Assembly (NCBI RefSeq): GCF_020535245.1
Contig: NZ_CP084910.1
Coordinates: 62,001 to 126,000 of the forward strand
Direction of reading: 5' to 3'
Source of the DNA: Asticcacaulis sp. AND118
GTDB taxonomy: Bacteria; Pseudomonadota; Alphaproteobacteria; Caulobacterales; Caulobacteraceae
Length of the DNA stretch: 64,000 nt
Below are positions 1 through 64,000 of the stretch, piece after piece. Position numbers and translations under genes: made by a program. The notes beneath the pieces are model-generated. The model saw nothing but the letters and a program-made list of their open reading frames with translations, did no database searches and had not been told where the DNA came from. How positions within the stretch are numbered: position 1 is the stretch's first letter; each line of letters starts with the position of its first letter.

Positions 1-648
<648 letters not shown>

Positions 649-670
649 ATCCGCGTTCTGACAAGTCGAA

Positions 671-706
671 GGGGGAGTCTGATTTTATCCGGCTCCCTCT
701 TTTTTT
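671..706 (+). terminator. Probable rho-independent terminator or attenuator after dnaK
   Basis: A GGGAG/CTCCC stem (673-677 with 693-697) is followed by TC and seven T. It starts about 25 bases after the dnaK stop. The stem is short, so it may only reduce readthrough into dnaJ and give the usual excess of dnaK message. Confidence 0.55.
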
Positions 707-846
707 GAGTTTCCGGTGACATCGGCTATGGTGCCGGTGTGAAGAGTGCAGGCAACCCAGGCGGGGGCTTGGGAAATATTTATCGCGCATCTGAGTCCGA
801 AAACCGCAAGGCGCTTTTTCGGGATGCGCTTAAGGGCTTGTTTGTA

Positions 847-2013
847 ATGGCGCGTGATTACTACGAAATTCTGGGCGTGGCCCGCGACGCGGATGACGCA
901 ACGCTGAAATCGGCTTTTCGCAGGAAGGCGATGGAACATCACCCTGACCGCAATCAGGGCGACGATCAGGCCGAGGCGCGTTTCAAGGAAGTCAACGAAG
1001 CCTATTCGGTGCTGTCCGACGGCAACAAGCGCGCGGCCTACGACCGCTTCGGCCATGCCGGGGTCAACGGCCAGGGCGGCGGTTTCGGGGGTCAGGGCGG
1101 CTTCGGCCAGCAAGGCTTCGGCAATGTCGAAGACATCTTCTCCGAAATGTTCGGCGACATCTTCGGCGGTGGCGGCGGACGCCGCTCCGGTGGCCCGCAA
1201 CGCGGTCCCGACGTTCGCTACGACTACGAAATCACACTGGAGCAGGCCTATAAGGGCGCGGATGTCGAACTGAACATCCCGACGACCCTGACCTGCGAAG
1301 TCTGCAACGGTTCGGGCGCCAAGGCGGGCACCAAACCGGTGACCTGTCATACCTGCGCCGGCCACGGCCGCGTGCGCACCTCCAACGGCTTCTTCCAGGT
1401 GGAACGCACCTGCCCGACCTGTAACGGTCAGGGTCAGGTGATCAAGGAACCCTGCACCAACTGCCACGGCCATGGTCAGGTGCGTGCCAATCGCAAATTG
1501 AACGTGCGTATCCCCGCCGGTGTCGATGACGGCGCGCGCATCCGCCTGTCCGGCGAAGGTCAGGCCGGGGCGCACGGCGGGCCGAAGGGCGACCTGTACA
1601 TCTTCCTGTCGGTGGCGGAGCATGAGATTTTCGAGCGCGATGGCGCCGACCTGCACTGTCAGATCCCCGTGCCTATGACCACCGCCGTTCTGGGCGGCGA
1701 GGTCGAGGTGCCCTGCCTGATGGGCGGCGAAGGCTGCGACGGAACCTGCAAGCTGGAGGTCGCTATCCCCGAAGGCGCGCAGACCGGCCACAAGGTCAAG
1801 ATCAAGGGCAAGGGTATGCCGGTGCTCAACTCGAAACAGCGCGGCGATCTCCTGGTCGAACTGTTTGTCGAGACGCCGAAACACCTCAGCCCGCGTCAGA
1901 AGGAACTGATGCAGGAATTCGCCGAGATCGCCGAAGCGCAGTCCTACGCGCAGTCGCAGGGCTTCATGCATAAGGCCAAGCGTTTTTGGGACGACATCAC
2001 CGGCACCGCTTAA
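847..2013 (+). CDS. dnaJ: Co-chaperone DnaJ (Hsp40)
   Basis: 388 residues, the normal length for class I DnaJ. It stimulates DnaK ATPase activity and delivers unfolded clients. The J domain starts MARDYYEILGVA with the HPD triad at 32-34. A Gly/Phe-rich linker lies at about 70-118. Four zinc-binding CxxCxGxG repeats lie at 150-157, 167-174, 189-196 and 203-210, then the C-terminal client-binding domain. An in-frame upstream start at 739 would add 36 residues unlike any DnaJ, so the ATG at 847 is chosen. It follows dnaK on the same strand, as in many bacteria. Confidence 0.97.
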   Translation: MARDYYEILGVARDADDATLKSAFRRKAMEHHPDRNQGDDQAEARFKEVNEAYSVLSDGNKRAAYDRFGHAGVNGQGGGFGGQGGFGQQGFGNVEDIFSEMFGDIFGGGGGRRSGGPQRGPDVRYDYEITLEQAYKGADVELNIPTTLTCEVCNGSGAKAGTKPVTCHTCAGHGRVRTSNGFFQVERTCPTCNGQGQVIKEPCTNCHGHGQVRANRKLNVRIPAGVDDGARIRLSGEGQAGAHGGPKGDLYIFLSVAEHEIFERDGADLHCQIPVPMTTAVLGGEVEVPCLMGGEGCDGTCKLEVAIPEGAQTGHKVKIKGKGMPVLNSKQRGDLLVELFVETPKHLSPRQKELMQEFAEIAEAQSYAQSQGFMHKAKRFWDDITGTA

Positions 2014-2016
2014 CCT

Positions 2017-2137
2017 CATGAAAAAGTCTTGCGCTAACGCGCAATACGTTTTTCATGGTTCAGAATGGACAAATCCGGCTCGGGGCGGCCCGTCGCCGGA
2101 TTTGACTTATTGGCGCCCGCTCCTTAGAGGAGCGGGC
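2017..2137. other. Three consecutive hairpins between dnaJ and dapB
   Basis: The 147-base gap is almost filled by three inverted repeats: 2017-2057 (CATGAAAAA with TTTTTCATG outside, TTGCGC/GCGCAA inside), 2071-2103 (AAATCCGGC with GCCGGATTT, 9 bp) and 2115-2137 (GCCCGCTCC, loop TTAGA, GGAGCGGGC, 9 bp). The first resembles a bidirectional terminator. The third ends 23 bases before the dapB ATG and leaves the GGAG ribosome site (2152-2155) free. They may end the dnaJ transcript, stabilise its 3' end, or form a dapB leader. Confidence 0.6.
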
Positions 2138-2160
2138 AGCTTATACACCCCGGAGTTAAG

Positions 2161-2913
2161 ATGACCCAAGTTCGTTTCGCCGTTGCCGGGGCCAGAGGCC
2201 GGATGGGTCAGGCGGTCATCCGTGTACTGAACGAGCGTGAATTCACCGTTGCCGCCACCTTCGACAAGGGTGAGATGATCGACCTGTCGCAAGCCGACGC
2301 CGTGATCGACTTCACCATGCCCACGGCCACCCTGGCTATCGCCGAAGCCTGTGCCGCAGAAGGCCAGAAGCGCGGCAAGCCGTTGGCGCATATCATCGGC
2401 TCGACCGGCTTCATGCCGGAACAGATTGCCGCCCTTGAAGCCTACGGCGACCGTAATATCGTGCTGCGTTCGGGGAACTTCTCTCTGGGCGTAAACATGC
2501 TGATGGGGCTGGTGAGACAGGCGGCGGCCAAGCTGGGGCCTGACGCCTGGGACATCGAAGTGCTGGAGGCTCACCATAAGCGCAAGGTCGACGCCCCGTC
2601 CGGCACCGCCCTGATGCTGGGGGACGCCGCGGCAGACGGGCGCAATGTCGATCTGCATAATGTCCGCGTCGCCGCGCGTGACGGGCTGACCGGTCAGCGC
2701 GAACCCGGCACCATCGGCTTTTCGGTCATTCGCGGGGGCGGGATCATCGGCGAACACAGCGTGCTGTTTGCCGCTGAAGACGAGGTGATCACCTTGTCGC
2801 ACTCGGCGCGCGACCGCACCCTTTTCGCGCGCGGCGCAGTGGAAGCGGCGCTATGGGCTGCGTCGCAGCCTCCCGGCCTCTACGACATGCAGGACGTTCT
2901 CGGCTTTCGCTGA
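2161..2913 (+). CDS. dapB: 4-hydroxy-tetrahydrodipicolinate reductase
   Basis: 250 residues. DapB reduces 4-hydroxy-tetrahydrodipicolinate with NAD(P)H to tetrahydrodipicolinate in the cytosolic lysine/diaminopimelate pathway, so it feeds both protein and peptidoglycan synthesis. The dinucleotide-binding loop GARGRMG is at 10-16, and the catalytic region EAHHKRKVDAPSGTA is at 136-150, with the conserved His pair and the Lys of the substrate site. It is slightly shorter than the usual 265-270 residues. A GGAG lies 5 bases before the ATG. The 3' end overlaps the convergent membrane-protein gene by 34 bases. Confidence 0.96.
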   Translation: MTQVRFAVAGARGRMGQAVIRVLNEREFTVAATFDKGEMIDLSQADAVIDFTMPTATLAIAEACAAEGQKRGKPLAHIIGSTGFMPEQIAALEAYGDRNIVLRSGNFSLGVNMLMGLVRQAAAKLGPDAWDIEVLEAHHKRKVDAPSGTALMLGDAAADGRNVDLHNVRVAARDGLTGQREPGTIGFSVIRGGGIIGEHSVLFAAEDEVITLSHSARDRTLFARGAVEAALWAASQPPGLYDMQDVLGFR

Positions 2914-3227
2914 CCGAAGGCGAGCAGACGCAGACACCCCAGTCCCATGACGATGACCGCGACCACCACCGCCATCAGGGCGAACTGAATGGCATATTCC
3001 GGCTCGCCAAAATCGGGCGCGAGCGGCGGCAGACCCGACAACAGAGGCCACAGGCTGGTGAACACCAGAGTCAGGCACAGGCCGATCAACAAACGCGCCG
3101 CCATCGGCAAACCGATCAGAACTCCGCTCACGACGCCGCCCAGTACGGCCGGCCACAGGTTCAGGCCGTTCAGCGCCGCCTGAACCAGATCGCTCAGCAA
3201 TCCGTAAATCTCGATGGTTTCGGACAT
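2880..3227 (-). CDS. Small predicted membrane protein, unknown function
   Basis: 115 residues starting MSETIEIYG, with a GAGG ribosome site about 9 bases upstream. The frame extends further upstream, but that part is basic, unlike a membrane protein and runs into dut, so it was not used. Three hydrophobic stretches are seen at roughly 24-45, 46-66 and 81-102, followed by a short basic tail, so an inner-membrane protein with two to three spans is likely. It lies 97 bases downstream of dut on the same strand and could be read with dut and coaBC. No family was recognised. Confidence 0.72.
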   Translation of the reverse strand: MSETIEIYGLLSDLVQAALNGLNLWPAVLGGVVSGVLIGLPMAARLLIGLCLTLVFTSLWPLLSGLPPLAPDFGEPEYAIQFALMAVVVAVIVMGLGCLRLLAFGQRKPRTSCMS

Positions 3228-3324
3228 GGCTTCGCCTCGCAACTCGCGTATCAAGCGAGTCTGGGCTGCTTCGCAGGGGACGTAAACCGGCGCGCCCTGC
3301 ACAAATGCGTGAGTGGAAGAGACT

Positions 3325-3786
3325 TTAGCCCCGCCCTGTCGAACCGAACCCGCCCGCACCGCGCGCCGTGTCGTCGAGGCTTTCGACCACTTCCCAGTCG
3401 ATGCGGGCGTGACGCGCCACGACCATCTGCGCGATGCGGTCACCGCGGCGGATCTCGAAATCCTCGGACCCCAGATTGACGAGTATCACCCCGACCTCGC
3501 CGCGATAATCGGAATCGACCGTACCCGGCGAATTGAGGCAGGTAATGCCGAACTTCAACGCCAGACCCGAGCGCGGACGCACCTGCACCTCGAAGCCGAG
3601 CGGCACGGCCACCTTGAGCCCCGTCGGCACCAGCGCCCGGCCTAGCGGCTTCAGGGTCAGCACCTCGCCTTCCGCAATGGCGGCGCGCAGGTCGAGGCCC
3701 GCCGACCCCTCTGTCTCATAGGCCGGCAGGGCCAGACCGACGGCGTGCGGCAACTGGATGATGTGGGCGGTGGGCGTATAGGTCAT
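3325..3786 (-). CDS. dut: Deoxyuridine 5'-triphosphate nucleotidohydrolase (dUTPase)
   Basis: 153 residues, typical for the homotrimeric enzyme. It hydrolyses dUTP to dUMP and pyrophosphate, keeping uracil out of DNA and supplying dTMP synthesis. Family motifs: SAGLDLRA 28-35, PRSGLA 71-76, [11 protein letters not shown] 88-98 with the catalytic Asp, GDRIAQMV about 115-122, and the glycine-rich closing motif [10 protein letters not shown] 142-151. The start overlaps the coaBC stop by 4 bases, so the two are probably translationally coupled. The coaBC-dut pairing is common in proteobacteria. Confidence 0.97.
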
Positions 3787-4982
3787 TTCAGCCTTGTGGT
3801 CAGATACTGGATGAGATCGGCAGCGACCTCGGCCTTGGTCAGGTGTTTGCCTGCCGTAGGCCCAGAGGCGTCGATAAGAATCATATTGGTGGTGTCGCGA
3901 TCGAAGACGTCCTTCGACACGTCATTGGCCAGAATGGCGTCGGCGCCCTTGGTGCGCAGCTTGGTCTGGCCGTAGACCTCGACATTGCGCGTTTCGGCGG
4001 CGAAGCCGATGACGAGCCTGGGGCGTTGCGTGGCGTGGTGGCCGACGCTGGCCAGAATGTCGGGATTCTTGACGAGCGTGATGCTCAGTTCGCCGTCTGC
4101 ACCCTTCTTCTGCTTGTCGCGCGCGATCTCCTTGGCGCGCCAGTCGCCGACCGCCGCCACGCCGATAAACACATCGGCGGGCAGCGCCGCATGGACGGCG
4201 TCGTGCATCTCAAGCGCCGTCTCGACACCGACGCGCGTCACCCCGGCAGGTACAGGCAGGCTCACCGGCCCGGACACCAGAGTCACCTGTGCCCCGGCCT
4301 CGGCGGCAGCCGCGGCAATGGCATAACCCTGCTTGCCGGAAGAGCGGTTGGTGATGCCGCGCACGGGGTCCAGCGGCTCGAAGGTGGGCCCGGCGGTGAT
4401 CAGGACGTGACGGCCCTTCAGGGGTTGGGTTTTAGGTTTCAACGCGGCCTGTATGGCGGCAAAAATAGCTTCCGGTTCGCTCATGCGTCCCAGCCCATAT
4501 TCCCCGCAGGCCATATCGCCTTCGTCCGGACCGCTGAACAGCACGCCGTCGGCGCGCAAGGTCACCAGATTGCGTTGCGTCGCCGGGTGGTGCCACATGC
4601 GCACATTCATCGCCGGAGCCATCAGCACGCGCTTGTCGGTCGCCAGCAACAGGGTCGTCGCCAGATCGTCCGCCTGACCGTTGGCTAGCGAAGCCATCAG
4701 ATTGGCGGTGGCCGGGGCCACGACCACCAGATCGGCCTGACGCGACAGGCTGATATGGCCCATTTCGGTTTCGTCGGTCAGATCGAACAGGTCCGTATAG
4801 ATCTTGTCGCCCGACAGCGCCCCGGCACTCAACGGCGTGACGAACTGCTGCGCGGCCTTCGTCAGCACCACACGCACATTCATCCCGGCCTTTTTGATCA
4901 GGCGGATCAGTTCCAGCGACTTATAGGCGGCGATGCCGCCGCCGACGATCAGCAGGATACGGGGTGGGGTTGCAACGGTCAT
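3783..4982 (-). CDS. coaBC: Bifunctional phosphopantothenoylcysteine decarboxylase / phosphopantothenate-cysteine ligase
   Basis: 399 residues. It catalyses two consecutive coenzyme A steps: ligation of cysteine to 4'-phosphopantothenate (CoaB) and decarboxylation to 4'-phosphopantetheine (CoaC). The N-terminal flavoprotein half has the catalytic His in MGHISLS (His76), the substrate motif PAMNVRMW at 123-130 and the lid Cys159 in GDMACGEYG. The C-terminal ligase half begins at about 190 ([30 protein letters not shown]). It overlaps dut by 4 bases and diverges from the lipoprotein gene across 53 bases that must hold both promoters. Confidence 0.97.
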
Positions 4983-5035
4983 GAGTTAGCCTTTAATGGC
5001 CTTCGTGGGGATATGGCAAGTTATATGGGGGACGG

Positions 5036-5680
5036 ATGACTTTCACACAACAAATCCGAGGTGTGCGGGGGATCCTGACCGTGCTGGGCCTGCTCCTGCT
5101 GGCGGCCTGCGACGCCGGACCGTCGGCTGTGCTGACAGACGGCAAGGGCCAGGCGCCCGCGGAACAGGTCGCGCCCCTTGAGGCCGCTCCCCAAACGCCC
5201 CAAACGTCGCAGACACCGCGCGCAACGCCGCCGCCCATCGAGGCCGAAATACCCGCGCCCCGCGTCGAAAACGACGCCATCCGTCTGACACCAGGTCCGA
5301 AGGCCGAGGTTACCCGCACGCGCTACGGCGACTGGCCGCTATGGTCGTCGAACCGCAAATATACGGCCTATGAAAATGCGACCTATCATTATGAAAAGCA
5401 CGGGGCGGAGATCGGCGCGCGCTCCTATGAAGAGTGGCTGGCCATGGTCCACGGTTTCATCCATACGCCGCCTGCCGGGGTTGAAACCTTGGCCCGCAAT
5501 AATGGCGACACCCTCTTCTACGACAAAAACCGCAATGTTTTCGCCGTGATGACGAAGAAGGGCGCGCCGCGCACCCTTTTCCGGCCCTATGAGGGTGCAG
5601 TCTACTGGCAGAAGCAAAAACAGATCGAGGCTGAACGGCGAACGATCACAAGAGACAATTTTGACCCTGGCGTCGATTAA
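5036..5680 (+). CDS. Lipoprotein with a C-terminal toxin-like (BECR-fold) nuclease-type domain
   Basis: 214 residues. The N-terminus has a hydrophobic stretch ending in a lipobox (LLAAC, Cys about 24), which predicts lipid anchoring outside the cytoplasm. Residues 25-95 are a Pro/Gln/Ala-rich linker. The C-terminal 115 residues (YHYEKHGAEIG, SYEEWLAMVHGF, NGDTLFYDKNRNVFAVMT, GAPRTLFRPYEGAVYW) match from memory the pattern of domains at the tips of polymorphic toxins, assigned to the barnase/EndoU/colicin D-E5/RelE group. That assignment and any nuclease activity are inference. No immunity gene is adjacent: coaBC is divergent and a GGDEF-EAL gene follows. Confidence 0.75.
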   Translation: MTFTQQIRGVRGILTVLGLLLLAACDAGPSAVLTDGKGQAPAEQVAPLEAAPQTPQTSQTPRATPPPIEAEIPAPRVENDAIRLTPGPKAEVTRTRYGDWPLWSSNRKYTAYENATYHYEKHGAEIGARSYEEWLAMVHGFIHTPPAGVETLARNNGDTLFYDKNRNVFAVMTKKGAPRTLFRPYEGAVYWQKQKQIEAERRTITRDNFDPGVD

Positions 5681-5737
5681 ATTCTTTTTAGACAAAATGG
5701 CTTAGGTTCGCTCGATCGACAACCGCGATCGAAACCA

Positions 5738-7717
5738 TTGACCTCTATCGGCAAACCCCTCCTGGATCTGTTCCGTATTCCCGCCGACGAACCCGAGTTG
5801 GCGGTGGCGCAGTATCGTGCTCTGTCCCGGCAGGTGCCGCTGCTCTATTTTCTGCTGATCGTCAGCTCGCTGGCCGTCAGTTTCACCTTCTCGCGACTGG
5901 CGCCGCTGTGGCTGTCGGTATGGCTGCCGGGCGCCCTGTGCGCCATTGCCGGTGTGCGCGCGATACAATGGTGGCTGGCGCGCGATAGGTCCGTAACCGC
6001 CGAACAGGCCGTCGCCCAGCTTCGCCGCACCACGCGCCTGGCGGCCTTGCTGGCGGTCAGCTTCATGGCCTGGGGACTGAGCCTGCATCCCTATGGCGAC
6101 GCTCATGCGCAGGGTCACGTCATCTTCTACATGGGCATTACGGTCGTCGGCTGTATCTTCTGCCTGATGCATCTGCGCCCGGCGGCGCTTCTGGTGACTT
6201 TGATCGTCAACATCCCCTTTGTCCTGTTTTTCGGCATGGCCGGTGACAAGACGGAAAAGGCCATTGCGGTCAATATCGTGCTGGTCAGCGCGACCATCAT
6301 GACCATCCTGATGACCCACTACCGTGACTTCGCCGACCTGGTGCGTTCGCGCCGCGACCTGATCGGCAAGCAGATTGAAACGCAGGCCCTGTCCGATGAA
6401 AACTTCCGCATCGCCAACCTCGATGCTCTGACCGACCTGCCCAACCGGCGCCGGTTCTTCCACGATCTGGAACAGGCCTTTGCGGAGGCGCGTGAAGGGC
6501 ATTTGCGCCTGTCAGTCGGCGTACTTGACCTCGATGGGTTCAAACCCATCAACGACACCTACGGACACGCTACCGGTGACCGCGTTCTGAGCGAAACGGC
6601 GCGTCGCTTCGAAAACGTCTGCCTGAGTTTCGCCGACGCCGAAGCCGATATCTACCGGTTGGGGGGCGATGAATTCGGCCTCATCGTGCGCAACCCGGTG
6701 TCTGCGGACGCGCTGGCCGATTTGGGCCGCCGCCTGACCGACGCCGTGCGCATGCCGTTCCCCGTCGGGAGCACCCATGCGCACATGGCCTGCTCCATCG
6801 GCGTGGCGACCTGGACCGCACCCATTCAGACCGCTGAAAACCTCTTCGAGAATGCCGACTACGCGCTCTATTACGCCAAGCGCAACCTGCGCGGACAGAC
6901 CGTCCTGTTCAATGAAAAGCACGCGGCGGAAATTCGCACCCAGTCCCAGATCGAACGTTATCTGCTGTCGGCCGACCTCAATGCCGAGCTGTTACAGTTG
7001 TTCCAGCCGATCGTCGATCTGGCGACCGGTCGTGTCCTGTCGTTCGAAGCGCTGGCCCGCTGGTACAGCCCGCATCTGGGCCTCGTTACACCGGACGTCT
7101 TTATTCCGGTCGCGGAACGCGCCGGCCTGATCGGCGGCGTCACCCGCGTGTTGCTCGAAAAGGCCCTGCGCGAGATGCAGAACTGGCCCGAAGACATCGG
7201 CCTGTCGTTCAACCTCTCGGCCCATGACATCTGCGCCGCCGAAGGCGTGGTGCGACTGGTGGCCATCGTCAATGCCTCGGGCGTCGATCCGCGCCGCATC
7301 GATTTCGAGATCACCGAAACATCCATGGCGCATGACTTTGTCAAGGCGCGGCAGTCCATGCAGACCCTTAAGGCGCTCGGCTGCCATCTGTCGCTCGACG
7401 ATTTCGGCACCGGCTATTCGTCGCTGAGCTATGTCCATCGCCTGCCGCTGGATCGCATCAAGGTCGACCGCAGCTTCGTCACCGACATCGAAAACGACAG
7501 CGCCAGCAAGATCGTGCGCTCCATGGCCGGGCTTTGCACCGATATGGGCCTGAAATCGATCATCGAAGGGGTCGAGACGCCGGAACAACTCAACCGGCTG
7601 CGCGCGATCGGCTGCGACATGGCGCAGGGCTATCTGTTCGCACGCCCGATGCCGCCTGCCGCCATTCCGGGCTATCTGGCCCAGAATATCGAGGCTACAA
7701 CCAGCCGCGCCGTCTGA
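5738..7717 (+). CDS. Membrane-bound GGDEF-EAL cyclic-di-GMP protein
   Basis: 659 residues with a TTG start; no in-frame ATG lies upstream and the first internal Met is at about 110. Five to six membrane spans occupy 34-195. The GGDEF domain (about 225-395) has an intact GGDEF at 309-313 but no RxxD inhibitory site five residues before it. The EAL domain (about 405-650) has EAL 437-439, EITE 524-527 and DDFGTG 554-559, so both diguanylate cyclase and phosphodiesterase activity look possible. It would set cyclic-di-GMP for motility, stalk or adhesion control. No clear ribosome site is seen. The 3' end overlaps the convergent corA by 23 bases. Confidence 0.93.
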   Translation: MTSIGKPLLDLFRIPADEPELAVAQYRALSRQVPLLYFLLIVSSLAVSFTFSRLAPLWLSVWLPGALCAIAGVRAIQWWLARDRSVTAEQAVAQLRRTTRLAALLAVSFMAWGLSLHPYGDAHAQGHVIFYMGITVVGCIFCLMHLRPAALLVTLIVNIPFVLFFGMAGDKTEKAIAVNIVLVSATIMTILMTHYRDFADLVRSRRDLIGKQIETQALSDENFRIANLDALTDLPNRRRFFHDLEQAFAEAREGHLRLSVGVLDLDGFKPINDTYGHATGDRVLSETARRFENVCLSFADAEADIYRLGGDEFGLIVRNPVSADALADLGRRLTDAVRMPFPVGSTHAHMACSIGVATWTAPIQTAENLFENADYALYYAKRNLRGQTVLFNEKHAAEIRTQSQIERYLLSADLNAELLQLFQPIVDLATGRVLSFEALARWYSPHLGLVTPDVFIPVAERAGLIGGVTRVLLEKALREMQNWPEDIGLSFNLSAHDICAAEGVVRLVAIVNASGVDPRRIDFEITETSMAHDFVKARQSMQTLKALGCHLSLDDFGTGYSSLSYVHRLPLDRIKVDRSFVTDIENDSASKIVRSMAGLCTDMGLKSIIEGVETPEQLNRLRAIGCDMAQGYLFARPMPPAAIPGYLAQNIEATTSRAV

Positions 7718-8672
7718 AGAACCAGTAGGGCGCCAGCACGGCCAGTCCCATCAGGCCGATGGCCAGCGGATAACCCAGCGTCCAGTGCAGTTCCGGCATA
7801 TGGTCGAAATTCATGCCGTAGATCCCCGCGACCAGCGCCGGCGGCAGGAAGAAAACCGCCGTGGTCGAGAAAATTTTTCCGATCTGGTTCTGTTCGACAT
7901 TGATCATGCCCAGCGCCGCATCGAGCTGAAAGCTGATCTTGTTCGATAGAAACGTCGTCTGATCGGCGATGGACTGAGTGTCTTTGAGCAGGGTGCCAAG
8001 GGTGCGCGTATGGCGTTCCTCTCCCGCCGGAGTGCCGTTCCTGAGGAAGCCCGCTACGCGCTGAAGGCTGAGTATGCTTTCGTGGATGCGCGAATTGAGA
8101 TCGGCCAGCACGCCCAGCGATTTCAGCACGCCGTGCATGATGTCCGACGGCGTGCCCTTTTCGCTTTCAAAACCCCGATCGGAGAAGATGCGGCAGGACA
8201 GACCATCGAGACCGGTGATCACCTGATCCGAATGCGACACGGTGCGCAACACGATCGCTTCCAGCAGGCCCGTCAACACATCCATACTGGAGGGAAACGC
8301 CTTGGGCGACAGCAACATACGTTCCTGCAAAGTCAGGAAGGGTTGCGGATCGATGTCGCGGATGGTGATGAGAAAGTCCGGCGTCAGAATAAAGGTCACC
8401 GTCCCGCAAGCGCGCGCTTCACGGTCGTCGCTCAGGACAGCGGCGGTCATATAGGCCGTGCCGTCGCGCGTGTACATGCGGTTGAGGGCGTGATTGCGCC
8501 AGGTTTCCTCGCGCGTCGGCAGGGCGATGTTGAGATTCTGCGGCAGATGGCGCAATTCGTCTTCGGTCGGATTGAGCAGATCGATCCACACCGGCTCGTC
8601 CGGGACGTTCTGGTCAGCCCGCTGCTGGGTTTCAGCTATACGCTCGCCAAGGCGATGGAAGATGGTAATCAT
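7695..8672 (-). CDS. corA: CorA-family divalent metal transporter
   Basis: 325 residues. A large cytosolic N-terminal domain is followed by two membrane spans at the C-terminus (about 265-285 and 299-318), with the selectivity signature GMN at 286-288 in YGMNFDHMPE. CorA proteins form pentameric channels for magnesium, cobalt or nickel; the ZntB branch carries zinc, and the substrate cannot be told from sequence. The basic C-terminal end FFRRRGWL is typical. It ends inside the convergent GGDEF-EAL gene. The vapBC pair lies upstream on the same strand but is probably a separate unit. Confidence 0.93.
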   Translation of the reverse strand: MITIFHRLGERIAETQQRADQNVPDEPVWIDLLNPTEDELRHLPQNLNIALPTREETWRNHALNRMYTRDGTAYMTAAVLSDDREARACGTVTFILTPDFLITIRDIDPQPFLTLQERMLLSPKAFPSSMDVLTGLLEAIVLRTVSHSDQVITGLDGLSCRIFSDRGFESEKGTPSDIMHGVLKSLGVLADLNSRIHESILSLQRVAGFLRNGTPAGEERHTRTLGTLLKDTQSIADQTTFLSNKISFQLDAALGMINVEQNQIGKIFSTTAVFFLPPALVAGIYGMNFDHMPELHWTLGYPLAIGLMGLAVLAPYWFFRRRGWL

Positions 8673-8721
8673 GGAACGGCCCTGTTTGAGACCATCCTGC
8701 CTGCGAAGCCTTGCGCAATGC

Positions 8722-9120
8722 TTAAGCCATGAGCAAGGTCATGCCCGCATGACGACTGGCGCTCTGATCGAAGGTGTAGGTGAGCGTGCATCCGGCGCTT
8801 CGACCAAGACGTTCGATCAGGCATTCCGAATAATCGCCCTTCGACGCTTTATAATCCGTCAGCGCCTGATAGGCTTCGGCCCGTTTTTCCGCAACAAGTT
8901 GATGAGAGGACAAGAGCCCCTCAATCACCTCAACGAGGTCGGGGCGTGACAAACCATAGCTCTGCTTCAGAACCCAGACCGTCTCGACAAGCGTAACGAT
9001 AGATATGAAACCCGGCGCGTCCGTCGTCAGGGACTCGATGAGGGTGGTGGCCAGAGCCGCCTGTTTCGCATCATCCTGCATGATGTAGCGGACAATGACA
9101 TTCGTATCGAGGCCGATCAT
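8722..9120 (-). CDS. vapC: VapC-type PIN-domain toxin
   Basis: 132 residues, a complete PIN domain. The acidic metal-binding residues are present: Asp5 (LDTNV), Glu46 (LVETVWVL), Asp96 (KGDYSE) and Asp118 (TFDQ). VapC toxins are magnesium-dependent ribonucleases, mostly cutting tRNA or the rRNA sarcin-ricin loop, held inactive by the cognate VapB. The start overlaps the stop of the antitoxin gene by 4 bases, the normal arrangement. The C-terminus is ordinary in length, so the toxin looks intact. Confidence 0.93.
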   Translation of the reverse strand: MIGLDTNVIVRYIMQDDAKQAALATTLIESLTTDAPGFISIVTLVETVWVLKQSYGLSRPDLVEVIEGLLSSHQLVAEKRAEAYQALTDYKASKGDYSECLIERLGRSAGCTLTYTFDQSASRHAGMTLLMA

Positions 9121-9359
9121 TCGCGCCGCGAAGCCTCGCGTCCAATGGCTTCATTCATTTCGGCTATCGAAACGGCCTGACGAGGCTTTGCAAAGCGCCC
9201 TTTCAGATCGGTGATGGACTTCGTGGCGGCGACGATGAGCACCTTACCCGGCTCGATTTCCACGAATTCCAGACGATCGCCGGTATTGATGGACAGCGCG
9301 CGGCGCACATCCACCGGGATGGTGACCTGACCCTTGCTGGTGACGGTGGCGGTAGACAT
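9117..9359 (-). CDS. vapB: AbrB/SpoVT-fold antitoxin (VapB type)
   Basis: 80 residues. The N-terminal 45 residues are a swapped-hairpin AbrB DNA-binding domain (TVTSKGQVTIPVDVRRALSI, GDRLEFV). The C-terminal tail (LKGRFAKPRQAVSIAEMNEAI) is the usual toxin-neutralising segment. It should repress its own operon and bind the VapC encoded directly downstream. The inverted repeats just upstream of the ATG are the likely operator. Spacing and overlap identify a type II toxin-antitoxin pair between ubiB and corA. Confidence 0.93.
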   Translation of the reverse strand: MSTATVTSKGQVTIPVDVRRALSINTGDRLEFVEIEPGKVLIVAATKSITDLKGRFAKPRQAVSIAEMNEAIGREASRRE

Positions 9360-9368
9360 ACAGCGCTC

Positions 9369-9410
9369 CTTGCCTGCCTTACATTAAGGTAAGGCGCAAT
9401 GTAAGGCAAG
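9369..9410. promoter_or_regulatory. Probable VapBC operator
   Basis: Three copies of a 7-base half-site lie just upstream of vapB: GCCTTAC at 9376-9382 and its complement GTAAGGC at 9389-9395 and 9401-9407. The outer pair extends to GCCTTACAT/ATGTAAGGC and further to CTTGCC/GGCAAG at 9369-9374 and 9405-9410. Nested palindromes at this place are typical autoregulatory operators for AbrB-type antitoxins. Confidence 0.7.
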
Positions 9411-9413
9411 CAC

Positions 9414-10940
9414 TTAACCCACGACCACTGCAATCCACACCATAACGCCCAGTGCCAGTACCGAGGCGATCAGGGCCAGGGTCGAGACCGCGCGGCTATG
9501 GCGCAATTCGGCCTGCAGCGACACCATGGCCAGCCGGTCGCGGTCGCGCAGCGCTATGTCCTCGTCATCGGTCTTCAGCTTCTGCACCAGTTTGTCGAGA
9601 ATGCGGCGGGCTTCGGCCACCGGAGACAGTTCGGCCTGAATGAAGTCGCGCACCACCGGCCGCGCGGCCTCCCAGATGTCGTGCTCCGGGTAGATGCGCC
9701 GCGCCACGCCCTCGACGCTGACCATGGTCTTTTGCAGCAGCACCAGTTCGGGGCGCAGATGCATGTCGAACTGCGCGGTGATCTCGAAAAGTTGCGTCAG
9801 CAGACGCCCCATCGACACCTCCGTCGCCGCCCGGCCCAGCACCGGCTCGCCCACGGCGCGCAGGGCCTGGGCAAAGGCATTGACGTCGTGGTGTTTAGGC
9901 ACATAACCGGCTTCGAAATGCACTTCAGCCACGCGCTTGTAATTACGGCGCAGGAAGCCCCACAGCATCTCGGCCAGATAGAGCCGCTCCTTGGGCTTGA
10001 GCCGCCCGACAATGCCGAAATCGATGGCCGTCAGCTTGTCAGGGGCCTGAGCGAACAGATTGCCTTCGTGCAGGTCGGCGTGGAACATGCCGTGGTTCAG
10101 CGCCTGTGACAGAAAGGCGCGGATCAGATTGTCAGCCATCGCCTTATGTTGAAGGCCCGGCTGGGTCAGGGCCTCCGGGCGGCTGAGCGGCACGCCCCTG
10201 GCCCATTCGGTGACGATCACGCGCTTGGCCACATAGTGCCAGACGACCTTCGGCGCCGACATATAGGGCTCGGCATTGATGATCTGCCCCAGTTCGTCCG
10301 CTGCCGAAGCCTCAAGCCGCAGGTCCAGCTCCAGCAGCAGCGACTGCGCCACCGTCGCCACGAAGGCCTCCGGCTCCAGCCGGCGCGAGGCCGGTGAAAT
10401 AAAGGCGATCAGCTTGGCTGCCAGCGTCATCATGGCCACGTCATCGGCAATGATCTGCTCGATGCGCGGACGCAGGATCTTGACCGCCACCTGACGACCG
10501 TCCTTGAGCACGGCGCGGTGCGCCTGAGCGATCGAGGCCGCGCCGATCACTTCACCGAACTCGAAGAAGATGTCCTCTACCGGCTTTTCCAGCGCTTCCT
10601 CGACCAGACGCCGCGCCGTCTGCGCATCGAACGGCGGCAACTGGTCCTTAAGGTGACTGAGGTCGCGGATAAATTCGTCGCCGAAGATATCGCCGCGCGT
10701 CGACAAAACCTGCCCCAGCTTGATGAAGGCCGGCCCCAGCTTTTCAAACGCACGCGCATAACGCAGGCCGACGCGGTCTTGCGTCCCGCGGCGCGCGAAC
10801 AGAAAGCGCAGGGCGTTGGAAAAGAAACGCGACGGCGGATTGAGCTGATAACTCAGTTCGCGCGGGATCAGCACGTCCTCGCGCATCAGGACGAACCCGG
10901 CCTTGATCAGGCGGAAGAAGGAAGCGAATGCCGACGCCAA
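9414..10940 (-). CDS. ubiB: UbiB: ABC1/ADCK-type atypical kinase for ubiquinone biosynthesis
   Basis: 508 residues. UbiB supports coenzyme Q synthesis at the inner membrane, probably as an ATPase acting on CoQ intermediates. Signatures: KLGQ at 74-77 (the family KxGQ motif), an Ala-rich nucleotide loop near 132-140, VAVK 151-154, HADLHEGN 287-294 and IDFG 306-309. The last 30 residues form a hydrophobic anchor. The start lies 3 bases after the ubiE stop, so the two form one operon. It ends just before the vapB operator region. Confidence 0.96.
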   Translation of the reverse strand: MASAFASFFRLIKAGFVLMREDVLIPRELSYQLNPPSRFFSNALRFLFARRGTQDRVGLRYARAFEKLGPAFIKLGQVLSTRGDIFGDEFIRDLSHLKDQLPPFDAQTARRLVEEALEKPVEDIFFEFGEVIGAASIAQAHRAVLKDGRQVAVKILRPRIEQIIADDVAMMTLAAKLIAFISPASRRLEPEAFVATVAQSLLLELDLRLEASAADELGQIINAEPYMSAPKVVWHYVAKRVIVTEWARGVPLSRPEALTQPGLQHKAMADNLIRAFLSQALNHGMFHADLHEGNLFAQAPDKLTAIDFGIVGRLKPKERLYLAEMLWGFLRRNYKRVAEVHFEAGYVPKHHDVNAFAQALRAVGEPVLGRAATEVSMGRLLTQLFEITAQFDMHLRPELVLLQKTMVSVEGVARRIYPEHDIWEAARPVVRDFIQAELSPVAEARRILDKLVQKLKTDDEDIALRDRDRLAMVSLQAELRHSRAVSTLALIASVLALGVMVWIAVVVG

Positions 10941-10943
10941 GGC

Positions 10944-11723
10944 TTACGCCCAGCCGTAATGCAGGGCGCACACCCCGCCAGTGAAATTGGTGTAACCGGT
11001 GCGGCGGAAACCGGCCTTGTCCATCATGCCCTTGAAGCTATCCTGATCCGGAAAGCGTTTGATGCTTTCGACCAGATACTGATAGGACTCGCGATCATTG
11101 GCGATCATCTGACCCATGAAGGGAATGATTTTGAAGGCGTAGAATTCGTAGGTGTTTTCGACCAGCCTGGTGGTCGGGTGCGAGAATTCCAGACAGAAGA
11201 AACGCCCGCCGGGCCTCAGCACGCGCTTGGCTTCGTTGAGCGCCACCTGCACGTCGGCGACATTGCGGATGCCGAAGGAGATGATGTAGGCATCGACGCT
11301 GTTGTCGGCGATAGCGAGATTCATCGCATCCCCCACCGACCAGGTGATTTCCGGCTCGCCCCCCTTCTGGATACCCGCTTCGATCATCGCCTGATTATAG
11401 TCGATGATGCGGATTTCGGCGTCCTTGCCGCCGCGTCTGGCCTTGGCCAAACGGGCCAGTCTGGCCAGACGGCGCGCGATATCGCCCGTACCGCCGGCGC
11501 AGTCGATGATGACCTCGCCCGGCTGCGGATTGAGTTTGGCGCAGGCCGCATCCTTCCAAAGATGGTGCACGCCGACCGACATGACGTCGTTCATCAGGTC
11601 GTACTTGGCGGCGACGTTTTTGAACACGCCGTGGACCAGATTGACCTTTTCCTTCGCCTCTACATCGCGGAAGCCAAAGGAAGACATTTTAGGGGATTCG
11701 GAAGGGGCCGTCTGTTCGCTCAT
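10944..11723 (-). CDS. ubiE: Ubiquinone/menaquinone C-methyltransferase UbiE
   Basis: 259 residues. UbiE transfers a methyl group from S-adenosylmethionine to the C2 position of the demethoxy-quinol intermediate. The class I methyltransferase core shows motif I ([17 protein letters not shown], about 71-87), the acidic post-[10 protein letters not shown] (106-114), [10 protein letters not shown] and [17 protein letters not shown]. The N-terminal [19 protein letters not shown] and [12 protein letters not shown] are UbiE-specific. It is 3 bases upstream of ubiB, as in many alphaproteobacteria. A basic insert after motif I (about 86-100) is slightly longer than usual. Confidence 0.96.
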
Positions 11724-11771
11724 GCGAGCGTTTTTAGACCAGCCGTGACGCTTTGGCGATAAGGAAAGTCC

Positions 11772-12146
11772 TTATTTGAGGCCCTGCGTCGTTTTTTCCC
11801 GCCCGATCAAGGCCAGGGCCGCCTTGGCGCGGTATTCGGCCAACGACACCTTATGGTCCTGATTGTCGTCATAGAGTGAAATGAAGAACCTGGCGTCGGC
11901 CTTTACCGCCTCCGGATCGCTGCCCGTATGCGGCAAGCGCGGAGCCTCATCTTCGGTGATGAGGCCGTCCGTGTTGCGGTCGAACTCGGCAAAGATGCGC
12001 TTGATCTCGGCTTCTCGCTCGGCGGGCGTCATCTTGTCCGTGCGCTCGGTAAAGGATGAGGGTTTGGACTTGGGATCGATCACGTCCTGCGCGCACACCG
12101 CGCCCGGCAGGGACATAACGGCCAGCGAAATCAGGATCGCGCGCAT
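11772..12146 (-). CDS. Exported EF-hand calcium-binding protein
   Basis: 124 residues from the ATG at 12146, with a GGAG about 10 bases upstream. Residues 1-19 form a signal peptide ending at AVCA/QD. Two calcium loops are seen: DRNTDGLITEDE (a canonical 12-residue EF loop) and DDNQDHKVSLAE (with His where a small residue is usual). It is probably a periplasmic calcium sensor or buffer. A longer in-frame start at 12233 (TTG) would bury the signal peptide and was rejected. It follows the thioredoxin-like gene on the same strand by 83 bases. Confidence 0.85.
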   Translation of the reverse strand: MRAILISLAVMSLPGAVCAQDVIDPKSKPSSFTERTDKMTPAEREAEIKRIFAEFDRNTDGLITEDEAPRLPHTGSDPEAVKADARFFISLYDDNQDHKVSLAEYRAKAALALIGREKTTQGLK

Positions 12147-12229
12147 GACAGGACAGCTCCGGACGGTTTCCACCATTATATGTGACGCTAAGCTTGCCGG
12201 TTCAATGGGGCCGGATTGGGGCGCGGCGT

Positions 12230-12997
12230 TCAAAGGCTGTCGGGGCCGTAATTGCTGGCCGCGCTGTCGCTGGCCACGGTCTCCGCCGCCGGCAGAGACG
12301 GCACCTCTATCGTCACCGCCGATGCGCTGGCTGCCGCTTCGCCTTCCAGCTTCGACGGCGCGTGAAGATCGTTGCGCACATAGTGATACATGCGCTCGTC
12401 CGAACAGGCACAGACGCGGATATGTTCGGTTCCGTCGCGCCAGATGACCAGCGGGTAGCGGATCGGCACGCCGTTATCGCCCAGTAGCGGCTCAAGCTTG
12501 GCGATGAAGTTCCGACTGGCCTCGACCACGGCCGAACGCGCCAGATCGCCGTCCGCCGGACGGAAGGTCGGCATCCATGACTCTTCGGTCGCCGCGCGCC
12601 ATTGCCTGTACAGCGGATAGGAGCGATTGAGCCAGATTTCCGCTATGGTCGAACGTTCCGACGGCGTCGTCTTGACCTTGCCCTCGATATCCGCAGGCGC
12701 GAAAGGCACGATGCGGATATCGGCGGAAATGGCCTCCAGCTTGGGCAGTTCCTGATCCTCCCACACCTTGCAGGTGGCGCAGTTGCGATAGGTGATAACC
12801 CAGACCTCCGGGCCTTCCTTGCCCGACGCCGCATAGCCCGAAGCGTCCAGAAGCTCCTGTATTTCCTTCTGCTTTTGCGTAATGGTCACCGGCTGCCAGC
12901 GCACGAAAAAGTTCCAGTACGCCCAGTAACCGGCAATGCCCAGCACGGCCGCGGTCGTCAGGAACAATATGGCGTAAAGTATGTGCTTTCTGGTCAT
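12230..12997 (-). CDS. Membrane-anchored thioredoxin-like protein, unknown role
   Basis: 255 residues. One membrane span at about 7-30 is followed by a likely periplasmic domain. Residues 65-80 (VWVITYRNCATCKVWE) hold a CxxC motif (Cys73, Cys76) after a beta strand, as in thioredoxin-fold oxidoreductases, though the CATC dipeptide is unusual. Two further cysteines occur in CACSDERM late in the domain, and the C-terminus is Ala/Ser-rich. It could handle envelope disulfides or copper, but no substrate can be named. It is probably co-transcribed with the EF-hand gene. Confidence 0.7.
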   Translation of the reverse strand: MTRKHILYAILFLTTAAVLGIAGYWAYWNFFVRWQPVTITQKQKEIQELLDASGYAASGKEGPEVWVITYRNCATCKVWEDQELPKLEAISADIRIVPFAPADIEGKVKTTPSERSTIAEIWLNRSYPLYRQWRAATEESWMPTFRPADGDLARSAVVEASRNFIAKLEPLLGDNGVPIRYPLVIWRDGTEHIRVCACSDERMYHYVRNDLHAPSKLEGEAAASASAVTIEVPSLPAAETVASDSAASNYGPDSL

Positions 12998-13073
12998 CCG
13001 GCGCTTAGCCCCTCTCGAACGCTCCGACTATAAGCGCGTTATGAGGCATCTGTTAAGGGTTTGGTTAACAGAT

Positions 13074-13226
13074 TCAGCCCCATGACAAGGCCATTAGGCC
13101 GAATATGATACCAGTGAGGGCGGCAAACCACAGCCACAGATAGGGACCTCTGGCCTTGATGCGACGGCGGTCAGGATTTTTAGAGGCCGGGATTGAGGCT
13201 GGGATTTTAGGGCGCGAAGCGGTCAT
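13074..13226 (-). CDS. Small single-span membrane protein (50 residues)
   Basis: A 50-codon frame from ATG 13226 to TGA 13074 encodes a basic, proline-rich N-terminus (MTASRPKIPA, then PDRRRIKARG) and one hydrophobic span, PYLWLWFAALTGIIFGLMAL, ending SWG. The positive-inside arrangement fits a small inner-membrane protein with a cytoplasmic N-terminus. No strong ribosome site is visible. A 7-bp inverted repeat (CTGTTAA/TTAACAG, 13050-13071) lies just past its stop. The span and the otherwise empty gap support it. Function is unknown. Confidence 0.5.
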   Translation of the reverse strand: MTASRPKIPASIPASKNPDRRRIKARGPYLWLWFAALTGIIFGLMALSWG

Positions 13227-13286
13227 GCTATTCGTTTAGCAACAAAGCCGGGACAGCGAAACCCGCGCATATGGGGGAGGGAAACA

Positions 13287-14132
13287 ATGGCGGCATTACC
13301 GACGCCCCGCAACATCGTCGAAGAGTTGATCATCGAGCGCGCGCCGCATCTGGCTAAATCCGCTGTGTGGCCGGTGGCGCGACCTGCCCTCTATAGCCTG
13401 CTCGGCTATGGCCGCGCGGTACATATGGCCGAAGCCGTTGCCGACCTGTCGGGTCAGGCGGCGCTCGACTATATTTCGCAGCTTCTGTCGCTCCACACAG
13501 TCGCGCAACACGCCGAACGCATCCCGGCGCAGGGACGCTGCGTCGTCATCTGCAACCACCCGACCGGCATTGCCGACGGCATCGCGGTTTACGATGCGAT
13601 TCGTAAGGTGCGTTCCGATATCACCTTTTTCGCCAATGCTGACGCATTACGGGTAAACCCGCGCTTCGGCGAGGTGTTGATCCCCGTCGAATGGGTCGAG
13701 GCCAAACGCACGCGGGAAAAAACCCGCGCCACGCTGAACGCCACGCGCGACGCCTTTGGGGCCGAGAAATGCGTCGTCCTGTTCCCCGCCGGGCGTCTGG
13801 CGCGACGTGGACCGGACGGTCAGCTCAGCGATCCGCCGTGGCAGACCACCGCCCTGTCGCTGGCGCAGAAGTACGGTGCGCCGCTGGTGCCCATGCACCT
13901 GAACGGCCCCAATTCGCTATGGTTTCACGCCTTCAATCGCGTGTCCCAGGAGTTGCGCGACATCACCCTGTTCCATGAGTTCTTGAATAAAGCCGGCAAG
14001 CGTTTCGATCTGACCGTCGGGCCGATCATCCCTCCCGAGCGCCTCGATGCCGAGGCGGGCCTGTTGTGCGAGAGGCTGAAGACCTATATCGAACGGCAAC
14101 TACCGCTCGATCCGGACCGCGCCGCTCTATGA
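13287..14132 (+). CDS. PlsC-like acyltransferase
   Basis: 281 residues with a strong GGGGAGG ribosome site before the ATG. The acyltransferase block I is NHPTGIADG (about 90-98; His and Asp of the catalytic pair, one residue wider than the usual HxxxxD), followed by FFANADALRVNP and the FPAGRLARRG block around 165-175. Such enzymes move acyl groups onto lysophospholipids or lyso-ornithine lipids at the inner membrane; the acceptor is not known. It overlaps tsaE by 4 bases (ATGA) and is the first gene of a tight run reaching addA. Confidence 0.85.
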   Translation: MAALPTPRNIVEELIIERAPHLAKSAVWPVARPALYSLLGYGRAVHMAEAVADLSGQAALDYISQLLSLHTVAQHAERIPAQGRCVVICNHPTGIADGIAVYDAIRKVRSDITFFANADALRVNPRFGEVLIPVEWVEAKRTREKTRATLNATRDAFGAEKCVVLFPAGRLARRGPDGQLSDPPWQTTALSLAQKYGAPLVPMHLNGPNSLWFHAFNRVSQELRDITLFHEFLNKAGKRFDLTVGPIIPPERLDAEAGLLCERLKTYIERQLPLDPDRAAL

Positions 14133-14575
14133 TTTTTTCCGACGATTGCTTCCTCAAGGACGATGGCGACACCGCCGCCTATGGCGCGTGGCTGGCCGAG
14201 CAGTTGAGCCCTGGCGATGTCGTCTATCTGCTGGGGGAATTGGGAGCCGGCAAGTCGACTCTGGCGCGCGGTTTGATCCGTGCCCTGACCACGCCCGACG
14301 AGGACGTACCGTCGCCGACCTTCACCCTCGTGCAGACCTATGAAGGCCGTGACTTCGACATTGCCCATTTCGACCTCTACCGCCTGACCGACCCGGAAGA
14401 GGTGCACGAAATCGGCCTGTTCGAACTGGCCGACACGCATCTGTGTCTCATCGAATGGCCCCAGAGACTTGAGGGGTTGCGATTGGGCCATTTCGCCTTT
14501 GACGCACCGTGGATCGTACGCCTAAAAGAAGAGGATTCGGGCCGCCGCGTGACGCTTGAGCGGCCCGGCCAATAA
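14129..14575 (+). CDS. tsaE: tRNA threonylcarbamoyladenosine biosynthesis ATPase TsaE
   Basis: 148 residues. TsaE is the small P-loop ATPase that recycles the TsaB-TsaD complex when it makes the t6A37 modification of ANN-decoding tRNAs. The Walker A motif GELGAGKST is near 35-43, followed by SPTFTLVQTYEG, HFDLYRL and a Walker B-like LCLIEWPQ. The ATG at 14129 overlaps the previous stop as ATGA and gives the normal family length. The neighbours amgK and murU follow tsaE in many alphaproteobacteria. Confidence 0.95.
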   Translation: MIFSDDCFLKDDGDTAAYGAWLAEQLSPGDVVYLLGELGAGKSTLARGLIRALTTPDEDVPSPTFTLVQTYEGRDFDIAHFDLYRLTDPEEVHEIGLFELADTHLCLIEWPQRLEGLRLGHFAFDAPWIVRLKEEDSGRRVTLERPGQ

Positions 14576-14584
14576 GAGTTTCAT

Positions 14585-15658
14585 ATGACCGATCGTGAAG
14601 ACCTCCGCGTCCGTTTTCTGCAACAGGCGGGCCTGACTGATGCACGACGCGACCCGCTGCCGGGAGACGCTTCGACGCGGCGGTACGAACGCCTGACACG
14701 CACCGATGGCTCGACCCTGATGCTGATGGATCAGCCCCCGACGGGGGCAAAACCCTGTCCTCCGGAAGCGAATGCTGAAGAACGTCAACAGCTTGGTTAT
14801 TTTGCACAGACGCGTCTGTCCGCAGGCGATCTGACGGCCTTTGCCGGGGCTGCCGCCTATCTGAGCGACCGCGGCTTTTCGGCCCCAAGGCTCTATGAAA
14901 GCGATCTGGAAAACGGTCTGATCCTGCATGAGGATTTGGGCAGTGCCCTCTTCGCGCGCCTGATCGAAGAGGGCGAGAACGAAGCCCCGCTCTATCTGTC
15001 CGCTGTCTCGGTGCTGGCGAAGCTGCACGACGTCCCGCCGCCTGCAACCGTCGGCGACTGGCCCCTGCTGACCTATGACGCGCTGGCGCTGAAGACCGGG
15101 GCCGACCTCTTCCTCGAATGGCTGCCGCAGTACGATCCGAGCCTCCGCTTTTCCGCTCAGGCGCGTGCCGATTGGGACGGGTTATTGGCCCCGCTGCGCA
15201 CTGAGGCCGAAGCCGGCGCCAGCGTCTTCATCCATCGCGACTATCACGCCGAAAACCTGCTGTGGCTCGGTGACCGCGAAGGCGTGGCCCGTGTCGGCCT
15301 GATCGATTTTCAGGACTGCCTCAAGGCGCATCCGGCCTGGGATCTGCACTCGCTGCTGCAGGACGCCCGCCGCGACGTGTCGCCTCAGGTCGAAGCTCTG
15401 TGCCTCGACCACTATTTCAGTCTGCGCCCCGAACAGGACCGCGAAGCCTTCATGCGCCTGTACACGGCGCTGGCGACGCTCAATCAGGCGCGTATTCTGG
15501 GCGTTTTCGCCCGACTGGTCACCCGCGACCACAAACCGCGCTACGAGGCCTTCATGCCGCGCATGTGGCAACATCTGGGGCGCAATCTCAACGCACCGGC
15601 GCTCAAGGGCCTGCGCGACTGGTTCATCTCCAACGGTCTGGGGGACCGCATCGCATGA
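14585..15658 (+). CDS. amgK: Anomeric MurNAc/GlcNAc kinase AmgK
   Basis: 357 residues of the aminoglycoside-phosphotransferase fold. AmgK phosphorylates MurNAc (or GlcNAc) at C1 in the cell-wall recycling route that by-passes MurA and de novo UDP-MurNAc synthesis. Visible motifs: GDASTRRYERL at 27-37, HEDLGS 115-120, the catalytic loop HRDYHAENLL at 217-226 and the metal-binding IDFQD at 240-244. The adjacent nucleotidyltransferase gene, overlapping by 4 bases, supports AmgK over other kinases of the fold. Confidence 0.93.
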   Translation: MTDREDLRVRFLQQAGLTDARRDPLPGDASTRRYERLTRTDGSTLMLMDQPPTGAKPCPPEANAEERQQLGYFAQTRLSAGDLTAFAGAAAYLSDRGFSAPRLYESDLENGLILHEDLGSALFARLIEEGENEAPLYLSAVSVLAKLHDVPPPATVGDWPLLTYDALALKTGADLFLEWLPQYDPSLRFSAQARADWDGLLAPLRTEAEAGASVFIHRDYHAENLLWLGDREGVARVGLIDFQDCLKAHPAWDLHSLLQDARRDVSPQVEALCLDHYFSLRPEQDREAFMRLYTALATLNQARILGVFARLVTRDHKPRYEAFMPRMWQHLGRNLNAPALKGLRDWFISNGLGDRIA

Positions 15659-16371
15659 CGCAGATTAAAACCGCAATGGTTTTGGCGGCAGGACTGGGCA
15701 CCCGTATGCGCCCCCTCACCGACGATCGGCCCAAGGCGCTGGTCGAGGTCGGCGGGCGCACCCTGATCGACCACATGATCGACCGCCTCAAAAGCGCGGG
15801 CGTCGAGCGCTGCGTGGTCAATGTCCACTATTTCGCCGATCGGCTTGAAGCGCATCTGAAAACGCGCACGGATGTCGAGATCATCATTTCGGACGAGCGC
15901 GGCAAACTGCTGGAGACCGGCGGCGGCCTGAAAAAAGCCCGCCCGCTGCTGGGTGACAATCCGATTTTCGTCGCCAATATCGACAGCGTGTGGATCGAAG
16001 ACGGCGGCGGCGACCGCGCCCTCGCCGACATGCGCGACCAATGGCAGGCCAACCAGATGGACGCCCTGTTGCTGCTGGCCGAGATGACGCGCTCCAGCGG
16101 CTTTGATGGCGCGGGCGATTTCTTTCTTGGTGACGACCGCCGTCTGACCTTCCGCGGTCAGGCCGCCTCCGCTCCGCTCAACTATATGGGTGTGCACATC
16201 ACCCACCCCGATATCGTAATGAGCGTTACCGAGGATGCCTTTTCCCTGACGCCGGTCTGGCGGCAGAAGGCGACGGAAGGCCGCCTCTACGGCGTGATGA
16301 TGCATGGCGACTGGATGCATGTCGGCGACCCCGCTGCGCGCGACGCCGCCGAAGCGCGCCTGAGGGCATAG
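15655..16371 (+). CDS. murU: N-acetylmuramate-1-phosphate uridylyltransferase MurU
   Basis: 238 residues from the ATG at 15655, which overlaps the amgK stop. MurU joins UTP and MurNAc-1-phosphate to give UDP-MurNAc, completing peptidoglycan recycling. The nucleotidyltransferase signature LAAGLGTRMRPLTDDRPKAL is at 10-29, followed by DERGKLLETGGGLKKA and the metal-site stretch FVANIDSVW. A longer in-frame start at 15400 lies inside amgK and was rejected. addB starts 3 bases after its stop. Confidence 0.94.
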   Translation: MTQIKTAMVLAAGLGTRMRPLTDDRPKALVEVGGRTLIDHMIDRLKSAGVERCVVNVHYFADRLEAHLKTRTDVEIIISDERGKLLETGGGLKKARPLLGDNPIFVANIDSVWIEDGGGDRALADMRDQWQANQMDALLLLAEMTRSSGFDGAGDFFLGDDRRLTFRGQAASAPLNYMGVHITHPDIVMSVTEDAFSLTPVWRQKATEGRLYGVMMHGDWMHVGDPAARDAAEARLRA

Positions 16372-16374
16372 GAC

Positions 16375-19300
16375 ATGCAAAGCCGCGACCTCTTCGTCAC
16401 CCCCGCCCCGCGCTGGTATTCCATCCCGTCGGGGCGGCCGTTTCTCGACGATCTGGCGCGCGGCCTGTGCGAGGCCCTGGGCGACGACCTGCCTCAGGCC
16501 CTGATCCTTACGCCGACACGGCGCGGCGCGCGGCAAATGGCCCATGCCTTCACCGATCAGTGCCGCGCTGGTGCGCTTCTGCTGCCGCAGGTACGGGCCT
16601 TGGGCGATCTCGAAGAGGGCGAGCCGCCGTTCGATCTGGAGCATCTGGGCCTCGAACTGCCGCCGGCCCTGTCCTCGACGCGGCGGCGCTTCGAACTGGC
16701 CAAACTGATCAAGGCGCATTACGAAAGCGACGTGCCGCTAAATGCCCGGACGGCGCTGGAAATGGCTGATTCCTTGGCTAAATTTTTCGATTCCCTGGCT
16801 CTGGAAGAGATCGATGCCTCGGACAGACTGGACCGTCTTGTCCACGATCCGCAGTTGTTGCACGAAGGGCTTGGCGGGCTGGCGGAACACTGGCAGGTCT
16901 CGGCGCGCTTTCTTGCTATCGCCGTCGATCTGTGGCCCAAGCGGCTCAAAGACCTGGATATGATGGACCCCAGCCAGCGGCTGGTGACGCTGATCCATCG
17001 GCTTGGCGATCAGTGGGAAAAGACTCCGCCGACCCACCCCGTAATCGTCGCCGGCACCACCGGCACCACGCCCGCCACGGCGCGGCTGATGGGGCTGGTG
17101 TCCAAATTCGAGCAGGGCGCGGTGGTCCTGCCCGGCCTCGATCTGTCGCTGGCCGAGGACGTCTGGGCACAGGTCGGCGACTCGCACCCGCAAGGGGCGA
17201 TGAAGGCCCTGCTCGACCGTCACCGCGTCAGTCGCGAGACCGTCAACACCTGGCCCGTATCGATCGAAGCCGACCGCGCCCGTCACGCCCGCCGTCGCGT
17301 GCTCAATGAAGCGCTGCGCCCTGCCGAAGCGACCACGGACTGGCGCGCCCAGATCGCCGCGCTGAAAGCCGCCTCCGACACCGCCATCAGGGACGGGCTC
17401 CAAGGTCTGACGCATATCGAAGGCCGCAACGACGAAGAAACGGCGGCGGTGATCGCGTTGTTGATGCGTGAAGCGCTGGAAACACCCGGCAAGACCGCCG
17501 CCCTGATCACGCCGGACATCACCCTGTCGCGGCGGGTGACGGCGCGACTGTCGCGCTGGGGCGTGCGGCCCGACTCATCGGCGGGTGAAGCCCTGATCCA
17601 CAGCCCCGCCGGGCGCTTCCTGCACAGCCTGCTCGACCTGATCCTGGAGCCGTTCGACGCGGTTAAGCTTCTGGCTTTGCTGAAACATCCGTTATGCCGC
17701 TTTGCCGACGAACGCGACCTGAATACCCTGGAACTTAAGGGGTTGCGGGGGGCCAAGCCGCGCGATGCGGCCGAAATTCTGGCCAGATTGAACAAAAAAG
17801 AGGCCTTTGAGGCCGCCGCTCTGTGGCAGGACTACACGCACACAACCACGTATTACGAAACCCCAAAGACAGACCTGTCCAGCTTTGTGCGCGCCCTGAC
17901 GGTTTGGGCCGAATCTCTGGCCGCGAACGCGGGTCAGGCCCTATGGCGCGGGGCGGCCGGCGCGTCGGCTTCGGCGCTTTTGTCCGATCTGATGTCCGAA
18001 GGCCGCGATTTCGTCGTCGAGGACGATCAGGTCTTTGTCGATATCCTGCGCCGCGCCCTGCGCTCGACTACAGTGCGCACCGGCGGACACACCCATCCGC
18101 GTCTGTCCGTTTTAGGCGCCATCGAAGCGCGCATGTTCTCCGCCGATCGCCTCATTCTGGCCGGTCTGGAAGAGGGTGTGTGGCCGCAAGCCGCCGAAGT
18201 CGATCCCTTCCTGTCGCGACCCATGCGAAAGGCGCTGGGCCTGCCCTCACCCGAACGCCGCACGGGTTTGTCGGCGCACGACTTCGTGCAGTCGGCCAGC
18301 CAGCCGGAAGTGTGGATGGTCACGCGCCAGCGCCGCGAAGGCGAACCGCAGGTGCAGTCGCGCTGGCTGTGGCGGCTGGAAACCCTGACCACCGGCGCGG
18401 GCGAACACATCCCGACCCATCCGCAATGGCTCGACTGGGCACGGCGTATGGACGGTCCCCTGAGCGCCGTGCCGGAGGCATTGAAACCCGCCGCCCGGCC
18501 GCAGCCCGCGCCGCCGGTCGAGGCCCGCCCCCTGCAACTGCCGGTGACGCAGGTCGAGATGCTGGAACGCGATCCCTATGCCGTCTATGCGCGCTATGTG
18601 CTCAAACTCAAGCCGCTCGACCGCCCCAATGAACCGTTCGAGGCCCTGCGCCGTGGCACCGCCATCCACGCCGTCGCCGAAAAGTTTGCCGCCGATGACG
18701 CCCCGCTGGGCGAGGCCGGGGTTCAGGTCTTCTGCGACCTGCTGGAGGCGCAGTTGCGCGCCGAAAACCTCAGCGAGGCGCAACTGGCCCTACAACGCCC
18801 GTTGTTCCCGCTGCTGGCGCGTGAATATGTGGCCTTTGAGGCCGAGCGTCGCGCCGATCGTCCGCGTCTGCTGATCGAACAATCGGGCGAACTGAAAATC
18901 GGTCTGCCGCGCGGCCCCTTTATCCTGACCGCCAAGGCCGACCGCGTCGAGGTGCACGATCGTGGCGTAGACGTGGTCGATTTCAAGACCGGCCAGCCGC
19001 CGTCGCCCAAGGCGGTGATCGCCGGCTTCTATCCGCAACTGACCCTGACGGCGGCCATCCTGAAATACGGCAGTTTCGGCGGTTTCGAGGACGTGCACCG
19101 CGCCAAGGGGCTGGGTGAACTGGTCTATGTGCGCCTGGGGCAGGACGTGGTGAAACCGCGCCTCGTCCACGACAAGAAAAACCCGCTGACCGCCGATGAG
19201 ATGGCCGACCGCGCGCTGAGCCGCCTCAAGACGCGCCTGACGCAGTATGAAAATCCGAAGCAGGGCTACGTGTCGTGGCGCGCGCCGCAATACCGCATGG

Positions 19301-19395
19301 AGCGCGGCGGCGATTACGACCAGTTGGCGCGGCTCTATGAGTGGCACGTCCTGGGCGACCGCGAAGCCGAATCGACGAGCGAGGACAGCGAATGA
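16375..19395 (+). CDS. addB: Double-strand break repair protein AddB
   Basis: 1006 residues, the alphaproteobacterial AddB size. With AddA it forms the helicase-nuclease that processes double-strand ends up to Chi for RecA-dependent repair. The N-terminal half resembles an inactivated helicase, with LILTPTRRGARQMAHAF near 40 in place of a normal Walker A. The C-terminal part is a RecB-family nuclease with LLIEQSGELKIGL, ADRVEVHDRG and the catalytic VVDFKTGQ near 872-879. It starts 3 bases after murU, and its stop overlaps the addA start (ATGA). Confidence 0.95.
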   Translation: MQSRDLFVTPAPRWYSIPSGRPFLDDLARGLCEALGDDLPQALILTPTRRGARQMAHAFTDQCRAGALLLPQVRALGDLEEGEPPFDLEHLGLELPPALSSTRRRFELAKLIKAHYESDVPLNARTALEMADSLAKFFDSLALEEIDASDRLDRLVHDPQLLHEGLGGLAEHWQVSARFLAIAVDLWPKRLKDLDMMDPSQRLVTLIHRLGDQWEKTPPTHPVIVAGTTGTTPATARLMGLVSKFEQGAVVLPGLDLSLAEDVWAQVGDSHPQGAMKALLDRHRVSRETVNTWPVSIEADRARHARRRVLNEALRPAEATTDWRAQIAALKAASDTAIRDGLQGLTHIEGRNDEETAAVIALLMREALETPGKTAALITPDITLSRRVTARLSRWGVRPDSSAGEALIHSPAGRFLHSLLDLILEPFDAVKLLALLKHPLCRFADERDLNTLELKGLRGAKPRDAAEILARLNKKEAFEAAALWQDYTHTTTYYETPKTDLSSFVRALTVWAESLAANAGQALWRGAAGASASALLSDLMSEGRDFVVEDDQVFVDILRRALRSTTVRTGGHTHPRLSVLGAIEARMFSADRLILAGLEEGVWPQAAEVDPFLSRPMRKALGLPSPERRTGLSAHDFVQSASQPEVWMVTRQRREGEPQVQSRWLWRLETLTTGAGEHIPTHPQWLDWARRMDGPLSAVPEALKPAARPQPAPPVEARPLQLPVTQVEMLERDPYAVYARYVLKLKPLDRPNEPFEALRRGTAIHAVAEKFAADDAPLGEAGVQVFCDLLEAQLRAENLSEAQLALQRPLFPLLAREYVAFEAERRADRPRLLIEQSGELKIGLPRGPFILTAKADRVEVHDRGVDVVDFKTGQPPSPKAVIAGFYPQLTLTAAILKYGSFGGFEDVHRAKGLGELVYVRLGQDVVKPRLVHDKKNPLTADEMADRALSRLKTRLTQYENPKQGYVSWRAPQYRMERGGDYDQLARLYEWHVLGDREAESTSEDSE

Positions 19396-22300
19396 ACCCG
19401 CAAAACGCCGCCGCCGATCCCGAAGTGTCGTGCTTCCTGACCGCCAATGCCGGGTCAGGCAAGACCTCGACCCTTGTCAACCGCGTGGCCCGCCTGCTGC
19501 TGCGCGGGGCGAAGCCCGAACACATTCTCTGCGTCACCTATACCAAGGCCGCCGCCGCTGAAATGCAGGGCCGCCTGTATGAACGGCTGGGCGGCTGGGC
19601 CGTGGCCGAAGACGCCGCGCTGGCCGACGAGTTGCGCCAGATCGATGAAAACCCTGACGATCTGGCCACCGCCCGCGCCCTGTTCGCTCAGGCGCTGGAA
19701 ACGCCGGGTGGACTGAAAATCCAGACCATCCACGCCTTCTGCGAAAAGCTGTTGCGGCGCTTCCCGCTGGAGGCCGGACTGAGCCCGTCGTTTCAGGTGC
19801 TCGACGATCTGATCGCGCGCGATCTGGCGGCCAAGGCGCTGGAGGGGCTGCTGACGCTGCCTGAGGGCGCGCACCGCGATCACCTCATCCGCACACTGAA
19901 AGCCCAGAAGTTTGAACAGCTTCTGTCGCAGTTCATCTATCAGCACGACCGTATCCGCGAGGCTCTGGACGGGCTTCGAGCCGATGCCGAACGCACAGGT
20001 CTGTCTTTCAGCGCCTACATCTTCAAACGCCTTGATCTCGACCCGCCGATGACACCGGATCAGGTGGTCCATGCCTTTGCTAACAGCCTGAATTGGGAGA
20101 TCATCCCGGAGATGGCGCGTTCGCTGGCGACAATCGGCACCAAGGGCAATCAGAACCTGTCGGAAGCGTTGTTAAAGTTTTGCGAAACGCGCAATTGCGG
20201 CGGGACCTTCGATTTTGACGCCTTCTACGCCCTGTTCTACACAGGTAAGGGTGAGCCGCGTAAAGAACTGTGCTCGACCAAGAGTAATCAGGCCGACCGC
20301 GATACGCTGGAACGGTGGCGCGAACCGCTGGCCGAAGCGGTGGAAAAGCGCAAGGCGGCTGAAACCGCGCTCAATACCCTCTATACCCTCATGTTGTTCG
20401 AGGATTTCAGCGCCATCTATCAGGACCTGAAACGCCGCACGGGCGCGCTCGATTTTCAGGATCTGATCAGCCGCGCCAAGCGCCTGTTGTCCGGCGCGTC
20501 CATGTCGCAGTGGGTGCTGTTCAAGATGGACGGCGGGCTGGAGCATGTGCTGGTCGATGAGGGGCAGGACACGTCTGGCGATCAGTGGGATATTATTGAT
20601 GCTCTTGTCGATGATTTTTTCGACGGGGCCGGTGCACCAGTATTTAAATCGCGCATCGACCGAACGATCTTCGCCGTTGGGGACGAAAAGCAGTCTATCT
20701 ACGGCTTTCAGGGTGCCAAGCCTGATTTGTTTTTAGGCAAGCGGCAATATTATCAAACACGGACTGAACGCGCCGGGAAACGCTTCGTCGTGCCGCAACT
20801 GGTGCAAAGCTGGCGCTCCCTGCCGCAGGTGTTGGGCTTTGTCGACAGCGCCTTCGACGACCCCGATCTCTCCGAAGCGCTCAACTTCACCGCCGAACGC
20901 ATCATCCACGATGCCCGCCGCTCCGAACGCCCGGCCACGGTCGAGTTGTGGCCGCCCATCTACCCCCTGCCAGTACCGGATATGGATGATGCCGACGACG
21001 AAGACATCGCCCCGGTCGATGCCTCGGGTGCGGCCCCGGCCAAGCGTCTGGCGCAGCAACTGGCCTTCCATATCGCGCAGGAAATCCACCAGGGGCGCAG
21101 CGTCATTGACAAATCGTCGCGCGCCCCGCGTCCCATGCACGCCGGCGATGTCCTCATTCTGGTGCGCAAGCGCGACGCCCTGTTCGAGCATATCATCCGC
21201 GAACTGAAACAGGCCGGTGTGCCGGTCTCCGGCGCGGATCGGCTCAAGCTGTCGGACCATATCGCCTTTCAGGACCTCCGCGCCCTGATGCGCATGTGTC
21301 TGCAACCGGGCGACAGCCTGTCCCTGGCCGCCGTCCTGCGCAGCCCGCTGTGCGACATTAGCGAAGACGACCTGTTCACCCTGACGCAGGTGGAAAACGC
21401 CAATCTGTGGCAGGCGCTGAACCGGTTGAAGGACAATCCTCGCTTTTCCGAAGCCCAGTCCTTTATCGGCTGGGCCCTGTCCGAAGCGCCGCAGCGCACC
21501 GCCTTCGACTTTCTGGGGCTGGTCCTCAATCGCCGCGACGATGAAGGCCGCACCCAGCGTCAGCGCTTCATCACCCGGTTGGGGGTCGAATGCGAGGACG
21601 TGCTGGACGAGACGCTGAACCTGGCGCTCAAGGGCGAAGGGGTCGGGGCCATCGGCGTGATCGATTTCCTCAACCTGTGCGAATTCAATGCGTCCGAAAT
21701 CAAGCGCGAGCAGGAAGAAGGCGGCGACCGCGTGCGCGTCATGACCGTGCACGGCTCCAAGGGCCTCGAAGCGCCGTGGGTGGTGCTGCCTATGGCGCCC
21801 GGTTTCAAATCGACGCGCAATGACGACCTGCTGCTGACCTCGGACGAGGGCGATTTGTTCCTGTCGGCGCAGGGCAAGGACGGCGACCCTGATGCGGTAA
21901 GCGCGCTCAAGGCCGCCCGATCCTTACGCGAAGCCAAGGAAGGCCTGCGCCTCTTCTACGTGGCCCTGACGCGGGCGCGCGACCGGCTGACCCTGTGCGG
22001 CTATCGCGGCAGCCGCGCGGCGAACGGCCCCTTCCCCGACTGGTATGATCTGGCGGAGGACGGGTTCGCGCGCTTGCCGCGTGAAGTGGTGACGGCGGTT
22101 GAACTGGATAAGGCTGTCGAGTTCGGCGCACCTAAGGATCAGGAGCCTTCCGAAAAAGCGGAACTGATCCTTTTCGGTGAGCGCGCACCGTTGATGACCG
22201 CCGAGGCCCGCGCCTTGCAGATACAGACCGGTCTGCCTGCCTTTATGGCCGCTGCGCCGGTGCACGATCCGGAAGCCGATGTCGTCTGGCGCGCCGTGTC

Positions 22301-22895
22301 GCAACTGAGCGACGAGGACCGTTCCGCCGAAGACCGTGCACCTTCGCCTCTGGCCGAGCAGAAGGGGCAGGGCCGGTTCGGTCGCGGTCTGAAAATCCAC
22401 AAGCTGTTTGAAATCCTGCCTGCCCTGCCGGTGGCCGATCGCAACGCGGTGGCGGCGCAATGGCTGAAACGGCAACCCGACCTGGACGACGCGCAACGTG
22501 ACGAAATCCGTCAGGCGGTGATGGGCGTGCTGACGGATGATCGCTTCGCCGACGCCTTCGGTCCGGATTCGCGGCCTGAAGTGGCGCTGGCGGGTCAGGT
22601 CGGGACCAATGCGCGCGGCGAGGCCGTCTTTATGTCCGGACGCATCGACCGGCTGGTGATCGGGACCGAGCGAGTGCTGGTCATAGATTACAAATCCAAC
22701 CGCCCCGCCCCCGATTCGGCAGATGAAGCCGCCGCCGACTATCAGCGTCAGATGGCCGGTTACGTCGCCCTGCTGCGCCAGATCTATCCGCAGAAGCAGG
22801 TCGAAGCGGCGCTGCTGTGGACCGACGGCCCCAAGCTGACGCCCTTAAGCGAGGCTTTAGTAAATCTCAGGCTGGCGGAAATCGGGGGCCATTGA
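19392..22895 (+). CDS. addA: Double-strand break repair helicase-nuclease AddA
   Basis: 1167 residues. AddA is the UvrD-type helicase and nuclease subunit of AddAB. Motif I is ANAGSGKTSTL near 18-28, followed by VTYTKAAAAEM, DFQDLISRA, LVDEGQDTSGDQW, VGDEKQSIYGFQGA, VMTVHGSKGLEAPWVVLP and FYVALTRARDRL. The C-terminal nuclease holds GRIDRLVIG and VLVIDYKSNRPA. The ATG at 19392 overlaps the addB stop; an in-frame start 51 bases earlier was rejected. All catalytic motifs appear intact. Confidence 0.96.
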   Translation: MNPQNAAADPEVSCFLTANAGSGKTSTLVNRVARLLLRGAKPEHILCVTYTKAAAAEMQGRLYERLGGWAVAEDAALADELRQIDENPDDLATARALFAQALETPGGLKIQTIHAFCEKLLRRFPLEAGLSPSFQVLDDLIARDLAAKALEGLLTLPEGAHRDHLIRTLKAQKFEQLLSQFIYQHDRIREALDGLRADAERTGLSFSAYIFKRLDLDPPMTPDQVVHAFANSLNWEIIPEMARSLATIGTKGNQNLSEALLKFCETRNCGGTFDFDAFYALFYTGKGEPRKELCSTKSNQADRDTLERWREPLAEAVEKRKAAETALNTLYTLMLFEDFSAIYQDLKRRTGALDFQDLISRAKRLLSGASMSQWVLFKMDGGLEHVLVDEGQDTSGDQWDIIDALVDDFFDGAGAPVFKSRIDRTIFAVGDEKQSIYGFQGAKPDLFLGKRQYYQTRTERAGKRFVVPQLVQSWRSLPQVLGFVDSAFDDPDLSEALNFTAERIIHDARRSERPATVELWPPIYPLPVPDMDDADDEDIAPVDASGAAPAKRLAQQLAFHIAQEIHQGRSVIDKSSRAPRPMHAGDVLILVRKRDALFEHIIRELKQAGVPVSGADRLKLSDHIAFQDLRALMRMCLQPGDSLSLAAVLRSPLCDISEDDLFTLTQVENANLWQALNRLKDNPRFSEAQSFIGWALSEAPQRTAFDFLGLVLNRRDDEGRTQRQRFITRLGVECEDVLDETLNLALKGEGVGAIGVIDFLNLCEFNASEIKREQEEGGDRVRVMTVHGSKGLEAPWVVLPMAPGFKSTRNDDLLLTSDEGDLFLSAQGKDGDPDAVSALKAARSLREAKEGLRLFYVALTRARDRLTLCGYRGSRAANGPFPDWYDLAEDGFARLPREVVTAVELDKAVEFGAPKDQEPSEKAELILFGERAPLMTAEARALQIQTGLPAFMAAAPVHDPEADVVWRAVSQLSDEDRSAEDRAPSPLAEQKGQGRFGRGLKIHKLFEILPALPVADRNAVAAQWLKRQPDLDDAQRDEIRQAVMGVLTDDRFADAFGPDSRPEVALAGQVGTNARGEAVFMSGRIDRLVIGTERVLVIDYKSNRPAPDSADEAAADYQRQMAGYVALLRQIYPQKQVEAALLWTDGPKLTPLSEALVNLRLAEIGGH

Positions 22896-22970
22896 TTTCT
22901 GATGCGGCCTTACTTACCTTTGTCGCAAGTTTGATGCGCGCCCATTCCGGGCGCCTTAGGAAGTACACCC

Positions 22971-23303
22971 ATGTCCACCGCCACCGTCAAGGTTACCGAC
23001 GAGACCTTTGAAAACGACGTCCTCAAGTCCGACAAGCCGGTTCTGGTCGATTTCTGGGCCGAATGGTGCGGACCGTGTAAGCAGATCGCCCCGATCCTCG
23101 ATGAAGTCGCCGAAGCCTATGGCGACAAGCTGACGGTGTCGAAGATCAATATCGACGATTCGCCCATGACCCCGTCGAAGTTCGGCGTGCGCGGCATCCC
23201 GACCATGATGCTGTTCAAGGACGGCAAGATGACCTCGATGAAGGTCGGTGCCATGCCGAAGTCGAAGCTGGTTGAATGGCTCAATGAAGCGGGTATCGCT
23301 TAA
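22971..23303 (+). CDS. trxA: Thioredoxin
   Basis: 110 residues, the classic single-domain cytosolic thioredoxin that reduces disulfides with electrons from thioredoxin reductase. The active site is FWAEWCGPCKQIAP, with cis-Pro in GIPTMMLFKDG. An AGGA ribosome site sits about 9 bases before the ATG. It follows addA by 75 bases on the same strand and is closed by a strong terminator, so it ends this operon or forms its own unit. Confidence 0.97.
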   Translation: MSTATVKVTDETFENDVLKSDKPVLVDFWAEWCGPCKQIAPILDEVAEAYGDKLTVSKINIDDSPMTPSKFGVRGIPTMMLFKDGKMTSMKVGAMPKSKLVEWLNEAGIA

Positions 23304-23326
23304 TCGCGCAGCCAAAAGCTGATCAG

Positions 23327-23369
23327 ATGCGGGCGTGAGGCGCAGGCTTCACGCCCGCATTGTTTTTTT
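23327..23369 (+). terminator. Rho-independent terminator after trxA
   Basis: A perfect 12-bp stem, ATGCGGGCGTGA (23327-23338) with TCACGCCCGCAT (23349-23360), is followed by TG and seven T. It is the clearest terminator in the first half of the window and separates the addAB/trxA block from the lipid kinase. Confidence 0.92.
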
Positions 23370-23394
23370 GCACCTGCAACGGCACACCGAAGGC

Positions 23395-24306
23395 ATGGCG
23401 GCTAAAGCGTACAACATCCTCATCAATGGCAAGGCCGGGACGGTGCTCAACCTCGGTCGCGATGCCATCACCGCGGCGATTGAATCGAGCGGCATGGGCG
23501 TGGCGGAACTGAACTTCGCCGAGCCTGAAGACATCGAAGCGACGCTCGACCGTTTCGCCAAATCGCCTCATCCGCTGCTGGTCGGCGGGGGCGACGGCAC
23601 GTTGCGTTCCTGCGCTGAATATCTCAGCAAGAAGAACAAGGCCTTCGGCATCCTGCCGTTCGGCACCATGAACCTGCTGGCGCGCGACCTTGGTATGGAT
23701 ACATTGGACGCCGCATTGAAAGCCTACGCCAATGGCGCGGATGAAACGCGTATCGACGCCGGTGAAGTCAATGGCGAACTGTTTCTCTGCTGCGCCTCGA
23801 TTGGCGTCATGCCCGAAGCCTCGGTCTTCCGCGAACAGCACCGCACCCACAACTTTCTACTGATGGTGCCGCACCTGTTCTGGTTCGTCGCCGACTATTT
23901 CGAACGGCGCAAAAACGAGCGCATTGTACTGCAGATCGGCAAGCGCCTGCATCGTTTCCGCTCGCCCGCCGTGGTGGTTTCGGCCAATCGCTACGCCGAC
24001 ACGACGCGGCTGGACGAGAGCAATTTCAAGCGCGAGGATCTTCAGGGCGGCGAATTAGCGGCCTATATCTCCTCGACCAAGACCCGCGTGTCGCACCTGC
24101 GTTTTCTGGCGCGGCTGATGGTCGGCAACTGGAAAAAAGACCCCGACCTGACGGAACTGACCGCGCCGGAAGTCACGTTGTGGACCCGCCACCGCAAGGA
24201 AAAGGTCTCGATAGATGGTGAAGTTACCGACCTCAAGACACCGCTGGAGATCAAGCTGAAAAAGCGCTACGTGCCGCTGCTCATTCCGACGAAAGAGGCA
24301 GCCTGA
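23395..24306 (+). CDS. Diacylglycerol/sphingosine kinase family lipid kinase
   Basis: 303 residues from the ATG at 23395; an earlier in-frame start lies inside the trxA terminator and was rejected. The DAGK catalytic domain shows NGKAGT at 11-16, the nucleotide motif GGGDGTL at 64-70 and LPFGTMNLLARDLGM around 87-101. The family phosphorylates diacylglycerol or related lipids at the membrane. The start of the next gene directly abuts its stop (24307), and the two are very likely co-translated. The true lipid substrate is unknown. Confidence 0.88.
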   Translation: MAAKAYNILINGKAGTVLNLGRDAITAAIESSGMGVAELNFAEPEDIEATLDRFAKSPHPLLVGGGDGTLRSCAEYLSKKNKAFGILPFGTMNLLARDLGMDTLDAALKAYANGADETRIDAGEVNGELFLCCASIGVMPEASVFREQHRTHNFLLMVPHLFWFVADYFERRKNERIVLQIGKRLHRFRSPAVVVSANRYADTTRLDESNFKREDLQGGELAAYISSTKTRVSHLRFLARLMVGNWKKDPDLTELTAPEVTLWTRHRKEKVSIDGEVTDLKTPLEIKLKKRYVPLLIPTKEAA

Positions 24307-25080
24307 ATGCGGATCGCGCACATTTCCGACCTGCACTTCGGCGCGCACGACCGTCGCGTGACGGAAATTCTGATCAGCGCCCTGATCGAACTTGAACCCG
24401 ATCTGGTGCTGGCCAGCGGCGACATCACCCAGGACGCCACGGTGGAAGAGTTCGTCGAAGCCGCCGACTTCTTCAAGATGCTGCCCATGCCGGTCTTCGT
24501 CATCCCCGGCAATCACGATTTACCCGGCATCGACGCGCGCCGCTTCATTCGACCCTGGAAGCGTTATCGCGACCATATCGCCAGGGACCTTGAGCCCGAA
24601 CTGCATACGGATCTGGTCGATATCAAGGGCATCAATTCGGCGCGCATGATCCTGCCGGCGTTAAACTGGGCCTATGGCTCGATCAGCCAGAAGCAATGCC
24701 GGGACATAGCCGCGTTCTTCGCCGGTTCGGCCTCGCCATGGCGCGTCGTGACGGTGCACCACCCGCCGCTCAATCCGAAGGAATTTCCGCTGGATGTGAC
24801 GGTGTTCAATGCCGACCGGCTGCTGAGAACCGTCGCCGAAACGAAGACCGACATTGTCCTGTCCGGTCATCAGCATCATGCCTATGTCGAGACGCGGGTG
24901 ATGAACGGCCACACCACCCTGTTCGTCTGCGCCTCCACCGCCATGTCGGTGCGTATCCGCAAGCAGCCGCAGGGCTTCAACCTGCTGGATTTCAACGACA
25001 AGAGCGTGCGCATCGAACTGCGCCAGTTGACCGGTGAAACATTCGAGCCCCTGTCAGCGGTCACCCACACCAAGGTCTGA
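24307..25080 (+). CDS. Calcineurin-like metallophosphoesterase
   Basis: 257 residues. The dimetal site is complete: DLH (Asp8, His10), GD at 38-39, GNHD at 68-71, the VTVHHPP His and GHQHH near the end. This layout suits 3',5'-cyclic nucleotide phosphodiesterases and related phosphoesterases such as CpdA and UDP-diacylglucosamine hydrolase. The pairing with a lipid kinase whose stop it abuts suggests a lipid or phospholipid-derived substrate, but that is inference. Confidence 0.9.
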   Translation: MRIAHISDLHFGAHDRRVTEILISALIELEPDLVLASGDITQDATVEEFVEAADFFKMLPMPVFVIPGNHDLPGIDARRFIRPWKRYRDHIARDLEPELHTDLVDIKGINSARMILPALNWAYGSISQKQCRDIAAFFAGSASPWRVVTVHHPPLNPKEFPLDVTVFNADRLLRTVAETKTDIVLSGHQHHAYVETRVMNGHTTLFVCASTAMSVRIRKQPQGFNLLDFNDKSVRIELRQLTGETFEPLSAVTHTKV

Positions 25081-25117
25081 TCTCGACAAACGCCATCGAT
25101 TGCGAAATAAGGGCGGC

Positions 25118-25792
25118 ATGTTGTCTGCCCTCCCTGTCGATCCGTCGAAATACACCGCCTTTCTGGGCGCGATGTTCCTCATGGCCATCACGCCGGGGCC
25201 GGCCAACCTGTTCTGCATCTCGACGGGCCTGAGCCGCTCGGTGCCCAAGGTGCTGATGGGGGTGTTCGGCATCAATACGGCCAGCCTGATCTGGTTCGTC
25301 GCGGCGGCCCTGGGCCTGCACCTGCTGATCACCACCCTGCCCATGGTCTTTCACGCCATGACCATCGCCGGGGCCGTTTATCTGCTGTGGATCGCCTTCA
25401 AGACCGTTAAGGCGCGCAAATCGCACAGCGTCCACGAGCTTGACCTGCCCGAAAACGCCACAATCCTCGCGCGCGAAGGCCTGTGGCGAACCTGGAAGGA
25501 CGGTTTCATGGTGCAGTTCCTCAATCCGAAGATCACCCTCTTCTTCACCGCCGTCCTGCCGCCCTTCATCGCGCTCGACCGGCCCGTGCCGCCGCAGATG
25601 CCCGTCTTTGCGGCCACGACCATCGGCATGGACGTCATCACCATGACGACCTACGGCCTGAGCGGTCTGGCCCTGACGCGCTTTCTGGCCAAAGGCCGTA
25701 ACCGCGAATATTTCGAGCTGTTCGTGGGCGGGCTTCTGAGCCTGATCGCCATCGGCATCCTGTGGCACAGCGCCGCGGAACTGAGGCCTTAA
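25118..25792 (+). CDS. LysE/RhtB-family exporter
   Basis: 224 residues with about six membrane spans. The family signature is at the N-terminus: FLGAMFLMAITPGPANLFCISTGLSRS, then GVFGINTASLIWFVAAALGL. The middle has the typical WRTWKDGFMVQFLNPKITLFFTAVLPPF. Members export amino acids such as lysine, threonine or homoserine across the inner membrane; the substrate is not predictable. It lies 37 bases after the phosphoesterase, on the same strand. Confidence 0.92.
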   Translation: MLSALPVDPSKYTAFLGAMFLMAITPGPANLFCISTGLSRSVPKVLMGVFGINTASLIWFVAAALGLHLLITTLPMVFHAMTIAGAVYLLWIAFKTVKARKSHSVHELDLPENATILAREGLWRTWKDGFMVQFLNPKITLFFTAVLPPFIALDRPVPPQMPVFAATTIGMDVITMTTYGLSGLALTRFLAKGRNREYFELFVGGLLSLIAIGILWHSAAELRP

Positions 25793-25852
25793 GTATATCT
25801 TTTCGCTTGATTTCCATCCGGTGTGTGCGACCCTCTTCGGAGGTGAAACAGC

Positions 25853-25867
25853 GAAAGGAGGTGATCC
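25853..25867 (+). promoter_or_regulatory. Unusually long Shine-Dalgarno sequence
   Basis: GAAAGGAGGTGATCC is complementary over 15 contiguous bases to the canonical 3' end of 16S rRNA (GGATCACCTCCTTTC). Its GGAGG core ends 7 bases before an ATG. A second weaker copy, GGAGGTGAA, lies at 25839-25847. Normal ribosome sites in this window match 4-6 bases. Confidence 0.8.
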
Positions 25868-25868
25868 G

Positions 25869-25943
25869 ATGTCTGATCGTCATATGTCGGAGAGAGCGCG
25901 TAAAGGGTTTGCGATTCAGTCCTTTGGAATGGATTGCCTTTAA
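25869..25943 (+). CDS. Very short ORF (24 residues) in its own transcription unit, unknown function
   Basis: ATG 25869 to TAA 25943 encodes a 24-residue peptide starting MSDRHMSERARK and ending SFGMDCL. It is slightly basic, with one Cys, two internal Met and no membrane segment. The ribosome site matches the anti-SD over 15 bases with ideal spacing, and a perfect 13-bp terminator follows 21 bases after the stop. So a dedicated mRNA of roughly 150-200 bases is likely. It could be a small protein, a leader peptide or a dual-function small RNA; no family is recognised. Confidence 0.55.
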   Translation: MSDRHMSERARKGFAIQSFGMDCL

Positions 25944-25963
25944 GCGCTCACGGCAAGGACAAG

Positions 25964-25999
25964 AAAGAGGACCACGCGGTTTCACGTGGTCCTCTTTTT
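25964..25999 (+). terminator. Rho-independent terminator closing the short-ORF unit
   Basis: A perfect 13-bp stem, AAAGAGGACCACG (25964-25976) with CGTGGTCCTCTTT (25985-25997), has an 8-base loop and a T run at 25995-25999. It lies about 170 bases past the exporter stop and 21 bases past the short ORF, so it probably ends the latter. The A run on the other side lets it also act on minus-strand transcripts. Confidence 0.9.
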
Positions 26000-26091
26000 C
26001 ATTCAGGGCAATTGGCTAGAGTAGAGTCACCGCCCAGGGAGGGCGTAAACAAAATCCAGATCATTACGTTTCCACCCGAAAATCTAATGAT

Positions 26092-26349
26092 CTAAAAGCC
26101 CGTCGTCCTTTCACCGGTGGTTTTCTCAAAAGTCTCGACCACATCATATTCGCGATCGTCGTCCTGTCCGGCCAGTTGCGCCGCGTCGAGGTTCGCGCCG
26201 GTATCAACATCCAGCGGCGTCAGGTCGTCCTCATCGTCGATACTATCGTCTTCGCCCTCGGTATCAGCGCCGGAAGGCATCACCTCGGCATTTTCGGCGA
26301 TCTGGTTGGCGGGGTCGGTATCCGCCGGGATTTTGATGTCTTCAGCCAT
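26092..26349 (-). CDS. Small acidic protein, unknown function
   Basis: 85 residues, strongly acidic ([18 protein letters not shown] in the middle), with no cysteine, signal or membrane segment, so it is probably disordered and cytosolic. A GGAGAC ribosome site lies close before the ATG. It diverges from ftsK; the 186 bases between them should hold both promoters. The C-terminal stretch [19 protein letters not shown] may be the conserved part. No family is recognised. Confidence 0.7.
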
Positions 26350-26535
26350 GATCTGTCTCCTTCAAAACCCTATACTGACGTCGCCCGCCGTAAGGATCGA
26401 GACGAAGCGCTGGCCTCGCGCATAAGGAACGGCCGCCTCGCCGTCGCGATGACTTTTTTAGGTCTTCGTAAACAGGTCTTAACCCTTTGCGTGCGATTAA
26501 CCGGGCTTAACCATAAGTCAGAGTCAATTGCCCGC

Positions 26536-29019
26536 ATGAGCACGGTTACCGCCCTCGTCTGGAATCATCTGGAATCGCGTTTTACGCTGGTCTGGCGTTC
26601 GGTGCCGATGGCGCGCCTGCGCGGGGCGCTGGTGTGCCTGCTGGGCCTGTCCTCGTTGATGGCCTACGCCTCCTATCGGGCGACCGACGCGAGTTGGAAT
26701 ACGGCCAGTGCCGAACCCGTGCACAATTTCCTCGGCGGTTTCGGCGCGACCATCGCCGATGTCGGGCTTCAGTCGCTGGGGCTGGCGGCGTGGCCCATGG
26801 CCGCGCTGATGACCTGGTTCGGCCTGACGCGCCTGATGCAGCTCGATCCCGATGAAGGTCGCCGCACCCTGCGCATCCACAGCCTCTATGGCGCCTTGTT
26901 CGTCCTGATGCTGGCCGCCGCTCTGGCCCCGCTGCATCTGGGCGACGCAAATTCGCCTTCGATCGGCGGCTTCTGGGGCACAGGTACGCATCACCTGCTC
27001 AGGAGCGTGTTCGACTTCATGCGTCTGCCGGGCGGCGACGTCATCGCCAGCGTCATCTTCGGCGCGGCAGCCCTGTGGGCCTTCAATCAGGCCCTGCGAC
27101 TGACGTCCGGAAGCTATGTCCGCGCCGCCGGTTTTGTGCTGGGCGGTTTCAAAGGCGCGCTAACCGCTTCGGGCCTGCCGGAAAAGGTCCATTCGACCGT
27201 CACGCGCGAACCCAAGACCCCGAAAGCCGCCCGCGGCAAGAAGACCCCGCAGCCCTTCCTCGATGAAGGCGACTACACGCCCGACGCCGCGCTGGAGCCG
27301 ACGGTCAACAATCGCGCGCCCGTCACGCCGGCTTACGACGAAGAGGCCCCGCCCTTCGACATCGACGACCTCGATCCCGACTCTGAACTGTCGGCCCCGG
27401 TCCCTCGGCAATCTGCACCCGAACCGAAAATCCGCATGGAGGCCCCGCGCCCGAAGCCGTCTGCGCGCGAACAGGATGAGCGTCAGTCCAGCTTCGAATT
27501 CCTCAAGCCGGGCAATTTCCGCCTGCCGGAACTGTCGATCCTCGCCAAGCCCAAGCCGCGCGCCGCGGGCTATGACGAAGCCGCCCTGCGTCAGAACGCC
27601 CGAATGCTGGAAAGCGTGCTGGCCGAATTCGGCGTCAAGGGCGTCATCGATCAGATCCGTCCCGGCCCCGTCGTCACCCTCTACGAACTGGCCCCCGCCG
27701 CCGGCGTGAAGGGCGCGCGCGTCGTGGCCCTGGCCGACGACATCGCCCGCAACATGTCCGCCCGTTCGTGCCGCGTCTCGATCGTTCAGGGCCGCAACGC
27801 CATCGGCATCGAACTGCCCAACGCCGTGCGCGAAACCGTCTATCTGCGCGACATGCTGGCCTCGGCCGAGTTCGAAAAGTCCGGCCACATCCTGCCCATG
27901 GTGCTGGGTGAAAACATCGGCGGCGAGCCCTATGTCACCGACCTCGCCAAGATGCCCCACCTGCTGATCGCCGGTACGACCGGCTCCGGCAAGTCGGTCG
28001 GCGTCAACGCCATGATCCTGTCGATCCTTTACCGGCTCGATCCGGAACAGTGCAAATTCATCATGATCGACCCAAAGATGCTGGAACTCAGCGTCTATGA
28101 CGGCATCCCGCACCTGATCGCCCCCGTCGTCACCGATCCCAAAAAGGCCGTCGTGGCCCTGAAATGGGTCGTCAAGGAGATGGAGGACCGCTACCGCCGC
28201 ATGTCGAAGATCGGCGTGCGTAACGTCGCCTCTTTCAACGAGCGCGCCAAGGCCACCGCCGCCGAAGGCAAGAACTTCATCCGCAAGGTCCAGACGGGCT
28301 TCGACGAAACCGGCCAGCCGATCTTCGAGATCGAGGAAATGGTGCCGGAGCCCATGCCCTATATCGTCGTCATCATCGACGAGGTCGCCGACCTGATGAT
28401 GGTCGCGGGCAAGGACATCGAAGGCGCCGTTCAGCGTCTGGCCCAGATGGCCCGCGCCGCCGGCATCCACCTGATCATGGCCACCCAGCGCCCGTCGGTC
28501 GACGTTATCACCGGCACTATCAAGGCCAACTTCCCCACCCGCATCTCCTTCCAGGTGACGTCGAAAATCGACTCGCGCACCATCCTCGGCGAACAGGGCG
28601 CGGAACAGCTCCTCGGTCAGGGCGACATGCTCTACATGGCCGGCGGCGGCCGCATCACCCGCCTGCATGGCCCGTTCGTCGCCGACTCCGAAGTCGAAGC
28701 CGTGGCCGAATATCTGCGCTCGCAAGGCGCGCCGAACTACCTCGAAGACATCACCGCCGGCGGCGACGATGACGGCGATGGCGACGGCGGCGGCTTCGGC
28801 GGCGAAGGCGGCGGCTCGGGCGACGACCTCTACGACAAGGCCGTCTACTTCGTCACCATCGACCGCAAGGCCTCCACCTCCTACATCCAGAGGAAATTGC
28901 AGATCGGTTACAACCGCGCGGCCTCGCTGATGGAAAAGATGGAACAGGAAGGCGTCGTCGGCCCCGCCAACCATGTCGGCAAACGCGATATTCTCGTCGG
29001 CCCGCCACCGGGGATTTAG
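26536..29019 (+). CDS. ftsK: DNA translocase FtsK
   Basis: 827 residues. FtsK anchors at the division septum and pumps chromosomal DNA toward dif for XerCD resolution. Four membrane spans occupy about 30-185, then a Pro/acidic linker (about 215-335). The motor domain has Walker A GTTGSGKS at 480-487 and Walker [14 protein letters not shown] Gly/Asp-rich spacer precedes the C-terminal gamma winged helix ([20 protein letters not shown] onward) that reads KOPS. An earlier in-frame start at 26176 overlaps the divergent gene and lacks similarity, so the ATG at 26536 is preferred. Confidence 0.96.
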
Positions 29020-29046
29020 GTTTCCGTTTTAGGTTTGCTCCGCAGG

Positions 29047-29170
29047 GCAGGGGCCCCGCCCCTGCACCCGTAACGGTAAGTATGTAACCGCCTCCTATAC
29101 CTCCCTGCACATAGTGCGGGGAGAGGGACCGCACGAAACGGCAAAGCCGTTGAGATGTGGGGGTGGGGTG
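29047..29170. repeat. GC hairpin and REP-like intergenic repeat, copy 1
   Basis: A perfect hairpin GCAGGGGC/GCCCCTGC (29047-29054 with 29058-29065) follows ftsK. Bases 29099-29170 then form a REP-like element: a CCTCCC...GGGGAG stem, the core GAGGGACCGCACGA, a second small hairpin ACGGCAAAGCCGT, then GAGATGTGG and GGTGGGGTG. The core recurs at 30453-30522 and, inverted, at 30563-30658. Elements of this build (stem, GGGACCGC, stem, GGTGGGG) are common between genes of alphaproteobacteria. Confidence 0.65.
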
Positions 29171-29275
29171 TCTAACTTTTAATCCAACACCCTCGTTCCA
29201 CCTTCGCTCAAAGGCGCTGCACGCCGGGTGCACGAGGACTGGACAGCGCCTAACCCCACGCGGCATAGTTACAAG

Positions 29276-29647
29276 ATGACCACTGAACCCGCTTTCTTCG
29301 CCTACCCTTTCGACGCCGCCTTTTCCGAGACCGTGCGCATTGGCGACACCCTCTACCTGTCCGGCCACATCGGCGATGACGACGACGGCAACCTCGCTGA
29401 AGGCTTCGATGCCGAAGTAACGCAGATGATGGCCAATGTGAAAGCCTCCCTCGCCCGCTTCGGAGCCGGTTTCGACGCGCTGATTTCCGTGCGGGTCATG
29501 CTCACTGACATGGGCCAGCTTGACCGCTTCAACACCTTGTTCGCGGCTTATTTTGGCGACAAGCCGCTGCCGGTCTGCTCGGCCTTCGGCGTCAGGCAAC
29601 TGGCGCTGGACGCCACGGTCGAGATCGAATGCGTCGCGAAGATTTAA
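29276..29647 (+). CDS. RidA/YjgF-family protein
   Basis: 123 residues from the ATG at 29276. RidA proteins form trimers and hydrolyse reactive enamines/imines such as 2-aminoacrylate. Seen motifs: FSETVRIGDTLYLSGHIGDD, MMANVKASLARFGAGFDALISVRVMLTDM, and the C-terminal VRQLALDATVEIECVA, which keeps the Arg that binds the substrate carboxylate in active members. It is therefore probably a functional deaminase or a subfamily member. It stands alone between two repeat-rich gaps. Confidence 0.88.
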   Translation: MTTEPAFFAYPFDAAFSETVRIGDTLYLSGHIGDDDDGNLAEGFDAEVTQMMANVKASLARFGAGFDALISVRVMLTDMGQLDRFNTLFAAYFGDKPLPVCSAFGVRQLALDATVEIECVAKI

Positions 29648-29777
29648 GCCCTATTCATCCGCGGTTTAATTTACGGCCATCTTGTGCGGTCCTTATGTCA
29701 TTTTGACGCCCTCAACCCGTCATCATAGCCGGTTAGGGTCTTTCTCAAGGCCCCATATCGCCGTATGAGATTACATC

Positions 29778-30443
29778 ATGACCGAGCTTACCAAACGCGC
29801 CCTGCTCACGGGCCTGACCGCCGCCAGCCTCCTCACCGCCGCCCCCGTGCTGGCGCAGGGCCGCAGCACCATTCAGCAATTCGTCACGCCGCCGAAGTTC
29901 AGCGCGCAGGATCAGGCCCGCATCAACCGCGCGGTCGCCTATCTGCAAGCGCTCAGCACCGGTGCGGGCCGTTTCGAGCAGACCGATTTCAAGGGCCGCA
30001 AGACCGCCGGGAACTGGTGGCTGCAGCGCCCCGGCAAGATCCGCTTCGAATACGATGCGCCTTATTCGCTGCTAGTCGTTTCCGACGGTAAGGCGGTCAA
30101 TACCTGGGACCCGCGCCTCAAGGCCTTCAACCAGTACCCGCTCAACGCCACACCGCTGTCGCTGTTCCTGTCGAAGCAGATTCGCCTCGATCAGGGCGTC
30201 ATCGTCACCGAAGTCACCTCGACCACCGATGGCTTCCGTCTCAAGGCGCGCGACCGTCGGCGCGATGTCGAAGGCTCGATCCTGATGACCTTCATCGACC
30301 GCGGCGGCGCTTTGCAACTGGGCGAATGGACCGTGACGGATCAGCAGGGCAAGGGCACGCGGGTCAAGCTCGTGACTTTCGACCGCAATGCCGCCGTGCG
30401 TCCGGACCTGTTCGTCCTGACCAAACCCAAGGGCGCGAATTAG
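29778..30443 (+). CDS. lolA: LolA-like outer-membrane lipoprotein carrier
   Basis: 221 residues. A signal peptide (KRALLTGLTAASLLTAAPVLA/QG) sends it to the periplasm. The mature part shows the LolA pattern: AVAYLQALSTGAGRFEQTDFKGRKTAGNWWLQRPGKIRFEY, SLLVVSDGKAVNTWDPRLKAFNQYPLNATPLSLFL. LolA carries lipoproteins from the LolCDE transporter to the outer membrane; alphaproteobacteria lack a clear LolB. The gene faces pbpC, and the gap is filled by inverted REP-like repeats. A weak TTGACG lies upstream at 29703-29708. Confidence 0.9.
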   Translation: MTELTKRALLTGLTAASLLTAAPVLAQGRSTIQQFVTPPKFSAQDQARINRAVAYLQALSTGAGRFEQTDFKGRKTAGNWWLQRPGKIRFEYDAPYSLLVVSDGKAVNTWDPRLKAFNQYPLNATPLSLFLSKQIRLDQGVIVTEVTSTTDGFRLKARDRRRDVEGSILMTFIDRGGALQLGEWTVTDQQGKGTRVKLVTFDRNAAVRPDLFVLTKPKGAN

Positions 30444-30452
30444 CCCTGAGTC

Positions 30453-30658
30453 ATACCTCCCCACCTTTGGTGGGGAGGGGGACCGCACGAGCCGAAGGCG
30501 AGATGTGGTGGTGGGGTTTCTTACTTACTAAACTTCGGCATGAGTATGAGGATACGTTCGTGAAACCACCCCACCACCATTGGCTTTGCCAATGGTCCCA
30601 CCGCCGGTGAAAGCTATACTTTCGCTGGCGCTATACCCCACCTTTGGCGGGAAGGTAT
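30453..30658. repeat. Inverted pair of REP-like elements (copies 2 and 3)
   Basis: Copy 2 (30453-30522) reads ATACCTCCCCACC, loop TTT, GGTGGGGAGG, then GGGACCGCACGA, GAGATGTGGTGG and TGGGGTTTCTT. Copy 3 (30563-30658) is in the opposite orientation, from AACCACCCCACCACC to CCCCACCTTTGGCGGGAAGGTAT, with a CATTGGCTTTGCCAATG hairpin inside. Together they nearly fill the 228 bases between the convergent lolA and pbpC and could form a long cruciform or a bidirectional transcript end. Confidence 0.7.
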
Positions 30659-30671
30659 GATCACCAACAAC

Positions 30672-32765
30672 TCACGGCCTTGCCTGCGCGATGGCCTTGA
30701 CCCGCACGCGCGAGCGGCTGGTCACGCCCTCGGCATCGACCACGCTGACCTCGTAAAAGCCTTCGGCGTCGGGAAGCCACTCCAACCGACCGTCCGCATC
30801 CGGAACAAGGGGCTGACCATTAACGTACCAACTCAGCGGCCCCTTGCCGCGCGCCGAAGGTTTCAACCCGCGCAGGACCGAAAGCCTGCCCCCCGCCACC
30901 TGCCCTTCGACATAGACGGTCGCCTGATCCGGCGGGAAGAGGATAGACGGCCCACGCACAGCCGGTTTCAACGCCTTCAGCGCTTCCGGCGCCGCGGCGG
31001 GTGTCAGACTTTGCGGCGCTTGCGATGGGGCGTTGATCTGATCGAACACGTCGAACAGCAAGGGCGCAGAAGCTTCGCGCCCTGTCTGATCGATGCGCGA
31101 CGCTCCGTCAGGCCGCCCGGTCCACACCAGCACCGCATACCCGCCGGCCACCCCGACCGCCAGCGCATCGCGGAACCCGTAGGAGGTGCCGGTCTTATAG
31201 GCCGGGCGGCTGGCCGTCTTCATCAGGTGTGCCGGCAAGCGTCCGGCGGGCGGCGGCGTTTCGCGCAAGATGCTGATGACACGCGAGGCCGCATCGGCGG
31301 CCATGAGACGCTGACCGGGTCGGGTGAGATTGGTCTGCGCCTCAGCTTCGGTCCAGGCCAGCGGCTTCATCAGCCCCTTGTCGCCAAGCGCTGCATAGAG
31401 CGAACCCAGATCCTGCAACTCTATGCCCGCCCCACCCAGAGCCAGGGCCAGACCCGCATCGCGCAGGCCGGTCTTGGGACGGATCAGACGCACGCCGGTC
31501 CCTTGCAGTCGCGACTCGAAAGCCCCGGCACCGATGCGATTGAGCACGGCCACGGCGGGGACGTTCAGCGAATGGGTCAAGGCCTCCTTGGCCGATACTT
31601 CGCCGTGGAATGTCTTATCGAAATTCTCCGGCTGATAGTCGCCGAAACGCGTCGGTGCGTCCATCAGGCGCGTATCGGGCGCGATGATACCCTCCTCGAA
31701 CCCGAAGCCGTAGATGAAAGGCTTCAAGGTCGAGCCCGGCGAACGCACGGCCTGCACCATGTCGATCCAGCCCCCGGCGCGGTCCAGCCCCGACGAACCG
31801 ACGCTGGCGCGTACGGCCCGCGATTTCACCTCGATAACAAGGATGGCCGCCGAAGAATTCGGCCCCTGCGCCACTGCCGTTTGCCGCGCCAGGGCTTCCA
31901 GCCGCGCCTGTAGCGATGCATCGAGGGTGGTCACCACCGTCGCCTGAAGTCCCTTGGCCTCCGACGCCAGCCGCCCCGCCGCGTGCCAGCCAAGCGCTGG
32001 GAAGACAAAGCGGTTTACGACCATGGGCTCGGTCTTGGCTTCTTCCGCTTGGGCGGTGTTAATGACGCCCTTGGCGGCCATACGGTCTAGCACGATGTTT
32101 CGCGCACGCAGGGCCCGTTCCGGATGACGGTCCGGGCGGCGCGCCTCAGGCGCTTGCGGCAAGGCGATCAGCAGGGCCTGCTCGTCCAGTGTCAGGCTTT
32201 CGGGCTCGTGCCCGAAATAGGACAGCGACGCCGCGCGCACCCCTTCGAGATTGCCGCCATAAGGGGCCAAAGTCAGATAGAGCGACAGGATTTCGCGCTT
32301 GGAAAACCGCGCCTCCAACTGCCAGGCGCGGAATACCTCTATCAGCTTGGACAGATAGTTGCGCGGCTTGGGTTCCAGCAGGCGCGCCGTCTGCATGGAG
32401 AGGGTCGAGCCGCCTGAGACAATGCTACCCGCGCTGAGATTCGAGCCGAAAGCCCGTGCAATGGCGACCGCATCGACCCCTTGATGCCACCAGAAGCGCT
32501 CGTCCTCGACCTTGAGCAGATGGCGCACGAAGCTCCTGTCGGTGCGGTCAAGATCGGCGCGGATACGCCATGTCCCGCCTTCAACCGGAAGGGCGCGCAG
32601 CCACACCCCGTTATGATCCAGCGCCACGGCCGAAGCCGCTTGGGCGCGCATCAGGTCCGGCGGCAGGACCAGATCAACCACACACACCGCGACCTGCAAA
32701 CTCAGGAACGCGATCAAGGGTTTGATCAGACGGGGGATGAACCGGTCCATCCGGCTCTCACTCAT
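30672..32765 (-). CDS. pbpC: Penicillin-binding protein 1C
   Basis: 697 residues. PBP1C is a class A enzyme of the periplasmic face of the inner membrane. After an N-terminal anchor (about 12-35) comes the GT51 transglycosylase with catalytic Glu87 in EDERFWWHQGVD and GGSTLSMQTARLL. The transpeptidase has STLK at 345-348, SLN 399-401 and KTGTS 524-528. The last 90 residues are the C-terminal beta domain typical of PBP1C. The start overlaps the vapC stop by 4 bases, which is odd: its usual partner, the alpha-2-macroglobulin gene, lies beyond the toxin-antitoxin pair. Confidence 0.95.
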   Translation of the reverse strand: MSESRMDRFIPRLIKPLIAFLSLQVAVCVVDLVLPPDLMRAQAASAVALDHNGVWLRALPVEGGTWRIRADLDRTDRSFVRHLLKVEDERFWWHQGVDAVAIARAFGSNLSAGSIVSGGSTLSMQTARLLEPKPRNYLSKLIEVFRAWQLEARFSKREILSLYLTLAPYGGNLEGVRAASLSYFGHEPESLTLDEQALLIALPQAPEARRPDRHPERALRARNIVLDRMAAKGVINTAQAEEAKTEPMVVNRFVFPALGWHAAGRLASEAKGLQATVVTTLDASLQARLEALARQTAVAQGPNSSAAILVIEVKSRAVRASVGSSGLDRAGGWIDMVQAVRSPGSTLKPFIYGFGFEEGIIAPDTRLMDAPTRFGDYQPENFDKTFHGEVSAKEALTHSLNVPAVAVLNRIGAGAFESRLQGTGVRLIRPKTGLRDAGLALALGGAGIELQDLGSLYAALGDKGLMKPLAWTEAEAQTNLTRPGQRLMAADAASRVISILRETPPPAGRLPAHLMKTASRPAYKTGTSYGFRDALAVGVAGGYAVLVWTGRPDGASRIDQTGREASAPLLFDVFDQINAPSQAPQSLTPAAAPEALKALKPAVRGPSILFPPDQATVYVEGQVAGGRLSVLRGLKPSARGKGPLSWYVNGQPLVPDADGRLEWLPDAEGFYEVSVVDAEGVTSRSRVRVKAIAQARP

Positions 32766-33157
32766 GGCGCCCTCGCCGCAATGCCCTGTGCCGATAGCAG
32801 CGCCACGGCCTTGCGGTCGAAAGACACAAAGGTCTCACCGCCCAACCATGCGCCTTCAAACGCGATTATGCCATCGGCGAAATCGCCACCGGCCCTCAAG
32901 ACGGCCAGACCCGCCTCAACAGCAGGACGACTGACTTCGACATTGGCCGCGGAGATCAGCGCATCGATCGCGGCCGCAATATCTTCAGTGTCGAAGCCAT
33001 AGACCCGGCGCAGGACCCAGACGAATTCGCACAGGCAAGGCAGAGCGACGGCAATAATCTCTGCTTCGGTCAGAAGCCTTGCCGCCTTATCACCCTGAGC
33101 CGGATCATCGCGGACCACGGCCCGCACCAGCACATTGGTATCTATGCTGAGCTTCAT
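32762..33157 (-). CDS. vapC: VapC-type PIN-domain toxin, second copy
   Basis: 131 residues. PIN-domain acidic residues are complete: Asp6 (IDTNVL), Glu44 (CEFVWVL), Asp92 and Asp95 (GGDFADGIIA) and Asp114 (SFDRKA). Sequence and antitoxin differ from the 8.7-kb module, so the two are probably not recent duplicates. It overlaps vapB by 4 bases upstream and pbpC by 4 bases downstream, making a vapB-vapC-pbpC string. Probably an active ribonuclease toxin. Confidence 0.93.
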   Translation of the reverse strand: MKLSIDTNVLVRAVVRDDPAQGDKAARLLTEAEIIAVALPCLCEFVWVLRRVYGFDTEDIAAAIDALISAANVEVSRPAVEAGLAVLRAGGDFADGIIAFEGAWLGGETFVSFDRKAVALLSAQGIAARAP

Positions 33158-33405
33158 TCCTCGTTTGCCCAGCCTTTGGCTGCGGCAGCATCGATCTCCT
33201 CCAGGGTAGCCACCTTGACCGTCCGCCCCGACAGCAGGCCGATGAAATCGCCGATGGACCCCGCAGGACGTGCCGCGCGAATAACGCCCCGGCCATCGGG
33301 CAGAAGATCAAGCTCGATCTGCTCGCCCGGCCTGATGCCCAGATGTTTCAGCACCTCCTTGCGAAAGGTGACCTGTCCCCTTGCGGTTACCGTCAATGTC
33401 GTCAT
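33154..33405 (-). CDS. vapB: AbrB/SpoVT-fold antitoxin (VapB type), second copy
   Basis: 83 residues. The AbrB-like N-terminus (LTVTARGQVTFRKEVLKHLGI, PGEQIELDLLPDGR) is followed by a toxin-binding tail (IGDFIGLLSGRTVKVATLEEIDAAAAKGW). The replacement of the common VTIP by VTFRKEV is characteristic of one antitoxin subgroup. A 28-bp perfect palindrome lies just upstream and is the likely autoregulatory operator. It pairs with the overlapping vapC gene. Confidence 0.92.
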   Translation of the reverse strand: MTTLTVTARGQVTFRKEVLKHLGIRPGEQIELDLLPDGRGVIRAARPAGSIGDFIGLLSGRTVKVATLEEIDAAAAKGWANEE

Positions 33406-33421
33406 TCTGCACCTCGCGTCG

Positions 33422-33449
33422 GATAGTAATGCAAATTTGCATTACTATC
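33422..33449. promoter_or_regulatory. Perfect 28-bp palindromic operator upstream of vapB-vapC-pbpC
   Basis: GATAGTAATGCAAA is followed immediately by its exact complement TTTGCATTACTATC. It lies 16 bases before the vapB ATG and 11 bases past the end of the alpha-2-macroglobulin gene, and it is AT-rich compared with its surroundings. Position and symmetry fit the VapBC binding site; it may therefore also control pbpC. Confidence 0.8.
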
Positions 33450-33460
33450 AACAGATTTGA

Positions 33461-36400
33461 CTATCGCGGTGTGACCGTCAGACGGCCGCCCGCCGTGCGG
33501 GCATAGAGGTCGTGACGATAGAGGTCCTTCACCTCGACACCCGGCAGGTAGTATTCGCCCGGCGTCACCGCCCGCGCCACATAGGCCATGGCAAAGCCGC
33601 TGTTGGCCGAGACGTCCAACGCCGCCACATAGCGATCGTCGCGCGCCTCCTGCACATCGGTATGGCTAAGTTCACCGACGAAGCGGAAGGGTCCGTTTTG
33701 CGCATCGTCACGCGACAGGGTCATCTCGATCTCGAAGCCCGCCGGCAGGGCATCATCGACCACGATCGGGCGCGTTTCGGCGTAATTCGTCCGTCCACTG
33801 ATGACCACCAGCACCTTCTGGCCCTGCAGCACCTGCGACGGATCGATCCGCTGACCCTGCAGGCTGTAATAGGCCTTGTCGACCGTATAGCCCTTGGCCT
33901 CGGCCGGCGGCGGGGCAACCGGCACGCCGGTGACGGTGATGGTCCGCCACACCGCACCCTTGCCCTGATTGGTGAACTTCGCGTCCTTGACCGAAGCGAT
34001 CTGGAAGCGTTGCAGGCTCGACTTGCCATCCAGCGCCGTGACGTTCTCGCCCTTGATGGATAGCGGCCCGGCCTGAGCCAGCATCTGCGACGCGGCCTTC
34101 AGAACCTGCGCCTGTTCCTGCGTGTTCATCTGATCCGGCTCCTTGATATTGCGCTCCAGCAACGGAATCAGGTTCTTGGCGACCTCGGTTTCCCCGGCCT
34201 CATAGGCCAGAGCGATGACCGCCGCCACGTCGCGCAGCGGCGACTGATACCAGTCATAGGTCGCCTTATAGCCCAGGCTTTGCGCCGCCTGACGGAAAGC
34301 CGACCTGGCCCGCGCCTTATCGCCCATCAGGGCCAGAGCCGCCCCGACCTGCGCCTTCGACACCGGCGAACGCTCGGCCTTGAACTGCACGTCGTGATAC
34401 CAGCGCAGGCGCGCCAGATCGCCCGACCCGGCCTTGGCCATCACATAGAGAGCATAGGCCGAAGCGCGCGAACGCATCTCTTCCGACACCGCCTTGGCCG
34501 CCAGAGCGTTCCACCACGGACCCTCATCGATCTTGAGACGATACGAAACCGAGGTGAAACCTTCCGGCTTCGACATGTCGCGCATGGCGTTCATCGCCTT
34601 GTCGATGGCGTCCTGCGGCACATAGATGCCGCGCTTGCGCGCCTCGATCAGGAAGTCGGTGGCGTAGGCCCCGATCCAGCCCTCGGCCTCGCCGTCGCCG
34701 ACGCGCCACAGGCCGAAGGCCCCGTCCGCCGATTGACGATCAAGTAGACGATTCACCGCCCCTTTCAGGATAGTCTGCGCCCGCACCGCATCGTTGCCGC
34801 CGACGTAGAGCCACGGATAGGCGGCCGAAACGATCTGCTCGGTGCAGCCATAGGGATAACGATTGAGCGCCGCCGCCAGCGGGCCCGGATCGACGCCGCG
34901 GAACGGCGAGTAAGACACCTGAACCGTCGCCGATCCCGGCTGCAAGCCATTGAGCAAATCAGCGGGCAGGGTGAAGCTGCTGCCGGGCGCTTGCTGGGCG
35001 ATGATCGTGCGCGTCTGCGCCCCCCAGCCCATGCGGGTCTGGATCTGATAGTCCTCGTCGAAGCCATAGTCCTGACCCGACAGGGCCAGATTGATCTTCG
35101 ACACCCCGACCGTAGACGGGGCCTGAATGAGGATACCTTCCTGCACTCGCTGACCCTGACCGATATTGAAGGCCTTCCTGAAGGCGGTGACGATACCATT
35201 GAAGCCCTTGACGATGGACTCGTACAGGCCCGGCTTGCCCTCGACATTGTTCAGTTCCAGCGTGGCGAAGGCCTTATCGCCCGGCGCGAGGAAGCGCGGC
35301 AGGGCCAGTTCGGCCACCACCGGCTGACGCACGGTGAGCTTGTCTTCACCCGAACCCACGGCATCGTCGGTCCAGGCCACGGCCATAATCTTCAATTCGC
35401 CATTGAACTTGCCGACCGGCAGCTTGACGTGCGCCTTGCCGTCGAGCCCCGTATTGACCACGCCGGACCACAGGGCCACGGTCTTGACCGGGGTGGTGGT
35501 CAAGCCGTCACCGCCGATCTGATCGCCGCCGAAGACGTCCGCCGCCGCCCCCAGATTGGGGTCGAGCAACCGCCCGTAATCGTCGCGGTATTCCAGCCCC
35601 AGCGCGCGCTTGCCAAAATAGAAGCCGGCAGGGTCGGGCGTCTTGAACTTGGTCAGGTTAATGATGCCCTGATCGACCACAGCCACCGAAACGCGCGCCG
35701 TCTTGCCCAGACCCGCGCCCTCGACCTTCACCGGCACCTCGACAATCGCCTGCCCTGACTTGGAGAAGTCGGGTTTGAACACCTTGTCCTTAAGGTCAAG
35801 CGTGACCTTGAGCTTACGGTTCTTCGGATCGAGCGGCACATAGATCAGGCCCATGGCCCGACGCGGTTTGGAGGCATCGACCGGATCACGCGGCTGCACC
35901 ACGCTGACCATGACATAGGCTCCGCCGCCCCAGCGCGCATCGGTCTTGAGCTTCACCGTCGTGCCGTTGTCGCCGACGCTGACGGTTTTCAGGTCGATCA
36001 GGCGGTCATTGGCCACGGCGATCTGCGCCTCGCCCTTATACGGCGATTTCAGCGTCAGGGTGAGGGTGTCGCCCTGCGCATAGGTCTGAGACCCTGACGT
36101 CAAGCGCACGAAGTCCGGCGCTTCGGTGCCGTCCGACGACGCGCCCCAGCCCGAAGCAAAGCGGATGATGGTCTTGGCACCGGTCGAGGCCTGCGTGATC
36201 TCAAGGCGATAATCGCCCCAGCCCAGACGGTTTTCAAACGTCAGCGGCGCACCGGCCCCGATCTCATGTTCCTTGTCCGAAACCACCACGTCCTTCGAGG
36301 TGCGCCGCCATTGCCAGCGCCCGTCCTGCTGATACCAGTCGTAGTTCCAGTTTTCGGAGATCAGCTTGACCTTGACGCCACGCGCCGTCACCGGCGCGCC

Positions 36401-38428
36401 CTGCGCATTGAGCGCGATCAGGCTGAAGGCCGTGACCGGGTTTTCGCCGTTTTTGGCGTCCTTCGTATCCAGCTTGACGCCGACATAGACGGGTTTCGTC
36501 CGGATACGGAGCGTCTCGACCTCACTGACCGGACGCCCGCCCGGCTCAAACACCGAAGCGGTAACCAGCGCCGTCAGCGGCTGATCCGTATCGTAGCTTG
36601 CGGCGAAGGGCAGGGTCGCATTGCCATCGGCGTCGGTCGCCGTTTCCGGCAGGTCGGCATACCGCTCATCGAACGGCGTCTGTTCGTTGCCGAAGCGGTA
36701 GTCTTTATATTTGGGGAAGGGATTGCGATCGACGCGCACCCGCGCCGAACCCGACACGGTCAGGCCCGAACCCGACGCGCCATAGAGGAAGCGCGCCGCG
36801 ACCTGCACGGCGCGCGTCTCATTGACGGCGGTCAGCGGTCGCTCGACATCGGCCTTCATATCGACACCCAGACGCTGCGGCGCGAAGTCCTCGACCGCGA
36901 AACCGGCGCTGCCCTGTTCTTCGTCTATTCCTTCGATCAGCAGCCTGGCGCGCCATTGCCCGCGCGGCGCCGACTTCGGCAGGGCGATATTGGCATAGGC
37001 AAAGCCCTGCGGCGTCCGGGCGAACGGATAACGGAAGGCTTCGACCCCCGATGGGCGATAGACGACCAGCGCGCCCTTACGGTCCTTGATCGCCTTGCCG
37101 TCCGGATCACGCACCAGCGCCACCAGACGCACCGTTTCGCCGGGGCGATAGATGCCGCGATCCGTGTACAGATAGCCGTCGACCAGCGCATTGGTGGTGC
37201 GGCCATCGGTCAGCTTTTCATCCGAACGCCCGCCCACGCCCTGCGACGAGAAGTCCATCGGCGAGGCATAGATGTCCATGGCCGTGAAATCTTCCGCCGG
37301 GCCGTAGGCCATCAGCATCTTCGGCGACAGGGCGTCTTCGCCCTTCAACAGGGCCTTGTCAAAATGCACGCGGCCATCGGCGGCAGAGGTGGCTGACGAC
37401 AGCTCCTCGCCGTTCTGCGCCACCAGCGCCACCTTGACCGAACCCATCGGCCTGGCGGTCTTGAGCGAGCGCACCACCACATCGACGCCGGTCGCGCCGG
37501 TATAGGTGGTCAGGGCCATGTCGGTGAACAAAATCCAGCGGCGCGCCTGCGCCGGCTGATCGTATTCCTTCTTGTCGCGGCCGCCCGATGCGTCCCTGAC
37601 CTTGACCACATAGGCTCCGGCCTTGAGGTCTTTCAGCACGGCCCCCAGCGGGAAGACGGTGGTGACGCGTTCGCCTGAACCGCCCTTCACCGCCACCTTG
37701 CCGGACCAGATCTTGTAACCCTCACCCTTGGGGCTGTCCTCGCCCCACTCGTAATCGTAGTCGCCTTCGGGCGTGGCGTCCGGCGCACTGATCGTCTTGC
37801 GCACCAGATTGCGGTCGCCGACGCGCCAGACCTCGAAGGCCAGGGTCGAGACGTTCAGGCTTTCGACCGCCACCCCGTCGGATTCCTCGCGCGGCAGGAT
37901 GACGCCATTGCCGGCAAACCCGACATAGGGCGGCTTTTCCCCGAAGGCGAAATCGACATCGGCATTCTGTTTCAGCGTGTCCTTGCCCGCCGAGGGCAGA
38001 CCTTTCAGCAGGGTCACGCGGTGGTCGGTGAAGCCGAAGCCCCCGACGCACAGCTCGGACCCTTTGACCGTCACCGCCGGAGCCGACGACAGTTCCGGCG
38101 ACACCAGCACATAGTCGCCGTAGGATTTCGCGGCATCCAGCGGTTTTGAAAATTCGATACAGGCCTGCGGCGACGCCCCCGACGTATCCAGCCTCTGCTT
38201 CCACACGGCGAAACCGGCGGGCTTCATGCCGCCCGAACGCGGAGCGTTCTTGTCGCGCACCTTGCCGAACAGCTTGCCCATGGTTTCGGTAATGGGTATC
38301 TGGCCCTCGGGCGCGGGTTTTTTGAAGCCCCCCTCGGTCGCCTTGGCCGTCAGAAACCCTACGCAGAAGCCTGAAATCAGCACCGCCGCCGCAGCGCTTA
38401 TCAGGGTACGGTTACGCCAGTCGATCAT
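33461..38428 (-). CDS. Bacterial alpha-2-macroglobulin (ECAM type)
   Basis: 1655 residues. These periplasmic proteins trap proteases through a reactive thioester and are thought to protect the envelope together with PBP1C. An N-terminal hydrophobic anchor (about 10-28) precedes MG-type beta domains, MG2 near 310-400 and the bait region around 800-900. The thioester motif CTEQ is intact at 1195-1198 (YPYGCTEQIVSAAYPW), followed by the alpha-helical TED domain. The Cys in ISGFC is not a good lipobox, so it may be anchored by the uncleaved helix instead of lipid. It is separated from pbpC by vapBC. Confidence 0.95.
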   Translation of the reverse strand: MIDWRNRTLISAAAAVLISGFCVGFLTAKATEGGFKKPAPEGQIPITETMGKLFGKVRDKNAPRSGGMKPAGFAVWKQRLDTSGASPQACIEFSKPLDAAKSYGDYVLVSPELSSAPAVTVKGSELCVGGFGFTDHRVTLLKGLPSAGKDTLKQNADVDFAFGEKPPYVGFAGNGVILPREESDGVAVESLNVSTLAFEVWRVGDRNLVRKTISAPDATPEGDYDYEWGEDSPKGEGYKIWSGKVAVKGGSGERVTTVFPLGAVLKDLKAGAYVVKVRDASGGRDKKEYDQPAQARRWILFTDMALTTYTGATGVDVVVRSLKTARPMGSVKVALVAQNGEELSSATSAADGRVHFDKALLKGEDALSPKMLMAYGPAEDFTAMDIYASPMDFSSQGVGGRSDEKLTDGRTTNALVDGYLYTDRGIYRPGETVRLVALVRDPDGKAIKDRKGALVVYRPSGVEAFRYPFARTPQGFAYANIALPKSAPRGQWRARLLIEGIDEEQGSAGFAVEDFAPQRLGVDMKADVERPLTAVNETRAVQVAARFLYGASGSGLTVSGSARVRVDRNPFPKYKDYRFGNEQTPFDERYADLPETATDADGNATLPFAASYDTDQPLTALVTASVFEPGGRPVSEVETLRIRTKPVYVGVKLDTKDAKNGENPVTAFSLIALNAQGAPVTARGVKVKLISENWNYDWYQQDGRWQWRRTSKDVVVSDKEHEIGAGAPLTFENRLGWGDYRLEITQASTGAKTIIRFASGWGASSDGTEAPDFVRLTSGSQTYAQGDTLTLTLKSPYKGEAQIAVANDRLIDLKTVSVGDNGTTVKLKTDARWGGGAYVMVSVVQPRDPVDASKPRRAMGLIYVPLDPKNRKLKVTLDLKDKVFKPDFSKSGQAIVEVPVKVEGAGLGKTARVSVAVVDQGIINLTKFKTPDPAGFYFGKRALGLEYRDDYGRLLDPNLGAAADVFGGDQIGGDGLTTTPVKTVALWSGVVNTGLDGKAHVKLPVGKFNGELKIMAVAWTDDAVGSGEDKLTVRQPVVAELALPRFLAPGDKAFATLELNNVEGKPGLYESIVKGFNGIVTAFRKAFNIGQGQRVQEGILIQAPSTVGVSKINLALSGQDYGFDEDYQIQTRMGWGAQTRTIIAQQAPGSSFTLPADLLNGLQPGSATVQVSYSPFRGVDPGPLAAALNRYPYGCTEQIVSAAYPWLYVGGNDAVRAQTILKGAVNRLLDRQSADGAFGLWRVGDGEAEGWIGAYATDFLIEARKRGIYVPQDAIDKAMNAMRDMSKPEGFTSVSYRLKIDEGPWWNALAAKAVSEEMRSRASAYALYVMAKAGSGDLARLRWYHDVQFKAERSPVSKAQVGAALALMGDKARARSAFRQAAQSLGYKATYDWYQSPLRDVAAVIALAYEAGETEVAKNLIPLLERNIKEPDQMNTQEQAQVLKAASQMLAQAGPLSIKGENVTALDGKSSLQRFQIASVKDAKFTNQGKGAVWRTITVTGVPVAPPPAEAKGYTVDKAYYSLQGQRIDPSQVLQGQKVLVVISGRTNYAETRPIVVDDALPAGFEIEMTLSRDDAQNGPFRFVGELSHTDVQEARDDRYVAALDVSANSGFAMAYVARAVTPGEYYLPGVEVKDLYRHDLYARTAGGRLTVTPR

Positions 38429-38623
38429 GGGGACCCCCCGCCTGTTTTGCCGGGAGTATGGGCCGGTTCCCTGCGGGCGTCAAAACCTTGAATTCGGGAC
38501 GATATGAATTTTTTTCATCACCCCGGTGACACGAGGACCCCGATTAAGGTTTCGCTAATCTTAATATTTTCGTAAAGGGTGAGGACCTAGGATTCACAAC
38601 CGGGTAATCGCCGTGAGGGTTGA

Positions 38624-39124
38624 GTGAGTACTTTTTCGCGTGTGCTGGCGCTGGTCGTCGATGATAACCACTATATGCGGGTTATCGTTTGCACCATGTT
38701 GCGCGCCATGGGGATCACCCATATCCGCGAAGCCTCCGACGGCGCCGAAGCGCTGGAAATCGTGCGCGACTGGCGTCCCGACGTCATTATCACCGATCTG
38801 GTCATGGAAACGCTGGACGGCATCGAAATGACACGTCTGATCCGCACCGGTTCCGACAGCCCGCATCCCTATGTGCCCATCATCATGATGACCGGCCACA
38901 CGGACCGTTCGCATGTGCTGGCCGCCCGCGATGCCGGGGTCAACGAATTCGTAGCCAAGCCGTTGACCGCCCGCGCCCTGATCGATCGCATGAAAAGCGT
39001 CATCGACAACGAACGCGCCTGGGTCAAGTCGTCCAACTATACCGGCCCGGATCGCCGCCGCCGCCGTAATCCGGACTTCAAGGGGCCGTTCCGTCGCGCC
39101 TCGGACAAGGCCGAGAATCTTTAA
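38624..39124 (+). CDS. Single-domain response regulator with basic tail
   Basis: 166 residues, GTG start. The receiver domain has the acidic pair Asp13-Asp14, phospho-acceptor Asp58 (VIITDLVM), Thr90 and Lys112 (AKPLT). After it comes a 45-residue tail with YTGPDRRRRRNP and FKGPFRRASDKAENL, a motif seen in a family of small alphaproteobacterial regulators. There is no output domain, so it probably works by protein binding in a phosphorelay or chemotaxis-like pathway. It is not next to a kinase; the A2M gene diverges 195 bases away. Confidence 0.9.
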   Translation: MSTFSRVLALVVDDNHYMRVIVCTMLRAMGITHIREASDGAEALEIVRDWRPDVIITDLVMETLDGIEMTRLIRTGSDSPHPYVPIIMMTGHTDRSHVLAARDAGVNEFVAKPLTARALIDRMKSVIDNERAWVKSSNYTGPDRRRRRNPDFKGPFRRASDKAENL

Positions 39125-39157
39125 GAGCTATAATTTTAATTCACTTGCGCTTATTTT

Positions 39158-39187
39158 TTGAACGATTTAAGGGGTGTCGTCTAATAA
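39158..39187 (+). promoter_or_regulatory. Possible promoter of the TonB receptor gene
   Basis: TTGAAC (39158-39163) and TAATAA (39182-39187), 18 bases apart, lie 35 bases before the ATG of the TonB receptor. The region is AT-rich against its surroundings. Confidence 0.35.
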
Positions 39188-39221
39188 TTTGGCGCAAATT
39201 TGGAACCCTCCAAGGCCCCCT

Positions 39222-41582
39222 ATGCTTACCCCCCTGCCTGTCTGCCTCGCCGCCCGCCTGCTGACCGCCACCGCGCTCGCCGGAACCTTTGCCGCCACCC
39301 TGGCCGCGCCCGCCCTGGCCCAGGACGTGACGGAAGTCGTGGTGACGGCGCGCAAGAAGCCCGAAGCCCTGTCGCGTGCGCCGATTTCGGTGGCCGTCAT
39401 TACGGGCGAGCAGATGCGCGGTGCCGGGGCCTACGATCTCAGGGACGCACAGGTGCTGACGCCGTCCCTGCTGATTACCTCCACCGCCAATGAAGCCCAG
39501 ACCACGGCCCGCCTGCGCGGCGTCGGCACGGTCGGCGACAATCCGGGTCTGGAATCCTCGGTGGGCGTGGTCATCGACGGCGTGGTGCGCGCCCGCACGG
39601 CCACGGCGATGAGCGATCTGGGCATGGTCGAGCGCGTCGAAATCCTCAAGGGCCCGCAAACCAGCCTGTTCGGCAAGGGGGCTTCCGCCGGCGTCATTCA
39701 GGCCGTGACCCAGGCCCCGCGCTTCACGCCGGAACAGGTTTATGAGCTGACGGCGGGCGAGCGCGGCACCTTTGCCGCCACCGCCTACGTCTCAGGACCA
39801 CTGGCCGAGAAGCTGGCCGGGTCGCTCTCCCTCGTCCACCGCCAGCGCGAAGGCCAGTACCGCGTCGATACCGGCGTCGGCCCGCGCAGCGAAAGCCGCG
39901 ACGGCGATCAGAACTACGATTCCGTGCGCGGTCAGTTGCTGTTCATGGACTCCGATCGCCTCAAAGTCAGACTGATCGCCGACTATACGGCGCGCGACGA
40001 AAACTGCTGCACGGGCACGGCGGTTCAGGTCGGCCTGAGCGCGCCGTGGCTCAACGGTCTGGCGTCGGGCCAGGGCGTGGCCACCAAGGCCGATGTCGAC
40101 AGCCGCCACGCCTTCAGCAACCGCTCGACGGCTCAGCATATCAAGGACGGCGGCGTTTCGGGCGAGATCAACTGGCGTCTCGACAACGGCGCGACCCTGA
40201 CCAGCCTGACCGCTGCGCGGCGCTTCGATCATCGTCAGGGCTACGACGCGGACTTCTCCGGCGCCGACATCTATTACCGCAATCCCGACGATTTCGGCAC
40301 GCGCTTCGACACGCTGAGCCAGGAGTTCCGCTTGTCGGGGCGCAACGGGCCGCTCGACTGGCTGACCGGGCTTTACCTGTCTTCGGAAAAGCTGACCCGT
40401 CGCGACTCCTACGTCTATGGCGAGGATTACGAGTCCTACCTCAGCCTGCTGCTGTCGGGCGGTGCGTCGACCACCAGCCTGACGAGCCTGACCGGGCTGA
40501 CGGCGGGCGTGGCCTATCCGGATGGCGGCGGGGCGCGCGACATCCACCGTCAGACCGAGCGCAACGCCGCCCTGTTCGCCAATCTGGACTGGGAACTGAC
40601 GCCGGACGTGTCGGCGATTGTCGGCGTGCGCCTCAACCGTCAGACCAAGACGCTCGATTCCGCCTACAGAAATACCGATGGCGGCGTAGGCTGCGCGGCG
40701 GCGCAGGGTCTTAAATCGGCCGGCCTCGGCACCCTGTGTCAGTCCTTCTCCAACCCGGCCTTCAACGGTCTCGACATGACGCAGAAGCTGTCGGACGATG
40801 CGGTGACCGGCACTTTCAAGCTGAGCTGGCAGACGACCGCGTCGGTCATGACCTACGCCTCGGTGGCGCGCGGCTGGAAGGGTGGCGGTTTCAACCTCGA
40901 CCGCGAACAGACAAGCACCTACGCCGCCGATCGCGATACCTCGTTCAAGCCGGAAACCGTCACCGCCTATGAGGTTGGGCTGAAGGGCCGCTGGTTCAAC
41001 GGCCGCGTGGCCTTCGACGCCGCCGCCTTCCATCAGGCGTTCCGCGATTTTCAGCTCAACACCTTCCTGGGCGCGACCTTCCTCGTCACCTCCGTGCCGG
41101 AACTGACCTCGCGCGGGGTGGAAACCGAAACGCGCATCACGCTGAAGAACGGCCTGCGTCTGGTCAGCGGTGTGACCTGGGCCGAAAGCCAGTTCGGTCC
41201 GGAAATGGTGCCCGGCCTGCCGCGCCTGACGGACGCGCGCGCCTCTTTTGCTCCCAAATGGTCGGCGACGCTTCAGGCCGATTACCGCCGCGAATGGCGC
41301 GGGATGACTGTCGGGGCCGCCATCGATGCCCGCTACAATTCCGACTATAATACGGGCTCAGACCTCGCTCCGATCAAGATTCAGGGTGCCTATACGTTGA
41401 TGAACGGCCGCCTGAGCCTCGCCAATCGCGACGAGACGGTGGCGCTGGACCTGTGGGCCACCAACCTGACGGACGAGACCTATTATCAGGTGGTCTTCGG
41501 CGCGCCGCTTCAGTCGGGCACTTTCAACGCCTTTCTGGGTCAGCCGCGCACCATCGGCCTGACCCTGCGCTTCCGCCGATAG
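39222..41582 (+). CDS. TonB-dependent outer-membrane receptor
   Basis: 786 residues from the ATG at 39222. A signal peptide (to about residue 34, ALAQ/DV) is followed by the TonB box EVVVTARK and a plug domain (RAPISVAVITGEQM, VERVEILKGPQTSLFGKGASAG). A 22-strand barrel follows and ends in the aromatic signature TLRFRR. Such receptors take up siderophores, vitamins or glycans with energy from TonB-ExbBD. Substrate is unknown; no regulator or periplasmic binding protein is adjacent. It lies where rpsP and rimM usually precede trmD. Confidence 0.93.
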   Translation: MLTPLPVCLAARLLTATALAGTFAATLAAPALAQDVTEVVVTARKKPEALSRAPISVAVITGEQMRGAGAYDLRDAQVLTPSLLITSTANEAQTTARLRGVGTVGDNPGLESSVGVVIDGVVRARTATAMSDLGMVERVEILKGPQTSLFGKGASAGVIQAVTQAPRFTPEQVYELTAGERGTFAATAYVSGPLAEKLAGSLSLVHRQREGQYRVDTGVGPRSESRDGDQNYDSVRGQLLFMDSDRLKVRLIADYTARDENCCTGTAVQVGLSAPWLNGLASGQGVATKADVDSRHAFSNRSTAQHIKDGGVSGEINWRLDNGATLTSLTAARRFDHRQGYDADFSGADIYYRNPDDFGTRFDTLSQEFRLSGRNGPLDWLTGLYLSSEKLTRRDSYVYGEDYESYLSLLLSGGASTTSLTSLTGLTAGVAYPDGGGARDIHRQTERNAALFANLDWELTPDVSAIVGVRLNRQTKTLDSAYRNTDGGVGCAAAQGLKSAGLGTLCQSFSNPAFNGLDMTQKLSDDAVTGTFKLSWQTTASVMTYASVARGWKGGGFNLDREQTSTYAADRDTSFKPETVTAYEVGLKGRWFNGRVAFDAAAFHQAFRDFQLNTFLGATFLVTSVPELTSRGVETETRITLKNGLRLVSGVTWAESQFGPEMVPGLPRLTDARASFAPKWSATLQADYRREWRGMTVGAAIDARYNSDYNTGSDLAPIKIQGAYTLMNGRLSLANRDETVALDLWATNLTDETYYQVVFGAPLQSGTFNAFLGQPRTIGLTLRFRR

Positions 41583-41622
41583 GCTTTGCGGGACCGGGCA
41601 TCTGTGCTAAGGCCCCGCCCCT

Positions 41623-42399
41623 ATGACCGAACCGTCCGAAATTTCACCTGAGACAAATTCACCTCAGACTCCGGCCACGCCCTACCGCGTGTCCGTGCTG
41701 ACCATGTTCCCGGAGGCCTTCCCCGGCCCCCTGGGCGTGTCCGTTCTGGGGAATGCCAGCAAAGAATCTCAGCTTTGGGCGCTTGAGCCTGTGGACATTC
41801 GGACATTTTCGAGCGATAAGCGCGGCTTTCTCGACGACACCCCTGCCGGGGGCGGTCCGGGTCAGGTGCTGAAGGCCGATGTTATCGCCAAGGCATTAGA
41901 CAGTTTAGGCGCTGATGACCGGCCGAAAGTCTATATGAGCGCCCGTGGACGGCGGCTCACGCAGGACAAGGTCAGGGAATGGTCGAAGGCTTCGGGCCTG
42001 ATCGTCTTGTGCGGTCGTTTCGAAGGCGTCGATCAGCGCGTGCTGGATGCGCGCGGTTTCGAAGAGATCAGCGTCGGCGACGCCGTCCTTGCGGGCGGAG
42101 AGGCGGCGGCGATGGTTACCATAGAGGCGGTCGTGCGGCTCATTCCCGGTGTTCTCGGGGCCGCCGAAAGTCTCGACACCGAGAGTTTTGAGGATGGTCT
42201 CCTCGAACACCCGCAGTACACGCGACCGCGGACGTTCGAGGGCCTCGACATCCCCGAAGTGCTTCTATCCGGCGATCACAAGAAGATGGCCGTGTGGAAG
42301 CAGAAACAAAGAGAGGCCACCACGAAGGAACGCAGACCGGATCTCTGGGCGGCGTATCTTTCCAAATTACAGGCAAAAGGCGCTCCGAAACCGGAGTAA
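41623..42399 (+). CDS. trmD: tRNA (guanine37-N1)-methyltransferase TrmD
   Basis: 258 residues. TrmD methylates G37 next to the anticodon of tRNAs for Leu, Pro and Arg, preventing frameshifts. The SPOUT knot motifs are clear: [54 protein letters not shown] and [27 protein letters not shown]. The N-terminus has about 20 extra residues before the conserved start. rplS follows 23 bases later, as is usual; rpsP and rimM are not in the window. Confidence 0.96.
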
Positions 42400-42422
42400 G
42401 CCTCAACATTAAGGATACAGAC

Positions 42423-42848
42423 ATGAACCTGCTTCAGCAGATCGAGGCCGAAGAAGTCGCCAAGCTTAAGGGCGACAAGACCTTTCCGGCTTTCCAACCG
42501 GGCGACACCGTCCGCGTCAACGTGAAGATCAAGGAAGGCGACCGTGAGCGCGTTCAGGCCTATGAGGGCGTCGTGATCGCCCGCGCCGGCACGGGCATCA
42601 ACGAAACCTTCACCGTCCGCAAGATTTCCTTCGGCGAAGGCGTGGAGCGTAAGTTCCCGATCCTGTCGCCGAACATCGACTCGATCGAAGTCAAGCGTCG
42701 CGGCGTCGTCCGTCGCGCCAAGCTGTACTACCTGCGCGACCGTCGCGGTAAGTCGGCGCGCATCGTCGAGCGTTCGCAAAACTCGACCCGCGGCTCGAAG
42801 GGCGACGAACTGCGCGCCCAGATGGCCAACGGTTCGACCGAAGGCTAA
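42423..42848 (+). CDS. rplS: 50S ribosomal protein L19
   Basis: 141 residues, starting [20 protein letters not shown]19 sits at the 30S-50S interface. The conserved [30 protein letters not shown] and [33 protein letters not shown] are present. The C-terminal tail after 115 is longer than in E. coli, as in other alphaproteobacteria. A longer in-frame start lies inside trmD and was rejected. A clear terminator follows. Confidence 0.97.
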
Positions 42849-42872
42849 GCCATCGTTTGAAGCGAGAATTGA

Positions 42873-42904
42873 AAACCCCGCCGGTTCGTCCGACGGGGTT
42901 TTTT
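42873..42904 (+). terminator. Rho-independent terminator after rplS
   Basis: AAACCCCG and CGGGGTTT, with a CGG/CCG inner pair around TTCGT, are followed directly by a run of T (to 42904). It marks the end of the trmD-rplS unit and the left border of the AT-rich island. Confidence 0.88.
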
Positions 42905-42965
42905 CTTGACGTAGGCAACAAAACTCTTTTGAGTTCAATTCAAAAATACACGCTAGGGTCTATTT

Positions 42966-43784
42966 TTGAATAAGCCTACATTTATTGCCTACATAGATGA
43001 AGCTGGTGACGAAGGTTTTGGCAAACTGAAAGCCCGCCCCGGCGCAAGCGGCCAATCTGCTTGGTTTCTTTTGGGCGCTTGCATCGTGCGCGCAGAAAAC
43101 GATCTGCTTTTACCCAAATGGCGGGATGAGATTTTGTCCAGCTTTCATGGGAGCAAGATGAGAGACCTTCACTTTAGAAATCTCAAACACGATCAAAAAG
43201 TTGTAGCATGTCAAATTTTATCGGGCAAAAAAATCGGTGTATGTGTTGTTGCATCAAATAAGATCACGATTGCAGAACATCAAAAAAGGGAAATTTTTAA
43301 AAAACCACAACATCTATATAATTATATGGTGAGATTTTTGTTAGAGCGCGTTACTAGCGCTTGTGCAGAAGCGGCCAAAAAATCGGGTTCTAATTCTTGT
43401 GCATTAAAAATTGTTTTTTCTCGAAGAGGCGGCACTAATTATCAAACAATGAAAGAATATCTTGCATTGATTAGAGATGGGAAGGAAAAAATATTCTCAA
43501 ATTATAAAATAGATTGGTCAGTTTTAGACATAGATTCTATTGAAGTTGAAAACCACTCCAAAAGAGCCGGCTTGCAAGTCGCAGACGTTATCACAAGTGC
43601 GATGTTCTGTGCGCTGGAGCCTAACGCTTATGGAAATTTTGAACCGAGATATGCTAATATCTTGCAAGGCAAGTACATCAAATCAAAAGGAAGATTGTTA
43701 AATTTCGGTGTAACCCTAATTCCACCATTAGGGAGAAACCCAATCTGCGATGAGCGTCGTAAGTTTTTACTTCAATTGAAATAG
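42966..43784 (+). CDS. DUF3800 protein (predicted RNase H-like fold)
   Basis: 272 residues, TTG start; the conserved first strand YIDEAGDEG is already at 9-17 and no ATG suits. The family signature is complete: Asp11 with the DEAGD loop, the basic middle with LHFRNLK near 68-74, and SKRAGLQVADVITSA at 198-212 with the second acidic residue Asp207. DUF3800 is thought to be an RNase H-like nuclease; its function is unknown and members cluster in mobile or defence islands. The gene is far richer in A and T (AAA, ATT and AAT codons) than its neighbours, indicating transfer. A structured RNA candidate starts 3 bases after the stop. Confidence 0.9.
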   Translation: MNKPTFIAYIDEAGDEGFGKLKARPGASGQSAWFLLGACIVRAENDLLLPKWRDEILSSFHGSKMRDLHFRNLKHDQKVVACQILSGKKIGVCVVASNKITIAEHQKREIFKKPQHLYNYMVRFLLERVTSACAEAAKKSGSNSCALKIVFSRRGGTNYQTMKEYLALIRDGKEKIFSNYKIDWSVLDIDSIEVENHSKRAGLQVADVITSAMFCALEPNAYGNFEPRYANILQGKYIKSKGRLLNFGVTLIPPLGRNPICDERRKFLLQLK

Positions 43785-43787
43785 GGT

Positions 43788-43872
43788 GGCGAGCCCCTGG
43801 CTCCTGATTCACATCGCAATGGATGCTGCCGCCATAAGGCAACTCGGAGTTTAAGTCCAGCGCTTGCTCGCC
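43788..43872 (-). ncRNA. Candidate structured RNA next to the DUF3800 gene (orientation uncertain)
   Basis: The 85 bases fold as a closed multibranch structure. The terminal helix pairs GGCGAGC (43788-43794) with GCTCGCC (43866-43872). Inside, CTGG (43797-43800) pairs with CCAG (43857-43860) and CTCC (43801-43804) with GGAG (43846-43849). Two hairpins sit in the junction: CATC/GATG (43812-43825) and TGCC/GGCA (43827-43841). The helices also hold for the opposite strand. A minus-strand promoter candidate (43880-43907) would start RNA at about 43873, exactly at the terminal helix. From memory, several structured motifs named DUF3800 have been catalogued beside DUF3800 genes; membership here is unproven. 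Confidence 0.55.
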
Positions 43873-43879
43873 GAGTCGT

Positions 43880-43907
43880 ATAATAGTGCTTCTCGCATAA
43901 TTTGCAA
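43880..43907 (-). promoter_or_regulatory. Minus-strand promoter candidate for the structured RNA
   Basis: Read on the minus strand, TTGCAA (43907-43902) and TATTAT (43885-43880) are 16 bases apart. Transcription would begin near 43873 and run toward the DUF3800 gene, through the folded element. The same bases contain TATAAT on the plus strand but no matching -35. Confidence 0.4.
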
Positions 43908-44081
43908 GAGTCAATCGAACAAAAAGGGAACGTTTTAACTCTTTTACGCGCGTGCAGATAAAAAAATCAAATTAGGTGCAGAAGAGACACTGATTCGATA
44001 TGTGGTTATGCAATCGACTTTTAACTAGCAGCTTCTCCGCGCAGTGATAATGTCTTGGAATACCCGCAAAAAGAGGCCCTG

Positions 44082-45212
44082 ATGAAACGCCGAGACCTGA
44101 TGCTCACCGGTCTGAGCCTGACCCTGCTCCTGAGCATCCCCGCCTGCGCCCAGACGGCCAGCAAACCCGCTGCCGAGTCGAACGCCTATGAGGCGGCCGT
44201 TTTTGCTGAGGGCATCGAACAGCCCTGGGGCATCGCCTTCCTGCCCGACGGGCGGCTGCTGGCCACAGAGAAGGCCGGCGGGATCAAGCTGATCAGCAAG
44301 GACGGTAAGAGCGTTCAGACCATTTCCGGCGGTCCCACCGTCGTCGATTACGGTCAGGCCGGTCTTCTGGGCGTCGCCGTCGATCCGAAGTTTGCTGAAA
44401 ACAGCCTCGTCTATTTCAGCTTCTCCGAAGAGGGCGAAAACGATACGGCCGGCACGGCGGTGGCGCGCGGCAAGCTGGACGGTTCGGCCATCACCGGGCT
44501 TCAGGTCATCTGGCGTCAGACGCCCAAGGTCGAAAGCCCCAACCACTGGGGGTCGCGCATCGTCTTCTCCAAGGACGGGCAGTACCTGTTCATCACGGTC
44601 GGCGACCGCGCCAATCAGCGGCCTCTGGTTCAGCGCCTCGACACCACGATCGGCAAGACGCTGCGCATCCGTCCGGACGGCTCGATCCCCGAAGACAACC
44701 CCTTCGTGAAGACCGCCGGGGCAAAGCCGGAAATCTGGAGCCTTGGCCACCGCAACCAGCAGGGCGCCTTCGTCCATCCGGAAACCGGCGATCTGTGGAC
44801 CAACGAGCACGGGCCGCAGGGCGGTGACGAGATTAATATCGTCAAGCCGGGCAAGAATTACGGCTGGCCGGTCATCACCTATGGCGAGGAATATGGCGGC
44901 GGCAAGATCGGCGAAACGGCCAGGGACGGGCTGGAACAACCGCTCTATTACTGGACGCCGTCGATGGCGCCGGGCAACATGGTCTTCTATAACGGCCCGC
45001 ACAAGGCCTGGCAGGGCAAGGTCTTCGTCGCCTCGCTGAAGTTCAAATATCTCGGCATGATCACACTGGACGACGGCAAGGCGGTGAAGGAGGAGAAACT
45101 CCTGACCAGCTTTAACGAGCGCATCCGCGATGTGGTGCAGGGACCGGATGGCGCGCTGTATGTCGCTTTCGACAATCCGGAAGGGCGCATCGTGCGCGTG
45201 GTGCCAAAGTAA
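44082..45212 (+). CDS. PQQ-dependent sugar dehydrogenase (Asd/YliI type)
   Basis: 376 residues from the ATG at 44082. The signal region MKRRDLMLTGLSLTLLLSIPACAQ suggests export; the IPAC site is only a poor lipobox. The six-bladed propeller shows AEGIEQPWGIAFLPDGRLL, QAGLLGVAVDPKF, GSRIVFSKDG, TVGDRANQ, WSLGHRNQQG, TNEHGPQGGDEIN and KNYGWPVITYG. These are the PQQ- and calcium-site blocks of soluble aldose sugar dehydrogenases. It probably oxidises sugars in the periplasm and passes electrons to quinone. It ends in a compound terminator shared with the convergent TonB receptor. Confidence 0.92.
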   Translation: MKRRDLMLTGLSLTLLLSIPACAQTASKPAAESNAYEAAVFAEGIEQPWGIAFLPDGRLLATEKAGGIKLISKDGKSVQTISGGPTVVDYGQAGLLGVAVDPKFAENSLVYFSFSEEGENDTAGTAVARGKLDGSAITGLQVIWRQTPKVESPNHWGSRIVFSKDGQYLFITVGDRANQRPLVQRLDTTIGKTLRIRPDGSIPEDNPFVKTAGAKPEIWSLGHRNQQGAFVHPETGDLWTNEHGPQGGDEINIVKPGKNYGWPVITYGEEYGGGKIGETARDGLEQPLYYWTPSMAPGNMVFYNGPHKAWQGKVFVASLKFKYLGMITLDDGKAVKEEKLLTSFNERIRDVVQGPDGALYVAFDNPEGRIVRVVPK

Positions 45213-45352
45213 CTCTGATAGTTACGGGGTCGAGGGGCCCAAGGCCCCTCGCCTTAGAACAATAAAAAAGGCGTCCCGATAAGGGGACGCCTTTTTTATT
45301 GTCTTAAAGATGAGGGGGTCACGACCCCTTCATCCCGTTCCATCAGAGTTAC
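45209..45352. terminator. Compound bidirectional terminator between convergent genes
   Basis: The centre is an 18-bp perfect palindrome, CAATAAAAAAGGCGTCCC (45260-45277) with its complement (45284-45301), carrying A and T runs on both sides. It is flanked by two hairpins: CGAGGGGCC/GGCCCCTCG (45231-45251) and GATGAGGGGGTC/GACCCCTTCATC (45309-45334, one mismatch). At both outer edges the gene ends share GTAACTCTGAT in inverted orientation (45209-45219 and 45342-45352), so both stop codons and the following bases match. The layout recurs at 48.6 kb. Confidence 0.85.
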
Positions 45353-47550
45353 ATCCCGCCCGGACGCGGACCCATGCCCGGACCGCCCGGTCCCATGCGC
45401 ATCTGGTTTTGCTGCGCATTGGCCGGGGCCGCGCCCCCGAAATTGTAGCGCAAAGCCAGATAGAAGACCGGCGCTTCCATTGCCCGCTTCGATTCCGAAT
45501 AGACCGTCTTGGTCGAGGTGTAGGTCACCGTCTTACCCGTACGCAGCGGGTCGGCGACATTCACCACCACCGTCAGCTTCGGCGTCAGCTTGTGCGAATA
45601 AGACAGGTTGCCCATGGCGAAAGGCTCGGTATAACCCTGCCCCGTCAACTGCTTGCCCGAAGTGAAGAAGTTGAATTGCAGCGTATCCTTGGCCGTGGCC
45701 TGATAGCTCACATTGAGGCGACCGCTCAGCGAGGTCGCATCCTGCGTGCCGACCTGCGGCGTCGTCAGCTCGGTATAGGCCAGATTGCCGCCCGTCTGCA
45801 CCATCAGCTTCTTCGACAGCGGGGCCTGCAGGTTGAACTCGATCCCGCCGGACTTACCCGAACCGCCGTTTTCCTGAGACGTCAGCAAGACGTCGTTGGC
45901 GATAAAGCGGCTCGTCTGAGTGATGACGTCTTCGTTCTGACGATAGTAGGCGCGGATTTGATAGTTGAGGATCGGCTTGGTCACCTCATAACCGACCTCG
46001 AACGAGTCCGTCGTCTGCGGCTTGAGGTTCGGATTGCCCTGGCTGACGTTCTGCGCGTCGGTATAGCTGAGCGCAGGATTGAGCGATTGCGGGTTCGGAC
46101 GCTGCAGGCGGCGCGCATAGGAGAAGCGCAACTTGGCCTCCGACGACAGCAGATAGGTCGCAAACAGGCTGGGGCTGTACTTGGTGTAGTTCAGGCTGCC
46201 GCGCGTGCCGGTATCGACCTGATAGGTGTCGAGATCGAGGTTTTCCGCACGGATGCCGGCCAGCACCACCCACTTGTCGCCGAACGGCCTCTGATAGGTG
46301 ACATAGGCCGCGGTCAGCAGTTGCTTGTACTCGAAGCTGTTGGTCAGCGCCGTGTTGCCGAGATCGGTCACGCCGGTCGAAACATTGTCCAGCGCGTTGT
46401 CGTCGCGGGTGATCTGCGTGCCGACCGACAACTGGTCCTGACCGATGGGGGTGTTGTAATCGACGCTGAACACCGCGCTTTTCAGATCACGCGACGAATA
46501 TTTAGCGTCGCTTGTTATGGTCGAGGTCGGGCGTGTATAGGTGTAGATATTGGTCTGCGCGTTATCGCCGCGCGAACGGCTGAGGCGCAGATCGGTTTTC
46601 AGCGTTTCGCCCGGCTGATCGCCGGTATGGCTCCAGGTCAGGGCCAGACTGCTGTCCTCACCGAACTGGTTCAGCGTGGAGGCGCCGCTATAGAAGCGGG
46701 TCGCCGCACCGGCGGCATTATAGGTCGCGGTATTGCCCGTGCCGGTGGCGTCGAGTTCGCGGCGGAAATAGGACAGCGCCGCGCTCAGCGTATTCTGATC
46801 ATCGAGATTGTAGTCGACGCCGCCATTGGTCGAGAAGGCCTTCATCTTGCCGTCACCGAAGGTTTCGGACTGGGTCAGCGAAGTCGGATTGCCATTGGCG
46901 TCGAGCGATTTCATGGTGCGCAGGAAGCGGTTCTCGCGGCTGTCGACGCGATAGCTCATGCCACCGTTATAAGACACCTTGCCCGCGGTATAGCTGCCCG
47001 ACACATTGCCGTTATAGCGGCCGGACGAACCGACCGAAGCCGTCACCGAACCGTAACCGCCCGGCTTGCGGTTCTTCTTCATCACCAGATTGATGATGCC
47101 GCCCGACCCTTCGGAAGAGAACTGCGCGCCGGGATTGTTGATGACCTCGACCGAGGAGATATCGCCGCCCGACATGGCCTGAATGGCACCCGCGCGGTTA
47201 TCGCCCTGCATCATGGCCGAGGGCTTGCCGTCGATATAGACCTGAACGTTCGTATTGCCGCGCAGGGCGACATTGCCGTTGGCGTCGACCGTCACCGACG
47301 GCACCTTGTTCAGCGCATCCGCCGCCGAACCGGTAGCCGTGTCGGCATTCTTGGTGTTGTCATAAACCTGACGGTCGATACGGTTCTGGGCCTTGGCCCC
47401 CGTGACCGTCACCGTGGTCGGTTCTTCGGTTTTCTCAGCCGGCTTTTCGGCAGCCGGCGCGGTTTGCGCCGCCGCGGCGGAAGCCAGCAACAGGGAGGCC
47501 AGGACGCTCAGGCTGGCCGTGGCGCGTATACGGTATTTGGGGGAGGACAT
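45349..47550 (-). CDS. TonB-dependent receptor, OMP beta-barrel family 3 type
   Basis: 733 residues from the ATG at 47550 (an upstream in-frame start at 47601 has no support). The signal peptide is about 1-28 (ASLLLASAAAA/QT). A Pro/Glu-rich spacer leads to TTVTVTG, then a plug with NKVPSVTVDANGNVALRGNTNVQVYIDGKPS and ISSVEVINNPGAQFSSEGSGGIIN. Barrel strands follow to LALRYNF. Oddly, the barrel is followed by about 28 residues rich in Gly, Pro, Met and Gln (QMRMGPGGPGMGPRPGGM), so the C-terminus is not the usual aromatic strand. Substrate unknown. Confidence 0.9.
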   Translation of the reverse strand: MSSPKYRIRATASLSVLASLLLASAAAAQTAPAAEKPAEKTEEPTTVTVTGAKAQNRIDRQVYDNTKNADTATGSAADALNKVPSVTVDANGNVALRGNTNVQVYIDGKPSAMMQGDNRAGAIQAMSGGDISSVEVINNPGAQFSSEGSGGIINLVMKKNRKPGGYGSVTASVGSSGRYNGNVSGSYTAGKVSYNGGMSYRVDSRENRFLRTMKSLDANGNPTSLTQSETFGDGKMKAFSTNGGVDYNLDDQNTLSAALSYFRRELDATGTGNTATYNAAGAATRFYSGASTLNQFGEDSSLALTWSHTGDQPGETLKTDLRLSRSRGDNAQTNIYTYTRPTSTITSDAKYSSRDLKSAVFSVDYNTPIGQDQLSVGTQITRDDNALDNVSTGVTDLGNTALTNSFEYKQLLTAAYVTYQRPFGDKWVVLAGIRAENLDLDTYQVDTGTRGSLNYTKYSPSLFATYLLSSEAKLRFSYARRLQRPNPQSLNPALSYTDAQNVSQGNPNLKPQTTDSFEVGYEVTKPILNYQIRAYYRQNEDVITQTSRFIANDVLLTSQENGGSGKSGGIEFNLQAPLSKKLMVQTGGNLAYTELTTPQVGTQDATSLSGRLNVSYQATAKDTLQFNFFTSGKQLTGQGYTEPFAMGNLSYSHKLTPKLTVVVNVADPLRTGKTVTYTSTKTVYSESKRAMEAPVFYLALRYNFGGAAPANAQQNQMRMGPGGPGMGPRPGGM

Positions 47551-47836
47551 GTCGGTGCTCTCTGGGTCGTTATTTCGGGGTCGAAGCGCCGCCGCACACA
47601 CATTCCGGCGGTCTTAGGCATGGGGTCTCTTAGCGGTCTTGCCGGGGGTTGCGCCTCTTAAGGTTTTGTAATGCAAGGGCTTGCGTCGGCCCCTCGTCTA
47701 TAATGCGGCGGGATATGGGCAGCATGAGCGAATTGTGAGCCTTTGCTGAATAAGGACTTGCCAGACAAATGGGCCCGCCACGGGCAGTGACAGGCCAAAA
47801 TGTTGCAAAGCGGAAATAAGAGGGACTGCGGCGAAT
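47551..47836. other. Intergenic stretch between TonB receptor and pentapeptide gene
   Basis: No convincing gene is seen. It should hold the minus-strand promoter of the TonB receptor. A plus-strand TATAAT at 47699-47704 has only a poorly spaced TTGCGT and no ORF longer than seven codons after it (MGSMSEL at about 47716). Nothing else is supported. Confidence 0.5.
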
Positions 47837-48511
47837 TTATCGCACTTTCAACCCAAGTTCAGAAAGCAGTTCCGCCGCTTGCGACCGCGAAATCGTCGCA
47901 CCCTTGAACCGCCGGGCGTCCTCCAGACGCACGCCGCCGATGTCCGTTCCGCGCAGGTCCGCCCCTTCGAAACGGGCATGGTCGAGCATGGCGTCACGCA
48001 AGGAGCACTCTTCGAACACCGCCTGCCGAAAGTCGCAACCCTGAAGATCGGCATTGGTCAGATCGAGCGATTTCAGCGTCTGCCTGACGAAGGCAAAGCT
48101 TTTCAGGCGCGCATCGTTGAGGCGGCAATCCTCGAATACCGCATCCATATTTCGGCTATGGGTGAAGTCCGCGCCGGTCAGCTTGCAGCGTAGAAATCGC
48201 GCCTGCGCCAACCCTGAGCCCTTGAACGGCGTATTGTTGAAATCGCAGCCGGTAAACTGGGCCTCGGTCAGGTCGGCGGAGGTAAAATCGGCCTGACCGC
48301 CCTTGCAGGAGATGAATTGCGCCTGCTCCAGCTTCGCCCCGCGAAACTTCGTCTTGCGCAGGATGCAGTCCTCGAACATCCAGCCGTTCAGAATAAAATC
48401 GCTGAGGTCCAGCCCCTCCGCCTCGCACCCCACCAAACGCACAGGCTCACCCTTATGGGCCAGACGCAGGATAGCGCCACGGTCGAGGATTTGGTCGGCG
48501 AGTGTGTGCAT
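47837..48511 (-). CDS. Pentapeptide-repeat protein
   Basis: 224 residues. From about residue 48 to 200 the sequence repeats the A(D/N)LXX-like five-residue pattern (FRGAKLEQAQF, ADFTSADLTEAQF, LTGADFTHSRN, LTNADLQGCDF, ARFEGADLRGTDI), forming a right-handed quadrilateral beta helix of about 7 coils. Some members (Qnr, MfpA, McbG) mimic DNA and protect gyrase, but most have unknown roles, and no gyrase-specific loop is seen here. The C-terminal 20 residues form a helix (SRSQAAELLSELGLKVR). The ribosome site is weak. It follows pnp across a compound terminator. Confidence 0.88.
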   Translation of the reverse strand: MHTLADQILDRGAILRLAHKGEPVRLVGCEAEGLDLSDFILNGWMFEDCILRKTKFRGAKLEQAQFISCKGGQADFTSADLTEAQFTGCDFNNTPFKGSGLAQARFLRCKLTGADFTHSRNMDAVFEDCRLNDARLKSFAFVRQTLKSLDLTNADLQGCDFRQAVFEECSLRDAMLDHARFEGADLRGTDIGGVRLEDARRFKGATISRSQAAELLSELGLKVR

Positions 48512-48544
48512 AGAGGTAGCTTTAACGCTTTGTGGTTATCGGGT

Positions 48545-48649
48545 GAAGGGGTCTGTGACCCCTTCGTCTTCACTCAAAAATAAAAGGCGGCCCAAGCGGG
48601 ACCGCCTTTTTTATGGGCTTAAAAGATGAAGGGGTCATCGACCCCTTCA
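48545..48649. terminator. Compound hairpin-terminator-hairpin element after pnp
   Basis: Reading minus strand from pnp: hairpin TGAAGGGGTC/GACCCCTTCA (48627-48649, 10 bp, loop ATC), then a terminator with AAAAGGCGG/CCGCCTTTT (48582-48590 with 48602-48610, flanking A and T runs), then hairpin GAAGGGGTC/GACCCCTTC (48545-48565, loop TGT). It is the same three-part arrangement as at 45.2 kb with the same GGGGTC core. It should stop pnp transcription in one direction and protect the pnp 3' end from decay. Confidence 0.8.
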
Positions 48650-48665
48650 CCCAAAAACACAAGCG

Positions 48666-50918
48666 TTAGTCGCGGCGGGGACGACGCGAACGGCGCGGAC
48701 GGTCACCGCCCGAACGCTCTTCGCCACCTTCGTCGCCATCGGCTTCCGGAGCCTCGCCCGAAGCCGCACGGGCCTCGTCGCGAGCCGCCTTTTCGGCCGC
48801 CAGCTTTTCGGTCAGGTCTTCGCCGGTTTCCTGATCGACGACCTTCATCGACAGCTTGGTCTTGCCGCGATCGTCGAGGCCTAGGAACTTCACCTTCACT
48901 TCGTCGCCTTCGTTCAGGACGTCCGAGGTCTTGGCGACCTTTTCGTTCTTGATCTGCGAGATGTGGACGAGGCCGTCCTTGGCGCCGAAGAAGTTCACGA
49001 ACGCGCCGAAATCGACGACCTTCACGACCTTGCCCTTGTAGATGGCGCCGACTTCCGGCTCCGAGGCAATGGACTTGATCCAGTCGCGCGCAGCGTCGAT
49101 CTTCGACTGTTCCGAAGCGGCGATCTTGATGGTGCCGTCTTCGCCGATGTCGATCTTGGCGCCGGTCTTTTCCACGATTTCGCGGATGACCTTGCCGCCC
49201 GAACCGATGACTTCACGGATCTTGTCGGTCGGGATCTTGATCGTTTCGATCTTCGGCGCGAACTCGCCCAGTTCTTCGCGAGCGCCCGAGATGGCCTTGT
49301 TCATTTCACCGAGGATGTGCAGACGGCCTTCATTGGCCTGACGCAGCGCCTTGGTCATGATCTCCTCGGTGATGCCGGGGACCTTGATGTCCATCTGCAG
49401 CGAGGTGATGCCGTTGGCGGTGCCCGCGACCTTGAAGTCCATGTCGCCGAGGTGATCTTCGTCACCCAGGATGTCCGACAGAACCGCATAGCCGTCCTTT
49501 TCGAGGATCAGGCCCATGGCGATACCCGATACCGGCGACTTCAGGGGCACGCCGGCGTCCATCAGGGCCAGCGAGGTGCCGCAGACGGTCGCCATCGAGG
49601 ACGAGCCGTTCGACTCGGTGATTTCCGAGACGACGCGCAGGGTGTAGGGGAACTCTTCCGCCGACGGCAGCATCGGACGGATGGCGCGCCAGGCCAGCTT
49701 GCCGTGGCCGATTTCGCGGCGACCCGGCGAACCCATGCGACCCGCTTCACCTACCGAGTACGGAGGGAAGTTGTAGTGCAGCAGGAACTTTTCCTTGTAC
49801 GTGCCTTCCAGCGCGTCGATGAACTGCTCGTCTTCGCCGGTGCCCAGCGTGGCCACGACCAGGGCCTGGGTTTCACCGCGGGTAAACAGGGCCGAACCGT
49901 GGGTGCGCGGCAGGATGCCGACTTCCGACACGATCTGACGCACCTTGTCGACGGCACGGCCGTCAACGCGCTTGCCGTGATCGATGATGTCGCGACGCAG
50001 AACGTCGGCTTCGCATTCCTTGAAAGCCGAACCGAACACGGCGGGCTCGACGCCTTCCGGGTTCTCTTCCGACTTCACGAGGACGGCCGCAGCCTTCTTC
50101 TTGGCGTCGCCGACGGCGGCGTGGCGCTCGTGCTTGCCCTTGTGGGTATAGGCCTGGATGATGTCCGGACCGACCAGACCCTTGATCTTGGCCACGACGT
50201 CCGAGAAGTCTTCGGCTTCGAATTCAAAGGGTTCCTTGGCGGCGTGTTCGGCCAGCTCGATGATGGCGTCGATGACCGGCTGCATGCCGGCATGGGCGAA
50301 CATCAGCGCGCCCAGCATCTTGTCTTCGCTCAGTTCCTGCGCTTCGGACTCGACCATCATCAGGGCGTCCTGCGTGCCGGCGACCACGAGGTCGAGCGAG
50401 GATTCCTTGACCTGATCAAGCGTGGGGTTCAGGACGAATTCGTCATTGATGATGCCGACGCGGGCGCCGCCGATGGGGCCCATGAACGGCACGCCCGACA
50501 GGGTCAGAGCGGCGGAGGCGGCCACCATGCCGAGAATGTCCGGATCGTTTTCCATGTCGTGCGAGAGCACGGTCACGACGACCTGAACTTCGTTCTTGAA
50601 GCCCTTGACGAACAGCGGACGGATCGGACGGTCGATCAGGCGCGAAACGAGGGTTTCCTTTTCCGAAGGGCGGCCCTCACGCTTGAAATAGCCGCCCGGA
50701 ATCTTGCCGGCGGCGAAGGTCTTTTCCTGATAGTTGACCGTCAGGGGGAAGAAATCCTGACCCGGCTTCGGCGCGCGGGCATAGACGACGGTAGCCAGCA
50801 CGGTCGTTTCACCGTAGGTCGCCAGCACGGCGGCGTCGGCCTGACGGGCGATGCGGCCGGTTTCGAGCGTCAGCTTGCGGCCGGCCCAATCGATGGATTT
50901 TCTTTTGATATCGAACAT
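48666..50918 (-). CDS. pnp: Polynucleotide phosphorylase (PNPase)
   Basis: 750 residues from the ATG at 50918 ([16 protein letters not shown]); the frame continues upstream but without similarity. PNPase degrades RNA 3' to 5' using phosphate and is a degradosome component in alphaproteobacteria. It has two RNase PH domains, with [15 protein letters not shown] and [17 protein letters not shown] in the second (active) one, then KH ([20 protein letters not shown]) and S1 ([18 protein letters not shown]). The last 45 residues form an acidic/basic tail with RRSRRPRRD. It is transcribed after rpsO with a 13-bp hairpin between them. Confidence 0.97.
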
Positions 50919-51080
50919 ATTTTGTCTTTCTCTCACCCGCAGGCCCATTCCTGCCGGGCTTGGATCTGAAAGGGTGCGGACCGTTCGTGACCCGGACCCT
51001 GTTTGGAACGGCAAACTATTTCGCCGTTGTGGCTCGCCGGTTTCGCGGTTTTCGCGTGCGGGGCGAGGCCGCAGATACGA

Positions 51081-51111
51081 TCAGGGCCTGACACCTTGTG
51101 TCAGGCCCTGA
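51081..51111. other. Hairpin between rpsO and pnp
   Basis: A perfect 13-bp stem TCAGGGCCTGACA (51081-51093) with TGTCAGGCCCTGA (51099-51111), loop CCTTG. No T run follows on the minus strand, so it is less a terminator than a processing site. In other bacteria the rpsO-pnp junction holds an RNase III site used for pnp autoregulation; this hairpin is in the same place. Confidence 0.6.
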
Positions 51112-51124
51112 CGTTTTAGCAAGA

Positions 51125-51394
51125 TTAGCGACGCAGACCCAGGGTCTCGATGATCGCCTGATAGCGATCGGCATCACGGCTCTTGAGGTAGTCAAGAAGA
51201 CGACGGCGCTGCGAAACCATTTTCAGGAGGCCGCGACGGCTGTGGTTGTCTTTCTTGTGAGTCTTGAAGTGTTCGGTCAGATTGGCGATACGCTCGGAGA
51301 GGATCGAGATCTGGACTTCGGCCCCACCCGTATCGTTTTCCGAACGGGCGTGGGTTTTGATCAGTTCGGCTTTACGCTCGACAGTGATCGACAT
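51125..51394 (-). CDS. rpsO: 30S ribosomal protein S15
   Basis: 89 residues, the standard size. S15 binds the central domain of 16S rRNA early in 30S assembly. Conserved blocks: [59 protein letters not shown], and [13 protein letters not shown] at the end. An AAGGAG ribosome site precedes the ATG, and a short GC hairpin (GGGCCGGGCCC region, 51411-51423) lies in the 33-base gap after truB. Order truB-rpsO-pnp is standard. Confidence 0.98.
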
Positions 51395-51427
51395 CGGGGT
51401 CTCCTTTCACGGGCCGGGCCCGCAAGG

Positions 51428-52381
51428 TTAGAGGTTTATGAGGCGCGTGGGGTGGAATTGCCCCAGACGCAGTTCACCCAGAGCGACAATCTGTCCGTCC
51501 CGGTGCGCCCAAAGGGTACGCCCGTGCTCCGATTTTCCCGATTGTGACCGGATTTTCAGAGCGTCTTCCGCCGTTTCCGTGCGGGAGAAGGACAGGGTGA
51601 TTTCGCGGCCCTGTTTGAGCCTTGAGGCCTCGTCTTGCGTCACAGGCAGGGCCGGGATGTCGTCCAGCGCGGTCTCGACGGTAAGCAAAGCGTCCAAAGC
51701 GGCGTCTCTATGCCTCAAATCTTCGAGTTTTTCCACCCCTGCGGATAAATTAATGTCGAACCCGCCGACGCGTTCGCGGCGCAGCGCGCTGACCACCCCC
51801 AGCACGCCCAGTTCGAGCGCGATGTCGCGCGCAATGGCCCGCACATAGGTGCCTTTGCCGCAATGCAGCCGGAACTCGGCCTCGTCCGCGCTGATGATGC
51901 GCTCCAGCGTCAGATCGTGGACGAGAACCATCCGCGCTTCCAGTTCAACCTCGACCCCGTCGCGCGCCAGATCGTAGGCGCGCTGGCCATCGACCTTGAT
52001 CGCCGAAAAGGCCGGCGGAACCTGTTCGATCTCGCCGATGAAGACAGGCAGCATTTCGCGGATTTCGGCCTCAGTCGGGCGCAGAGCATTCTCTTCCAGC
52101 ACCTCGCCTTCAAGGTCGTAGCTGGCCGTGCGCTGCCCCCAACGCACGGTGAAACGATAGACCTTGTCGGCTTCCATCAGATAGGGAACGGTCTTGGTCG
52201 CCTCGCCCAGCGCAATCGGCAGGATGCCCGAAGCCATGGGATCGAGCGTACCGGCGTGGCCGGCCTTTTGCGCATTGAACAGACGACGGACGAAGCTGAC
52301 GGCCTGGGTCGAGCCCATGCCCAGAGGTTTGTCCAGACAGATCCAGCCGTTGACGAGATCGCCTTTTTTCTTGCGTGCCAC
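51428..52381 (-). CDS. truB: tRNA pseudouridine synthase B (Psi55)
   Basis: 317 residues, GTG start abutting the rbfA stop with no gap, so the two are probably coupled. TruB makes pseudouridine 55 in the T loop of tRNAs. The catalytic Asp47 is in GHAGTLDPMASGILPI, followed by KVYRFTVRWGQRT, PPAFSAIKVDGQRAY and LHCGKGTYVRAIARDI. The N-terminal GWICLDKPLGMGSTQAV is standard. The C-terminal part is a PUA-like domain ending LGELRLGQFHPTRLINL. Confidence 0.97.
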   Translation of the reverse strand: MARKKKGDLVNGWICLDKPLGMGSTQAVSFVRRLFNAQKAGHAGTLDPMASGILPIALGEATKTVPYLMEADKVYRFTVRWGQRTASYDLEGEVLEENALRPTEAEIREMLPVFIGEIEQVPPAFSAIKVDGQRAYDLARDGVEVELEARMVLVHDLTLERIISADEAEFRLHCGKGTYVRAIARDIALELGVLGVVSALRRERVGGFDINLSAGVEKLEDLRHRDAALDALLTVETALDDIPALPVTQDEASRLKQGREITLSFSRTETAEDALKIRSQSGKSEHGRTLWAHRDGQIVALGELRLGQFHPTRLINL

Positions 52382-52852
52382 CTAGTCCTCGTGCTCGTCG
52401 TCATGACGCAGGTCGCTTCTCAGGTCTCTGGCCACATCCGGACGCATGAACAGGGCGTCGATGCGCGCCGCTTCGTTGAAACTTTCGTCGTGCAGGAAAC
52501 GCAGGTCCGGCGTGAACTTCATATCGATCATGCGACCCAGAATCCCGCGCATGAATTTGGCATGACGGTTCAGCGCCTCGATCGCCGGCGCGATCTTTTC
52601 CCTGGGGATCGTCACCCCGCCCAGCCCCGCGCCCAGCGGTTCGACGAAAACGGTGGCGTGGCGCAAGTCCGGCGAGCAGCGGACCTCGGTAACGGTGATC
52701 GAAACCCCTTGCAGGGCTTCGTCGTGCAGCTCTTCCTCGCGCAGGATTTCGACCAGCGCGTGGCGAACCAGTTCGCCCGCGCGCAACTGGCGCTGGGTCG
52801 GTCCCTGAGCTTCGGCCTTATGGCCGCGGGTTTTGTCGGAGTGTCTTTTCAT
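52382..52852 (-). CDS. rbfA: Ribosome-binding factor A
   Basis: 156 residues. RbfA is a KH-fold factor that helps late 30S maturation and cold adaptation. Seen: QRQLRAGELVRHALVEILRE, VSITVTEVRCSPDLRHATVFVEPLG, LNRHAKFMRGILGRMIDMKFTPDLRFLHDESFNEAARIDALF. The C-terminus is acidic (LRHDDEHED). In most relatives rbfA follows infB directly; here it starts a new unit and diverges from a DUF418 gene over 138 bases. Confidence 0.96.
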   Translation of the reverse strand: MKRHSDKTRGHKAEAQGPTQRQLRAGELVRHALVEILREEELHDEALQGVSITVTEVRCSPDLRHATVFVEPLGAGLGGVTIPREKIAPAIEALNRHAKFMRGILGRMIDMKFTPDLRFLHDESFNEAARIDALFMRPDVARDLRSDLRHDDEHED

Positions 52853-52912
52853 CCGCCCCCTATAAGCCTTTTTGACGGATTTTCCATGAGATTCTGCACG
52901 CCTGACGCGCGC

Positions 52913-52940
52913 TTGCCAGCGCCTGATAACGTTGTCTATA
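52913..52940 (+). promoter_or_regulatory. Probable promoter of the DUF418 gene
   Basis: TTGCCA (52913-52918) and TCTATA (52935-52940), 16 bases apart, lie 50 bases upstream of the DUF418 ATG. The start codon is preceded by GGGAGAG (about 52979-52985), a good ribosome site. Confidence 0.45.
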
Positions 52941-52990
52941 GTCCGCTCGACAAGGTACGGAAAAGTACAGGCTCTTCAGGGAGAGACATT

Positions 52991-54196
52991 ATGGCGGCCA
53001 CTTTAAAGACCGTCCCCCCGACGCCGCAGCGTCTGGAGGGGCTTGACGCTCTGCGCGGCTTTGCCCTGTTCGGCCTGTTCATGGTGCACATGCCGGAACT
53101 GTTCGAGCTTTACTGGGCGCATCCGGTCACCGATCCGGCGCAACTCCTCTGGCACAATGTCGTCTTCACCCTGTTCGGCGGCAAGGCGTTTGCGCTGATG
53201 GCCCTGTGCTTCGGCGTCTCCTTCTTCATTATCATGGACAATTCGGCCCGTAAGGGTGTCGATTTCACCGGGCGCTTTCTGTGGCGGCTGACGGTGCTTT
53301 TGATCATAGGTTTGCTGCATGGCCTGTGGTATCGCGGCGAGATACTGGAGGTGCTGGCGGTTATGGGCCTGCTGCTGCTGCCCTTCTATCGCCTGAAATC
53401 CACCACCCTGATCGCGGCCATCGGCGTAATCTGTCTGCTTCAGCCCCAGATGTGGATTCAGCTTGGGGCCGCCTTGAGCGGGGCCGAATGGGCCAATCGT
53501 CCGTTCGGTTACTGGGGCGGCACGGTCCCCGAAGCGCATCTGACAGGAAAGAGCCTGATCGAGACCATTCGCATGAACTGGGTGGTCGGACACCCGTTGA
53601 AATGGATGTTCATGTACGAGTCCGGGCGCCTGAGCCAGATACTCGGTCTGTCCCTGATCGGCTTGTGTCTGGGGCGTATCGGCTTTTTCAGTCAGCCGGA
53701 ACGCTTCGGGCGGGCGCGCATGATCGGCTTGGGCGTATCGCTGATAGCCGCCCTTATCCTGTGGCACAGTCAGGGTCTGATCAGCAGCCTGATCCCGACG
53801 AGCGAGACGGCGCGGATGCCCAATGCCCTGTGGCGCGGCATCTGGTCCAGCCTGACCGACCTCAGCATCATGCTGACCCTGATGTTCGGGTTTCTGAGCC
53901 TCTATTATGGTCCGCTGCATCGCCTGCTGAACGCCTTCGCCGCCCCCGGTCGCATGACGCTCAGCCTCTATGTGGGGCAATCGCTGGTCTTCGTGCCGGT
54001 TTTTTACAGCTTCGGCCTCGGGCTGCACGCCACGATGAGCCAGTCGGAAGCCGTGCTGATCGGTCTGGCGGCCTTCGCCGCGCAGATGCTGTTGGCGCAT
54101 CTGTGGTTCAAGCGCTTCCATTACGGCCCGCTGGAATGGGTGTGGCGGGCGGCGACCTACTTAACCGTCAAAGTACCTTTCAAAAAACAGAGCTAA
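52991..54196 (+). CDS. DUF418-family membrane protein
   Basis: 401 residues with about ten membrane spans. It begins RLEGLDALRGFALFGLFMVHM, the typical opening of this family, which is distantly related to acyltransferase 3 proteins. Later blocks include FTLFGGKAFALMALCFGVSFFI, LLHGLWYRGEILEVLAVMGLLLLPF and PGRMTLSLYVGQS, all seen in DUF418. Function is unknown; roles in envelope or transport have been suggested. It is a plus-strand gene inside an otherwise minus-strand translation cluster. Its last 15 codons (ATYLTVKVPFKKQS) lie in the first unit of a 90-base tandem repeat. Confidence 0.88.
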   Translation: MAATLKTVPPTPQRLEGLDALRGFALFGLFMVHMPELFELYWAHPVTDPAQLLWHNVVFTLFGGKAFALMALCFGVSFFIIMDNSARKGVDFTGRFLWRLTVLLIIGLLHGLWYRGEILEVLAVMGLLLLPFYRLKSTTLIAAIGVICLLQPQMWIQLGAALSGAEWANRPFGYWGGTVPEAHLTGKSLIETIRMNWVVGHPLKWMFMYESGRLSQILGLSLIGLCLGRIGFFSQPERFGRARMIGLGVSLIAALILWHSQGLISSLIPTSETARMPNALWRGIWSSLTDLSIMLTLMFGFLSLYYGPLHRLLNAFAAPGRMTLSLYVGQSLVFVPVFYSFGLGLHATMSQSEAVLIGLAAFAAQMLLAHLWFKRFHYGPLEWVWRAATYLTVKVPFKKQS

Positions 54197-54430
54197 GTCG
54201 CCGCTTTTTGTCTGCGCTAACGCTTCGCTCTTTGAGCGCGGGCGACCTACTTAACCGTCAAAGTACCCTTCAAAAAGCAGAGCTAAGTCGCCGCTTTTTT
54301 GTCTGCGCTAACGCTTCGCTCTTTGAGCGCGGGCGACCTACTTAACCGTCAAAGTACCTTTCAAAAAGCAGAGCTAAGTCGCCGCTTTTTGTCTGCGCTA
54401 ACGCTTCGCTCTTGAGCGCGGGCGACCTAC
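54151..54430. repeat. Three tandem 90-base repeats (plus a fragment)
   Basis: Units start at 54151, 54241 and 54332 with GGCGACCTACTTAACCGTCA, and a truncated fourth starts at 54421. Lengths are 90, 91 and 89 bases because of single-base changes in T runs (CTTTTTG/CTTTTTTG, CTCTTTG/CTCTTG). Each unit contains a hairpin CAAAAAGC...GCTTTTTG and a GCGCT...AGCGC inverted repeat. Unit 1 encodes the C-terminus and stop of the DUF418 protein (stop 54194-54196), so the gene's tail, stop codon and terminator-like hairpin are present in triplicate. Confidence 0.95.
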
Positions 54431-54449
54431 CTTACGCTCAAAATCCCGT

Positions 54450-55133
54450 TCAGCCGCGCGAAATAAAGGCGTTCAGCGGCACGTACAGCCCCAGTCGGTT
54501 CCACGCCGCCGCTTCCATCAGCGCCCGCAGCCAGTTGACATAGGCCTGCGCCATGGCGAACGACAGTTGGTAGTAGGCCATGACCATGCGCGAAATGGCG
54601 TCGTGCATATCGTATGCGTGGGGCGCATCTTCGGTGGCCGGCGCTTCGTCCATAACCGGCTGAAAGCGGATCGGCGCAGCCTCGACCGGCGCCACAAAAC
54701 CGTCAAGCGCATGGGCGATATAGGCGTTCAACCCGGCCCCGTCATAGACGTGCGACGCTGCCTCGTCCTGCACATGCCGGCCCGCATCGTGGGCATAATA
54801 GCTGAGTATAGCCTGACACACCGCCACGTCGTAGCAATATTGGCGGCGGCCCTGATAGGTCAGTACCGAATGGGCGGCGGCCCGTTCCTCGTTCATACCC
54901 GACAGGCGCGCCTTGATGGCCCGGATGCGTGGTTTGTCGCTGCCCCAGTCGCGGCTGATGGTCCCGATGTGCGCGTTTTGCACGCCGCACAACCGCGCCA
55001 ACCCGCGTTGCGTCAGATAGTGCGCGCCGTCGCTGAGACGGCCCATGCCGACGCCCGTCACCTCGGCATACTGCACGATATACAGGTTTGAGGCGGGCGT
55101 CTTCGACCGTTTCCGTTTGGCGGCTGGCGGCAT
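54450..55133 (-). CDS. Hypothetical protein with a possible HTH, unknown function
   Basis: 227 residues. A basic N-terminus (PPAAKRKRSKTPA) is followed by LTQRGLARLCGVQNAHIGTISRDWGS at 40-65, which looks like a helix-turn-helix or phage-regulator-type DNA-binding motif (pattern only). The middle has RRQYCYDVAVCQAILSYYAHDAG; the C-terminal 60 residues are helical and aromatic (MVMAYYQLSFAMAQAYVNWLRALMEAAAWN). No family is recognised. It sits between the tandem repeats and purU, in the part that splits infB from rbfA. Confidence 0.72.
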   Translation of the reverse strand: MPPAAKRKRSKTPASNLYIVQYAEVTGVGMGRLSDGAHYLTQRGLARLCGVQNAHIGTISRDWGSDKPRIRAIKARLSGMNEERAAAHSVLTYQGRRQYCYDVAVCQAILSYYAHDAGRHVQDEAASHVYDGAGLNAYIAHALDGFVAPVEAAPIRFQPVMDEAPATEDAPHAYDMHDAISRMVMAYYQLSFAMAQAYVNWLRALMEAAAWNRLGLYVPLNAFISRG

Positions 55134-55195
55134 GTCATTGTCCCCAAAAGAGGGCGCGACTGTGCAACGCAGCCCTTACTTCCGCAAGTGCCAAA

Positions 55196-56074
55196 TCAGC
55201 TAAAGACGATCGTCTTGCCGCCATTGATAATGACGCGGCGTTCGGCGTGCCAGGTCACGGCGCGGGCCAGAACGCGGGCTTCGATATCCTGACCGATCGC
55301 CACCAGTTGTTCCGGCGTCAGGCCGTGGTGCACCCGCTGCACGTCCTGCTCGATGATCGGGCCTTCGTCGAGGTCCGACGTCACATAGTGCGCCGTCGCG
55401 CCGATGATCTTCACCCCGCGCTGATGCGCCTGATGATAGGGCTTGGCGCCTTTGAACGACGGCAGGAAGGAATGGTGGATATTGATGCAGCGGCCTTCCA
55501 GTTGGCGGCTGAGGTCGTCCGACAGAATCTGCATGTAGCGCGCCAAAACAACCAGATCGGCCTTGTGCTCATCGATCAGACCGAGGAACTGCACCTCCTG
55601 CCCGGCCTTCGTATCCTTGGTGATGGGCAGATGCACATAGGGCAGGCCGTTCCATTCGACGAACGAACGCATATCTTCGTGGTTAGACATCACAGCGGCG
55701 ATTTCCACCGGCAGCAATCCTGCCCGCCAGCGGTGCAGCAGTTCGTACAGGCAATGGCCGAACTTCGACACGGCGATGATGACGCGCGGCCGCACGCTCA
55801 GATTATGGATGTCCCATTCCATGCTGAAACGGTGGGCGATGGGCTTGAACCCTTCACGCAGGATCGACATGGGCGGCATGCGCGGACCGGCCTGCTTGAA
55901 AACCACGCGCACATAGAACATGTCGCCTTGGGAATCGTTGAACTGGTTCGACTCTACGATCGAGATGTCGTTGTCGTTCAGATAACCCGATACCGCCGCG
56001 ACGATACCGCGCGTGTCCGGGCACTTGATGATCAGAACGTAATGGGACGGGTCGAAAAAGGTCGTATCGGGCAC
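55196..56074 (-). CDS. purU: Formyltetrahydrofolate deformylase
   Basis: 292 residues, GTG start. PurU hydrolyses 10-formyl-THF to formate and THF, balancing one-carbon pools for purine synthesis. An N-terminal ACT domain (YVLIIKCPDTRGIVAAVSGYLNDNDISI) is followed by the formyltransferase fold with RVIIAVSKFGHCLYELLHRW, VVLARYMQILS, INIHHSFLPSFKGAKPYHQA and GATAHYVTSDLDEGPIIEQD, which keep the Asn-His-Asp catalytic set. It lies 154 bases downstream of infB's hairpins and seems to be a unit of its own. Confidence 0.96.
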   Translation of the reverse strand: MPDTTFFDPSHYVLIIKCPDTRGIVAAVSGYLNDNDISIVESNQFNDSQGDMFYVRVVFKQAGPRMPPMSILREGFKPIAHRFSMEWDIHNLSVRPRVIIAVSKFGHCLYELLHRWRAGLLPVEIAAVMSNHEDMRSFVEWNGLPYVHLPITKDTKAGQEVQFLGLIDEHKADLVVLARYMQILSDDLSRQLEGRCINIHHSFLPSFKGAKPYHQAHQRGVKIIGATAHYVTSDLDEGPIIEQDVQRVHHGLTPEQLVAIGQDIEARVLARAVTWHAERRVIINGGKTIVFS

Positions 56075-56152
56075 AAGCGCATTCCAGAGTTTTGTCCCGC
56101 TATAGCAGGCAAATCTTGCGAAAAGTCAAAAGTTACAAATGAAAGAAAGGCG

Positions 56153-56239
56153 TGGGGTCATGGACCCCACACCCCATAACGGATCAGAGACAAGCTAAAC
56201 TCAACCCTAAAAAGCATTTAGCCCGGCATTGAGCCGGGC
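56153..56239. terminator. Hairpins after infB, including a GGGGTC element
   Basis: Minus-strand transcripts leaving infB meet GCCCGGC, loop ATTGA, GCCGGGC (56221-56239) followed by a short T run in TGCTTTTTAGG, a moderate terminator. Then TGGGGTC, loop ATG, GACCCCA (56153-56169), a hairpin with the same GGGGTC core as at 45.3 and 48.6 kb. Confidence 0.6.
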
Positions 56240-56256
56240 CAAACACTTTTAAAAGA

Positions 56257-59200
56257 TTACAGCGTGCGCTTGATCTCTTCGACCGTGAAGCATTCGATGA
56301 AGTCGCCCTTCTTGATGTCCTGGAACGGACCGAAGGACATACCGCATTCCTGACCGACCACGACCGAGTTGACCTCGTCCTTGAAGCGCTTGAGCGTGGT
56401 GAGCACGCCCATTTCCTGAATGACGACGTCGTCGCGCAGGATACGCACGCGCGCGCCCTTTTCCACGCGGCCTTCGGTGACGCGGCAACCCGCGACCTTG
56501 CCGACCTTGGTGATGTCGAACACTTCGAGCACTTCGGCGTTGCCAAGGAAGGTTTCGCGCTGGATCGGGGCCAGCATGCCCGAAAGCACGCCCTTGATGT
56601 CGTCGATCAGGTCGTAAATGATCGCATAGTAGCGGATTTCCACGCCTTCACGCTCGGCCAGATCGCGCGCCTGCTTCGAGGCACGGACGTTGAAGCCGAT
56701 GATCGGGGTGTTGGAACCCTTGGCCAGTTGCACGTCGGACTCGGTGATACCCCCAGCGCCCGAATGGATGATCCGCGCGCGGACCTCTTCGTTGCCGACC
56801 TTTTCCAGCGAGCCGATAATGGCTTCGGCCGAACCCTGCACATCCGCCTTGACGATGAGTTGCAGCTCTTTGACCTTCTTGTCCTTGAGCTTCGACATCA
56901 TGTCCGACAGCGACACACCGACCGGAGCCACCATCTTTTCACGCTTCACGCGCTGACGGTACTCGGTGATTTCACGAGCGCGGGCGTCCGATTCCACCAC
57001 GGCGAAAGCTTCGCCGGGATCGGGCGCCTGGTCGAGGCCGAGAATTTCGACCGGCTGCGACGGACCCGCTTCAGGCAGTTGCGTGTCGCGCTCGTCGATC
57101 AGGGCGCGCACGCGGCCCCACGACGCGCCGGCGACGATGATGTCACCGCGCTTCAGCGTGCCGCGCTTGACCAGAACCGTGGCCACCGGACCGCGACCCT
57201 TGTCGAGCTTGGCTTCGATGACCACGCCTTCGGCGGTACGATCCGGATTGGCGCGCAGGTCGAGCACTTCCGCCTGCAGCAGGATGGCTTCGATCAGATT
57301 GTCGAGACCCAGACCCGTCTTGGCCGAAACCTCGATGATCTGCGTGTCGCCGCCCAGCGATTCCACCACGACTTCGTGTTGCAGAAGCTCGTTGATGATG
57401 CGCTGCGGGTTGGCCTCGTGCTTATCCATCTTGTTGACGGCCACGATCATCGGCGTCTTGGCGGCGCGCGCGTGATTGATGGCTTCGATGGTTTGCGGCA
57501 TGACGCCGTCATCGGCGGCCACGACCAGCACCACGATGTCGGTCACGTTCGCACCGCGGGCACGCATGGCCGAGAAGGCGGCGTGGCCAGGCGTATCGAG
57601 GAAGGTCACGCGCTCACCGGTCGGCACCTTGATCTGGTACGCGCCGATGTGCTGGGTGATGCCGCCGGCTTCGCCCGCCGCCACGTCTTCCTTACGCAGC
57701 GCGTCGAGCAGCGAGGTCTTGCCGTGGTCGACGTGACCCATGACCGCCACGACCGGCGGACGCACGATGGTGTCGTCGTCGTGGTCGGCGGCATCTATGA
57801 AGCCTTCGAGGACGTCGGCTTCCGAGACGCGTCTGACGTTGTGGCCGAATTCGGTAGCCACCAGTTCGGCGGTATCGGAGTCGATAACGTCGTTGATCTT
57901 GAGCATCATCCCTTGCTTCATCAGCATCTTGATGATGTCTACGGCGCGAACGGCCATACGGTTCGACAGTTCCTGAACCGTGATAACGTCCGGAATGACC
58001 ACGTCACGCGAGACGCGGGCCTGTTCCGTAGTGACGCCCTTGCGTTTTTCACGCTCGCGTTCACGAGCGCGACGCACCGAGGCCAGCGAACGCATACGAT
58101 CGGCGGCGCCCTCATCGTCACCGACGACGGCTTGCAGCGTCAGGCGGCCTTCGCGGCGCTTGGGCTCGCCGCGCGTTTGCGACACCGCCTTGGTCGGCGC
58201 ACCGGCCTTGGTCCCGCCACGACGGTTGCGATCATCATCGTCCCCGGCACGGCGCACATCACCCGGCTTACCCGCAGGCGTGCCACGCGAAGAGCGGATA
58301 CGATCGACTTCCGAAACGGCGGGCGCGTTCGGCGCGACACCGGCGGGCCCCCGCGGCGGACGCGGGGAATTGGCCGAATAGCGAACGGTTTCACCCGCCG
58401 GACGCGGACCGCGGTCGCCCTGCGGACGATCTCCCTGCGGACGCGGGCCACGATCACCCTGCGGGCGGTCGCCTTGCGGACGGTCACGGTTAAATGGCGG
58501 ACGGTCGCCCTGCGGACGATCACCGCGCGGGGTGCGCTCGCCATAGTTCGGGCGGTCGCCTTGCGGACGATCGCGATTAAACGGCGGACGATCGCCCTGC
58601 GGACGGTTGCCGTCTCTGTTGAATGGCGGACGATCGCCTTGCGGGCGGTCACCACGCGGACGATCGCCGTACTGACCCTGGGGACGATCACCCTGCGGAC
58701 GGTTGCCATCTCTGTTGAAGGGCGGACGGTCGCCTTGGGGGCGGTCACCACGCGGACGATCGCCATACTGACCCTGGGGACGATCACCTTGCGGGCGATC
58801 GGCGCGCGGCGCATCGTTGCGTTGCCCATCATTTCTGGGAGCGCGATCGTCACGGAAGCCGTCACGACGGTCTTCACGCGGCGCGCGCTGGGCCGGACGC
58901 GACAGGGCTTCATCGATGGCGCTACGGCGCGGGGCTTCGGCCTGAATAGGGGCCTGAACCGGTGCCGGCGCTTGCGACGCGGACTCGGACGGCGCAGGCG
59001 CTGCCGGTTGCGACGGCGCTACGGGTGCAGGCTGAGCCGACGCTTCGGCGGCGCGACGCGCGGCGTCTTCACGGGCGCGCTGCTCGGCCTGACGGCGCGC
59101 GTCGCTTTCGCGACGTTCCTGATCCAGACGCGCCTGTTCCAGAACGCGGGCGCGACGATCCAGTTCATCCTGACGCAGGCCACCGGCATTCCCGCCCGAA

Positions 59201-59502
59201 GAGGCGGGACGCGGCGCGGCATTCTGGGACGGGTTCGCCGGACGCGGACGCGCCAGATTGCTGTCGGCGGACGGACGGGCCGGAGCGCCCTGGGACCCAC
59301 CCGAGGGTGCGGCGCCACCTTGCGGCGGCGTGCCGATACGGCGCTTGGTTTCCACCACCACCGTCTTCGAACGCCCGTGGCTGAAGCTCTGCTTCACGGT
59401 GCCGGAAGGCACATTGCCTCCGACGCGCGGCTTCAGGCTCAGCGGAGCGCGGGCATTGTCGCCCTTTGGGGCTTCGGGTTTATCGTCTTTCGGATCGCTC
59501 AT
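56257..59502 (-). CDS. infB: Translation initiation factor IF-2
   Basis: 1081 residues, long for the family. IF-2 is the GTPase that places initiator tRNA on the 30S subunit. The N-terminal 400 residues are low-complexity: Pro/Ala/Arg-rich, then many GDRPQGDRP-type repeats with PPFNRDG at about 235-370. IF2_N lies near 500-550. The G domain starts at about 583 with [12 protein letters not shown], followed by [10 protein letters not shown] and NKMDKHEAN; domains II-IV follow to [14 protein letters not shown]. It follows ylxR by 106 bases. The normal next gene, rbfA, is displaced by 3.4 kb. Confidence 0.96.
58399..58802. repeat. GDRPQGDRP-encoding repeats inside infB
   Basis: The minus-strand coding units CGCCCGCAGGGTGATCGT and variants recur about 20 times, in higher-order blocks that also carry PPFNRDG and GQYGDRPRG. 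Two long blocks (58613-58691 and 58694-58772) are near-identical, indicating recent slippage or unequal recombination. The region is disordered at the protein level. Confidence 0.85.
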
Positions 59503-59608
59503 TCAGCTCGCTACATACATGATGAAACCGGCAATTCCGGCTTCGTTTCGGACAATCAGCTTGAAATGCGATTGAGCCGTGAAAATATCACGCCCTGATA
59601 GTCGCTTT

Positions 59609-60337
59609 TCAGTTTGAGTTAAAGGGTCTTTCGCGCCATTTCGCGGGAAACAGCGCCTCAAACCCGCCAAGGCGCGCCGCTTCGCGCGAAAACGCCCCGG
59701 CCCGCCGCCCTTCGATCAGGGTCGCATGGATTACATTTTCGAGCCCCAGAGCGAGGCTCAGTTCGTCATTGGAGAACAGACCGCACAGGCCGACCGCCGG
59801 CGTTTGTCCGTAACTGAGGTTCAGAAGCTTGCCCCGCCCGTCCTCTGCCCCGTCCGAGGCTTCGATCAGCCACGCGGCGCGGCCGGCGGCATGGGGCACC
59901 GTCTTGCCTAATTTAAGCGCGGTTGCGACTTTTTCAAACCCCGTGACGAGATTTCCTTCGCGGCGCGCCAGCCCCAACTGATCAAGCAGGCGCTTGCGGA
60001 TCAGCGCAGGCACAAGCGCATCAAGGCCTTCCGGCGTTTTGACCGCCTTTTTGGCCGCGCGCGAGAACAGGTTCTTTTTGATAGCGAGCGCCAGACTTTC
60101 GGCGTCCGCCTTCAGCCACAGGCCGCGTCCGGGCAGGGTTTCCTTCAGATCGGGCACCACATAGCCGTCCGGTCCGACCACGAAGCGGATCAGGCCGTCA
60201 CGGGACACCGAACTGTGGGAAGCGACGTCGCGCCGGTTACCATAGCGCACGGAAACGGTCTGAGACGGGGCTTCCCCCGCCTCAGTGGTTTCATCGTTCA
60301 GATCGATAAGGGTCTCATTGGTTGGAGTTGGCGTCAT
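59609..60337 (-). CDS. ylxR: YlxR/DUF448 RNA-binding protein with L7Ae-like C-terminal domain
   Basis: 242 residues from the ATG at 60337, which has AGGAGGG 7 bases upstream; an in-frame start at 60355 is possible but less well placed. The YlxR domain (about 35-115) shows GLIRFVVGPDGYVVPDLKETLPGRGLWL, though the usual Arg-x-Cys opening is replaced by VRYGNRRDV. The rest has L7Ae/L30e-like features (GNLVTGFEKVATALKLGK, VPHAAGRAAWLIEASDGAEDGRGKL). This nusA-infB neighbour probably binds RNA or RNase P-linked RNA. It overlaps nusA by 23 bases. Confidence 0.9.
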   Translation of the reverse strand: MTPTPTNETLIDLNDETTEAGEAPSQTVSVRYGNRRDVASHSSVSRDGLIRFVVGPDGYVVPDLKETLPGRGLWLKADAESLALAIKKNLFSRAAKKAVKTPEGLDALVPALIRKRLLDQLGLARREGNLVTGFEKVATALKLGKTVPHAAGRAAWLIEASDGAEDGRGKLLNLSYGQTPAVGLCGLFSNDELSLALGLENVIHATLIEGRRAGAFSREAARLGGFEALFPAKWRERPFNSN

Positions 60338-61973
60338 TCGCGCCCTCCTCTTCATAAGACTCTTCGTAGACCTCTTCCGAGGCCTCTTCTTCGAGTTCCG
60401 GCTCGGGCTCAGGCGCTTCGATCCAGCCCGCCGCGATACGCGCGTTGAGGATCAGGGCTTCGGCGTCGGCGACCGACAGCGAGAAGGCTTCCAGAGCGCC
60501 CGGCACGCGGACCTTTTCCGGACCGCGCTGCTCGAAGCCGCCGCGCACTTCGTCGGTAGCCAGATCGGCCAGATCCTCGACCGTCTTCACACCGGCTTCG
60601 CCCAGAGCGACGGCCATGGCCAGAGTCACGCCCGGCACGTTCAGAACCTCGTCCTCGACGCCCAGCTCGACGCGCTTGGCGTTCTGCTCGGCTTCGAAAC
60701 GCTCCAGATAGTCGCGGGCGCGGGCCTGCAGCTCGGCGGCGGTGTCTTCGTCGAAGCCTTCGATGGCGGCGATTTCAAGCTGATCGACATAGGCCAGGTC
60801 TTCGACCGTCGAGAAGCCTTCGGTGACCAGCAACTGGGCGATGACTTCATCGGCGTCCAGCGCTTCCTGGAACAGGGCGGTGCGCTCGGCGAATTCCTTC
60901 TGGCGACGCTCGGAGTCCTGAGCTTCGGTGATGATATCGACCTGCCAGCCGGTCAGTTGCGAGGCGAGGCGAACATTCTGACCGCGGCGGCCGATGGCCA
61001 GCGACAGTTGTTCGTCCGGCACCACGACTTCGACGCGGTCTTCTTCTTCGTCCAGCACGACCTTCGACACTTCGGCCGGGGCCAGCGCGTTGACGATGAA
61101 GGTGGCTTCGTCCGGCGACCACTGGATGATGTCGATCTTTTCGCCTTGCAGCTCGCCGACGACGGCCTGCACGCGCGAACCGCGCATACCGACGCAGGCG
61201 CCGACCGGATCGATCGAGTTGTCGTTGGACAGCACGGCCATCTTGGCGCGCGAACCCGGATCGCGGGCGACCGATTTGATTTCGATCACGCCGTCATAGA
61301 CTTCCGGCACTTCCTGCGCGAACAGCTTGGCCATGAAGCCGCCGTGGGCGCGCGACAGCATGATCTGCGGGCCCTTGGTTTCGCGGCGCACGTCGTAAAT
61401 ATAGGCGCGGATGCGGTCGTTGACCTGGAAGGCTTCGCGCGGGATCGACTGATCGCGGCGCATGATGCCTTCGCCACGGCCCAGATCGACAATGACATTG
61501 CCGTATTCGACGCGCTTGACGGTGCCGTTGACGATTTCGCCGACGCGGTCCTTGAACTCGTCGTACTGACGCTCGCGCTCGGCCTCGCGCACCTTGTGCG
61601 TCACGACCTGCCGGGCCATCTGCGACTGAACGCGGCCCAGTTCGAACGGCGGCAGGATTTCAGGATATTCCTTGCCGACAAAGGCGTCCTTGTCTTCGCG
61701 CAGGGCCTCGGTCAGGCCGCGCTGAGCGTATTCGTTTTCCAGCTCTTCATCCGGAACGACCGTTACGTAACGGGTAATGGTCATTTCGCCGGTGCGCGGA
61801 TCGACGCGGACACGGATGTCGTGGTCGGCGCCGTAACGCGAACGGGCGGCCTTCTGCACCGCTTCTTCGATGGAGGCGAGCACGACCGACTTGTCGATCT
61901 GCTTTTCGCGCGCCACGGCGTCGGCGATTTGAAGCAGTTCCTGACGGTTGGCGCTGATTCCGGTAAAGCTCAT
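60315..61973 (-). CDS. nusA: Transcription termination/antitermination factor NusA
   Basis: 552 residues. NusA binds RNA polymerase and nascent RNA, modulating pausing, termination and antitermination. The N-terminal RNAP-binding domain (MSFTGISANRQELLQIADAVAREKQIDKSVVLASIEEAV) is followed by S1 (GEIVNGTVKRVEYGNVIVDLG), KH1 (DPVGACVGMRGSRVQAVVGEL) and KH2 (QLSLAIGRRGQNVRLASQLTGW). Two C-terminal acidic helix-hairpin-helix repeats follow, then a Glu-rich end. It lies 15 bases after rimP. Intact. Confidence 0.97.
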   Translation of the reverse strand: MSFTGISANRQELLQIADAVAREKQIDKSVVLASIEEAVQKAARSRYGADHDIRVRVDPRTGEMTITRYVTVVPDEELENEYAQRGLTEALREDKDAFVGKEYPEILPPFELGRVQSQMARQVVTHKVREAERERQYDEFKDRVGEIVNGTVKRVEYGNVIVDLGRGEGIMRRDQSIPREAFQVNDRIRAYIYDVRRETKGPQIMLSRAHGGFMAKLFAQEVPEVYDGVIEIKSVARDPGSRAKMAVLSNDNSIDPVGACVGMRGSRVQAVVGELQGEKIDIIQWSPDEATFIVNALAPAEVSKVVLDEEEDRVEVVVPDEQLSLAIGRRGQNVRLASQLTGWQVDIITEAQDSERRQKEFAERTALFQEALDADEVIAQLLVTEGFSTVEDLAYVDQLEIAAIEGFDEDTAAELQARARDYLERFEAEQNAKRVELGVEDEVLNVPGVTLAMAVALGEAGVKTVEDLADLATDEVRGGFEQRGPEKVRVPGALEAFSLSVADAEALILNARIAAGWIEAPEPEPELEEEASEEVYEESYEEEGANDANSNQ

Positions 61974-61988
61974 GTCACTGTTCCCAGT

Positions 61989-62660
61989 TTAATTCTTGGT
62001 CTGTTTGTCGTTGTCGTCGCCGAAATCATCGTCTTCGGCATCGTCGAAATCCACATCGTCAAATTCGGCGTCGTCTTCATCGTCGCCGAAATCAAGGTCG
62101 TCATCGTCGTCTTCTTCGTCCTCGCCGGCGTCACGACGGGCGGCAGCCTTTTCCGCGCCGATCTTGAGCAGCTCGTCATTGAGCACCAGCTTGGCATCGA
62201 TGATCCAGGCGAACGGGATCATGGCCGTCTCTTCCTCACCTTCGAGATCGATGGCGACGTATTCACCATCCTCGGTGCCGGCGAGAATGCCACGGAAACG
62301 CCGGCGACCTTCGGCCAGACGATCCAGTTCCAGACGCGCCTCAAGACCCGCATAGGTGTCGAAATCCTTGATACGCGTCAGCGGACGGTCAATGCCCGGC
62401 GACGACACTTCGAGAATATATTCCCCGGTGATGGGATCGGCTTCTTCCAGATAGGCCGACAGGGCGCGCGACAGGCGGGCGCACAGATTGACCGTGATCT
62501 CGCCGTCCGTCTTGCGCTCGGCCATGATCTGAAGTCGGCCGGGGCCACCGGGCTTGTTCGAGCCCATCAGGCGCACGCGCACAATGTCGAGCCCCAGCTC
62601 TTCGGCAATGGGGTCGAAGGCTTCGATCAGCTTGCGGTCTTCGGTCGTCTTGGCGCGCAA
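61989..62660 (-). CDS. rimP: Ribosome maturation factor RimP with long acidic tail
   Basis: 223 residues. The TTG at 62660 has GAGGA upstream and starts with the conserved [11 protein letters not shown] sequence. RimP helps assemble the 30S subunit. The core ([54 protein letters not shown]) ends near 175; the remaining 45 residues are almost only Asp and Glu ([18 protein letters not shown]), a much longer acidic tail than in E. coli. It begins the rimP-nusA-ylxR-infB unit. Confidence 0.96.
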
Positions 62661-62709
62661 AATAAATCCTCAGAGGTTTCGCCCGAAGTCTCGGCGGGTT
62701 CCGGGCAAC

Positions 62710-62742
62710 AAAAAAGCGGCTGGCCTTCTGAAGGGCCGCCGC
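62710..62742 (-). terminator. Terminator upstream of rimP
   Basis: On the minus strand, GCGGC (62742-62738), an inner GGCCCTT...AAGGCC pair and GCCGC (62720-62716) form a stem followed by six T (62715-62710). It should stop transcripts of the GGDEF-EAL gene and leaves only 49 bases for the rimP promoter. Confidence 0.75.
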
Positions 62743-62836
62743 CGGGGCCGGAAGGCCGTTCGGACGATGTTGGCGTCTGTATAGTCCCGAAATGCACGCC
62801 TGCCAAGCGAAAACGCGTTTAACCCCCAAAAGGGAC

Positions 62837-64000
62837 TCAGCCGCGCGCCAGATAAAGCGTCGTGGCGCGGCGGTGCGCTTCGCCGGCCAGGTAGTCGGCC
62901 ACATCGTCGGCCGGGATCGGGCGTCCGATCAGATAGCCCTGAATGTAGCGGGCCCCTATGGCGCGTAACTGATGCAACTGGGCCTCGGTTTCCACGCCCT
63001 CCATCACCGCATCCATGCCCAGCGTCGCCGCCATGTCGAGCATGATCTTGACGATCTGAGCGCCGCGCGGCCCTTCGGATAAACGGCGGATAAAGGCCTG
63101 ATCGATCTTGAGGGTATCGACCTCTATATCGTTGAGATAACCGAAATTGCTGTAGCCCGCGCCGAAATCGTCGAGCGACAGACGCGTCCCCAGCGCCTTC
63201 AGTTCGCTGACCGCCGTCATGGCCTGCTCGAAGTCGGTAAGCATGGCGGTTTCGGTGATCTCGAATTCGATGCAGGCCGGATCAAGGCCCGACGCCCGCA
63301 CGATGTCGCAGACGCGCTGCGTGGCTGACGGGGACATCAGATCGCGTGCCGATAAATTGAAGCTGACGCGCATCCCGGCCGGCCATTCGGCAGCGGCGCG
63401 CAGGGCCTTGGCCAGCAGGACCGGCGTCATGGCGGTGATCACACCCACGCGCTCCGCCGCCGGGATGAAACGGTCGGCGGGCACGCAGCCCAGACGCGGG
63501 CTGTGCCAGCGGGCCAGCGCCTCAAAGCCGATGGTCGTGCGATTATCGAGGTCGTACTGCGGCTGGAAGACTACCGAAAGCTCGGCCTCCATATTGATGG
63601 TGCGCAGGGCCTGCTCCACCGCCTGCGCGTCGCGAACTTCGCGTGCATGGGCGGAATCGAACAAAACCGCTTCACCGCGTCTCAGGTGCTTGGCGCGGTA
63701 AAGGGCATAGTCGGCCTGTTCCAACAGACGCGACGCCAGGGCGGCCTCTTCGTCGCGGCGCGCCAGGCCGGCGGAGGCCGACAGGCTGGCCAGTTCGCCG
63801 TCGACCGCGAAAGGCGCCTCCAGCGCGCGGCAAATGCCCACCGCCACCACGATCGCTTCGGCGTCCGACAGGTCCGTCATCAGCAGCGCGAACTCATCGC
63901 CGCCCAGACGCGCGATCAGACTGCCGGTCGGCGCGGCTTGAATCATGCGGCGTCCGGCTTCACGCAGGACATGGTCTCCGGCGGCATGGCCGAAAATGTC
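62837..64000 (-). CDS. GGDEF-EAL cyclic-di-GMP protein, C-terminal part
   Basis: 388 residues seen; the frame is open to the window's right end, so the N-terminus is missing. The GGDEF domain enters at DIFGHAAGDHVLREAGRRM and has an intact RLGGDEFALL; the RxxD inhibitory site is absent. The EAL domain has EALARWHSPRLG, FEITETAM and DDFGAGYSN, with the PDE residues in place. The C-terminus ends HRRATTLYLARG. Any sensor domain is outside the window. It is the second GGDEF-EAL gene here, 55 kb from the first, with a different N-terminal context. Confidence 0.93.
   Translation of the reverse strand, partial: DIFGHAAGDHVLREAGRRMIQAAPTGSLIARLGGDEFALLMTDLSDAEAIVVAVGICRALEAPFAVDGELASLSASAGLARRDEEAALASRLLEQADYALYRAKHLRRGEAVLFDSAHAREVRDAQAVEQALRTINMEAELSVVFQPQYDLDNRTTIGFEALARWHSPRLGCVPADRFIPAAERVGVITAMTPVLLAKALRAAAEWPAGMRVSFNLSARDLMSPSATQRVCDIVRASGLDPACIEFEITETAMLTDFEQAMTAVSELKALGTRLSLDDFGAGYSNFGYLNDIEVDTLKIDQAFIRRLSEGPRGAQIVKIMLDMAATLGMDAVMEGVETEAQLHQLRAIGARYIQGYLIGRPIPADDVADYLAGEAHRRATTLYLARG

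Follow-up and report, generated by a model that had tools for sequence, protein, structure and literature searches.

Between a LysE-type exporter gene and ftsK, the window (the whole 64,000-nt stretch of Asticcacaulis sp. AND118 DNA analyzed here) carries a short unit in which a very long Shine-Dalgarno (SD) element precedes a micro-ORF of 24 codons with its own terminator. What is so strong a ribosome-binding site doing in front of so small an ORF? A sequence-only reading of the locus had offered a strongly expressed small protein, a translation-sensing leader, or an RNA titrating 30S subunits. Our comparative analysis confirms the observation and gives it more significance than first stated. 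The unit represents an RNA gene that is kept across Alphaproteobacteria and is largely undescribed outside Caulobacter. Sequence comparison supports its conservation, its complementarity to 16S rRNA, two covarying helices (P0 and P1), an ORF length kept without amino-acid constraint, and the terminator. The unit is most likely a free-standing sRNA gene that acts as a switch operated by the 16S 3′ tail in the 30S subunit, a reading to which we give a probability of roughly 0.45. The parts of the unit are listed in Table 1.

Table 1. Positions of the parts of the unit within the window.
Feature	Position	Strand	Basis or remark
Promoter region, approximate; TTGATT ~17 nt upstream of ACCCTC	25807-25834	+	probable, from sequence conservation
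Extended SD element GAAAGGAGGTGATCC	25853-25867	+	complementary to the last 15+ bases of 16S rRNA
P0 5′ strand TCCGATGT (spacer and start codon)	25865-25872	+	pairs with 25884-25891; covariation, 113 deduplicated units
Micro-ORF, 24 codons, MSDRHMSERARKGFAIQSFGMDCL plus TAA	25869-25943	+	TAA at 25941-25943; length conserved, amino acids not
P1 5′ strand (GTC...TGTCG, codons 4-7)	25879-25889	+	pairs with 25951-25960 in the minimum-energy fold
P0 3′ strand ATGTCGGA, inside the ORF	25884-25891	+	shared with P1
Inner stems of the ORF/3′UTR rod: GAGCGC/GCGCTC, TAAAG/CTTTA, GCGATTCA/TGGATTGC	25894-25949	+	fold of the window only
P1 3′ strand (CGGCA..GAC), directly before the terminator	25951-25960	+	class-wide covariation, window fold
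Intrinsic terminator, 13-bp perfect stem and U-tract	25964-25999	+	sequence, fold

The unit aligns over its full length (model positions 1-159) with RF01867, the Rfam family of the Caulobacter sRNA CC2171. The match spans 25845-25994 and scores 37.6 bits, below the gathering cut-off of 75, with E-values of 2.9e-5 (8 kb searched) and 3.5e-6 (whole genome); it is the only match in the genome. The two share the 5′ element CAAC..GAAAGGAGGUGAUCC..UGUCU..GUCAU, the position of P1 and the terminator, whereas codons 3-5 and P1 have diverged in the window (GAUCGUC instead of CAUUGUC). Rfam describes the Caulobacter part of the family only and, in the part of the entry drawn on here, gives no ORF, 16S pairing or function. 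CC2171 presumably goes back to Landt et al. 2008, and no paper on a wider related family was found in the literature searched. The unit had also been said to escape gene callers; Pfam and NCBIfam scans of four of the peptides indeed returned no family, the relationship to a named Rfam family notwithstanding.

Searches with RF01867, which are independent of the SD pattern, gave matches in 119 of 149 Caulobacteraceae genomes and in 85 of the 385 Alphaproteobacteria sampled, while a scan for the SD pattern was positive in 78 of these 385. Within the phylum sample the pattern was found in Alphaproteobacteria only, the reversed pattern gave 0 hits, and the family was not seen in other Pseudomonadota. 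When public genomes were scanned for the element together with a start codon, at least 120 loci resulted, and among those listed are Sphingomonas, Novosphingobium, Erythrobacter, Dinoroseobacter, Bosea, Ancylobacter, Bradyrhizobium, Methylobacterium, Azospirillum, Roseococcus and others. Below its cut-off, but with E-values of 1e-5 to 1e-9, the RF01867 model additionally recognizes the Sphingomonadales, Rhodobacterales, Bradyrhizobium and Rhizobiaceae types, and no other Rfam family competes at a similar score for any of the four, so that these clade types were treated as one family. Judged by these matches, the window unit is a divergent relative of RF01867, and CC2171 is the described part of a class-wide alphaproteobacterial family whose members are usually single-copy, free-standing and equipped with their own terminator.

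In one Caulobacteraceae copy the unit is interrupted by an insertion of ~90 bases that contains inverted repeats, and in another member a +1 and a −1 shift in the ORF cancel, restoring the downstream frame. The motif also occurs in six viral-contig records, most of which resemble bacterial family members and are perhaps host sequence at prophage borders; one of them has a 71-aa ORF of another kind behind the same SD.

Two forms of the unit occur in the genus of the window: the Caulobacter-like type I (MSHCQMPQ...) and type II, the form of the window (MSNRHRPKTADKG... in relatives). Among 25 genomes of the genus, type II is found in six and type I in four, with one genome harboring both, and in the majority neither type is convincingly present. 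The two forms are recognizably related, as the type II model R1 finds the type I copies at an E-value of 5e-12; RF01867 scores the latter at up to 70.7 bits. Two subtypes in a single genus, with one genome carrying both, point to duplication or transfer followed by divergence. In all six type II genomes the unit adjoins ftsK, and LysE is found on the opposite side wherever the fetched flank shows it. In two further genomes of the genus, LysE is directly followed by the ftsK upstream region, without the unit. These empty sites and the patchy presence indicate that, old as the family is, occupancy of this junction by the unit is lineage-specific. Between the unit and ftsK, the minus strand of the window holds an acidic 85-aa ORF (26092-26349), which is also found in several type II relatives.

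The 3′ end of 16S rRNA, which is absent from the window's own assembly, reads GGCTGGATCACCTCCTTTCT in two other genomes of the genus, and GAAAGGAGGTGATCC pairs with it at 15/15 bases plus a G·U at the next base. In line with the original claim, a single base separates the element from the ATG at 25869-25871. A scan of the 4.05-Mb genome showed that GAAAGGAGGTGATCC has no other exact copy, all other sites having at least two mismatches; the reversed-pattern control gave 0 sites, and ~0.008 sites are expected by chance (2 × 4.05e6 / 4^15). The second element noticed upstream, GGAGGTGAA at 25839-25847, is present in the window but is not conserved, as its counterpart in the other five type II genomes of the genus is AGGTTTAAC or AGGTTCAAC; further upstream, TTTTCGCTTGATTTCC..TGTGCGAC is mostly kept in these genomes. 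The 15-nt complementarity to 16S rRNA, in contrast, is retained throughout the class, and most of the 247 catalogued units have the element itself, with a constant spacing to the start codon in all but a few; this catalogue was built by pattern, which makes the constant spacing partly a matter of construction, but it is also seen in units retrieved with RF01867 alone.

The predicted duplex with the 16S tail amounts to −31.5 kcal/mol for the window and −35.2 kcal/mol for the MSHC type, compared to −13.4 kcal/mol for an ordinary SD. Such a duplex could itself be the function, if a short and abundant RNA held or slowed 30S subunits and thereby lowered initiation elsewhere, with P0 and P1 merely stabilizing it. 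Class-wide retention of the 15-nt match and an unconstrained peptide sequence would suit such a 30S decoy, but it has no need of the conserved ORF length, the stop codon or the covariation of P0 and P1 described below, and a single gene copy would have to be expressed at very high abundance to titrate 30S subunits. We therefore consider the decoy rather unlikely, and return to the ribosome-operated switch.

Free-energy folds predict a moderate accessibility of the SD (~0.3), with no clear difference from shuffled sequences. In Rhodobacterales the mean predicted probability of the SD being unpaired is 0.02, with a CACCTCC-type segment on the 3′ side covering it. Eight Rhodobacterales units carry such a segment, e.g., CCCACCTCC or CGCCTCCTT, which is complementary to their own SD and hides it in the predicted folds. 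The accessibility figures thus indicate that an open toehold is not universal in silico.

The start site is the place of the first covarying helix. In its general form, P0 pairs the six-base spacer and the start codon (GAUCC-N-AUG/GUG) with a segment inside the ORF, which in the commonest form is CUGGAUC, identical in its letters to 16S rRNA. Across 113 units remaining after removal of similar ORFs, the duplex with the unit's own partner has a mean of −8.67 kcal/mol, compared to −7.75 kcal/mol for permuted partners (0/2000 as low), −6.36 kcal/mol for shuffled ORFs and −6.55 kcal/mol for the region after the stop codon. Where N is A, the opposite base is U in 55/67 units; where N is G, it is C in 25/28, and where N is T, it is A in 4/5, the rest being mostly unpaired; as the best duplex was chosen for each unit, the permutation test rather than these counts is the evidence for P0. 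In Rhodobacterales, P0 does not rise above shuffled sequences by the duplex measure.

The second helix, P1, joins codons 2-8 to a 3′ strand abutting the terminator throughout the class. In the commonest form, codons 2-5 (UCUCAUUGUC) pair with GACAAUGGA directly before the terminator, and compensated changes such as CAAUGUC/GACAUUG, CAUAGUU/GACUAUG and CAUCGC/GCGAUG are found among others. In 69 sequences lacking the commonest strand, 67% of cells are paired, compared to a mean of 57% for shuffled partners (maximum of 500: 61%) and 34-49% for slid partners. As the middle part of the diverse MSHC set does not align, P1 was not recovered by RNAalifold from its plain MAFFT alignment, and the strands were anchored separately instead. 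The corresponding long-range helix of RF01867, CAUUGUC/GACAAUG, is clear and covaries in the family, whereas in the window it is reduced to GUC/GAC plus UGUCG/CGGCA, a short and interrupted helix of 3 + 5 bp. Both helices claim positions 25885-25889 in the window (P1 partner 25951-25955), so that by predicted pairing they are mutually exclusive there; in other clades they might coexist as a pseudoknot instead of switching. A covarying helix at the ribosome-binding site that excludes a second helix is what a 30S-triggered switch calls for, and this is the predicted arrangement, with the exclusivity referring to the window.

The window RNA folds more stably than 200 dinucleotide shuffles (z-score −4.8), an effect due for the most part to the terminator and the long ORF/3′UTR stem. 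The terminator stem AAAGAGGACCACG/CGTGGTCCTCTTT (13 bp, 25964-25976/25985-25997) is followed by T's and, like the 24-codon ORF in front of it, is as the sequence-only reading had described. Both the SD and the terminator are kept in relatives throughout the class, with terminator scores of 44.5 versus 18.5 for shuffled sequences and 95.5% of the terminators exceeding the 95th percentile of the shuffled ones.

A free-standing RNA with a terminator whose 3′ strand is hidden by P1 in the folded state would also be compatible with a dual-function sRNA, in which the 3′ strand or another segment pairs with mRNA targets and is exposed or stabilized under the control of micro-ORF translation; comparable cases are known from S. 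meliloti, e.g., rnTrpL (PMC10117765). The P1 3′ strand varies between clades together with its 5′ partner, though, unlike a conserved target seed, which makes this explanation doubtful compared to a switch worked by the ribosome.

Whether the peptide could be the product can be read from the ORF itself. The micro-ORFs usually comprise 14-36 codons across the family and are close to constant in length within clades: 18.1 codons (sd 0.3) in 41 Sphingomonadales, 18.0 (sd 0) in 20 Rhodobacterales, 14.0 (sd 0) in 13 Bradyrhizobium and 23.0 (sd 2.4) in 93 units of the MSHC type, compared to 31.6 (sd 25.6) in shuffled sequence. Within clades a frame with its stop at a fixed position is maintained, and TAA, TAG and TGA are all in use. 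A small-protein gene with a peptide of 14-36 aa as product and a strong SD for high expression would account for both the constant length and the varied stop codons. Frame-preserving indels in the MSHC group (34% in the ORF versus 15% after the stop) point in the same direction, in a test blurred by alignment noise and non-independent pairs. A premature-stop test gave P ~0.05 in Sphingomonadales and ~0.10 in Rhodobacterales and is weak, and the zero in-frame stops of the MSHC groups follow from how these groups were formed.

The amino acids tell against such a protein. From codon 7 to the end, pN/pS is 0.9-1.3 in the larger clade groups, equal to the wrong frames, and 88 MSHC-type sequences together give 1.05; in the small type II group (5 sequences) the value of 0.64 cannot be told apart from that of frame +1 (0.60). 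Conservation of codons 2-6 lies largely at the nucleotide level, and in recurrent motifs, e.g., TW, the codons themselves are fixed (ACC in 57/59), as expected of an RNA constraint. The method is able to detect protein selection, as seen in a derivative in Azospirillum-like genomes, where the ORF has been extended to 55-59 aa and includes a hydrophobic, signal-like stretch (MSHGASPVVAALFGLAALLTAGIANAEC...) and where the same measure gives 0.53, indicating purifying selection. A similar 55-aa ORF occurs separately from this set, and a GGAGCARCC (EQP-) segment recurs near the ORF end at eight loci of distant lineages; the latter may be an RNA motif, since overall pN/pS there is 1.0. SEP1 of S. 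meliloti (23 aa, with the highest translation efficiency) was considered as a Rhizobiaceae member and dropped, its pI of 4.18 appearing incompatible with the Rhizobiaceae peptides by eye. On this evidence ORF length and stop position are kept while the amino acids are not: the check on synonymous versus non-synonymous change speaks against the peptide, and the strongly expressed small protein of the original proposal is very unlikely. Selection for translation but not for the peptide is unusual for a class-wide RNA gene.

The proposed leader, in which the terminator would be read through under translation stress to control a downstream gene as in the S. meliloti duf1127 leader, is scarcely credible despite its similarly translation-sensitive architecture (PMC12218461), since no downstream gene is common to the clades over ~160 loci and the next gene in the window, at 26092-26349, lies on the minus strand.

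This leaves 30S sensing or titration as the best fit among the original proposals, in so far as the 15-nt complementarity is class-wide and the helices at the start site covary; its function, like transcription of the unit, 30S binding and displacement of P0, we infer from the sequence. The conserved 16S docking site, together with a peptide sequence that is hardly relevant, indicates that the unit is probably a ribosome-triggered RNA switch rather than a small-protein gene, and we favor a ribosome-operated RNA over the latter with moderate confidence. When no ribosome is bound, the spacer and start codon (GAUCC-N-AUG) would be paired with the ORF segment that imitates the 16S tail (P0), leaving GAAAGGAGGUG outside the helix and available as a toehold. 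A 30S subunit would dock at GAAAGGAGGUG, and its 16S tail could then displace P0, because GAUCC is also complementary to 16S rRNA; the predicted energies in the window are −31.5 kcal/mol for the 16S duplex and −10.0 kcal/mol for the P0 hairpin. The micro-ORF would now be initiated, and between ribosomes the freed ORF segment, together with codons 2-8, would pair with the 3′ strand to form P1. Selection would act on the docking of the ribosome and its passage over a fixed short distance, with the peptide being unimportant. The output may be 30S titration, a 3′ strand that is presented or hidden, or an RNA stability that changes with the supply of free ribosomes. The dual pairing of GAUCC, with P0 and with 16S rRNA, would explain its near-constancy throughout the class, where N and the start codon change in step with the ORF segment. 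Details of the mechanism differ between clades according to the predicted folds, Rhodobacterales having a covered SD and a weak P0.

How does such an RNA compare with known systems? Caulobacter has SD sites in only about a quarter of its genes, and in the part of the C. crescentus ribosome profiling study drawn on here ncRNAs are reported to be untranslated apart from two earlier predictions (PMC4117421). The duf1127 uORF leader of S. meliloti is likened to the unit by description rather than by sequence: its micro-ORF starts 30 nt from the transcription start, its ribosome-binding site and first codons can self-fold, and the RNA rather than the peptide matters in sensing translation impairment or ribosome shortage, whereas it attenuates a downstream gene and the window unit is free-standing (PMC12218461). 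The extended SD of rpsU in Flavobacteriales is likewise unusually long and tied to the 30S state (bS21-free ribosomes), but belongs to a normal ribosomal-protein gene in another phylum, and the portion of that report used here describes no P0/P1 or micro-ORF (PMC9976891). CrfA and SisA-D of Caulobacter are alphaproteobacterial sRNAs that also use G/A-rich or anti-SD sequence (PMC12559287). SisA-D carry the anti-SD UUUCCUCCCU, which is bound by CrfA, and have no match to UGAUCC, whereas the window element pairs with 16S rRNA over 15 nt including UGAUCC; a role as sponge for these sRNAs was discarded, as it leaves the UGAUCC part unexplained.

A further parallel is found in synthetic toehold switches, which follow the same logic, with a toehold left open, a start codon covered by a helix, and a trigger RNA that acts by strand displacement; the literature searched yielded no natural example. 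Tentatively, the family could be a class-wide natural toehold switch, the RNA carrying both a complement of the 16S tail and a 16S imitation that covers the start, with its state reporting the 30S supply or the bS21-free state. In contrast to the synthetic designs, such a switch would be natural and its proposed trigger would be the 16S tail itself, and, if the 30S-triggered model is true, these bacteria possess a dedicated RNA for the direct readout of ribosome supply.

What the first reader, a model, noticed from the sequence alone, without database searches (positions are those of the whole stretch)
42966..43872. DUF3800 gene with an adjacent multibranch RNA element in an AT-rich island
Three bases after the DUF3800 stop, 85 bases fold into a three-way-junction shape: a 7-bp terminal helix, CTGG/CCAG and CTCC/GGAG helices on one contiguous 5' strand, and two internal hairpins. 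A TTGCAA-16-TATTAT promoter on the minus strand would start RNA exactly at the terminal helix. DUF3800 is a predicted RNase H-like protein of unknown role, and several structured RNA motifs near DUF3800 genes are, as far as I recall, already catalogued. An RNase H-like protein beside a compact RNA suggests a protein-RNA pair, perhaps defence or RNA-controlled. The island's low GC marks it as foreign.
Basis: partly seen in the sequence, partly recalled or inferred. Interest (0 to 1): 0.85.

Follow-up and report, generated by a model that had tools for sequence, protein, structure and literature searches.

The report
Nuclease gene paired with structured RNA
The RNA beside this gene is an already catalogued family (DUF3800-VII) found next to its RNase-H2-like partner gene in nearly every relative examined, but several phage-derived contigs carry the RNA without the gene, which hints that the pair is an RNA-restrained anti-phage nuclease and that some phages carry a decoy copy of the RNA.

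Summary
Window 43783-43872 (minus strand) is Rfam RF02967, DUF3800-VII (56 bits, gathering score 36.2), tail-to-tail with a DUF3800 gene (42966-43784 +). The element itself is therefore a new member of a known but functionally unexplained kind.

New here: (1) of 96 loci found by protein alone, 89 carry the RNA at E<0.001, always on the opposite strand, 3' end to stop codon (median -1 nt). (2) The fold is proven by covariation (24 of 26 pairs with double changes). (3) A sigma70-type promoter sits at fixed distance before the RNA's 5' end across phyla. (4) The protein is confidently modelled as an RNase HII fold with invariant D11, E12, H69, E127 and D207. (5) RNA-first scans of viral contigs found six lineages with an intact RNA and no DUF3800 on the contig; three lie upstream of terminase genes. 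They fall in five places of the RNA tree and keep every highly conserved base. (6) In temperate-phage contigs the full pair lies beside the repressor or integrase.

Best reading (inferred, about 0.45): an RNA-inhibited nuclease, type-III-toxin-antitoxin-like in logic, used in phage defence, with phage decoy RNAs. No transcript, binding, toxicity or phage assay exists.

The parts
42966..43784 (+). DUF3800 gene (272 aa, TTG start); predicted RNase HII-fold nuclease, invariant D11 E12 H69 E127 D207
   Evidence: PF12686 E 4e-11; AF2 pLDDT 94.9; RNase HII Z 11.6; residues invariant 88/88
43783..43872 (-). DUF3800-VII RNA (RF02967), 5' end at 43872, 3' end at the DUF3800 stop codon
   Evidence: 56 bits against a gathering score of 36.2; covariation in homologues
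43880..43907 (-). sigma70-type promoter of the RNA, TTGCAA-16-TATTAT
   Evidence: same placement relative to the RNA 5' end in 88 distinct homologous upstream regions
43917..43931 (-). GTTCN7GTTC box (alphaproteobacterial LexA-type consensus from general knowledge), function unproven
   Evidence: exact in window, L002 and L016, one mismatch in L013, L018, L092; 3 exact against 0.21 in shuffles
42907..44005 (.). approximate extent of the AT-rich insert between rplS and the GSDH gene
   Evidence: empty rplS-GSDH intervals in G006, G011, G019, G023; GC 0.407

Best explanation
A two-part module: an RNase HII-fold nuclease (DUF3800) and a ~90-nt structured RNA made from its own promoter on the opposite strand. 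The RNA binds the protein and keeps the nuclease from harming the cell; infection (or loss of the module) upsets the balance and frees it, giving abortive-infection or addiction behaviour. Some phages carry a solitary copy of the RNA that supplies extra inhibitor and so disarms the nuclease. Shown by computation: the family, the fold and its covariation, near-obligate tail-to-tail linkage, promoter placement, protein fold and invariant residues, repressor/integrase neighbourhood, solitary RNAs in viral contigs. Inferred: binding, inhibition, toxicity, triggering by phage, and the decoy role.
For: Linkage: of 96 loci found by protein sequence only, 89 have the RNA at E<0.001, all on the opposite strand, with median distance -1 nt from the stop codon; some of the other 7 show a diverged version by eye. 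Covariation: 513 double-change cells against 149 in shuffles; score 0.64 against at most 0.11 for slid controls. Protein: RNase HII fold, D11/E12/H69/E127/D207 invariant in 88 of 88, so no sign of a dead enzyme. Asymmetry: intact protein without a recognisable RNA is rare, while RNA with broken or missing protein recurs: frameshifted in plasmid L005, N-terminal 147 residues missing in L445, only a C-terminal remnant in genome locus L471. Solitary RNAs: six lineages in viral contigs (L136, L450, L451, L452, L453, L454 group) with zero PF12686 on the seven whole contigs searched; RF02967 at 54-68 bits in the four lineages rescanned; all 16 most conserved positions kept, 23-26 of 26 pairs formed, scattered over the RNA tree. 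Context: full pair next to CI-like repressor or integrase in temperate-phage contigs; solitary RNA upstream of terminase genes. Precedents: phage PhiTE pseudo-ToxI RNA disarms ToxIN (PMC3475682); solitary phage RNAs mimic CRISPR repeats (Racr, PMC10651486); DUF3800 proteins accompany Cas12a2 and type VI-F loci (PMC10910872, PMC12669027).
Against: No experiment. In Legionella a strain-specific DUF3800 gene scored as essential by transposon sequencing (PMC7811196), which fits an antidote protein better than a toxin; its subfamily and RNA partner are unknown to me. The arrangement (convergent, own promoter, one copy of RNA) is not that of type III toxin-antitoxin operons. Solitary RNAs could have a function unrelated to DUF3800, and the viral contigs are metagenomic fragments with unknown hosts. 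PADLOC (2023) has no model for this protein. The protein-first search was seeded on intact active-site peptides, so broken genes are under-counted there.
Confidence: 0.45

Rival explanations
1. Ribonucleoprotein enzyme: the RNA is a required cofactor or scaffold of the nuclease (not its inhibitor), still probably for defence; phage copies are competitors that hijack the protein.
For: Same linkage, covariation and phage-copy data; DUF3800 proteins accompany RNA-guided Cas systems (PMC10910872).
Against: The RNA has no variable guide-like segment: transcription is predicted to start at the first base of the terminal helix and a U-run or terminator often follows its end. It does not directly explain RNA kept beside broken proteins.
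Confidence: 0.25
2. RNA is the harmful or selfish part and DUF3800 the nuclease that destroys or processes it (protein as antidote).
For: Essentiality of a DUF3800 gene in a Legionella accessory region (PMC7811196); the protein looks like a ribonuclease.
Against: Intact RNA is tolerated where the protein is frameshifted or deleted (L005, L445, L471) and where it is absent.
Confidence: 0.1
3. Cis-acting antisense or terminator element that only regulates the DUF3800 mRNA.
For: Strict tail-to-tail placement at the stop codon.
Against: The full fold and conserved unpaired bases persist in contigs that lack the gene; a dedicated promoter drives it as a separate transcript.
Confidence: 0.08
4. The solitary phage RNAs have their own phage function (for example near packaging genes or in noncoding-RNA clusters) and the DUF3800 pair co-opted such an RNA.
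For: Three of six lineages lie upstream of terminase genes and several lie in long noncoding stretches with repeats or possible tRNA-like pieces.
Against: The other lineages lie elsewhere; solitary RNAs are polyphyletic and nested among linked ones, for example L452 at 82% to linked L444 and L450 at 81% to linked L019, which suggests capture from DUF3800 loci.
Confidence: 0.12

Closest known systems
DUF3800-VII RNA (Rfam RF02967)
   Same: Sequence, fold, neighbour gene; the window copy scores 20 bits over the gathering score.
   Different: Nothing in kind; the family had no assigned role in any source I could read.
Type III toxin-antitoxin systems (ToxIN, CptIN, TenpIN)
   Same: Proposed logic: a nuclease held by a structured noncoding RNA, carried on mobile elements; phages known to carry mimic RNAs against ToxIN (PMC3475682).
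   Different: Here one RNA copy, convergent to the gene, own promoter, multiloop fold, RNase HII-like protein; type III has tandem RNA repeats upstream of the toxin in one operon, with a terminator between (PMC5086642).
RNase HII / RNase H2
   Same: Overall fold (Z 11.6 over 175 residues to 1eke_B) and an Asp-Glu pair at the end of the first strand.
   Different: About 14% identity; the fourth strand bears Ser152, not Asp, and Glu127 on a helix is invariant instead; no evidence of RNA/DNA hybrid cleavage.
RNA anti-CRISPRs (Racr)
   Same: Solitary copies of a defence RNA encoded in viral genomes (PMC10651486).
   Different: No CRISPR repeat and no Cas protein involved.

Membership tests
Rfam RF02967 DUF3800-VII | Score above the curated gathering score over the whole model | tested here: met
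   56.0 against 36.2 bits, model positions 1-90
Rfam RF02967 DUF3800-VII | Beside a DUF3800 gene | tested here: met
   PF12686 at 42966-43784
Pfam PF12686 DUF3800 | Score above gathering score | tested here: met
   44.2 against 21 bits
RNase HII (enzyme family) | Same fold | tested here: met
   Z 11.6, rmsd 4.0, 175 aligned, well above unrelated rows
RNase HII (enzyme family) | Asp-Glu-Asp-Asp active site | tested here: inconclusive
   D11, E12, E127, D207 invariant; geometry in the model not measured; arrangement differs from DEDD
RNase HII (enzyme family) | Cleaves RNA of RNA/DNA hybrids | not testable with these tools
   needs an enzyme assay
Type III toxin-antitoxin | Tandem RNA repeats upstream of the toxin in one operon, terminator between | tested here: not met
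   one RNA copy, opposite strand, own promoter
Type III toxin-antitoxin | RNA neutralises a toxic nuclease by direct binding | not testable with these tools
   needs toxicity and binding assays
Type III toxin-antitoxin | Pseudoknotted antitoxin RNA | not tested
   only nested pairs were modelled

The most novel reading that the evidence does not exclude
DUF3800 with its RNA is a previously unrecognised class of RNA-inhibited nuclease used against phages (RNase HII fold, convergent single-copy RNA), and unrelated phages have repeatedly captured the RNA alone as a decoy.
Probability: 0.4. Interest if true: 0.85.

Novelty: new member of a known kind. Interest (0 to 1): 0.6.

Why it matters
DUF3800-associated RNAs have been catalogued as structured RNAs of unknown role. 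If the solitary phage copies are decoys, they give the first direct handle on what these RNAs do, link a widespread RNase H-like protein to phage defence, and add another example of phages using RNA mimicry. Each step can be tested with one gene and one RNA in a laboratory strain.

Tried and rejected
Thermodynamic folding as proof: neither strand folds convincingly better than shuffles, so it was replaced by covariation. Insertion by an element with terminal repeats: no convincing terminal repeats or target duplication around the insert. Other DUF3800 RNA families in loci without a clear hit: none in Rfam. Sequence relatives in the PDB: none convincing. tRNA genes beside the solitary RNAs: ARAGORN finds none at default settings and gives noise at relaxed settings, so 'tRNA-like' stays an impression. 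LexA control of the RNA: the box is enriched but limited to one alphaproteobacterial clade, so it is noted, not claimed. Blastn of solitary RNAs against named phages gave only the Rhizobium phage that carries the full pair as a convincing match; hosts of the solitary-RNA phages could not be named. Two weak hits (L361, L180) were dropped as probable chance.

Full report
What is there. The minus strand of 43783-43872 is a full-length match to Rfam RF02967, DUF3800-VII RNA. It abuts, and by two bases overlaps, the stop codon of a DUF3800 gene on the plus strand, 42966-43784. Both sit in an insert of about 1.1 kb (GC 0.41 against 0.62 for the window) between rplS and a glucose/sorbosone dehydrogenase gene. 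Four close relatives have only about 90 bases there. One other genome of the genus (G012, which corresponds to Asticcacaulis sp. YBE204, L009) carries a cassette with 87% protein identity in the same interval, but with an extra sequence between rplS and the cassette that G017 also has without the cassette. The window genome has one copy and 1 of 99 other sampled relatives has it, so it is accessory.

Is the RNA real? A covariance model was built from five sequences and extended. Loci were collected by protein alone: 80 from bacterial and archaeal genomes and 16 from viral contigs. At E<0.001 the RNA is present in 89 of these 96. It always lies on the strand opposite to the gene, with its 3' end at the stop codon (median -1, nearly all between -7 and +15). 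The hosts span Proteobacteria, Planctomycetota, Verrucomicrobiota, Nitrospirae and others. One locus, L048, has two cassettes in tandem. Across 90 distinct sequences 94.4% of pair cells are standard pairs and 24 of 26 pairs show changes on both sides; slid controls collapse. The alignment was fitted to the model's structure, which inflates pair counts somewhat, but the margin over slid and shuffled controls is large. Unpaired bases G10, G12, A76, G79 and C125 are nearly invariant.

Transcription. In 88 distinct upstream regions the composition shows a -35 TT and a TATAAT-like -10 at fixed distance from the first base of the terminal helix; U-runs or terminators often follow. The window's TTGCAA-16-TATTAT fits this register. 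The RNA is therefore most likely a separate small transcript of about 90 nt, without a variable guide segment.

Protein. AlphaFold2 gives a confident model (pLDDT 94.9). The best solved matches are RNase HII/H2 and HIII (Foldseek E 2e-4; Z 11.6). D11, E12, H69, E127 and D207 are invariant in 88 sequences. The D-E pair at the end of strand 1 is where RNase HII has its D-E (general knowledge); E127 and D207 lie on helices; the end of strand 4 has Ser152. This agrees with the published statement that DUF3800 is an RNase H fold with a catalytic rearrangement (PMC10910872). I did not measure the active-site geometry.

Solitary RNAs. Scanning viral contigs for the RNA rather than the protein (scored) gave a set of clear RNAs. 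Part have an intact DUF3800 tail-to-tail, one has a truncated gene (L445), and six lineages have none: L136, L450 (L291), L451 (L283), L452 (L446), L453 (L269) and the L454 group (L339, L340, L465, L375, L469, L466). Whole-contig searches of seven of these contigs (19 to 73 kb) found one RNA each and no PF12686. Rfam calls RF02967 in the four lineages rescanned with it (L450 and L453 were scored by R2 only). All nine aligned solitary RNAs keep the 16 most conserved positions and form 23 to 26 of 26 pairs; they branch in about five places among linked RNAs. That points to repeated gain of the RNA alone, or repeated loss of the gene, with selection on the RNA. The tree rests on about 90 columns and its deep branches should not be trusted; the nesting of L450 and L452 beside linked RNAs at 81-82% identity is the firm part. 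L451, L454 and L450 lie upstream of terminase genes. L452 sits among repeated noncoding units. In the L454 group L469 aligns to L454 essentially only over the RNA block. By contrast, full pairs in temperate-phage contigs and in Rhizobium phage RHph_TM3_3_3 follow a repressor or adjoin an integrase, a place where superinfection-exclusion genes are common (general knowledge).

Interpretation. A protein that rarely occurs without its RNA, an RNA that tolerates loss of the protein (L005, L445, L471), and phages that carry only the RNA together resemble the logic of a toxin with an RNA antitoxin and a phage mimic, as shown experimentally for ToxIN and phage PhiTE (PMC3475682). It is not a type III toxin-antitoxin by architecture (PMC5086642). 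The cofactor model is the strongest rival. The Legionella essentiality datum (PMC7811196) argues the other way and is unresolved.

Limits. Viral contigs are fragments without known hosts; the protein-first search favours intact active-site motifs; RNA-first patterns sample only some RNA subtypes, so frequencies are not prevalence estimates. RNA-first sampling of cellular genomes gave six genomes, five with a DUF3800 gene and one with a remnant. Nothing has been tested at the bench.

Noticed in passing
window 43917-43931: GTTCN7GTTC (LexA-type box of alphaproteobacteria) upstream of the RNA promoter, shared at the same position with several relatives, and near-matches over the -10 in Rhizobium-type phages; possible SOS control.
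   Followed up: partly
L454:4649-4717 and 5426-5496 (minus): Two Twister-sister ribozyme matches above gathering score in the same phage contig as a solitary RNA.
   Followed up: no
L452:10900-11630: Repeated noncoding units (CGCCTGACAAGAGCYAGACAAAGACGAGATAAGTCTGGCGAAGG) flank the solitary RNA; they may be a family of small RNAs.
   Followed up: no
L048:1500-6597: Two DUF3800-RNA cassettes in tandem beside a DpdF/PsyrT-like (RecQ-type) helicase gene.
   Followed up: partly
L471:600-1587: DUF3800 reduced to a C-terminal remnant of about 45 residues while the RNA is intact; the upstream reading frame looks like a nuclease-domain gene.
   Followed up: partly
L006: Cupriavidus plasmid copy lies next to imuA and the error-prone polymerase operon.
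   Followed up: no
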